A DNA stretch of 34,959 bases from Silvibacterium sp. (GTDB lineage: Bacteria; Acidobacteriota; Terriglobia; Terriglobales; Acidobacteriaceae): positions 1 to 34,959 of the forward strand of contig JASHRS010000263.1 in NCBI GenBank assembly GCA_030037215.1. Reading direction: 5' to 3'. Below, in pieces: positions 1 through 34,959 of this stretch. Positions within the stretch are counted from its first letter, which is position 1, and each line of letters opens with the position of its first letter. The notes beneath the pieces were generated by a model. It saw only the letters and a program-made list of their open reading frames with translations, ran no database searches and was not told the origin of the DNA. A program made the translations under genes and the position numbers.

Positions 1-219
1 GGGGAGTTGCTTTGAGGCTCCGGGCCAGCGGGCAAAGGTGTTGCCGACGGGGTCTTCGCGAACCTCGAGACCAGCTTCGCGATAGCGAGCCTTTAGCCAT
101 TCGCGGGCTTCGCGGTCACGCTCGCTGAAGACGACGCGGGTGACGGCAGGCGGCTCCACATCGGAGATGAGCGCGAGTGCATCGATCTCAGCGGAGAGGC
201 GAGCGATGTCGATTTGCAT
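1..219 (-). CDS. M20-family Zn-dependent amidohydrolase, N-terminal part only (ureidoglycolate amidohydrolase or allantoate amidohydrolase paralogue); runs off the window start
   Basis: Reverse-strand ATG at 219; translation MQIDIARLSAEIDALALISDVEPPAVTRVVFSERDREAREWLKARYREAGLEVREDPVGNTFARWPG stays open to base 1 and resembles the N-terminus of the AllC/hydantoinase-carbamoylase family (GNTFARWPG). It lies 10 bp after the allE stop. Confidence 0.75.
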   Translation of the reverse strand, partial: MQIDIARLSAEIDALALISDVEPPAVTRVVFSERDREAREWLKARYREAGLEVREDPVGNTFARWPGASKQLP

Positions 220-229
220 GGAGCGATTT

Positions 230-985
230 TCAGGCAAGGGGGTGACGATTCCAGTCTTTATAGATGAGGTATTTTGCCGGAGCCTTGCCGATCGCGCCGA
301 ACCACTGCGGACAATAGGGGGCCATCCAGATGAAGTCTCCGGCGGTGACGGGGTACCAATCTTCATCGAGCTTGTAAATGCCGCTGCCTTCGAGCATGAG
401 GAGCCCGTGCTCCATGACGTGGATTTCAACCATGCTCAACGCTACACCAGGCTGATAAGTCATGGTGTTTACAGCGAAATCGAAAGCGAAGGTATCGGGC
501 AGGAGGGCCCGCACGAGCAGATCGGGATTGTCCATGAGCGGCTGCGCGGGGATGTCCGGCTCGCGGCCGGTGAGCACGGCGGGGGCTTTCTCACGAGAAG
601 CCGTGTAGCGCTTCTCAAGCACCTCGACGCGAGCGCCATTCGATGATGTACAAAGATGTTTTGCGCCTTCGGGGATGTAAGCAAAGCTGTCTTTTAACAG
701 ATGCTTTTGGCTGCCATCGAGCGCGACGTCGATTTCTCCGTCAAGGACATAGAGAAAACGCTGACCAACGGCGTCGCCGAGCGTACCCCCCGGCTCGAAT
801 TCGGCGGTATATTGCGTGAATCCGGCGCCGAGAGCTGGTGAGACATGAACAACGACGGCAGTCTTTTCAGACCCAGGAATCTGCGTGCGGATGAACGTGT
901 CCGGAGTGTGAAGCAGATGGCTGGATTTGCGGACGCTTCGCGTGTGGCCAAGCTTATGCACTTGCTGTAATCTCTCCTGCGCCAA
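230..985 (-). CDS. allE: (S)-ureidoglycine aminohydrolase (bicupin)
   Basis: 251-aa bicupin-like ORF (GQRFLYVLDGEIDVALDG, HGLLMLEGSGIYKLDEDWYPVTAGDFIWMAPYCPQWFGA, C-terminal YLIYKDWNRHP) typical of AllE/YlbA; sits in a ureide operon. Start may be the internal GTG at 961, which overlaps the upstream stop. Confidence 0.92.
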   Translation of the reverse strand: MAQERLQQVHKLGHTRSVRKSSHLLHTPDTFIRTQIPGSEKTAVVVHVSPALGAGFTQYTAEFEPGGTLGDAVGQRFLYVLDGEIDVALDGSQKHLLKDSFAYIPEGAKHLCTSSNGARVEVLEKRYTASREKAPAVLTGREPDIPAQPLMDNPDLLVRALLPDTFAFDFAVNTMTYQPGVALSMVEIHVMEHGLLMLEGSGIYKLDEDWYPVTAGDFIWMAPYCPQWFGAIGKAPAKYLIYKDWNRHPLA

Positions 986-2222
986 CTGCGCGGTCGAATT
1001 CGTCGAGAAAGCTTATTCCCGCAGCGATTGCCGCCGCTACATCTTCGGTCAGCACAGCTTCGTCCGGATGATGGCTAAGGCCGCCGGGACTACGCAGGAA
1101 GATCATACCGGAGGGCAGATGCGGGGCCAACACCATCGCATCATGTCCTGCGCCGCTGGCCATGCGATGAAGGGGGTATCCGGCGCGGGCGACGGCGCGC
1201 TCGGCGATATCGATCATGCGAGGGTCCATGGGCACGGCGGATTGCTGATAGTTCAAGCTCCAGGTGAACCTGAGACCGCGTTTTGCTACGATCGCCTCTG
1301 CCGCTTCGAGAATCTGTGAGAGCGCATGGCTGCGAACGCTGTCGTCGGTGTGGCGCAGGTCGAGGCTGCAGCGGGCTTCGGCTGAGATTACATTGACTGC
1401 GCATGGGTACACAGCGATTTGTCCAACCGTGGCTGCGAGGCTGGGCGTTGCCAGCGCGAGAGCTTCAACCTGACCAATCCATTCTGCCGCGGCTGCGAGC
1501 GCATCGTACCGCTGCGCCATTGGCGTGGTTCCTGCGTGTCCAGCCCTTCCGAAAAATGCCATTGTGCCGCGGACTTGGCCGGTAATCGCCGTCACTACGC
1601 CGAGCGGAAGCGACAAGGTTTCGAGCTCAGGGCCCTGCTCGATGTGGAATTCGAGATAGCCGCAGGTATTACAGGTCAGACATGGAGCAAGCGCGTCAGG
1701 ATGCTCTGTTTTGAATTGTTCCAGGGCCTGTTGAAGAGTGAGGCCTGCTTTGTCTTGCTGCGCGAGCAACTCGGAGTCGAGTGCCTCTGTAACGGCCTTG
1801 CTTCCGATAAATGGCGCGCCGAAGCGAACGCCTTCCTCTTCTGAGAAGGCCACAACATCGAGAGCAAAATTGCACTTGCGTCCACGCTGCGCCTGGGCCA
1901 GCGACAGCGCAAGCAGGACACCGAGCACCCCGTCGTATGGACCGGCATTGGGTACCGTGTCAAAATGCGAGCCGATCACCAACCGGGGCGTGCCCAGGGG
2001 GGCATCGCCAGATGCCAGAATGTTACCGACGCAATCGAGGCACGGCGTGAGCCCTGCGTCTTCCATCCATTCGCGCAACTGTGCGTGAGCCTCTTCCATT
2101 GCGGGAGAAAGGAAGGTGCGGCATATTGTGCCCGGGGTCTCGGTGCAACGAGAGAGAATTGCGCACCGTTCGAGAACGACAGCCGCCGCGGTGGTAGCGT
2201 CAACTTGTGTCGCTTTGCTCAC
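954..2222 (-). CDS. allC: Allantoate amidohydrolase (M20 peptidase family)
   Basis: 422-aa ORF with GSHFDTVPNAGPYDGVLGVL, EEGVRFG, EFHIEQGPELE, GHAGTTPM and GAGHDAM motifs. GTG start overlaps the uricase stop (GTGA). Confidence 0.9.
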   Translation of the reverse strand: MSKATQVDATTAAAVVLERCAILSRCTETPGTICRTFLSPAMEEAHAQLREWMEDAGLTPCLDCVGNILASGDAPLGTPRLVIGSHFDTVPNAGPYDGVLGVLLALSLAQAQRGRKCNFALDVVAFSEEEGVRFGAPFIGSKAVTEALDSELLAQQDKAGLTLQQALEQFKTEHPDALAPCLTCNTCGYLEFHIEQGPELETLSLPLGVVTAITGQVRGTMAFFGRAGHAGTTPMAQRYDALAAAAEWIGQVEALALATPSLAATVGQIAVYPCAVNVISAEARCSLDLRHTDDSVRSHALSQILEAAEAIVAKRGLRFTWSLNYQQSAVPMDPRMIDIAERAVARAGYPLHRMASGAGHDAMVLAPHLPSGMIFLRSPGGLSHHPDEAVLTEDVAAAIAAGISFLDEFDRAVGAGEITASA

Positions 2223-3067
2223 TCCCCTCTCCGTACTGCGGCCTGGATGGAGCCATGTGGTTCATCCGTGGGCACAAAGATGTGGTTGGGATTGTCTTGA
2301 CCGAAGGGAGACAGGTCCACAAGATTGCAGTGCTTGTTTGGCATGGATAGATGGATGCAACAGATTTCGGGAGCAGATTCTAGGGCCGCTTTGCCCATGG
2401 CATAAAGCGTCTGCTGCACGGATTTGCTGTCGTGCTCAGCGAAGGTTACAAGCAGAGCGTCGCGAACGCCAGCGCGGATAGTGTCGAAATCGGATGAGGC
2501 ACGGGTGTGGGTCCAGTTTGCGGTCATTGCTGTGCCGAGAAGACGGTCTTCGGTTTCTTTGAGTGTCGTCAGTTTGTCTTTTTTGAAGTGAGAAAATGCC
2601 GACTTGGCCGTCTTGAGAATCGTAAGCTGATCGAGTCCGGAGATGATTTTGGCTGCGGCGCTGCGCGACTGCGTCGCGGTGACGGTGGCGATTTCGGGGC
2701 CAGTCTGGATAAAGGCTCTCGCATGCGTTTTTGCGCTCGTGCGGATGGGCGACCAGTTTATGCTGCGGATGCGCACTCCTGCGCCATCGATCTGCGGCTG
2801 TGTTGTGAGGAAGTGCGCGATGAGTTCGAGGGCAAATTCCTCGATGTTTTTCGCGCTTGAGCCACGGGCGAGAGAATAGACCGTGTTTTTCATCGTTTCT
2901 GTGGGCAGGATAAGGCCGTTGTCACCATCGAGGAAGCAGCTTGTGAAGTCGCCTGTAAGCCAGACCTCCACGTTCCACTCGAATACGCGATGTTGCGGCG
3001 CGCCCCGCTCGACTTTCATGAGCCGCACCCGTGACTTGCCGTATTGGTTTTCGCCCAGCTCGATCAT
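2219..3067 (-). CDS. Urate oxidase (uricase)
   Basis: 282-aa ORF; NQYGKSRVRLMKV, NVEVWLTGDFTSCFLDGDNGLILPTETMKNTVY and HLSMPNKH motifs typical of cofactor-independent uricase. Confidence 0.95.
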   Translation of the reverse strand: MIELGENQYGKSRVRLMKVERGAPQHRVFEWNVEVWLTGDFTSCFLDGDNGLILPTETMKNTVYSLARGSSAKNIEEFALELIAHFLTTQPQIDGAGVRIRSINWSPIRTSAKTHARAFIQTGPEIATVTATQSRSAAAKIISGLDQLTILKTAKSAFSHFKKDKLTTLKETEDRLLGTAMTANWTHTRASSDFDTIRAGVRDALLVTFAEHDSKSVQQTLYAMGKAALESAPEICCIHLSMPNKHCNLVDLSPFGQDNPNHIFVPTDEPHGSIQAAVRRGE

Positions 3068-3073
3068 TTTGAT

Positions 3074-3415
3074 TCAGCTGCCTCTGTAGGTTGAGTATGC
3101 ATACGGTGTAACCAGCAAGGGAATGTGATAGTGCGCGTCCGCGTCGCGCACATCAAACATAATTTCTATATAAGGATGAAGGGCAGTTATGCCAGATCGC
3201 GAGAAGTAGTTTCCGGTATGGAAACGGAGACGGTACGTTCCGGCATGCAGCGCAGCATCATGCGGCAGCAGATTGTGAAGGCGGCCATCCTTGTCGGTGA
3301 TGCCGGAGGCTAGGACGGTCCATTGGCTGCCCTGCTTCTGCTCAAGCTCGATTCTGACACCCGGAGCGGGCAGGCCGTGTGTGAGATCGAGAACGTGCGT
3401 GGTAATGGCGCTCAT
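3074..3415 (-). CDS. uraH: 5-hydroxyisourate hydrolase (transthyretin-like)
   Basis: MSAITTHVLDLTHGLPAPGV ... HYHIPLLVTPYAYSTYRGS, with the C-terminal YRGS signature. Start placed at the internal ATG overlapping the uraD stop (ATGA); the ORF track extends 4 aa upstream. Confidence 0.95.
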   Translation of the reverse strand: MSAITTHVLDLTHGLPAPGVRIELEQKQGSQWTVLASGITDKDGRLHNLLPHDAALHAGTYRLRFHTGNYFSRSGITALHPYIEIMFDVRDADAHYHIPLLVTPYAYSTYRGS

Positions 3416-3924
3416 AAGTTCATCCATTTTCTCAGGCGTAACGCAGTGATCTGCCGTTGCTGTTCGGCAGATTCGTGTAGTTCCGTCTTTTCGTCGTTGG
3501 CGAGACGATTTTGCAGGATTTCGAGCATTTCATACGCCGTCCTTCCTGAGGCACAGACTATATATATTCTGCCGAAGCGGTCTTCATAGCGTCGATTGCC
3601 TTCGGCGAGGGCGGTGAGAGGGGTGCTATCTTCCTCGAGGACGGTGCGCTGCTCTGCAGCTGACCATGTGGCGGATTGGTTGGAAATTTTTTCTGGAACA
3701 CTTCGTTCGCCGATGCGTGGATGCGCGGCGAAGGCTTCCAGCCAATCGGCTTCGTCGAGCTGCCACCATATTTCGTCTGCATGGCGGAGCACAGCAGCTT
3801 CGTCGGAAATGGGGCGATAACTAGCTAGGATCGACGCCCAGCGCTTCGATCCGCAGCAGGGCAGAATGACGGCGGCAGCTTCGTCGCTGTCCATCTCATT
3901 CCATGATGCAAGAACCGGGTTCAT
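3412..3924 (-). CDS. uraD: 2-oxo-4-hydroxy-4-carboxy-5-ureidoimidazoline (OHCU) decarboxylase
   Basis: MNPVLASWNEMDSDEAAAVILPCCGSKRW ... AHPRIGE ... FGRIYIVCASGRTAYEMLEILQNRLAND. ATG at 3924 overlaps the stop of the upstream xdh FAD subunit (ATGA). Confidence 0.93.
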   Translation of the reverse strand: MNPVLASWNEMDSDEAAAVILPCCGSKRWASILASYRPISDEAAVLRHADEIWWQLDEADWLEAFAAHPRIGERSVPEKISNQSATWSAAEQRTVLEEDSTPLTALAEGNRRYEDRFGRIYIVCASGRTAYEMLEILQNRLANDEKTELHESAEQQRQITALRLRKWMNL

Positions 3925-4793
3925 GCACCTGTCCCCGCCAGTGTGCGCAGACATTCTTCGAGGAGATTGCCTGCCACCTGCCTGCGATAGGTTTTTGTGG
4001 AGCGGATATCGTCGATCGGCGTGATAGCCGTGTCGAGCAATTTTCGAGATTCGACCAGAGGGATGCGATCAATCGGGCAACCGGCGAGCAATTGCTCGAT
4101 CTGCGAGAGTTGCAGTGGAATAGGGGCGATGCTGCCCATTCCAATTCTGATTGTCTGAATTCTTCCAAAGTCGATTTTGGCCTGCGCGGCAATGCAGACT
4201 TTGGAGATGGCCTGAGCATTGCGCGTGCCGACTTTGCGGGCGTAGGTGCACCAGCCAGAAAATTTGCGCGGCAGTTGGATGGCGTAGATCAGCTCGTCCG
4301 GGGCGATGACGGTGCGCTTGTAGCCAAGATGGCACTGCGTGTAGGGCAACCTGCGCGTGCCGCGCGCAGAGATCAGCTCGATCTCGGCTTCGCAGGCCAG
4401 CAGTGCCGGGGGCGAATCGGCCGCCGGTGAGGCGTTGGCAAGATTGCCTGCGATGGTGGCGCGGTTCTGGTTGGCAACTCCGCCAATCCAGCCGGCAGCA
4501 AGGGCAAGAAGCGGAAACTCGGCTGCTATTACGGGGTGAGAGCGAATTTGCGAGAAGGTGCAACCGCCGCCGATGGAGACTGTATCTTCATTAACGCGAA
4601 TTTCGCGCAATTCGGCAAGGTTCCAGAGGTTGATGAGGTTGCGCTGCTGGAGTTTGCCGGCGCTGAAGAGAACCATGATCTCGGTGCCGCCGGCGATGGG
4701 CAGCCATTTCCCACGATCACTTGCAAGCATTCCGAGCACAGACGAGAGACTGCCGGACGAAACCAAATTGAAGTGCTCGGGACAGGCTCTCAC
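3921..4793 (-). CDS. Xanthine dehydrogenase FAD-binding subunit (CoxM/XdhB-like)
   Basis: GGTEIMVLFSAGKL, SIGGGCTFSQI, GNLANASPAADSPPALLACEAEIEL motifs. GTG start at 4793 overlaps the 2Fe-2S subunit stop (GTGA). The longer 390-aa ORF in the track extends antigenically meaninglessly into the neighbouring gene. Confidence 0.92.
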   Translation of the reverse strand: MRACPEHFNLVSSGSLSSVLGMLASDRGKWLPIAGGTEIMVLFSAGKLQQRNLINLWNLAELREIRVNEDTVSIGGGCTFSQIRSHPVIAAEFPLLALAAGWIGGVANQNRATIAGNLANASPAADSPPALLACEAEIELISARGTRRLPYTQCHLGYKRTVIAPDELIYAIQLPRKFSGWCTYARKVGTRNAQAISKVCIAAQAKIDFGRIQTIRIGMGSIAPIPLQLSQIEQLLAGCPIDRIPLVESRKLLDTAITPIDDIRSTKTYRRQVAGNLLEECLRTLAGTGA

Positions 4794-5275
4794 GTTGCGG
4801 ATTTGCCTCTCTGTGCGCGCGAGGCCATTTCGACGGCTTCGAAGATGCGCATGTATCCGGTGCAGCGGCAGAGATTGCCGCTTAGCCCTTCGCGAATTTC
4901 TTCCGGGCTGGGGTGCGGGTTGTGGTTCAGCAAATATTTTGCAGCAACGATCATTCCCGGCGTGCACATGCCGCACTGCGACCCTCCATAGCGGAGAAAC
5001 GCTTCCTGAACGGGGTCGAGATTGGCGGGGCTGCCGAGGCCTTCGATGGTGATCACGCGAGAATTCGCAGCCTGCGCGACGGGGACGAGGCAACTGTTGA
5101 CGAGTTCGCCATTCAACAGAACGCTACAGGCTCCACATTCGCCTTCGCCGCAGCCTTCTTTTGTACCTGTAAGCTGGAGCTTTTCACGCAGAACGTCGAG
5201 CAGGCGCTCCATCGGATACGCTTCGATTGTGCGGTCGACTCCGTTTACGGTCATTGTGATGCGCTGGTTCGTCAT
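4790..5275 (-). CDS. Xanthine dehydrogenase [2Fe-2S] subunit
   Basis: 161 aa with CGEGECGACSVLLNG and QCGMCTPGMI ... LSGNLCRCTGY 2Fe-2S motifs. Confidence 0.96.
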   Translation of the reverse strand: MTNQRITMTVNGVDRTIEAYPMERLLDVLREKLQLTGTKEGCGEGECGACSVLLNGELVNSCLVPVAQAANSRVITIEGLGSPANLDPVQEAFLRYGGSQCGMCTPGMIVAAKYLLNHNPHPSPEEIREGLSGNLCRCTGYMRIFEAVEMASRAQRGKSAT

Positions 5276-7524
5276 GCCGAAACCTCTTCGCCAACCTGGA
5301 ACCTTGACCGCACAAGCTTCGCCATCACGTCTTCGGGAAGCAGCGGGATTGCGCAGAAATCTTCGATGGTTGCGTGGCTCACGGCGTTCAGAATTGCGGG
5401 AGCGGGACCGTCGATGGGCAGCTCACCGAGGCCTTTGGCTCCGAACGCGCCGTAACTGTAGGGGACTTCTTCGAAGTAGACGTGAATCGGCGGGATGTCC
5501 TGTGATGTGACAATGATGTAATTCGTCATCTGGTTATTGGACATATGGCCGTTCTGCCAGACGACTTTTTCATAAAGCGCATAGCCGATGCCCTGCGCGA
5601 TTCCGCCTTCGACCTGTCCGGTTGCAAGAACGGGATTGATGACCCTGCCCACTTCCTGCACGGCAACGAAATCGTCGACTGAGACATGATAATCGACGGT
5701 ATCGACCGCGACTTCAGCGACATAGACGGCCCAGGCGTATGCGCCATAGGCTTCGCCGTGATATGTGTCGTCGTCCCAATAGACATTCGGAGGCGCCTGA
5801 TAATGGCCTTCGGCGCAGAGAGAGCCGCGATCCTTCACATAGGCCGACGCAGCTTGCTGGAAATCGGCGGTTATATAGGGCTCGTGCAGATAACCGCTGT
5901 CGATCAAGATGCGCTTGATTTCGACCGCAGCTGAGGCGACCAGCTTGCCGACGACCATCGCTGTCCGCGAGGCGACGGTGGGGCCACTGTTCGGCACGAC
6001 GTGCGTATCGGGAGGAGCCATGCAGACAGCGTCATAGTCGATTCCCAAAGCTTCAGCCGCGATCTGGCAGAGAATCGTGTTTGTGCCTTGGCCGAATTCG
6101 GTGCTTGAGACAAGAACGCGCAGGTTGCCTTCAGGCGTGGCGTCCATTGAAGCGATGGAGCGCATGCGGCGTTCGCCGGAGCCGGTAAAACCGGCACCGT
6201 GAAGAAAAGCGGCGATGCCGATTCCCTTCTTGAGAGCGCGTCGAGGATTTTCCTGCTCGAAGCGAAGTTTCTTTTCGTGATAACTGGAGGCTTCGAGCGC
6301 ACGTGTGAGCAGATGATCGAGATCGACGCCCGGAGGAATCTCCTGACCGGTAGCGGTGGTCAGGCCGGGACGAAGAAAGTTTTTGCGGCGCACTTCTTCT
6401 GGAGTAAACCCAATGGCTGCGGCGATACGATCCATGTGCCGCTCGATGGCAAACAGGCTTTGTGGTGCTCCAAAGCCGCGGAAGGCTCCATGAGGCGGAG
6501 TGTTGGTTGCAAAAGCATGAGCGCGCACGCGTAGGCTGGGCCAGTAATAACAACCGCCTGCGTGGATGGTTGCGCGGGACAGAACAGTGGAAGAAAGCGT
6601 GGAGTAAGCGCCGCCGTCCAGAGCAAGATCGATTTCAGCAGCGAGCAAGGTTCCGTCTTTCGCAACGGCGGTGCGGTGACGCGTGCGCGATGGATGACGC
6701 TTGGTGGTTGCAGCCATGTCCTCGGCGCGATCATAGACGAGTTTGATCGGGCGGGCGGCCTTGCGCGCGAGCAGCGCAGCGTGGGCTGCGATCATGGAGG
6801 GGTAATCCTCTTTGCCGCCGAATGCACCGCCGGTCTCAACCTGTATGACGCGCACTTTGTCCTCGGGCAGAGCCATGAGGTGCATCAGAGACTTGTGAAC
6901 ATAGAAAGGGCATTGCATCGAGCCCCAGACGGTGACTCCGGCGTCTTCGGAGTAGTCGGCGATGACGCCGTTGTTTTCGATGTAGAGATGTTCCTGCGCG
7001 CCGGTTTCGTATTCGCCCTCGATGATATAGTCGGCGTGGGCCCAGGCTGCGTCCACATCGCCTTTTTCCATCAGATAAGACTTGAGAATGTTGTCCGTAC
7101 CCCAGACGACGGGATGCTGTCGTTCGCTTTCGGCTATGGAGTGGATGGAAGGCAGGGGCTCATATTCAATGCGGACGGACGACACTGCCTGCGGCAGAAG
7201 GTGGCAGTCAGGATGTGCGAGCAGCAAGATCGGCTCTTCGAAATGATTGACCATCTTCTCTGCAAGACACGGCCAGTCATTTTGAACAAGCGCGATAGAG
7301 TTGGAGCCGGGGATATCGGCAGCGGTTACAATGGTGAATTCGTGCCAGGGGATTTCGAGATCGAATTCGATTTTTGTAATGCGTCCGCGAGGGATGGAAC
7401 TGCGCACGGTGGCGCCATAGAGCATTCCGGGCAGCGCCATGTCATCGATATAGCGAGCCGTTCCGCACACTTTCGCCGCTCCTTCCTTGCGCACGCTCGA
7501 TGTGCCGACGATTCGCTGCTGCAA
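5272..7524 (-). CDS. Xanthine dehydrogenase molybdopterin-binding subunit
   Basis: 750 aa with GGAFGGKED, GAFRGFGAPQ, EFGQGTNTILCQIAAE and GAKGLGELPIDGPAPAI motifs. TTG start preceded by AGGAGG on the minus strand. Confidence 0.95.
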   Translation of the reverse strand: MQQRIVGTSSVRKEGAAKVCGTARYIDDMALPGMLYGATVRSSIPRGRITKIEFDLEIPWHEFTIVTAADIPGSNSIALVQNDWPCLAEKMVNHFEEPILLLAHPDCHLLPQAVSSVRIEYEPLPSIHSIAESERQHPVVWGTDNILKSYLMEKGDVDAAWAHADYIIEGEYETGAQEHLYIENNGVIADYSEDAGVTVWGSMQCPFYVHKSLMHLMALPEDKVRVIQVETGGAFGGKEDYPSMIAAHAALLARKAARPIKLVYDRAEDMAATTKRHPSRTRHRTAVAKDGTLLAAEIDLALDGGAYSTLSSTVLSRATIHAGGCYYWPSLRVRAHAFATNTPPHGAFRGFGAPQSLFAIERHMDRIAAAIGFTPEEVRRKNFLRPGLTTATGQEIPPGVDLDHLLTRALEASSYHEKKLRFEQENPRRALKKGIGIAAFLHGAGFTGSGERRMRSIASMDATPEGNLRVLVSSTEFGQGTNTILCQIAAEALGIDYDAVCMAPPDTHVVPNSGPTVASRTAMVVGKLVASAAVEIKRILIDSGYLHEPYITADFQQAASAYVKDRGSLCAEGHYQAPPNVYWDDDTYHGEAYGAYAWAVYVAEVAVDTVDYHVSVDDFVAVQEVGRVINPVLATGQVEGGIAQGIGYALYEKVVWQNGHMSNNQMTNYIIVTSQDIPPIHVYFEEVPYSYGAFGAKGLGELPIDGPAPAILNAVSHATIEDFCAIPLLPEDVMAKLVRSRFQVGEEVSA

Positions 7525-7610
7525 GCTCGCCTCCTGACCTTCATGGAAGGACGGTCCGACGCCGCGTATTCTGGCGAAAATTTTTCTGATTATACATCCG
7601 GTTTAAGCAG

Positions 7611-8951
7611 CTATAACGCGCATCCGTGCGGCTGCTCCGCAAATACTCCGCGGTGAAAGACCTGTCGACCGCACACATATGTAGATACGACCTGCCCGTG
7701 CAGTTTTTCGCCTACATAAGGAGACAGAGGATGGCGACAGCGCAGCATTTCCGCTGTGATTTGAAGCTCGGCGTTAGGATCGAAGACGACGAAGTCGGCG
7801 TCGTGGCCGGGTGCGATGGAACCCTTGCGCGTGTCGAGACCAGCGAGGCGCGCAGGGGATGTTGACATGAGGCGGGCAAGATCGGCGAGATCAAATCCAA
7901 GCTGCGGCATTCTGGTCCAGACGGCGGAAACAGCAACGGCAAGGCTCGAAATTCCGCCCCATGCTGTCTGGAAACTGCCTTCGTCCAGGCGCTTTAGCTC
8001 GAGTGGGCATGGAGAGTGATCGGTGTTGATCATGTCGATGATGCCATCTTTAAGCGCCTGCCAGAGAGCGTCACGATTATCGCGACTGCGGATGGGCGGG
8101 GCGCATTTTTGCAATGTGCTGCCGTCGGGGATTTCTTCTGCAGCGAAGTATAAGTAGTGGGGGCAGGTCTCGACGGTGACGGGTAGACCTTCCGCACGAG
8201 CATCACGCAGCATGTCAAGGGCGTGGGCTGTCGCGAGATGGACGATATGCAGGCGAAAGCCGAACTCGCGGCAGAGATTGAGCATGAGTTTTATTGCTTC
8301 AGTTTCGGCTGCATCGGGTCGTGAGGCGAGCCAGGTTGCGTATTTGCGCCAGTCAGCATTGCTGAGCGACTCGGCGGCGCGCATCAACGGTTCGGGCAAT
8401 TCGGCATGCACGAGCAAAGGCAGGCCGGTTGCACGGAGATGAGGTGCAGCGATGCGCAACTCGGCTTCATCGACGCGGAAGAACCCGTCGATGCCCGGTT
8501 CGGCGAGGAAGCATTTGAATCCGCGCACACCAGCAGCTGCGAGCGGCTCGATATCTTGGGTGTTGTGTCCGGAGACGCCACCCCAGGCAGCCCAGTCGAC
8601 TAGGCATTTTCCCTGCGCTGCTTCCCACTTTGCCTCAAGCGCGGCGACGGTAGTGGTTGCAGGGAGGCAGTTCAGCGGCATGTCGATGAGGGTGGTGTAG
8701 CCTCCTGCGGCAGCGGCGTGAGTGGCGGTAGCAAAGCCTTCCCACTCAGTGCGGCCGGGCTCGTTGATGTGGACGTGCGCGTCGACGAAGCCGGGCAGTA
8801 AAGCGTAATCGCCCAGATCGTGGATTTCAAAACCGGACGGGACGTGAGATGGCGCGCAGAGGTCCACGATCTTTTCATCACGGACGAGGACGGCTGCAGG
8901 ACGGATTCGGTCAGCGATTACGACCTGCGTAGAGACAAATGCGTGTGCCAT
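7611..8951 (-). CDS. allB: Allantoinase (dihydroorotase-like amidohydrolase)
   Basis: GFVDAHVHINEPGRTEWEGF, GVRGFKCFLAEPGIDGF, ETCPHYLYF, DHSPCP, GHDADFVVFDP. Start placed at ATG 8951 (MAHAFVSTQVVIADRIRP) rather than the ORF-track start at 9023, which would overlap guaD. Confidence 0.94.
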   Translation of the reverse strand: MAHAFVSTQVVIADRIRPAAVLVRDEKIVDLCAPSHVPSGFEIHDLGDYALLPGFVDAHVHINEPGRTEWEGFATATHAAAAGGYTTLIDMPLNCLPATTTVAALEAKWEAAQGKCLVDWAAWGGVSGHNTQDIEPLAAAGVRGFKCFLAEPGIDGFFRVDEAELRIAAPHLRATGLPLLVHAELPEPLMRAAESLSNADWRKYATWLASRPDAAETEAIKLMLNLCREFGFRLHIVHLATAHALDMLRDARAEGLPVTVETCPHYLYFAAEEIPDGSTLQKCAPPIRSRDNRDALWQALKDGIIDMINTDHSPCPLELKRLDEGSFQTAWGGISSLAVAVSAVWTRMPQLGFDLADLARLMSTSPARLAGLDTRKGSIAPGHDADFVVFDPNAELQITAEMLRCRHPLSPYVGEKLHGQVVSTYVCGRQVFHRGVFAEQPHGCAL

Positions 8952-8994
8952 ACTGGCATTACTTTCTCGTGTACCCCGAGGAGAAGCAAGTCTT

Positions 8995-9474
8995 ATGTCT
9001 ACAGAGTCGCACCTTGCTTTCATGCGCCGTGCAATCGCGCTGGCAACGGAAAATGTCCGATCAGGGCGCGGCGGGCCTTTTGGAACCGTGATTGTACGGG
9101 ATGACGAGATTCTGGCAGAAGGGGTAAACCTGGTTACGCTGACGAATGATCCTACGGCTCACGCGGAAGTGAATGCGATCCGCGAGGCCTGTCACAAGCT
9201 GGGCATGTTCAGCCTGAACAACTGCACGCTCTTCACCAGCTGCGAGCCTTGCCCGATGTGCCTTGCGGCGATCTACTGGGCGCGTATTGACCGCATTTAT
9301 TACGCCAATACTGCCGCTGACGCAGCCCGGATCGGGTTTGATGACGCGTTCCTGTATCGCGAATTGCTTCTGCCGATCGAGCAACGGTCCACACCGACGA
9401 CGCAACTCCTGCAGAGAGAGGCGAAAGAGAGCTTCGCAGAGTGGGAGAATTCGACAATTAAGATTCCCTACTAA
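8995..9474 (+). CDS. guaD: Guanine deaminase (CDA-fold nucleoside deaminase)
   Basis: GGPFGTVIV, HAEVNAIR, TSCEPCPMCLAAIYWARIDRIYYAN, GFDDAFLYREL, resembling the small B. subtilis-type guanine deaminase. Divergent from the purine operon. Confidence 0.88.
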   Translation: MSTESHLAFMRRAIALATENVRSGRGGPFGTVIVRDDEILAEGVNLVTLTNDPTAHAEVNAIREACHKLGMFSLNNCTLFTSCEPCPMCLAAIYWARIDRIYYANTAADAARIGFDDAFLYRELLLPIEQRSTPTTQLLQREAKESFAEWENSTIKIPY

Positions 9475-9577
9475 GGATGAGATGGAAGCTGTAGAGGCGT
9501 TTGGCAAAGTGGTTCGTGAAAACGCTTTCTTAAAGCCCTCGAAATGTGCGAAAGTATTCGTGGAGCGACTCTTAAAG

Positions 9578-11767
9578 ATGAGTAAACGAGCTGCGCGAAG
9601 CCGCTGGATGTATGTTCTCTTAGCCCTCTTCATCGTTCTAAATAGCGCGAACAGAGCGCACGCATTCCGTGCCTCTGACAAGAATCAGAAGGACAGCGAT
9701 TCTGCGGGCGGAACTACTGGGACTGACGGCACTCCAGCTGAGTTTCCTACCGTGCTTTATGGCGCTGCTTATTACCACGAATATGAACCCTATGAGCGGC
9801 TCGATGAGGATGTACAGCTCATGAAGAGCGCTGGCCTGAACGTGGTTCGCATGGGCGAATCTACGTGGAGCCTTTGGGAGCCTGAAGACGGACACTTTGA
9901 ATACGCGTGGATGGATCGCGTAGTGGATGCGATGGGAAAAGCAGGGATCAAAGTCATTATGGGCACGCCTACGTATTCCATTCCGACCTGGCTCTATAAG
10001 GAGCATCCGGAGATTCTGGCTCGGCCGCTCGGAGGAGCAAAGACGTTTTATGGCATGCGGCAGAACATGGATATCTCGAACCCAACGTTTCGCTTTTATG
10101 CGCAGAGGGTGATTACGAATCTTGTCGAGCATTACAGGAACAATCCCTATGTGATTGGCTGGCAGATCGACAATGAAACATCGTCGTATGGGGCGTCGAA
10201 CCCAGATGTATTTGCCGGCTTTGTCAATCACCTCAAAGAAAAATTCGGCACTCCTGAAAATATGAACAAGGCTTGGTTCCTGAACTACTGGGGCGAGGAC
10301 GTTAATTCATGGGACGACATGCCGACGCGCGATGACGCGCAAAGCACAGGCTACAAGCTTGAATGGACGCGATGGCAGCAGATGCGCGTGACGGATTATC
10401 TTTCGTGGCAGGCTGCGCTTGTAAGGCGCTATCGAAGGCCGGATCAGTTTGTGACGACGGACTTTGCTGGTGGGTTCAAGCCGGATGTGAATGAAGAAGC
10501 CGTGTCTCGGGCGCTGGATATTGTGGCGTTAAACAATTACCACGGCACGCAGGACCATTTCGACGGTTCGGACCAGTCGATGGCCGAAGACTATGCGCGT
10601 TCTCTGAAGCACAGCAATTTTCTGGTGACGGAGACGAATGCTCAGACGACGGACTGGGATTCTGCATTTCAGTTTCCGCCGTATGACGGGCAACTGCGGG
10701 AGGACGTTTACACGCATATCGCCAACGGCGCCAACATGGTGGAGTACTGGCATTGGGCATCGATTGCAGCCAACCAGGAGACGTACTGGAAAGGGATTCT
10801 GTCGCACGACTACGAGCCGAATCGTGCCTATGCGGAGGTTTCTCGAACGGCGCATGAGCTGCAGAAAATAGGTCCGCAGTTGGTGGACATGCAGCTGAAG
10901 AATCAGGTGGCCATTCTCTGGAGCCGTGACTCAATGAACGCCATCAGCTTTATGCCGTTTACGTCGAGCGGACCGCAGTGGTCTTTCGCGCCTCCGGTCG
11001 CTGATTATGGCTCGCTGGTCAGACAATTCCATAACGCGCTGTACTCGTTGAATGTTGGCGTGGATTTTGTCTTTCCGGAAACAGCGAATTTTTCGCAATA
11101 CAAGCTGCTTATTGTTCCTGCGCTATACATTGCCGACGACGCGCTGCTCGAACGCATCTCCGATTACGTAAAGAACGGCGGCCACGTAGTCATGACGTTC
11201 AAGAGCGGATTTGCCAACGAGAATTCCGCTGTTCGGTGGGTGCGCGCGCCGGGACCACTACGCGAAGCTACGGGTTTTAGTTATCAGGAGTTCTCAAATC
11301 TTGAGAAACCGTTGGCGCTCAAGGGAGACCCGTTTCACGTAGGAAAAGACAATCAGGTGATGTACTGGGCGGAGTTCCTTATGCCGGAACATGCAAAAGC
11401 ACTGGCATATTACGACCATCCGTTTTTTGGACGCTGGCCAGCTATCACTGAGAATCAATATGGGAAAGGTAGTTTGCTTTACGAAGGAACATATTTTAGC
11501 GATGGATTGCAGCGCGCGATAATGCTCGACGCGCTAAAAAACGCTGGATTGACAGGGCCGGATCAGCAACTTCCGACTTCCATCCATGTAGTCAGCGGTG
11601 AGAATCGTTTTGGCAAACGCCTTCATTACTATTTCAATTATTCCAGCAACTCTGTCTCCTTTACTTACCCCTACTCGTCAGGGGAGGACCTGCTTACAGA
11701 TACGCCAGTAACGAACGATCAGCAAGTCACTCTGAAGCCGTGGGATCTGGCGATTGTCGAAGAGTAG
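9578..11767 (+). CDS. Secreted GH42 family beta-galactosidase
   Basis: Signal-peptide-like N-terminus MSKRAARSRWMYVLLALFIVLNSANRAHA, then YGAAYYHEYEP ... VVRMGESTWSLWEPEDGHFEYAWMD ... WQIDNETSSYG, typical of GH42. The ORF track begins earlier (9263), overlapping guaD. Confidence 0.85.
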   Translation: MSKRAARSRWMYVLLALFIVLNSANRAHAFRASDKNQKDSDSAGGTTGTDGTPAEFPTVLYGAAYYHEYEPYERLDEDVQLMKSAGLNVVRMGESTWSLWEPEDGHFEYAWMDRVVDAMGKAGIKVIMGTPTYSIPTWLYKEHPEILARPLGGAKTFYGMRQNMDISNPTFRFYAQRVITNLVEHYRNNPYVIGWQIDNETSSYGASNPDVFAGFVNHLKEKFGTPENMNKAWFLNYWGEDVNSWDDMPTRDDAQSTGYKLEWTRWQQMRVTDYLSWQAALVRRYRRPDQFVTTDFAGGFKPDVNEEAVSRALDIVALNNYHGTQDHFDGSDQSMAEDYARSLKHSNFLVTETNAQTTDWDSAFQFPPYDGQLREDVYTHIANGANMVEYWHWASIAANQETYWKGILSHDYEPNRAYAEVSRTAHELQKIGPQLVDMQLKNQVAILWSRDSMNAISFMPFTSSGPQWSFAPPVADYGSLVRQFHNALYSLNVGVDFVFPETANFSQYKLLIVPALYIADDALLERISDYVKNGGHVVMTFKSGFANENSAVRWVRAPGPLREATGFSYQEFSNLEKPLALKGDPFHVGKDNQVMYWAEFLMPEHAKALAYYDHPFFGRWPAITENQYGKGSLLYEGTYFSDGLQRAIMLDALKNAGLTGPDQQLPTSIHVVSGENRFGKRLHYYFNYSSNSVSFTYPYSSGEDLLTDTPVTNDQQVTLKPWDLAIVEE

Positions 11768-11776
11768 TGAGCAAAG

Positions 11777-11805
11777 GCAGAATCAAGAGTGAATCCTGAT
11801 TCTGC
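11777..11805. terminator. Hairpin between convergent genes (possible bidirectional terminator)
   Basis: GCAGAATCA (11777-11785), 11-nt loop, TGATTCTGC (11797-11805): perfect 9-bp stem between the GH42 stop (11767) and the convergent CDS stop (11806). No strong T-tract. Confidence 0.6.
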
Positions 11806-13602
11806 TCAGTAGTTCACCAGATACAGCCTTCCTTTCAGCTGCACAGGATCCTTTTCTGTGGACTGGAACGTCAGGGTAAGCGGAGTTTCCGGGTGCAGGT
11901 TCTTCTGGCTGATTTCGCCTACGGCCCATGAGAGTCCGGCCCATATCACGCGGTCGTAGTCCTCGCGAACGGGTAGTTCTTTGCCATTCTGCTCAGCCTT
12001 CAACAGAAACACTTTGCCCATGTTCGTGCCGTTCGGCGGACCCCCTGCCCATGTGCGGCGAAGGCTGCCATCCGGTGAGTACTGCTGCATGATTAGGCGC
12101 AGATCGCCACCAGGCGGCGCTGGAATCGTAGCCTGGATCACGCCTTTACCGATTGACTTGAATTCAGCGGTTACCGGGCGGATCGCGCGCGGGATTACAA
12201 CATCCTGCTGGACGCCGAAATCGTAGGCAGGGGCAGTGTATTTTCCGAAGCCCACCATGGCCATCTGCCCGGGACCAAGCTCGATGGTGTCTCCCGTAAG
12301 GCGCGGTACGAAGCCTGCATCCCGAAATAGAAGCTTGCCCGGGCTCAGTGGTTTCTGTACCTGCGAAAGCAGCGGCAGTGCGATTTTGGCCATATCCTGT
12401 GCTGGATTTACCACCACATATACGCTGCCGTCGGAGTCGACTGCACCGAAACCATAGGTCTGGGTTTCGCCGGGAATGCCGCCAAAGGTCTCGACCTGCC
12501 CTACTGATTGAAAATGCAAAAATAGCGACTGCACGCGAGCATACCAGTCAGCATCCTGATTACTCATAAGCTCAAGGTTGCCGTATGTGGTGTTGATCCA
12601 TCCGCCGCGAGCAAGCATCAGGATGAGCGATCCTTTCCATTCCTGAAATGCGCGGCGGTAGATGGTGCCGGTCTTGCCCGGCATGAAGCTTGTGGTGTCG
12701 ATGCGTTCCAGCGGAACACCGGCCTGATGATAACGGCGTGCCTGATGATCGCTGTAGATGTCGAGCGTCCGCCAGAAATTCATTTCCGGAACATCTCCGG
12801 GGCGTGGATCTCCGCAGTAGAGTGAGTCGAAAACAGTGAGCCACCGGAGATCAATCGGATCTTTGAACGGAAACGGATAAGACGTCGAGTCCATGACGCC
12901 GCCGAAGCCGTTGAATGCTTCGAGAACTACGTCGGGATTTTTTTGGCGAAAGTTTGCGAGGGCATCGCGCAGGGCATCGGAGTTGCGCTGAATGATTTCC
13001 TCCTTCGTCAGCGTTGCCTCGGCGTGCGGGGTCGCCGCTGTGAGGTCGGCAAAGTCAAAGAGGAACATGCGGACGCCGTGGTCGTACCAGTATTGCAGCG
13101 TGTTCATGAAGTCGGGCAGGAAGCCGCCTTCAAACATGGACATGGCTGTGCCCTGCTTGTTAAGCGAATCGCGCCACTGCGGAGCTGCATTGAGATGAAC
13201 GAGCGTATTCGTGCTGAACCACAGGCCGGGAAGGATTCCATTTTCCTGACATTTCTTGATCCATGCGTCTGGACCGTTGGGCCAGTTGGGTTTTTTCCAA
13301 GTGCGATAGGCGCCGTTGGGGTCGAACCAGAAGGCGTCCATTACATAGTAGTCAAAACGAGCACCGGATTTCTTGAGGCGAAGCAGCTGATCCAGCTCGC
13401 GCATCGATAGGGCTTCGGTTAATGGAACATTGTCGGAAAGCTCGTCATAGACGGACCAGTTGTCGTAAACAGAGATGGGATCGGGAAGCGTAGGCGAGCC
13501 CAGAGCGGCTCTGGAGTAGCGCTGCTGTGCAGGGGCGGCAAGGATGCCGGGCAATAAAACAAATGCGGCAGCAAAAGCCAGGGCACGAGTCGCATTATTC
13601 AT
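11806..13602 (-). CDS. Secreted putative glycoside hydrolase, TIM-barrel with alpha-galactosidase (clan D-like) features
   Basis: 598 aa, signal-peptide-like N-terminus; FDYYVMDAFWFDPNG ... GILPGLWF ... GVRMFLFDFADLT resembles the beta3/beta4 strands of GH27/GH36 barrels. Its start overlaps the beta-helix gene stop. Confidence 0.55.
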   Translation of the reverse strand: MNNATRALAFAAAFVLLPGILAAPAQQRYSRAALGSPTLPDPISVYDNWSVYDELSDNVPLTEALSMRELDQLLRLKKSGARFDYYVMDAFWFDPNGAYRTWKKPNWPNGPDAWIKKCQENGILPGLWFSTNTLVHLNAAPQWRDSLNKQGTAMSMFEGGFLPDFMNTLQYWYDHGVRMFLFDFADLTAATPHAEATLTKEEIIQRNSDALRDALANFRQKNPDVVLEAFNGFGGVMDSTSYPFPFKDPIDLRWLTVFDSLYCGDPRPGDVPEMNFWRTLDIYSDHQARRYHQAGVPLERIDTTSFMPGKTGTIYRRAFQEWKGSLILMLARGGWINTTYGNLELMSNQDADWYARVQSLFLHFQSVGQVETFGGIPGETQTYGFGAVDSDGSVYVVVNPAQDMAKIALPLLSQVQKPLSPGKLLFRDAGFVPRLTGDTIELGPGQMAMVGFGKYTAPAYDFGVQQDVVIPRAIRPVTAEFKSIGKGVIQATIPAPPGGDLRLIMQQYSPDGSLRRTWAGGPPNGTNMGKVFLLKAEQNGKELPVREDYDRVIWAGLSWAVGEISQKNLHPETPLTLTFQSTEKDPVQLKGRLYLVNY

Positions 13603-15484
13603 CCTGATTCACTCCCATCTGTGCATAAATCGGCTCACCCAGTGCGCGGCGCAGGGCGAGTCCAAGTTGTACCGGCCCGACAAATCCATCCCAGTGCGCA
13701 GCGGTACTACCGTCCGGCATTGAAAGCGTGGTCTGTACTGAGGCGTTACCAACGGCCTGCTCTACGGTGATGCCGTCAAGATTCAGATCGGTTATCGCGT
13801 TGCGGAATGCTTCCGTGCTGAAAAGCTGCTTGTCCCGGGAGGTCATCCGCAGGATTACCTGCAGCCCCTGAGCACGGTACTGCTGCCTGAAACTCTTTAG
13901 CCCAACAATCTGTTGCAAAGCTTGATCGCTTACCAATCCGTGCGAATCAAGAGAGATCGGCAATACGCAATCGACTCGCCAGGGCCCGTATGACGCCGGG
14001 GCATTAGTAACCAATCCGCGCGCCGAGTCGGAAGACTCCTCATCGCTCGACTCGGATTGCTCGACAGGGCGAAACCATTGCTGCAACGGGTGTTGAGCAA
14101 AGCTACTGCCCACCTCCTGATGCGTGGCTGCCTGCAGGTCAACCATGCCACTGAACTGCCGTTCGCCATATTTCCACTCTGGACTTCCAACGCCGAAATA
14201 GCCATAGTGATTTTGCACAAAGGAAAGTGAGGTATTGCTGTCGACCATCCACGGTGCAGTTGAATAGATAGTGTTGTTGCGGAATACAGCTGATCCTGTC
14301 TTGATATCCGCCTCATTCAGCAGTGCGGGTGCATTCTCAAAGGAGTTCCAGTAAACGGTGTTATCTTCGATGGTCAAGCCATCGATAGAACCACCATTCC
14401 ACGACAGGAGAAAGATTGCGCCCTGGTATTTCGCCATGCGAGGGCTCCGGGCATTGTTGATGCACAGGTTTCCTCGCACCAAGCTCTGCCTTGTGACGAA
14501 TCCGGCACCGAAGACAGCGATGCAGTAACCCTGCGTATCGTGCGCATAGTTGTCTATGACAGAGTTCTTCGTGTTTCCGTAATCGATGTCATATGCGCCG
14601 CCATCTACGCCGGGGCTGTCGGTCAGATAGGCTTCGTTATCGCGCACCGTGCAATCGTCGCACATCCATGTCCAGATCGCGTTGGGAGTGCCCATGCTCT
14701 CGGTATTCTGCATCCCGGTATTCCATGCGACGCTCGTCGCAATTTCTCCGTTTCGGTCGCGGAACAACACAATCCCGTCACCCTGAACATCATGGACAGT
14801 GGAGTTGCGAATTACGACGTTCGAGCTCCAGTCGCTCTCGGGCGGATAGCCAAGGTCTCCTCCGCCTATGAGAATCCCGACCCACTGATTTGTATTCCAG
14901 GCAGTGACATTATCGACGAGCACGTCATCGAAGTGCTGATTTGCACTGCTGGGTGAGATCGAGACCAGTCCGCTTTCTTTGTGCTTCATCTCGCCGCCGA
15001 ACACGTCATGGACTGCGAGATTGGAAACATGAATGTGGTGCAGGATGCCCTTGTCTCCGCTAATGAAGATGCCGTATGTGTTGCCGCCGGCGAGGTCGAG
15101 GGAATCGATGTCCCAATATTGCTGATTGAAGAGCCGGAGGGATTCTTCACTTTGTTTCGGCGCCACAACTTTGGGCCGCGGGCCCTCGCCATAGGCGGTC
15201 AGGCGGATAGGGGCGCCTTCAGCGCCTGATCCTTTCAGAGCGAGTGCGCCATCGCATGATGTTCCCCGCCGGAGCCGGATCGTGTCGCCGGGCGAGAATG
15301 TGACCGCATTGAGCTGCGCAAGATTATTCCACGCACTTTGCTGCGAACTGCCATCTCCCGACGTTAGAACGCTGCAATCTACGTAGAATGTGTGAGTGTG
15401 AGCGGGTGCGGACGGATTCTGAGCTGCGCCGATTGCACAGCAAGCCAGCAGCGCAACGAAGGAGAAATTTCTGAACCGGGACAT
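13595..15484 (-). CDS. Secreted right-handed parallel beta-helix (pectate-lyase-like fold) protein with an additional C-terminal domain
   Basis: 629 aa; N-terminal signal peptide; HTFYVDCS..GDGSSQQSAWNNLAQLN..FSPGDTIRLRRGT and repeated N-rich strands (VVIRNSTVHDVQGDGIVLF, SVIDNYAHDTQGYCIAVFGAG, LTIEDNTVYWNS). Confidence 0.72.
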   Translation of the reverse strand: MSRFRNFSFVALLACCAIGAAQNPSAPAHTHTFYVDCSVLTSGDGSSQQSAWNNLAQLNAVTFSPGDTIRLRRGTSCDGALALKGSGAEGAPIRLTAYGEGPRPKVVAPKQSEESLRLFNQQYWDIDSLDLAGGNTYGIFISGDKGILHHIHVSNLAVHDVFGGEMKHKESGLVSISPSSANQHFDDVLVDNVTAWNTNQWVGILIGGGDLGYPPESDWSSNVVIRNSTVHDVQGDGIVLFRDRNGEIATSVAWNTGMQNTESMGTPNAIWTWMCDDCTVRDNEAYLTDSPGVDGGAYDIDYGNTKNSVIDNYAHDTQGYCIAVFGAGFVTRQSLVRGNLCINNARSPRMAKYQGAIFLLSWNGGSIDGLTIEDNTVYWNSFENAPALLNEADIKTGSAVFRNNTIYSTAPWMVDSNTSLSFVQNHYGYFGVGSPEWKYGERQFSGMVDLQAATHQEVGSSFAQHPLQQWFRPVEQSESSDEESSDSARGLVTNAPASYGPWRVDCVLPISLDSHGLVSDQALQQIVGLKSFRQQYRAQGLQVILRMTSRDKQLFSTEAFRNAITDLNLDGITVEQAVGNASVQTTLSMPDGSTAAHWDGFVGPVQLGLALRRALGEPIYAQMGVNQDE

Positions 15485-15504
15485 CGATTGATACCTATGG
15501 AGAG

Positions 15505-15552
15505 AATTTCAAAAGAAAGGCCCTGCCGCAATCAGTGCCTTGCGGCAGAGCC
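15505..15552 (-). terminator. Rho-independent terminator downstream of the TonB receptor gene
   Basis: Minus strand: GGCTCTGCCGCAA-8 nt-TTGCGGCAGGGCC (13-bp stem, one G.U) followed by TTTCTTTTG; arms at 15540-15552 and 15519-15531. Confidence 0.85.
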
Positions 15553-15576
15553 AGTGAAGCGAGTCAAATAAATGGC

Positions 15577-18500
15577 TTAAAAGATAAACTTGCCGGCAAT
15601 CTGGGCGATTCGCTGATTGCCGAAGGTCCCTGTGATCTCGCCAAAGTTCGACTGGCTGCCCTCATCCGCGTTTGGATTATCGAAGTGAGGAGTGTTGAAT
15701 GTATTGAAGAGTTCGAGTCGGAGTTCGAGGTTGTACCTTTCATTCCACGCAAATGTCTTAAACAGTGACGAGTCGAGATTGATATATCCAGGGCCATAGA
15801 GAAGGTTCCTACTCGCGTCTCCCGGAGCATTGCAGGTGATCGAGGTCGGCGTAGAGCAGTCGAAGGGCGTGCTGGTGAACGCTGCGGTATTGAAGTAGTG
15901 CAGTAGGGTGCGCTTGTCCCGCGGGATGACCGGGTCGCCAATGACATCTGGACGAAGACCGGGAAGGACTGACGACGGATTGTTGCCGCGTACCACGTTG
16001 ACTGGAGTTCCCGTCCGCATGTTGTAAATGGAGTTCAATTGCCAGCCGCCGAGCAACAGGTTGGTAGTCCTGTTCCAGTTCGGGAAGAAACGCTGGCCTC
16101 GACCAAAGGGAAGCCTATAGAGTCCGCTGAATACAAAATTGTGACGGACATCGTTGTCTGATGAGGCCCATTCCGCGCCCAGGTTATAGGGATTCTGCGG
16201 CTCGTTGTTGTTGTAATGGCCCAGGTTAAACGGCGCTGGACCGTTGTCCAGATCATGGGAGTAAGTGTAGGAGAGCAGGAAGCTGAGGTTGCGAGATTCA
16301 CGCTTTGTGAATTTAACCTGCAAGCCGTTGTAACTCATATCTCCGTAGTCGCTAAGGTACTGAATCTTGCCGAGATTAGGCGTAATCAGGTTGTTATAGT
16401 TGTTGGAGCTGTCGTAAGGGTTAGCATTGATGTTTCCGATTTGATAGGAGAGATTGCGTCCCAGTGACCCAACGTAGGCAACCTCCAAGGATAAATTGGT
16501 ACTCAGTTCCCGCTGCACGGCCAGGTTGAATTGCTGCGAGCTGCCGGTCTTGAGATGTGGATCGACAGCGTAAGTGGTCTCAAGATTTCCATCCGAAAGA
16601 GTCGCCGGGTCAATACGTCCGCTGGATGGTATGTTGATGGCGGTGTTGCGCGGTACACCAGTGTCGAGTACGTACTCATATGGAGGCCCGTCATACCAGT
16701 AGTTTGTGTAGACGGCTTGTTCGGCAAATGGATTGTTCTGAGTGAGGAAATCTTCGCGCCCGTCGTTTTCCGGCGAATAGAAGATACCGTATCCCCCGCG
16801 AACAACCGTTTTGTCGTTGAGCAGATAACTGAAGCCGATGCGCGGTGCGAAGTCGTTCATGCGCGACTCCATGAGCGAGCGCGAGTTACCGCCGCGGCCA
16901 GCCACGAGTATGTCTCCACTTGCAACATCAAAGTTTGCCTCGTAATTATTGCTTTCGACGTACGGCGCGGAGAACTCATACCGTATACCGTAGTTGAGAG
17001 TGAGCTTCGGTGACATTTTAAATGTGTCTTGTGCGTACAGCCCGAGATACCAGCTGCTGGTATGAGGCTGCGTCAGCTGGAGGCCGATATCCACATCAAA
17101 GGGCAGCCCAAGAAGCAGGTCGGCGACATCGGACCCACCGTTCGGGAAAGCGGCGCCAGAGACGTAGTAGCTGTAGGTTGGATCTGAGGTCTGGGAAAAC
17201 CCGTAGCTTCCGTAATATTCAAATCCTGTGGGGAAGAGCGAGAAAACAGGATGTGAACGCAGGCCCCGATACTCTTCGCCGAACTTAAACTCGTGCCGCG
17301 GTATCGAGCTCCAAGTGAAGTTATCAACGATGGAATAGTTGTTGTCGGAAACGTGGTATGGCTTATATGTAGAGCCGCCTGCGAGATAACCAGTTCCCAT
17401 ATAAATCTGCGGATAACCAACCGTCGCTGGATAGCCGGGCACGGTGATGTTACCGACACCGTATTTAGTCGAATAGTCTGTGCCATTCAAAAGGCTATAT
17501 AGATTCTCGTCGTAGCTGGAATAGCCAAAGCGGAATTCATTCAGCGCAGTCGGAGTGAACACACGGGTATAAGTCAGAGAGACGGTCTGACCCTCTACGT
17601 CCTCCTTGTTTGCCTGGTCGGCATCTCCGCCTCCGGGAACGACGGTCGCTCCGTGGTATGGATCGGTGACCAGCTGATTCGAGTTGAAGTAGTGATAGGT
17701 CAGATAGATTTTGTCTTTGTCGGAAATGTTCTCGTCATATCGCGCGTCGATTTGATTCTGCGTGTATGTCGTGGGTGAGTCGACGAAAAAGTTATTAAAC
17801 CAGCCGTTGTCTGTGCCGGGAAGATTGGGCTTCGGGAAGAAATTGAGCAATGTGTTTTTTCCGGCATTGCTGACACGGTTCGCAGGGATGATGTTGCCGG
17901 CAAACTGCTGCGAGCATCCGCCGTAGCACGCATAGGATACGTTGGGATCGAAGATGTTCACTTTCAGCCCTGCTGGTGCGCCGTAGAGCCCGGCAAAAGG
18001 GTCGACCATTTGCGAAAGATCCGCTGAACCGTCGGGAAGAAAGCTGATCTGATTGAGCGGCGGGGTAGCGTCCAAATATGTGTAGGCGTTGGTCTGTTGC
18101 GTGCGCTCATAGGAGCCAAAGAAAAATGCCTTGTTACGGATAATCGGGCCACCAAGCGTTCCGCCATAGTTGTGCTGCTTCAGAACCGAGGGCGGCTCTG
18201 TCGCCCCAAAGCCATATGGACGCGCAGCTGTGAAGTTTGGCCTGAAGAATTCGTATGCGTCACCATGAAATTTATTCGTACCCGCCTTGGTTTGGATCGA
18301 CACAACTGCGCCACCTGAACTGCCGAATTCGGCATTGTAAGAGGAGGTGGCAACTTTGAACTCCTGCACCGAATCGACGCTCGGCACCACGGTAATATCT
18401 TGAGTACGATTTGTTGTGGATTCAACACCATCAATCTGAATTGAGTTTCCGTACTCGCGGTTGCCATTGACGGAAATAGAAAAGGAATTGATGCTCCCGT

Positions 18501-19011
18501 TCCCCGTGATTACTCCAGGAACAAGGAATGGCAAGGCATAGAAGTTGCGTGACAGCAGGGGAAGATCCGTAATGTCCTGCGTTTCGAGAACAGCTCCTGT
18601 CTCTGAGCTTTGCGTTTGTAGCATCGTAGGTGCCTGCGTAACGATCACAGTTGTGCTCGCCGCACCGGGCTTAAGCTGGAAGTTCAGCAGCAATTTCTGA
18701 TCGATTACCAGATTGGCATTCTCCGCTATGCCCGTCTCGAATCCCTGCACCGAGGCCGTTACTTTGTACATGCCCGGCGTGACATTCAGAATTATGTACT
18801 CGCCAACTGCATTCGTCTGCGCATGAAACTTTACGCCTTTATTCACATCCGTTGCTGTGACAGTAGCGTTTGGAATAACTGCACCTGTGCTGTCAGTTAC
18901 TTGTCCAGTAATCGATCCGGTGGTCGCCTGAGCGCCTGCACGGCTGGCAGGGTAAACCAGGATCGAGAGGATTGCGCAGAGGCCAAGAAATTTTGACACA
19001 TTATTTTTCAT
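15577..19011 (-). CDS. Oar-like TonB-dependent receptor with N-terminal carboxypeptidase-regulatory-like domain
   Basis: 1144 aa; signal peptide; ATTGSITGQVTDSTGAVIPNATVTATDVNKGVKFHAQTNAVGEYIILNVTPGMYKVTASVQGFET, plug region (SISVNGNREYGNSIQIDGVESTTN) and a beta-barrel C-terminus (IAQIAGKFIF). Confidence 0.93.
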   Translation of the reverse strand: MKNNVSKFLGLCAILSILVYPASRAGAQATTGSITGQVTDSTGAVIPNATVTATDVNKGVKFHAQTNAVGEYIILNVTPGMYKVTASVQGFETGIAENANLVIDQKLLLNFQLKPGAASTTVIVTQAPTMLQTQSSETGAVLETQDITDLPLLSRNFYALPFLVPGVITGNGSINSFSISVNGNREYGNSIQIDGVESTTNRTQDITVVPSVDSVQEFKVATSSYNAEFGSSGGAVVSIQTKAGTNKFHGDAYEFFRPNFTAARPYGFGATEPPSVLKQHNYGGTLGGPIIRNKAFFFGSYERTQQTNAYTYLDATPPLNQISFLPDGSADLSQMVDPFAGLYGAPAGLKVNIFDPNVSYACYGGCSQQFAGNIIPANRVSNAGKNTLLNFFPKPNLPGTDNGWFNNFFVDSPTTYTQNQIDARYDENISDKDKIYLTYHYFNSNQLVTDPYHGATVVPGGGDADQANKEDVEGQTVSLTYTRVFTPTALNEFRFGYSSYDENLYSLLNGTDYSTKYGVGNITVPGYPATVGYPQIYMGTGYLAGGSTYKPYHVSDNNYSIVDNFTWSSIPRHEFKFGEEYRGLRSHPVFSLFPTGFEYYGSYGFSQTSDPTYSYYVSGAAFPNGGSDVADLLLGLPFDVDIGLQLTQPHTSSWYLGLYAQDTFKMSPKLTLNYGIRYEFSAPYVESNNYEANFDVASGDILVAGRGGNSRSLMESRMNDFAPRIGFSYLLNDKTVVRGGYGIFYSPENDGREDFLTQNNPFAEQAVYTNYWYDGPPYEYVLDTGVPRNTAINIPSSGRIDPATLSDGNLETTYAVDPHLKTGSSQQFNLAVQRELSTNLSLEVAYVGSLGRNLSYQIGNINANPYDSSNNYNNLITPNLGKIQYLSDYGDMSYNGLQVKFTKRESRNLSFLLSYTYSHDLDNGPAPFNLGHYNNNEPQNPYNLGAEWASSDNDVRHNFVFSGLYRLPFGRGQRFFPNWNRTTNLLLGGWQLNSIYNMRTGTPVNVVRGNNPSSVLPGLRPDVIGDPVIPRDKRTLLHYFNTAAFTSTPFDCSTPTSITCNAPGDASRNLLYGPGYINLDSSLFKTFAWNERYNLELRLELFNTFNTPHFDNPNADEGSQSNFGEITGTFGNQRIAQIAGKFIF

Positions 19012-19150
19012 AATTTGCTGTCCTTAACTTGAGAATCGCTGACCAAATCCTGCAGTGGCGGTATCATTGCCGGTCGGAACGTAAGACCACAGGTACAGCG
19101 GCAGATTTAATACACTTTTGAGTAAACGAATTCTCGAACGTGACAAAGCT

Positions 19151-19180
19151 ACCCCTTTGATTCTGCAGTTGTCAAGGGGT
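19151..19180. promoter_or_regulatory. Inverted repeat in the leader of the TonB receptor gene
   Basis: ACCCCTT (19151-19157) and AAGGGGT (19174-19180) flank a CTGCAG core; on the minus strand a TTGACA -35-like hexamer lies inside the dyad. Confidence 0.35.
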
Positions 19181-19365
19181 TTTGCCAGTTTCCCAGCGTC
19201 ATCATTCGCGTTGCAAAGCACATGCACCAATTCGGCGTTTAAGCCAATTTTTAGAATTGGCCTAGGCCGCCTCTTCGCAAGAGTCTCCAAGACGCAGTGC
19301 GTTAGGTAAATGATTTCTCAAATTCACTAAGATTAAGTGGCAAACGAAACATGAACCTGGTTTGT

Positions 19366-20946
19366 CTAGGAAAAAGTGGCTCGTGTTGCGATGTTTCGCA
19401 GCTCCGGAAGAATATCCCCTAAAGCAACCGAGGGCGCATCTCTTTTCCCCAATGCAAAATACAGTCGGCGATAAAGCTGAAAGAGGCGATTGTAAACAGC
19501 CTGGGCATGGGGTCGAGGCAGATAGATTCGGAAGGGCAGGCAGACCTTTGCCTGAGCATCTTCTATCGTTGCAAACGCATCGGCTGCGAGCAGGGCAAAA
19601 ATGCTGGAACCCAGGCTGGTCGGAACTCCATCAGGCACAAGCACGGGTTTGCCCAGTACGTCAGCATATACCTGGTTTAAGACAGCATTATTCTGGGGAA
19701 TTCCTCCGGCGTTGATGACACGCTGCAATGGAACGCCATACTCCTCCATGCGCTCGAGAATAATTCGCGTATGAAGTGCCGTACCTTCGATAGCTGCATA
19801 CAGTTCATCCTGCGCAGTGTGGATAAGGTTCCACCCCAGCGTAACCCCGCTCAATTCGGGATTTACAAGGATGGTACGATCGCCATTGTCCCAACTCATC
19901 CGAAGCAGCCCTGTCTGCCCGGCGCGGTAGCGTTCCAACCCACGTGAAAGCTCCGCTATGCTGGTATCGGCGCGACGCGCTATAGCATCGAAAATGTCGC
20001 CGGTTGCGGAAAGTCCAGCTTCTACTCCGGTATAGGCAGGATGCACGCTGCCCGGGACGACTCCGCAGACGCCCGGAACAAGCGTGGGCGCTTTTTGCAT
20101 GGCTATGATGCATGTCGAAGTGCCGACGACGTTGACGGCATCGCCTTCGTGGCAACCCGCTCCGATAGCGTCCCAATGGGCATCAAATGCGCCGACTGGA
20201 ATCGGAATGCCGGAGCGCATGCCCAGACGCTCGGCCCATTCTGGTGCAAGATGGCCAGCCAGTTTGTCGGAAGTGAGATACTCACCCCCGAGCTTTTCGC
20301 GCACCCCATCGAATAACGGATCGAGCTTCGAGAGGAACTCCTGTGGTGGCAGCCCTCCCCAACGTGGATTCCAAAGCCACTTGTGGCCCATGGCGCAGAC
20401 GCTGCGTGTGACAGCACGAGGGTCGCGTATGCCGCAGAGCGTGGAGGCTACCATATCGCAGTTCTCAAGTGCAGTGGCGAACCGGCTACGCTTTTCAGGG
20501 TTGTGGCGTAGCCAATGCAGAAGTTTGGCGAATCCCCATTCGTGGGAGTAGACACCGCCACACCACTGAATTGCTTCGAGGTTCTCAGCATGGGCGAGTT
20601 CGGTAATTTCCCGAGCCTCTTCCTTGGCGCGATGATCGCACCACAGATAGTAGTCATCGAGGGGCTGCAGTTGAGCGTCAACAGGAATAACGCTGGAGCC
20701 GGTTGTATCGAGGGCGATTGCCTGTACGGCTTCCCCGGAAACACCGGATTCTTTCAGCGCCTTGCGGGCAGCCTGAGCAAGCGCATCCATCTGATCGTTA
20801 TGCGACTGAGTGGCATAGTCGGGATCATCGCGGCGACGCTTAAGAAGGTACTCCGCTGAAGCTGTAGCAAGTCGCCCACATTCACTATCAAGCAGCGTGA
20901 CCCGTACGCTTAACGTTCCAAAATCAACACCGGCGACAATGGCCAT
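19366..20946 (-). CDS. araB: Ribulokinase (FGGY family)
   Basis: 526 aa; MAIVAGVDFGTLSVRVTLLD, LDTTGSSVIPVD, GAFDAHWDAIGAG, GTSTCIIAM, VINAGGIPQNNAVLNQVYADVLGKPV. Confidence 0.93.
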   Translation of the reverse strand: MAIVAGVDFGTLSVRVTLLDSECGRLATASAEYLLKRRRDDPDYATQSHNDQMDALAQAARKALKESGVSGEAVQAIALDTTGSSVIPVDAQLQPLDDYYLWCDHRAKEEAREITELAHAENLEAIQWCGGVYSHEWGFAKLLHWLRHNPEKRSRFATALENCDMVASTLCGIRDPRAVTRSVCAMGHKWLWNPRWGGLPPQEFLSKLDPLFDGVREKLGGEYLTSDKLAGHLAPEWAERLGMRSGIPIPVGAFDAHWDAIGAGCHEGDAVNVVGTSTCIIAMQKAPTLVPGVCGVVPGSVHPAYTGVEAGLSATGDIFDAIARRADTSIAELSRGLERYRAGQTGLLRMSWDNGDRTILVNPELSGVTLGWNLIHTAQDELYAAIEGTALHTRIILERMEEYGVPLQRVINAGGIPQNNAVLNQVYADVLGKPVLVPDGVPTSLGSSIFALLAADAFATIEDAQAKVCLPFRIYLPRPHAQAVYNRLFQLYRRLYFALGKRDAPSVALGDILPELRNIATRATFS

Positions 20947-20955
20947 TGGAAAGAT

Positions 20956-21648
20956 TCAGCTCCCTTGGCCGTATGTGGCTTTCGCGCCATGCTTGCGGTA
21001 GTAGTGACGATCTTGCAGGGGCTGCGAGATTGGAGTACATGCGGCATTTAATGTAGTCGTGTGGTATGCCATTCGAGCGACCGCTTCAAGAAGCACCGCA
21101 TTGTGCGCGGCGCTCATGGCAGTAGTGCCCCAGGCAAAGGGTCCGTGGCCGGCCACAAGTACGGCTGGCGTTGCAAGAGGATCGATATTGCGGAACCGGC
21201 GCACGATGGCTTTGCCAGTGTTCAGAACGTAGTCACCCTCGATTTCTTCTTGCGTTAGCTCATCTGTAACCGGGATTTCACCGTAAAAGTAATCCGCGTG
21301 CGTGGTGCCGTATGGAGGAATGCTTCTGCCGGCCTGTGCCCACGCAGTAGCGAATTCTGAATGCGTGTGCACAACCCCGCCAATGGAGGGAAATTCTTTG
21401 TAGAGCAGCAGATGGGTAGCAAGGTCAGACGACGGCTTGAGCGAGCCTTCGACGATATTGCCATCCATGTCGACAAGCACAATGTCTTCGGAATTCATCT
21501 GCTCGTAGGAGACCCCGCTGGGTTTGATGGCCACCAGGCCTCTGCTACGGTCGATGCCGCTGGCATTGCCGAACGTGAACAGGACAAGTCCACTGCGGAC
21601 CAGCTCAAGGTTGGCTTCCAGAACCTGCTCTTTCAGTTCGATCGGCAA
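20956..21648 (-). CDS. araD: L-ribulose-5-phosphate 4-epimerase (class II aldolase family)
   Basis: FTFGNASGIDRSRGLVAIKPSGVSYEQM, GGVVHTHSEFATAWAQAGRSIPPYGTTHADYFYGEIPVT, GHGPFAWG. Start placed at a TTG (21648) preceded by an AAAGGAAG ribosome-binding site; gives 230 aa. Confidence 0.92.
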   Translation of the reverse strand: MPIELKEQVLEANLELVRSGLVLFTFGNASGIDRSRGLVAIKPSGVSYEQMNSEDIVLVDMDGNIVEGSLKPSSDLATHLLLYKEFPSIGGVVHTHSEFATAWAQAGRSIPPYGTTHADYFYGEIPVTDELTQEEIEGDYVLNTGKAIVRRFRNIDPLATPAVLVAGHGPFAWGTTAMSAAHNAVLLEAVARMAYHTTTLNAACTPISQPLQDRHYYRKHGAKATYGQGS

Positions 21649-21702
21649 GAGGCTTCCTTTAATAAGAGTTCGCGAGAAAACATTTACTTCGGATACAATC
21701 GG

Positions 21703-21732
21703 AGCATAGTGGCGGAGTAAATTTCCTGTCAA
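21703..21732 (-). promoter_or_regulatory. Candidate sigma-70-type promoter of araD-araB
   Basis: Minus strand TTGACA (complement 21727-21732), 18 bp, TATGCT (complement 21703-21708). Confidence 0.6.
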
Positions 21733-21759
21733 GTGAACCTGCCGCGCGGCGGTTTGCTG

Positions 21760-21769
21760 TTCACGTGAA
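21760..21769. promoter_or_regulatory. Candidate LacI-family operator
   Basis: Perfect palindrome TTCACGTGAA in the divergent araD/lacI-type intergenic region, 18 bp before the regulator start; a GTGAAC half site lies at 21733-21738. Confidence 0.4.
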
Positions 21770-21787
21770 GAAACAAGGATAGATTCA

Positions 21788-22867
21788 ATGGCCCGGGCCA
21801 AACGAAACAGGACAGCACAACGCAGACCGGATATTCATGCAGTAGCACGTCACGCGAAGGTCTCCATTGCGACGGTCTCGCGTACGATCAACAAAGTGCC
21901 GACTGTCGACCCTAAGCTGGCTCAGAGAGTCTGGAAGGCGATCGAGGACTTAGGATTTTCGCCGAATACCCAGGCGCGCACGCTAGTTTCGGGAAAGAGC
22001 CGCCTACTGGGCCTGATTGTGTCTGAGATCACAAACCCGTTCTTTCCGGAACTGATTCAGGGATTTGAAGAAGTGGCAGTAGAAAACGGATACGAGATTC
22101 TGATCGGCTCTACAAATTATGATCCGCGCCGAATGGAAATCTGCATTCAGAGAATGCTGGAGCGAAAAGTTGATGGCGTTGCGGTGATGACATTTGGAAT
22201 CGAAACACCTTTACTCGATCGTCTTGCCGCCCGCGACGTTCCGCTTGTTTTTGTAGACAACTGCCCGAAGGGCTTTCTTTTCAGCTCGATCGAAGTCGAC
22301 TATTTTCATGGCATACGTGAAGGGGTGCAACATCTGGCGGTTCTGGGACATCGGAAGATCGGATTTATTAGCGGCCCGCTTCATCTTTATTCATCTCAGG
22401 CTCGGCAAAAAGCATTTCTGAGAGCTTTGGCCGAAGTTGGACTGGAAGTTCACCCGGAATGGCTGCGAGAGGGGAACCATACGTTGGAGGGCGGCATTGC
22501 CGCCATGAAAGATACCTTGCGCGCCGCGGACTTGCCTACGGCAATCATGTGTTCAAACGATATGACCGCGATCGGCGTCCTTCATGCTCTATATGGCACT
22601 GGATATAAAGTGCCGCAGGATTTTTCCGTAATTGGCTTTGACGACGTGAATATTGCCCAATTCATGCTTCCACCGTTGACTTCGGTCATGATGTCGCGGC
22701 GTGAGCTGGCACGATGTGCGGTGATGGCACTGCGTGATCATCTGGAACCACAGGCTTCGGCACAACAGCGCTACGGGGTAACAACCAGGCTAACGGTGAG
22801 GCAATCTACTGGTTATCCGCGACAGAAGGCAAGACCGGCAAGCCTTCCAAAGGCATCCGCTCGATAG
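21788..22867 (+). CDS. LacI-family transcriptional regulator
   Basis: 359 aa; HTH DIHAVARHAKVSIATVSRTINKVPTVDPKLAQRVWKAIEDLGFSPNTQARTLVSGKSRLLGLIVSEITNPFFPELIQG; periplasmic-binding-like domain to the C-terminus. Confidence 0.95.
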   Translation: MARAKRNRTAQRRPDIHAVARHAKVSIATVSRTINKVPTVDPKLAQRVWKAIEDLGFSPNTQARTLVSGKSRLLGLIVSEITNPFFPELIQGFEEVAVENGYEILIGSTNYDPRRMEICIQRMLERKVDGVAVMTFGIETPLLDRLAARDVPLVFVDNCPKGFLFSSIEVDYFHGIREGVQHLAVLGHRKIGFISGPLHLYSSQARQKAFLRALAEVGLEVHPEWLREGNHTLEGGIAAMKDTLRAADLPTAIMCSNDMTAIGVLHALYGTGYKVPQDFSVIGFDDVNIAQFMLPPLTSVMMSRRELARCAVMALRDHLEPQASAQQRYGVTTRLTVRQSTGYPRQKARPASLPKASAR

Positions 22868-22955
22868 AAAGCCATGCTGACAGAAAAGCCAGGAGGCACC
22901 TATTAAGCACAGCGATCGTCCAGAAAACCTCATTCGCGCAGGAGAAGCGAGCAAA

Positions 22956-24605
22956 TCAACTGCCCAGCGACGCTTTCAGATAGGCGAGTAGAGCATCTCC
23001 ACGAGGAGTTCCGTAGCCTGTACAGGCATTCCAACCCTTGCCAGCGCGATACAAGCCGTTGTCTCCTTTGAGCACTGGCCGTAAAGCGGTGGCACAGTCT
23101 CTGCCGAGTCGATAGATGTGCGGGTGAAGATGCCCACAACGCCGGCCAAGGGCTTGATTGAGTCTGGCGATTAGCGCAGCCCACATGGGAGCCACGGAAC
23201 TGGTGCCAGCAGAGGTGAAGGTCCGCCCTGCGATCATCATTTCGCATCCATAACGTGGGTCAGCTAATCCGGCTACATCAGGTACTCCACGGCCAGGCTT
23301 GCCTCTGGATCTATTGGGAACATGCGCGTCTTGTTGCCATGCCGGCAGAGGGAAAAGCTTGCTCACTCCGCCGCCGGATATACCTTTGATGCCGAAATGT
23401 GTTGCATTCCACACGACTTCTTCGCTGATGCCCTTTGCGCCAATCTTTCCACTGGTTCCACCACAGCCGAGACAATGAGGACTGCTGGCGGGATAGTTAA
23501 CCGACGGCTCCCCGTCCGCCGATCCATTGAGCGCGCCGGCATCACCTGACGAGGCGCATACGGTTATTCCTAGATGTGCAGCCTCGCAAAGCACGCCTTC
23601 CACGGCTTTCAACTCGGCGCTCGAGAGAGTGTGCTCCGGCATGCTCCAACTGATGGAGAGAACCCCGGGCCGATGACGCTCGTCATGCACAGCGCAGCTG
23701 ATGGCATGGTAGAGCCCTTGTTCATCGCTTGACGCAAAATAGACGACGATGTGCGCAGCGGGTGCAAGCGCAGCAAGAATCTCAAGATCCATGGTTACTT
23801 CAGCGGTGCACTGTGCGGCAACGAACGGATCGCTCTGCACCGTCTTCGCGGCGAGGGTGAGCGTACCGCTGATCACATCCAGAAACTCGTTAACGGAGCG
23901 GTGACTCGCTGGCCTGTTGGCGCCACTACCTACCTTGACGACGGTGATGCGTGGCACAGCTACTCGGTTGTGCGCGCAGAATTGCTCGATGTCCTTGAGG
24001 TGGAATCCGCCGCCGAATTCAATGAGTCCGATGGTTTGGCTGGAGCCATCGAACTTTGGCGGAAAGTGGTACGCGCGGCTAAGGTCCTGCATGCGCGCCG
24101 ATGTCGCGTGACAAGGCACCGCCGAGCTTCGGCGCGGCCATGCGTGCCGCAGACTATGCAGTCCTATCACAGCTTCGACTATTCTGTTCCATCCCTCCGG
24201 AGTATGGAGCGGATGTACGGGAGCGAAAAATGTATGACCATCGAGCTCGAACTCCTCGAACCGGGTCTTGAAAGCTCGCTCTATATTAGCCGCGCTACCC
24301 GCGAGCCGCATGCTGCGCCGATCCGCAGCCGCTTCCATGATATCGAGGTTGAATTTCCGGGCGAAAGATTCAATGAGTTCGATCGCTCCCCTGATGACTC
24401 CATAGTTCTGCCGCAGTTCTGCGTGCCTCAGCTGTGATTGCTGGTGAGCAGAGGCTTTGCCGCGTTTGTGAGCTGATAACTGGGAATGTGCCGATGGGAG
24501 GGGAGCCTTTGGCGCAAAAACTACGGTGAAGCTGATGCGGTGGCTGGGATCAAGCCGACCAACATGGAAAGCTGCCCTGGGGATCGTGATATCTTTCAGG
24601 ACCAA
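22956..24605 (-). CDS. S53 family peptidase (sedolisin/kumamolisin-like) with propeptide
   Basis: 549 aa; propeptide-like N-terminus (RFEEFELDGHTFFAP), AEVTMDLEILAALAP (Glu-xxx-Asp), VCASSGDAGALNG, TSAGTSSVAPMWAALIARLN catalytic Ser, C-terminal GTPRGDALL. TTG start is uncertain. Confidence 0.88.
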   Translation of the reverse strand: MVLKDITIPRAAFHVGRLDPSHRISFTVVFAPKAPLPSAHSQLSAHKRGKASAHQQSQLRHAELRQNYGVIRGAIELIESFARKFNLDIMEAAADRRSMRLAGSAANIERAFKTRFEEFELDGHTFFAPVHPLHTPEGWNRIVEAVIGLHSLRHAWPRRSSAVPCHATSARMQDLSRAYHFPPKFDGSSQTIGLIEFGGGFHLKDIEQFCAHNRVAVPRITVVKVGSGANRPASHRSVNEFLDVISGTLTLAAKTVQSDPFVAAQCTAEVTMDLEILAALAPAAHIVVYFASSDEQGLYHAISCAVHDERHRPGVLSISWSMPEHTLSSAELKAVEGVLCEAAHLGITVCASSGDAGALNGSADGEPSVNYPASSPHCLGCGGTSGKIGAKGISEEVVWNATHFGIKGISGGGVSKLFPLPAWQQDAHVPNRSRGKPGRGVPDVAGLADPRYGCEMMIAGRTFTSAGTSSVAPMWAALIARLNQALGRRCGHLHPHIYRLGRDCATALRPVLKGDNGLYRAGKGWNACTGYGTPRGDALLAYLKASLGS

Positions 24606-24645
24606 ATGATTTCTCGCTCAGAATGGGAACGATTTGGTGTTGCTC

Positions 24646-26964
24646 TTAGACCTCGAATTTCTCCCAGAGCGAGCGGGTATGCTGCAGCAGGCTCTCAAAG
24701 CCTGAATGGTGCCGAACATTTGCCAGCAGTGGGTCCCAACGCCTGATCATAGGATAATTCACGAAACCCTTGTTGACGGCTTTCTGAAGCCATGCGAATG
24801 CAAGGTCATGCTTCTTCAGCAACGAATAACACTCGGCCAGTACCCAGGTATAGTGCGGATCGCGCGAGGTGATCTCCTCGAAGTCTGGCGTGCAGAGATG
24901 TTCGACGGCAGGTGCATCTCCACGGAGAGCGGCCGTCATGATACCGCCAAGCCGGCAGAAATAATGATCTCCGCATTGGCGCTGCAATGCTTCGAACTGT
25001 GCAATCGTCTCTTCTGTACGACCGTCAAGGGCGAGCGCCTGACCGCGAAAGAACAGAAGCATGGCGTTGGTTGGATCCAGCCTGATTGCATCATCGAAGG
25101 ACGGGAGCGAGTCCGCAAATTCCCCGGCCATGACCGATATCAGGCCAGGCACAAACCTGTATGTTGGCGTGAGCGGATCAATCTCCATGATCCTGCGCGC
25201 TAACGGCATCACTGCATGAGCCTTTCCGCTCAACGCGCAGATGGCTGAGTACCAGCTCAGGCTGTCGGAGTCATTCGGGTCAGCGGCAAGAGAGCGCTTA
25301 AGCAGCAGCGCCGACTCCTGCATATTGCCCTCCTGCAGGCTGATCAGCCCCTTCAGCCTGAGGACATGTGCAGACGTAGGTTCCAGCTCGGCTGCTTCGG
25401 CCGCGCATTTCCTCGCACGAATAAGATGTTCCGGGTCGGAGCTGATGCCGGCATTCACATACTGCCAATAGACCTGACCCCTGGTAGAGAGCAGCAGAGC
25501 ATTTCTTCCTACTACACGCTCGCCCATTTCAAGATACTCAAGAGCGCGGTCGAGTCCTTCGCGCGAATAGTTCAGAATTTCGTGCTTGGCTTTTACGTAA
25601 AATTGAACGGCGCGCGCGTCGGGCAGCGCACGAGCTTCAAGTTGCCGCTTCTCCTCCGGGCTGAGGGTCACCTTTAATGCTGCAACGATCTGCCTGGAGA
25701 TAGTCTCCTGAATAGTAAAGATATCTTCCGTCGTTCCGCGGTATTTGTCGCCCCAAACCAAGGAGTCGCTACGCGGATCGACCAACTGCGCGGTCACGCG
25801 TATGACTCTCCCGCCCTCTTTCTTTGCTGTCTCTCCTGAGGGCCCCAACCGCACTGTCCCTCGCAGAACGTAGCGGACGCCGAGTTCGTCGGCAAGTTGT
25901 GCCAGCGACTGAGTCGAATTTTTCAGCCGCATGGACGATGTACTGGAGATCGTACGTAGCGAGTGCACACCGGAGAGATCTGTAATGATCTCATCGGTGA
26001 GACCGTCGCAAAAATCCAGCGCTTCCTCATCCTGCTCTGCGGTAGTAAATGGAAGAACCAATATCGATCTATCCCTCGATGCTGCGGCCATCCGCAACTC
26101 TTCAGGCACAGCGAACTTTTGCGTGGTGCGGAACAGATGGCCTTCGGAAGGCGAGCGGAGGGCGTCAAGAAATTCACCAGCAGTCTGAAATCGCCGCTGA
26201 ATCTCCTTGTCCAGAGCTCTTTCGATCACTTCTTCCAGATGAACAGGGATTTGAGAGCCATACTCCCGAAGACGTTTGGGCCGTTTCTGGAGAATTCCCT
26301 CAAAAACGCCATAGGAGCTTTCGGCTGAAAACGGATGTGCTCCAGACAGCATTTCATAGAGCACGACGCCGGAAGACCATAAGTCCGTCCGCGGGTCGAG
26401 CGTCTTGCAAAGAACCTGTTCGGGAGACATATAACTAACGGTACCGATCATCTCCCCGGTCGCCGTGAGCCCCTGGCTCCCTCCGATATCTTTTGCGAGG
26501 CCGAAGTCCACGATTTTCACGACGCCGTTCTCGCAGATCATCAGGTTTGCTGGCTTAACGTCGCGATGAATCACGCCACGTGCATGGGCGTGTTCGAGTC
26601 CGGACAGGAGCTGCCCGGCAATGTCCATGGCCAAGTCAGGATCAAGAGGTCCATTCTTCAACTTTTGAGCCAGCGTCTCCCCATGGTAGAAGGCCATGAC
26701 GATGACGACTTCTTCGCCGGGGAGTTCCTCAACCTGATAAATGCTGCAGATATTGGGATGGTCGAGTTGTGATGCGGCTCGTGCTTCCTGGATCAGCCGC
26801 GCACGGGAAGTTGCGCTTCCGTTGGTAGCTGGAGACAGTGATTTCAGTGCAACGAAGCGCATCAGCCGCGTGTCCTTTGCTTTCCAGACAACGCCCATGC
26901 CCCCGGAGCCGATGCGCTCAAGAACCTCATAGTGCGCAATCCTCGACCCCTCAAGCGCCGGCAT
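24646..26964 (-). CDS. Serine/threonine protein kinase with TolB-like domain and TPR repeats
   Basis: YEVLERIGSGGMGVVWKAKD, GVIHRDVKPANLM, VDFGLAKDI, SYMSPEQ; central SILVLPF..CDGLTDEIITDLS..VRYVLRGTVR; C-terminal TPR-like repeats. ATG at 26964 chosen over the ORF-track start (27030); overlaps the upstream gene by 14 bp. Confidence 0.93.
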   Translation of the reverse strand: MPALEGSRIAHYEVLERIGSGGMGVVWKAKDTRLMRFVALKSLSPATNGSATSRARLIQEARAASQLDHPNICSIYQVEELPGEEVVIVMAFYHGETLAQKLKNGPLDPDLAMDIAGQLLSGLEHAHARGVIHRDVKPANLMICENGVVKIVDFGLAKDIGGSQGLTATGEMIGTVSYMSPEQVLCKTLDPRTDLWSSGVVLYEMLSGAHPFSAESSYGVFEGILQKRPKRLREYGSQIPVHLEEVIERALDKEIQRRFQTAGEFLDALRSPSEGHLFRTTQKFAVPEELRMAAASRDRSILVLPFTTAEQDEEALDFCDGLTDEIITDLSGVHSLRTISSTSSMRLKNSTQSLAQLADELGVRYVLRGTVRLGPSGETAKKEGGRVIRVTAQLVDPRSDSLVWGDKYRGTTEDIFTIQETISRQIVAALKVTLSPEEKRQLEARALPDARAVQFYVKAKHEILNYSREGLDRALEYLEMGERVVGRNALLLSTRGQVYWQYVNAGISSDPEHLIRARKCAAEAAELEPTSAHVLRLKGLISLQEGNMQESALLLKRSLAADPNDSDSLSWYSAICALSGKAHAVMPLARRIMEIDPLTPTYRFVPGLISVMAGEFADSLPSFDDAIRLDPTNAMLLFFRGQALALDGRTEETIAQFEALQRQCGDHYFCRLGGIMTAALRGDAPAVEHLCTPDFEEITSRDPHYTWVLAECYSLLKKHDLAFAWLQKAVNKGFVNYPMIRRWDPLLANVRHHSGFESLLQHTRSLWEKFEV

Positions 26965-27664
26965 GCTGCAACTCCCTTCCCTGCTCAACTGGTGCGCAAC
27001 GCTGCAGCAACTCCTCAAACATCGCTGCAAGCCCGTCGATCGCGGTGAAGGCGCACATACCTATAGCCCGCTCCTGTTCTGCGTCCAACTCCATGCAGTC
27101 GAGAGTGTGGTTCAGATCGGCCAAGTGCGAGGGGTCGTCTTCGGCATGCCTCAGCAGGCAGCGGAAAGCGGTTGCCGGGACTCTCGACCGAATCCTGATG
27201 TCTTCGAGCTGCGACGCTAAGGGAGCGTACCCTTCCATCAAGATCAGGTACCCCATGACTGCGACGGGATGTACATGCGTCATCCAGAAATACTGGGCTC
27301 CGATAAGATTTACTACAGCCGTGCACGGCTGAGAATGAAGAATCTCCAGCTCCTTAAAGCCCAAAGTTTGAATGTCGTCTCGAAGCCATTGATCATGTCC
27401 GCGTTCCTCTTCGAGATGCACTTCCATGTATGCGGCGAGTGTGTTCGCTACAAGATCTGCCGTTGGCCGAGCAAGCGCCAAATCGCGCGCCACGCTCATC
27501 AGAGTAATTGAATTGCGCATAATACAATGCGCCTGAAGAAGAAATTCGGGAAGCAGGCTAGGCAGATCGCGATGATTCCAAAAGAGATATGTCGACGCAA
27601 ATAGCCGACGCTCAGCCAGGTGGATTTTTCCCCATAGAACGTCGCTGTTCGTCGGGCCTTCCAT
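26951..27664 (-). CDS. Heme-oxygenase-like / iron-containing redox enzyme family protein (putative diiron oxidase-like, HDO/TenA-PqqC fold)
   Basis: 237 aa predicted all-helical; HLEEERGHDQWLRDD (E-xx-H), ILMEGYAP and HAEDDPSHLADL (H-xxx-D-xx-H) match the metal-ligand spacing seen in heme-oxygenase-like diiron proteins. GGAG ribosome-binding site upstream. Confidence 0.6.
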   Translation of the reverse strand: MEGPTNSDVLWGKIHLAERRLFASTYLFWNHRDLPSLLPEFLLQAHCIMRNSITLMSVARDLALARPTADLVANTLAAYMEVHLEEERGHDQWLRDDIQTLGFKELEILHSQPCTAVVNLIGAQYFWMTHVHPVAVMGYLILMEGYAPLASQLEDIRIRSRVPATAFRCLLRHAEDDPSHLADLNHTLDCMELDAEQERAIGMCAFTAIDGLAAMFEELLQRCAPVEQGRELQHAGA

Positions 27665-27765
27665 CGTTTTACTCCAGCGTTTAAGCTGCTCCTGCTCGGC
27701 TTTGCCTCAGATTCGGAATATATTTTGAACCAAGAACCCCTGGCAAAGTTTCCAGAACAAGACCG

Positions 27766-27794
27766 ACGTGACGGGAACAGAGTGACCGTCACGT
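27766..27794 (-). terminator. Intergenic hairpin after the 63-aa peptide gene (possible attenuator or processing site)
   Basis: ACGTGACGG (27766-27774), 11-nt loop, CCGTCACGT (27786-27794): perfect 9-bp stem beginning 18 bp past the peptide stop codon; no clear U-tract. Confidence 0.5.
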
Positions 27795-27812
27795 GGTTAA
27801 AACCAGTACGTT

Positions 27813-28004
27813 TCAGATGCCGATATTTGGCCGCAAGTGTTCTTTGCCTGCCGGAGCCTCCCCCATTTTATGGCGTAATTTGACCAAGGTATCGACTTCT
27901 TCGTCGGACATCTTGTCGATCAACTGTTTATCGTTATCAGAAAAGTGCTCACCAGCAATGACTCCGGCTTCGTGAAGACGGTCAAAGTTGCTCTTGCTAC
28001 CCAT
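27813..28004 (-). CDS. 63-aa small protein, leader-peptide-like (possible RiPP precursor; resembles the aroma-sacti cluster type domain by eye)
   Basis: MGSKSNFDRLHEAGVIAGEHFSDNDKQLIDKMSDEEVDTLVKLRHKMGEAPAGKEHLRPNIGI; strong GAGGGGG Shine-Dalgarno just upstream of the ATG on the minus strand; no competing ORF on the other strand with better support. Confidence 0.6.
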   Translation of the reverse strand: MGSKSNFDRLHEAGVIAGEHFSDNDKQLIDKMSDEEVDTLVKLRHKMGEAPAGKEHLRPNIGI

Positions 28005-28139
28005 TGGTCCCCCTCTGACATCGCAAGCGAGTCCGGCCGTCGCTGAATTTTGGCGATCAAAATCGGAAGCACTGGCGGTGTGGTCCCGATTGTATACGAA
28101 ATACTGGCTGCTTCAACCTGCGAGGTTTAACATGCTGGC

Positions 28140-29768
28140 ATGGCGGATACCGCATCACACGCGTTTTCTCTAAATCTCGTACACGACGGAAAAGAGACCA
28201 GGATTGCCGCGCAGACGCCATTCACGATTGGGCGCTCTCCTGAAATGAAGCTGGTGCTGCCCTACCCTTACATTTCCCGCCGTCATGCCGAGATTCATTT
28301 TGAGCCGTCGAGCCAACGCCTGGAACTGATTGCACCAGGCAGCGAGTGCTTTGTGAACGGAGTTCGCGTAACTCGCCATTTGCTTTCCCCTGGAGACCAG
28401 ATCCGCCTCGGCTTCCTGCAAGGGCCGCTCCTTTCCATCGTGGAGAATACTTCCAGTCACTCTTCTCTCCGTACTACCTTAGGTCACCTGAAGGAGCCCT
28501 CGGGCTCGGAAGCCGATTTGACCAAGCTCAGCTGGTTTGTAGAGGCTGCCCGTCGGCTCAACGACGTCGGGGCGGTACAAGAGATTCTGGAGGCATTGGT
28601 TGACACGACGCTCGAACTGACGCGAGTTGAACGAGGATATGTCTTTTTGAGAAATGCTGCTGGGGAACTGAGGCTTGCGGCAGGACGCAGTCATGCAGGC
28701 GAAAGCCTGTCGGACAGTTCCACCTTGTCGCACACGGCGATTCGACAAGCCATTGAAAGCGGCTCGGAATTCATTGTGACCGATACACTTTCCGCGGGAG
28801 CTGCTGCACCTACCCACAGTATTGTTGCCCAGAGCATCCGCGCAATTATCTGTATACCTTTGCGGAAGCACTCGAGTGAGCGTACTTCGAAAGATTCACA
28901 GGTGCTTGGGGTTCTATATCTCGATAGCCGACAGCAGAGAAGTCGGCTCACCCGGCTGGATAACGACTTGCTACGAACCATTGCGGCTGAGGCAACTCTG
29001 CTTGTGGAGAATGCGACGCTGGCAGAAGCCGAGGCCGCTGCCCGACGCTACCGCGAAGAACTGATCATTGCGTCGGAGATTCAGCAGGGCCTGATGTCAG
29101 TGAGAATTCCCTGCCTCTCATTTGCGGAAGTCGACGCACACAGCATCCCGTGCAAAGGGATCGCTGGTGATTTCTATGATGTTCTATGCCATAACGACGC
29201 GTTATATGTCGTGGTTTCCGATATTTCAGGAAAAGGCGTTTCGGCTGCAGTGCTTGGGTCTACGCTGCAAGGCCTGATTCACGGCCAGATTCTCTCCGGG
29301 TTGTCACTGCCTGAGATCGCGCTTTTCGCCAACAAATACATCTGCGACAAGAACATTCGAAAGTACGCCACGCTGTTTCTTCTCCGACTGACCACTGATG
29401 GTGTCGCGGAGTATGTGAATTGCGGCCATGTCCAGCCCCTGCTGCACCGCACTGTTGACCAGTCGCCTGGTGCTACTACCGCACCTGCGAGTTGCAATCT
29501 GCCAGTCGGCCTGTTTGCGGATGCCACGTACACCTCCGAAATCCTGCAACTCGAACCTAGGCAGCGGCTGTTCGTCCTGACGGACGGAATTACGGAAGCC
29601 GAAGATCCGTCGGGGCAGTGCTTCGGTGACGGTCGGCTGCAGTCACTGATATCGAATGGTGCAATGCTCAGCCACATTTTTGATGAACTCAGGACGTTTA
29701 CTGTAGGGGCAGAGCTCGAAGACGACTGCACGATGGTCGAGATCCGTTATCGCCCGCAGCAGCAATAG
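28140..29768 (+). CDS. FHA-GAF-PP2C (SpoIIE-like) serine phosphatase
   Basis: 542 aa; FHA domain (FTIGRSPEMKLVLPYPYISRRHAEIHF), GAF-like centre (LDSRQQRSRLTRLDNDLLRTIAAEATLLVENA), SpoIIE domain (GIAGDFYDVL, VVSDISGKGVSAAVL, NCGHVQPLL, LTDGITEAED, DDCTMVEIRY). Confidence 0.92.
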   Translation: MADTASHAFSLNLVHDGKETRIAAQTPFTIGRSPEMKLVLPYPYISRRHAEIHFEPSSQRLELIAPGSECFVNGVRVTRHLLSPGDQIRLGFLQGPLLSIVENTSSHSSLRTTLGHLKEPSGSEADLTKLSWFVEAARRLNDVGAVQEILEALVDTTLELTRVERGYVFLRNAAGELRLAAGRSHAGESLSDSSTLSHTAIRQAIESGSEFIVTDTLSAGAAAPTHSIVAQSIRAIICIPLRKHSSERTSKDSQVLGVLYLDSRQQRSRLTRLDNDLLRTIAAEATLLVENATLAEAEAAARRYREELIIASEIQQGLMSVRIPCLSFAEVDAHSIPCKGIAGDFYDVLCHNDALYVVVSDISGKGVSAAVLGSTLQGLIHGQILSGLSLPEIALFANKYICDKNIRKYATLFLLRLTTDGVAEYVNCGHVQPLLHRTVDQSPGATTAPASCNLPVGLFADATYTSEILQLEPRQRLFVLTDGITEAEDPSGQCFGDGRLQSLISNGAMLSHIFDELRTFTVGAELEDDCTMVEIRYRPQQQ

Positions 29769-29786
29769 ACAGCAAATGCAGAGTTG

Positions 29787-30872
29787 CTACTCGAACAGTT
29801 CCGGCTGCCGGGTGGCTTTCGGATATTTGCCTTGTTCAGACGGACCCCGGAAGTTGCTCAGACCTATGCCGACGAGCCGGAAGCGCTGTTCAGGACTAGT
29901 TCCGACGCGGCTGCGAAGAGAAAGAGCAATAGCGGTCAGCTCTTCGCAGGATGACGGCGGGCTTTCGGGCGTATGGCTACGGGTGAGGATCGCGAATTCC
30001 CGGGTCTTTAACTTGAGGACCACAGTGCGTGCAGTGCGCGATTCCTTGCAGGAGGCGTTCCAAACCCTTTCGGCGAGGCATCGGATCGTAGACTCGGTTT
30101 CCTGAAGGGAGACATCGTGCTCGAAGGTATCTTCGGCAGAGATGGATTTCGTCGGCCTATCGGGAACTACCGGGCTATTGTCAATGCCGTGCGCGAGTTC
30201 GTAAAGGCGGAGGCCATAGTGTCCGAAGCGGTCCTCGAGGATGGGCGCATCCACAGCTTTCAGATCGCCTACGGTTCTGATTCCCAGCTCGGCAAGGCGC
30301 TTTTCTGTAACTTTTCCCACGCCGGGAATACGACCGACAGGGAGTGGTGCGAGGAATGCGTCAATGTCTTCAGGCTGGATAACGAACAGGCCATCGGGTT
30401 TACGCCAGTCGGAGGCGATTTTTGCCAGGAATTTGTTGGGCGCGACTCCAGCAGACGCGGTGAGGTGCAGTTCTTCGCGGATTTGTTTACGGATGGCCTG
30501 GGCAACGCGTGTGGCCGTGGGCATGCCGGTCTTGTTTTCGGTTACGTCGAGATAGGCCTCGTCGAGCGACAGCGGTTCGATCAGGTCAGTGTGACGTGCA
30601 AAGATTTCGCGAGTACTGCGCGAGACGACGCGATAACGTGAGAAATCGGGCGGGACGAAAATGGCCTGTGGGCAGAGCCTTTCGGCGCGAAGCGCAGGCA
30701 TTGCCGAACGCACGCCAAAAGCTCTGGCTTCATAGGATGCCGCGCAGACGACGGAGCGATTGCCTTTCCAGGCGACGACCACGGGTTTGCCGCGCAGGAG
30801 GGGATCATCGCGCTGCTCTACTGACGCATAGAATGCATCCATATCTATATGGACGATTTTGCGGATACTCAT
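29787..30872 (-). CDS. dinB: DNA polymerase IV (Y-family)
   Basis: 361 aa; IVHIDMDAFYASVEQRDDPLLRGKPVVV, SLDEAYLDVTENK, SAGVAPNKFLAKIASDWRKPDGL, PGVGKVTEKRLAELGI. Confidence 0.96.
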   Translation of the reverse strand: MSIRKIVHIDMDAFYASVEQRDDPLLRGKPVVVAWKGNRSVVCAASYEARAFGVRSAMPALRAERLCPQAIFVPPDFSRYRVVSRSTREIFARHTDLIEPLSLDEAYLDVTENKTGMPTATRVAQAIRKQIREELHLTASAGVAPNKFLAKIASDWRKPDGLFVIQPEDIDAFLAPLPVGRIPGVGKVTEKRLAELGIRTVGDLKAVDAPILEDRFGHYGLRLYELAHGIDNSPVVPDRPTKSISAEDTFEHDVSLQETESTIRCLAERVWNASCKESRTARTVVLKLKTREFAILTRSHTPESPPSSCEELTAIALSLRSRVGTSPEQRFRLVGIGLSNFRGPSEQGKYPKATRQPELFE

Positions 30873-30994
30873 CGGGAGACGCTCTTCCGGGATAATCGTA
30901 TTCCCGTTGTGGCTCGCGATACAGCACAGTGATGCACGACACAGAAAAGTGTGTTTCTGTTTCCCGCATAGATGTGCGAGGATACTCTGTTGAG

Positions 30995-31393
30995 ATGAAC
31001 CCCAATGTTTTCTTGATGATGTTGGCTGCGAACCCCTGGCCCTCTATTGTGGCGCTGTTGGCCGGCGCGCTGGCGTTCGGGATCGCTCCGCTGGCACTGG
31101 CGAAGTTATGGGCGGTGAAGTTTTCTCCGGCCAAGCCTGGAATCGATAAAAATGCAATTTATGAGTGCGGACTGGAGTCGAGGGGTGATGCCTGGATCCA
31201 GTTCAAGGCGTCTTATTATTTGTACGCGATTATTTTTCTTATCTTCGACGTCGAGGCGGTTTTTCTGCTGCCGTTTGCTGTGGCATTTACCGGACTGCCG
31301 GTGGGAGCGTGCGTGGCGATGCTGGTGTTCCTGCTGCTGCTGCTTGAAGGGCTGGTATGGGCATGCCAGAAAGGCGTGTTGACGTGGAGTTGA
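30995..31393 (+). CDS. nuoA: NADH-quinone oxidoreductase subunit A
   Basis: KYECGLE-like motif (IYECGLESRGDAWIQFKASYYLYAIIFLIFDVEAVFLLPFAV). ATG at 30995 preferred over the ORF-track start at 30929. Confidence 0.93.
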   Translation: MNPNVFLMMLAANPWPSIVALLAGALAFGIAPLALAKLWAVKFSPAKPGIDKNAIYECGLESRGDAWIQFKASYYLYAIIFLIFDVEAVFLLPFAVAFTGLPVGACVAMLVFLLLLLEGLVWACQKGVLTWS

Positions 31394-31414
31394 GCAAACT
31401 GCATAGGCGATGCG

Positions 31415-32038
31415 ATGGAACAGGATGAAACAGAAGCACTGAAGGCTGAGTTGAGGAAACACGGGATTCTTACGACGACCTTTGAAGAGCTTTACAACTG
31501 GGGCCGGAAGAACTCCGTGTGGCCGTTGACGTTTGGGCTGGCATGCTGCGCGATCGAGATGATCGCTACGACAATGGCGCGCTATGATCTGGCCCGATTC
31601 GGCGCGGAGGTTTTTCGCGCGTCTCCGCGGCAGGCGGACTTGATTATCGTGTCCGGAACGGTAACGAAGAAGATGGCTCCACAGGTAGTGCGGCTCTACA
31701 ACCAGATGCCGGAACCAAAATATGTGATTGCTATGGGCGCGTGCGCAATCTCCGGAGGACCATTTCGCGACGGCTATAACGTGCTGAAAGGAATCGACCG
31801 GTACATTCCGGTGGATGTGCATATTCCCGGATGCCCGCCGCGACCGGAGGCGCTGATTGACGCGTTCATGACGCTACAGAAGAAGATCAGTGAACAGCAA
31901 TTGACGGGCGAGGGCCGTCCGCGACACCTGTATGCAGAGCTGCCGAGCGAGTTCAAGGTTCCGGATTATGGTGAGCATGGACTGGAGCCAACGGAAAATG
32001 CCGAGGTGTGGAACCCGCTCAAAGTGATTCAGGGATGA
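31415..32038 (+). CDS. nuoB: NADH-quinone oxidoreductase subunit B
   Basis: [50 protein letters not shown] ... [11 protein letters not shown] ... [18 protein letters not shown]. Confidence 0.97.
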
Positions 32039-32649
32039 CAGCACAAACCATCAGTGCGGAGCAGGTCAAGGCGGCAATTGAGGCGGCCGTTCCCGGCTGC
32101 CGCGTGGAGATTCTGCAAAACGGCAGCCCTTCAGCACAGCATTCCTTAGTTCTCGATCATAAGCATGCGACAGAGATTGCGCGCTTTTTACGCGATGATG
32201 TAGAGCTGCGTCTGGACTACTGCTCGAATGTGACAGGAGTGGACTGGCTGGATACCGAAGTCAGCGAGAAAGTGAAGACGAAGAAGCTGGTGGATGGCGT
32301 GGAAACCGAGGTTGAAGAAGTAAAAAAGACCACGGTTCCTGGCAGGCTGGAGGCCGTTTATCACCTTTTTTCGATGGAAAAGAAGCATGGGCCGGTGATC
32401 GTGCTGCTGCGAACGGGAAATCGCACGGATGACGTGCGCGTGCCGTCGCTGACTCCGGTGTGGCGAAGTGCGGAGTTCCAGGAGCGCGAGGTTTTCGATC
32501 TGTACGGGATTGTGTTTGAAGGGCATCCTGATCTGCGGCGCATTTTGATGTGGGATGAGTTCGCCGATCATCCGATGCGCAAGGACTATGTGCCTCCGGC
32601 AGACGATGATGAGCCGTTGCATGCGGCGACCGGCGAGAGAGAGCGATGA
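32035..32649 (+). CDS. nuoC: NADH-quinone oxidoreductase subunit C
   Basis: [70 protein letters not shown] overlaps the nuoB stop (ATGA). Confidence 0.95.
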
Positions 32650-33800
32650 GCGTGGAGATTGCAGAGGACAGGATGGCGGAACTAACCGGTGATCCCGACA
32701 GCGGCCAGCTGCTCGAAATCTCAATGGGGCCGCATCATCCGTCGACGCACGGGGTATTCCGCATGAACGTGACGCTGGAGGGCGAGCGCGTGGTGCGGCT
32801 GAAACCCGTGTTCGGCTATCTGCATCGCAACCACGAAAAGATTGCGGAAAACGCGAGCTATCTGGCAGCGATTCCTTACACCGACCGGCTGGATTATCTG
32901 TGCTCAATGACCAACAACTGGGGCTACGCGCTCGCCGTGGAGAAACTGGTGGGGATTGCGGTGCCGGAGCGCGCCGAATACATCCGGGTGATTGTAGCGG
33001 AGCTGACGCGGCTTCAAAACCATGCATCGCTGATCGGATTTTTGCTGCAGGACATGGGCGCGAGCGGTACTCCGCTGATGTATGCCTTCCGCGAGAGGGA
33101 AAAGATTCTGGACCTGTTCGAGTCGCTCACAGGATCACGCATGATGTGCAATTACATGCGTTTTGGAGGGGTAAGAGTCGATACGACGCCTGAATGGCTG
33201 GAGGAGGTACAGGCGCTGGTAAGCCGGTTTCCTCAGTTCCTGGATGAGTTCGAGAAACTGCTGACGGAAAACGAAATTCTGATGAGCCGTACGCAGGGAG
33301 TGGGGATTCTTCCGCGCGAACTGGCCATCAATGCCGGAGTGACCGGGCCGATGCTGCGTGCGAGCGGCGTGAATTACGACATCCGCAAAGTGGACGGCTA
33401 CGGTATTTATGACCGCTTCACCTTCCGCGTGCCGCTGGGCGAGCACGGCGACGTGTACGACCGGTACATGATGCGTGCGCTGGAGATGCACGAGTCTCTG
33501 AAGATTCTGGAGCAGGCGCTCAGGGAGATTACGGCCGGTCCGGTAATCGATCCAAAGACACGGTTGCGCGGATTGCGTCCTAAGGCAGGCGAGGCGTACG
33601 GAAGGATCGAGTCGCCAAAGGGCGAACTGGGATTTTATCTGATCAGCAACGGGACGACGGAGCCGTATCGCTACAGGGTAAGGCCGCCGAGTCTCATCAA
33701 CCTGACGGTGCTCGAAGATATGTGCCTGGGACGAAGCGTGGCAGATATTGTTGTGATTCTTGGCAGCATAGACATTGTTTTAGGCGAGGTAGACCGCTGA
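32646..33800 (+). CDS. nuoD: NADH-quinone oxidoreductase subunit D
   Basis: [61 protein letters not shown]-terminal [39 protein letters not shown]. Confidence 0.97.
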
Positions 33801-33860
33801 GGATGCGGGTGTATCTTGAGAGTGAGTTTGAGCGCATGTTGAAGCACGAACGGACAAACC

Positions 33861-34451
33861 ATGCTGGGTAAAGGCATCTTAAAGGGTCTGGTGGAGACGG
33901 CCCGGAATTTCTTTGGCAGCTACGCCGAAAAGGAGCGGCTGACGACTGTTCAGTTTCCTGAAGAGCGGCTGGTGCAGCCCGAGGCGGCCCGTGTTTTTCC
34001 GTTTCTGCTGTACGACACCGACGATGCGGAAAAGGGCTTGCGCTGCGTCGCATGCAAGATATGCGAGGTTGAATGCCCGCCGAAGTGCATCACGATTGAA
34101 AAAAGCACGGAGAAGAAGCCGGATTATGCTGGCAACTACGCGGGCAAACCACAGTTCTATCCAGCAAAGTTCAGCATCGACGTCTCTGTCTGCATGAGCT
34201 GCCAGATCTGCGTGGAGGTTTGCCCCTTTGACGCGATCAAGATGGACACGGCCTTTGAGCTGAGCACGGACGACCGCTTCGGCGGCCTGCTGTGGGAGAA
34301 AGACCGGCTCACGAAATCGAACGAGTATTATCACTTGATCCATCCGACGGAAGCGGCTGAAGTGGACGCACAGCTTGCCGGGAAGAAAGCCAAAGCTGAG
34401 GCGAAGCCCGCTGCCGCTGCAGCGACGACAGGAGCCGCAGCCGCCCGATGA
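33861..34451 (+). CDS. nuoI: NADH-quinone oxidoreductase subunit I (2x[4Fe-4S] ferredoxin-like) with Ala/Lys-rich tail
   Basis: RCVACKICEVECPPKCI and CMSCQICVEVCPFDAIKMD cluster motifs; C-terminal KKAKAEAKPAAAAATTGAAAAR. Confidence 0.95.
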   Translation: MLGKGILKGLVETARNFFGSYAEKERLTTVQFPEERLVQPEAARVFPFLLYDTDDAEKGLRCVACKICEVECPPKCITIEKSTEKKPDYAGNYAGKPQFYPAKFSIDVSVCMSCQICVEVCPFDAIKMDTAFELSTDDRFGGLLWEKDRLTKSNEYYHLIHPTEAAEVDAQLAGKKAKAEAKPAAAAATTGAAAAR

Positions 34452-34959
34452 CGCAGGCTCTGGACCAGATTTTCGTAACGCTCAAGCACTGGGCAGTCGC
34501 GCATTTTCCGGCGGCGTTACAGCCTGCGGTGTCGATTCTGCTGTCGATCGTTGCAGTCCTGGTGATTTTCCCCACGCTGTTTGCAGTGACAACGATTCTT
34601 GAGCGCAAAGGGCTGGCGCGGATTCAGAACAGATATGGGCCGAACCGGGTAGGTCCATTCGGATTGCTCCAGCCGCTGGCGGATGCGTTGAAGTCGCTGA
34701 CCAAAGAAGATATTGTTCCGCGCTCGGCAGACAAGCTGGTGCATTTCGCGGCTCCGCTGTTGCTGGTGGCGACTGCGTTTCTGGAATATGCAGTGGTGCC
34801 TGTGGGCAGAAACATGGTTGTGGCGGATATGGACGCCGGCGTGCTGTTTTTCTTCGCTGTGAGTGCGGCGATGGAGCTGTCCATTTTCATGGCCGGATGG
34901 TCGAGCCGGAACAAATATTCGCTGCTGGGCGCGATGCGGGCCGTGGCGCAGATGATCAG
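34448..34959 (+). CDS. nuoH: NADH-quinone oxidoreductase subunit H, N-terminal part (runs off window end)
   Basis: ERKGLARIQNRYGPNRVGPFGLLQPLADALKSLTKEDIVPRSADK; ATG overlaps the nuoI stop; open to the window end. Confidence 0.95.
   Translation, partial: MTQALDQIFVTLKHWAVAHFPAALQPAVSILLSIVAVLVIFPTLFAVTTILERKGLARIQNRYGPNRVGPFGLLQPLADALKSLTKEDIVPRSADKLVHFAAPLLLVATAFLEYAVVPVGRNMVVADMDAGVLFFFAVSAAMELSIFMAGWSSRNKYSLLGAMRAVAQMI

Follow-up and report, generated by a model that had tools for sequence, protein, structure and literature searches.

The window, by which we mean the whole 34,959-nucleotide stretch of DNA from Silvibacterium, a soil acidobacterium, that was analysed, contains four consecutive genes on the minus strand and a divergent gene on the plus strand. 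The features are as follows:

27813..28004, minus strand: precursor-like peptide of 63 aa, ATG start, no Cys
27665..27812, minus strand: 148-bp peptide-HDO intergenic region with a 9-bp hairpin and a promoter-like element
26951..27664, minus strand: putative heme-oxygenase-like dimetal oxidase (HDO) of 237 aa, ATG start
24646..26964, minus strand: Ser/Thr protein kinase with C-terminal TPRs (STPK), 772 aa, ATG start
22956..24605, minus strand: S53 peptidase (kumamolisin-type sedolisin) with pro-domain, TTG start
28140..29768, plus strand: divergent FHA-GAF-SpoIIE (PP2C-type) phosphatase, identified by Pfam

The order and spacing of the four minus-strand genes are as the preliminary description had given them, with 148 bp between the peptide and HDO genes, a 14-bp overlap between HDO and STPK (26951-26964), and 40 bp between STPK and S53. 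The STPK gene also has an open alternative TTG start at 27030, and the N-terminus of the S53 protein is collinear with that of its close homologue in genome G004, where the same four-gene order was found again with unrelated flanks. The peptide and HDO genes are probably co-transcribed with the kinase gene. The hairpin previously noticed in the 148-bp gap is indeed there, as an exact 9-bp inverted repeat (ACGTGACGG/CCGTCACGT, 27766-27794) that is absent from 100 shuffles; no T-run follows it, and it did not score as a terminator. In relatives, the same gap holds strong hairpins in some cases and none in others, and a conserved RNA element is not supported because these hairpins are unrelated in sequence. 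A promoter-like element lies in the gap at 27746-27717, and we infer that the gap is a possible point at which the transcript levels of peptide and enzyme diverge.

The 237-aa protein had been proposed to be heme-oxygenase-like, which is borne out by a match to Pfam PF14518 (E 3e-8), by Foldseek matches of its AlphaFold2 model (pLDDT 91) to 3dde, CADD (8vag), and UndA (6p5q), and by a six-residue 3H/3C ligand set (E87, H90, E144, H173, D177, and H180) kept in 85/86 relatives. We assign it as an HDO, with the ligands read from the sequence pattern and the bound metal and O2 chemistry inferred. The three matched proteins share the fold (TM about 0.64-0.78) and a 3H/3C-type ligand pattern, but they are only 12-16% identical to the window HDO and differ in substrate and context. 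Functional validation exists for only about a dozen of the more than 10,000 HDOs, mostly with small-molecule substrates, according to a review from 2026 (PMC13108848), whose one cited example of ribosomal-peptide modification is VarO (PMC6511847).

The peptide scores 31.6 bits against NCBIfam NF045560, the model of a RiPP-type precursor domain, whose cut-off is 30; 10/10 aligned relatives match the model as well, and the peptide gene is under purifying selection and evolves as a real gene. An HMM built from seven peptides recovered 33 of 11,409 ORFs at E<1e-3, 30 of them less than 600 bp from an HDO gene. The structure prediction gives a three-helix head (residues 1-47) and an unstructured, conserved tail, GEAPAGKEHLRPNIGI, with AlphaFold2 pLDDT of 78-91 in the blocks covering residues 1-50 and 53 in the tail. 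The window tail ends in RPNIGI; a hydrophobic final residue is found in 77/77 peptides, and the tail motif is PN[FI].[VI] in 15/19 acidobacterial peptides and AG/GG-[AL]LF in 55/58 others. No leader cleavage motif or site could be recognised in the peptide, only the folded head and the conserved disordered tail. The head is a member of what NCBIfam calls the 'aroma-sacti cluster domain' (NF045560), and the window peptide is weakly similar to the StsA-related sactipeptides of NF045559. A sactipeptide identity taken from these names was rejected: the window peptide has no Cys and the peptide family nearly none, and the window contains no radical SAM gene, so that sactionine bonds are impossible here. 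No paper on 'aroma-sacti' was found in the library searched.

Comparison with relatives strongly supports the suggested pairing of a peptide with an oxidative metalloenzyme, both through NF045560 and through the RiPP enzymes beside HDO relatives. In all 18 acidobacterial loci the peptide gene lies next to the HDO gene. Outside the acidobacteria, in Streptomyces, Myxococcus, and elsewhere, 59 of 69 HDO loci also contain a member of the peptide family. The pair is carried by Acidobacteriota, Actinomycetota, Myxococcota, and Pseudomonadota. A radical SAM gene lies near 55 of the 69 non-acidobacterial loci; a RiPP radical SAM C-methyltransferase of the B12-radical-SAM type (TIGR03975) sits beside HDO in L060 and L097 (597 and 500 bits), and YcaO and TfuA do so in a Sinorhizobium locus (L154). 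The Sinorhizobium plasmid records carry no annotation, and the all-versus-all BLAST used a reduced gene set. Genome G000 has no YcaO and nothing homologous to the Streptomyces radical SAM, and among eight HDO-bearing acidobacteria a weak, distant radical SAM match was seen in only two and YcaO in one, so that no linked tailoring enzyme other than HDO is evident.

The third constant partner is a signalling protein. Peptide, HDO, and STPK occur together in all 18 acidobacterial loci, and in 17 the kinase gene follows immediately downstream in the same orientation. Failure of the genes to co-occur in related genomes would have refuted the operon, and the comparison did not refute it. The kinase assignment rests on PF00069 (E 2.6e-51), TPR models, and the HRDVKPAN and DFG motifs; the TolB part once ascribed to it did not show up among the Pfam domains, leaving kinase and TPRs only. 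A TPR signalling protein is near-constant throughout, being an STPK in acidobacteria, a nucleotide cyclase in Streptomyces (cyclase-AAA-TPR in 56/69 non-acidobacterial loci), and a kinase-cyclase-AAA-TPR fusion in Myxococcus. A similar signalling protein defines the TOMM kinase/cyclase fusion family TIGR03903, whose name comes from RiPP-type systems. All four of its parts (kinase, cyclase, AAA, and TPR) are present in the Myxococcus relative, whereas the window protein consists of kinase and TPRs alone, without the cyclase, and falls below the family cut-off.

The protease is less constant. The S53 protein meets the requirements of a sedolisin/kumamolisin (Ser-Glu-Asp catalytic residues, oxyanion Asp, and pro-domain), with a Pfam Pro-kuma_activ match and an alignment to kumamolisin 1t1e (E 6e-82) in which the E/D, oxyanion-hole D, and S catalytic positions are conserved. 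Its gene is present in only 5/18 acidobacterial loci, so that S53 is an accessory gene of the cassette, not a core one; in Actinobacteria an S8 protease occupies the slot. The original interpretation is supported, with the correction that the protease does not belong to the core and that the link to signal transduction is the more constant of the two. A 254-264-aa protein after the kinase in L020 and L021 looks papain-like by eye; having no Pfam, NCBIfam, or PDB sequence match, it was not counted as a peptidase. The divergent FHA-GAF-SpoIIE phosphatase is a possible counterpart of STPK. Its gene also adjoins loci L016 (70% identical), L021 (58%), L042, and L044, and the in-locus copies are the closest; with homologues in 45/61 relatives the link is weak, and a dedicated partnership was not accepted. 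An empty-site test around this gene in the same-genus genomes G001, G003, and G007 found no flanks shared with the window.

Two known systems are close enough to compare. VarO is the heme-oxygenase-like protein of thiovarsolin RiPP biosynthesis, where deletion indicates dehydrogenation of a peptide-derived product (PMC6511847). Like the window HDO it is encoded with a RiPP precursor (without direct sequence comparison), and the Sinorhizobium HDO relative adjoins YcaO and TfuA as VarO does; heme-oxygenase-like genes with TfuA clusters in Sinorhizobium have been noted before (PMC8120280). In contrast to the VarO cluster, the window encodes neither YcaO nor TfuA nor a repeat precursor; it includes a kinase, and its precursor belongs to another family. 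A thiovarsolin-type thioamidated RiPP was thus set aside, since the YcaO/TfuA pair is linked only in the Sinorhizobium relative. MboA of mangotoxin biosynthesis is an HDO acting on the tripeptide Leu-Ala-Arg with iron ligands His89 and Glu143 (PMC13185094), which match H90 and E144 of the window protein by numbering, without alignment; ATP-grasp ligases, not the ribosome, assemble the MboA substrate. No paper was found describing the present gene sets in acidobacteria, Streptomyces, or other phyla, which agrees with the initial impression of an undescribed pathway, except that the peptide domain is not new, being already catalogued by NCBI.

We consider it probable, though not assured, that the locus is a kinase-coupled, HDO-centred cassette for RiPP-like peptide maturation in which HDO oxidises the conserved C-terminal tail, with chemistry and product unproven. 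What carries this reading is the co-conservation of the genes, their family memberships, the conserved ligands, and the RiPP-enzyme context in relatives. As far as sequence can tell, the locus has one of the features expected of a RiPP system, in that a precursor peptide is genetically encoded next to a putative modifying enzyme; the modification itself is inferred. The 63-aa product would be the substrate, offering a helical recognition head and a flexible tail to the neighbouring HDO, which would bind it, assemble a dinuclear iron (or Fe/Mn) site, and oxidise a tail residue with O2. If VarO and MboA are a guide, the tail would likely be desaturated or hydroxylated at or close to the C-terminus, or undergo oxidative C-C/C-N chemistry there. 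The S53 peptidase may afterwards trim the head or the tail, and STPK, possibly with the FHA-SpoIIE phosphatase, may control or sense the process. No experiment links HDO to the peptide, and its action there, the tail as the site, and the roles of protease and kinase are all inferred. Several observations count against the cassette: S53 is missing from 13/18 acidobacterial loci, the AlphaFold2 confidence for the peptide is only moderate, no leader cleavage motif is recognisable, the tail is short and near-invariant within clades, unlike many natural-product RiPPs, and the window has no linked transporter, which is unusual for an exported product.

The missing transporter would suit a signalling module in which HDO and peptide sense O2, iron, or redox state and feed the TPR kinase (the cyclase in Actinobacteria), the peptide acting as a regulator or intracellular signal and not being secreted. 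We regard this as unlikely on its own, even with a TPR signalling protein as the most constant third partner, GAF proteins in 50/69 non-acidobacterial loci, FHA-GAF-SpoIIE in several acidobacterial ones, and a similar fusion family in TOMM systems, as it leaves the recurrent radical SAM, C-methyltransferase, and YcaO-TfuA partners unexplained. It is compatible with peptide modification and may therefore complement the maturation cassette instead of excluding it. Those recurring RiPP-type neighbours, the near-invariant tail, and the lack of small-metabolite pathway genes common to the clades also weigh against another rival, in which HDO makes a small metabolite unaided (for example by self-sacrificing pABA synthesis as in CADD, or by oxidising an amino acid) and the peptide merely assists it as an accessory subunit or chaperone. 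The CADD fold is one of the closest and validated HDOs mostly use small molecules (PMC13108848), and we still find this improbable. That the genes are merely unrelated neighbours with separate functions seems very improbable. In its favour, S53 and FHA-SpoIIE genes are patchily distributed or common elsewhere, and for S53 the idea remains possible. It has for the most part been refuted in the case of peptide, HDO, and STPK, which are kept across acidobacterial genera while the flanks change; close STPK relatives (E<1e-120) occur in only 4 of 101 genomes, all within this cassette.

A bolder version of the maturation cassette, doubtful at present and put forward only tentatively, is an undescribed HDO-only RiPP class, in which the oxidised, non-exported peptide would be an intracellular cofactor or signal that a dedicated kinase or cyclase with TPRs reads; this would amount to a second-messenger system based on ribosomal peptides and spanning at least four phyla. 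Across four phyla, HDO has a defined candidate substrate in the peptide, and the constant kinase or cyclase coupling makes a regulatory role of the peptide testable. In Acidobacteria, where HDO appears to be the sole tailoring enzyme, peptide oxidation by HDO can be tested with two genes.

The preliminary description had placed four minus-strand genes in a row, with a hairpin, and their order, spacings and hairpin were all confirmed as follows:

27813-28004, minus strand, peptide (63-aa precursor-like product)
26951-27664, minus strand, HDO-like protein (237-aa heme-oxygenase-like dimetal oxidase)
24646-26964, minus strand, STPK-TPR (Ser/Thr kinase with C-terminal TPRs)
22956-24605, minus strand, S53 (kumamolisin-type peptidase)

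From peptide to S53, the genes are spaced by a 148-bp gap, a 14-bp overlap and a 40-bp gap, and the hairpin (27766-27794) is a perfect 9-bp inverted repeat. The HDO matches Pfam PF14518, and its model (pLDDT 91) has 3dde, Chlamydia CADD and UndA as nearest structures. Residues E87, H90, E144, H173, D177, and H180 fit, as a sequence pattern without model geometry, the 3H/3C pattern known for HDOs (PMC13108848). All six are kept in 85 of 86 relatives, and the remaining one carries D177E. In the HDO tree the closest rows belong to Acidobacteriota, supporting the acidobacterial origin of the window. The kinase carries Pfam kinase and TPR domains, and the S53 protein aligns with kumamolisin (E 6e-82) with catalytic and oxyanion positions conserved.

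The peptide is a real gene, with a dN/dS of 0.06 between the close loci L042 and L044 and 18/10/38 differences at codon positions 1/2/3 between the window and the relative genome G004. Against NCBIfam NF045560 (‘aroma-sacti cluster domain’, cut-off 30) it scores 31.6 bits, whereas its match to NF045559 (StsA-related sactipeptides) is only weak; both models were matched by 10/10 aligned relatives. NCBI curators had already given the domain its name, apparently on the basis of other clusters. In the AlphaFold2 model, three helices span residues 6-47, and the tail (48-63) is unstructured and of low confidence. The head motif L..AG[VF]...L..eE...L.. is common to the family, and the tails differ by clade yet are conserved, with a hydrophobic last residue in 77/77; the window peptide lacks cysteine. 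An HMM built from seven peptides and run against 11,409 ORFs matched 33 at E<1e-3. Of these, 30 lie no more than 600 bp from an HDO; the remaining three comprise a second Edaphobacter aggregans peptide, one encoded next to a GoxA/GoxB pair, and an L084 ORF 1.8 kb from the HDO. At L036 (G366:C65, 8614-11889), a family peptide adjoins GoxB-like and GoxA/LodA-like (CTQ oxidase) genes without an HDO, so the domain may also serve other oxidative maturases. In Edaphobacter aggregans (L043, 8959-10705), the full HDO is preceded by a fragmentary HDO and by two genes for the peptide, which suggests tandem duplication. The acidobacterial peptides of L017, L035, L037, L041, and L046-L048 bear a long Lys/Ala/Pro-rich, histone H1-like N-terminal extension (KKAPAKKAAKK...) before the head.

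The HDO occurs in seven of 101 genomes, a set made up of 100 relatives plus the genome of the window itself, each time with the peptide just upstream and a kinase just downstream. A separate NF045560 search returned the same seven loci and one weak extra that looks spurious. Close kinase relatives (E<1e-120) occur in only 4/101 genomes, each time inside the cassette. G004 keeps an FHA-SpoIIE gene and the four cassette genes arranged as in the window, and the window-flank genes LacI, aldolase, DinB, and Nuo were not found around its cassette. Across 18 distinct acidobacterial loci, peptide and kinase are always present and S53 in five; the kinase lies directly downstream on the same strand in 17 and is convergent in L060. 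The S53-bearing loci are dispersed inside one acidobacterial clade of the HDO tree, which is consistent with the inference that S53 is an old cassette gene, frequently lost. In L020 (12705-13499) and L021 (6781-7545), the place of S53 directly after the kinase is taken by an uncharacterised protein of 254-264 aa that carries the motif FNCCTSAAAGHM and has no match in Pfam, NCBIfam or PDB.

Beyond Acidobacteria, an HDO-alignment scan with one genome per species gave 80 loci; co-occurrence counts concern loci selected by HDO similarity. The usual order in Streptomyces and kin is radical SAM/SPASM, HDO, peptide, nucleotide cyclase-AAA-TPR protein, S8 subtilase, and GAF protein. The peptide overlaps the HDO end and has the tail ...PEVQAHxxxAGGALF; the Streptomyces peptide scores 74.7 bits against NF045560. 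In 69 loci, some truncated and their counts inflated by similar Streptomyces species, we found radical SAM in 55, cyclase in 56, S8 in 49, GAF in 50, and peptide in 59. The RiPP radical SAM C-methyltransferase TIGR03975 is among the partners in L060 and L097, a Burkholderiales locus has two radical SAMs, and on a Sinorhizobium fredii megaplasmid (L154, NZ_CP035038.1, 2511-8696) the HDO is divergent from a 67-aa peptide, with YcaO, TfuA, and a cyclase-TPR gene. The TIGR03975, paired radical SAM, and YcaO/TfuA partners are diagnostic, and the Sinorhizobium locus agrees with the HO-like genes noted in published Sinorhizobium TfuA clusters (PMC8120280). In Myxococcus (L074, 4643-10639), two HDO genes flank one peptide, and kinase, cyclase, AAA, and TPR are fused in one protein, which links the acidobacterial kinase to the actinobacterial cyclase.

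Every functional step of the peptide-modifying or kinase-regulated system proposed in the preliminary description is inferred. The helical head would dock on the HDO or on the TPR region, with the tail reaching the dinuclear site, where O2 chemistry may alter a tail residue. That HDOs are capable of this type of step is shown by VarO, with its dehydrogenation during RiPP biosynthesis, and by MboA, with its desaturation of a tripeptide. Neither a homologue of the Streptomyces radical SAM nor a YcaO was found in the window's own genome (assembly ~89% complete), leaving the HDO as the only evident linked tailoring enzyme there. The protease slot holds S53 in the window and S8 in Actinobacteria; that different families fill one slot fits a trimming role without proving it. 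The kinase/cyclase and the lack of any linked transporter suggest, as a guess, that the peptide, once modified, may have an intracellular role. An earlier description elsewhere cannot be excluded, as the literature search covered open-licence papers only.

Judged by eye, positions 230-9474 elsewhere in the window look like a gene cluster for purine/ureide catabolism, with allantoate amidohydrolase, xanthine dehydrogenase subunits, and allantoinase-like, OHCU decarboxylase-like, and guanine-deaminase-like genes.
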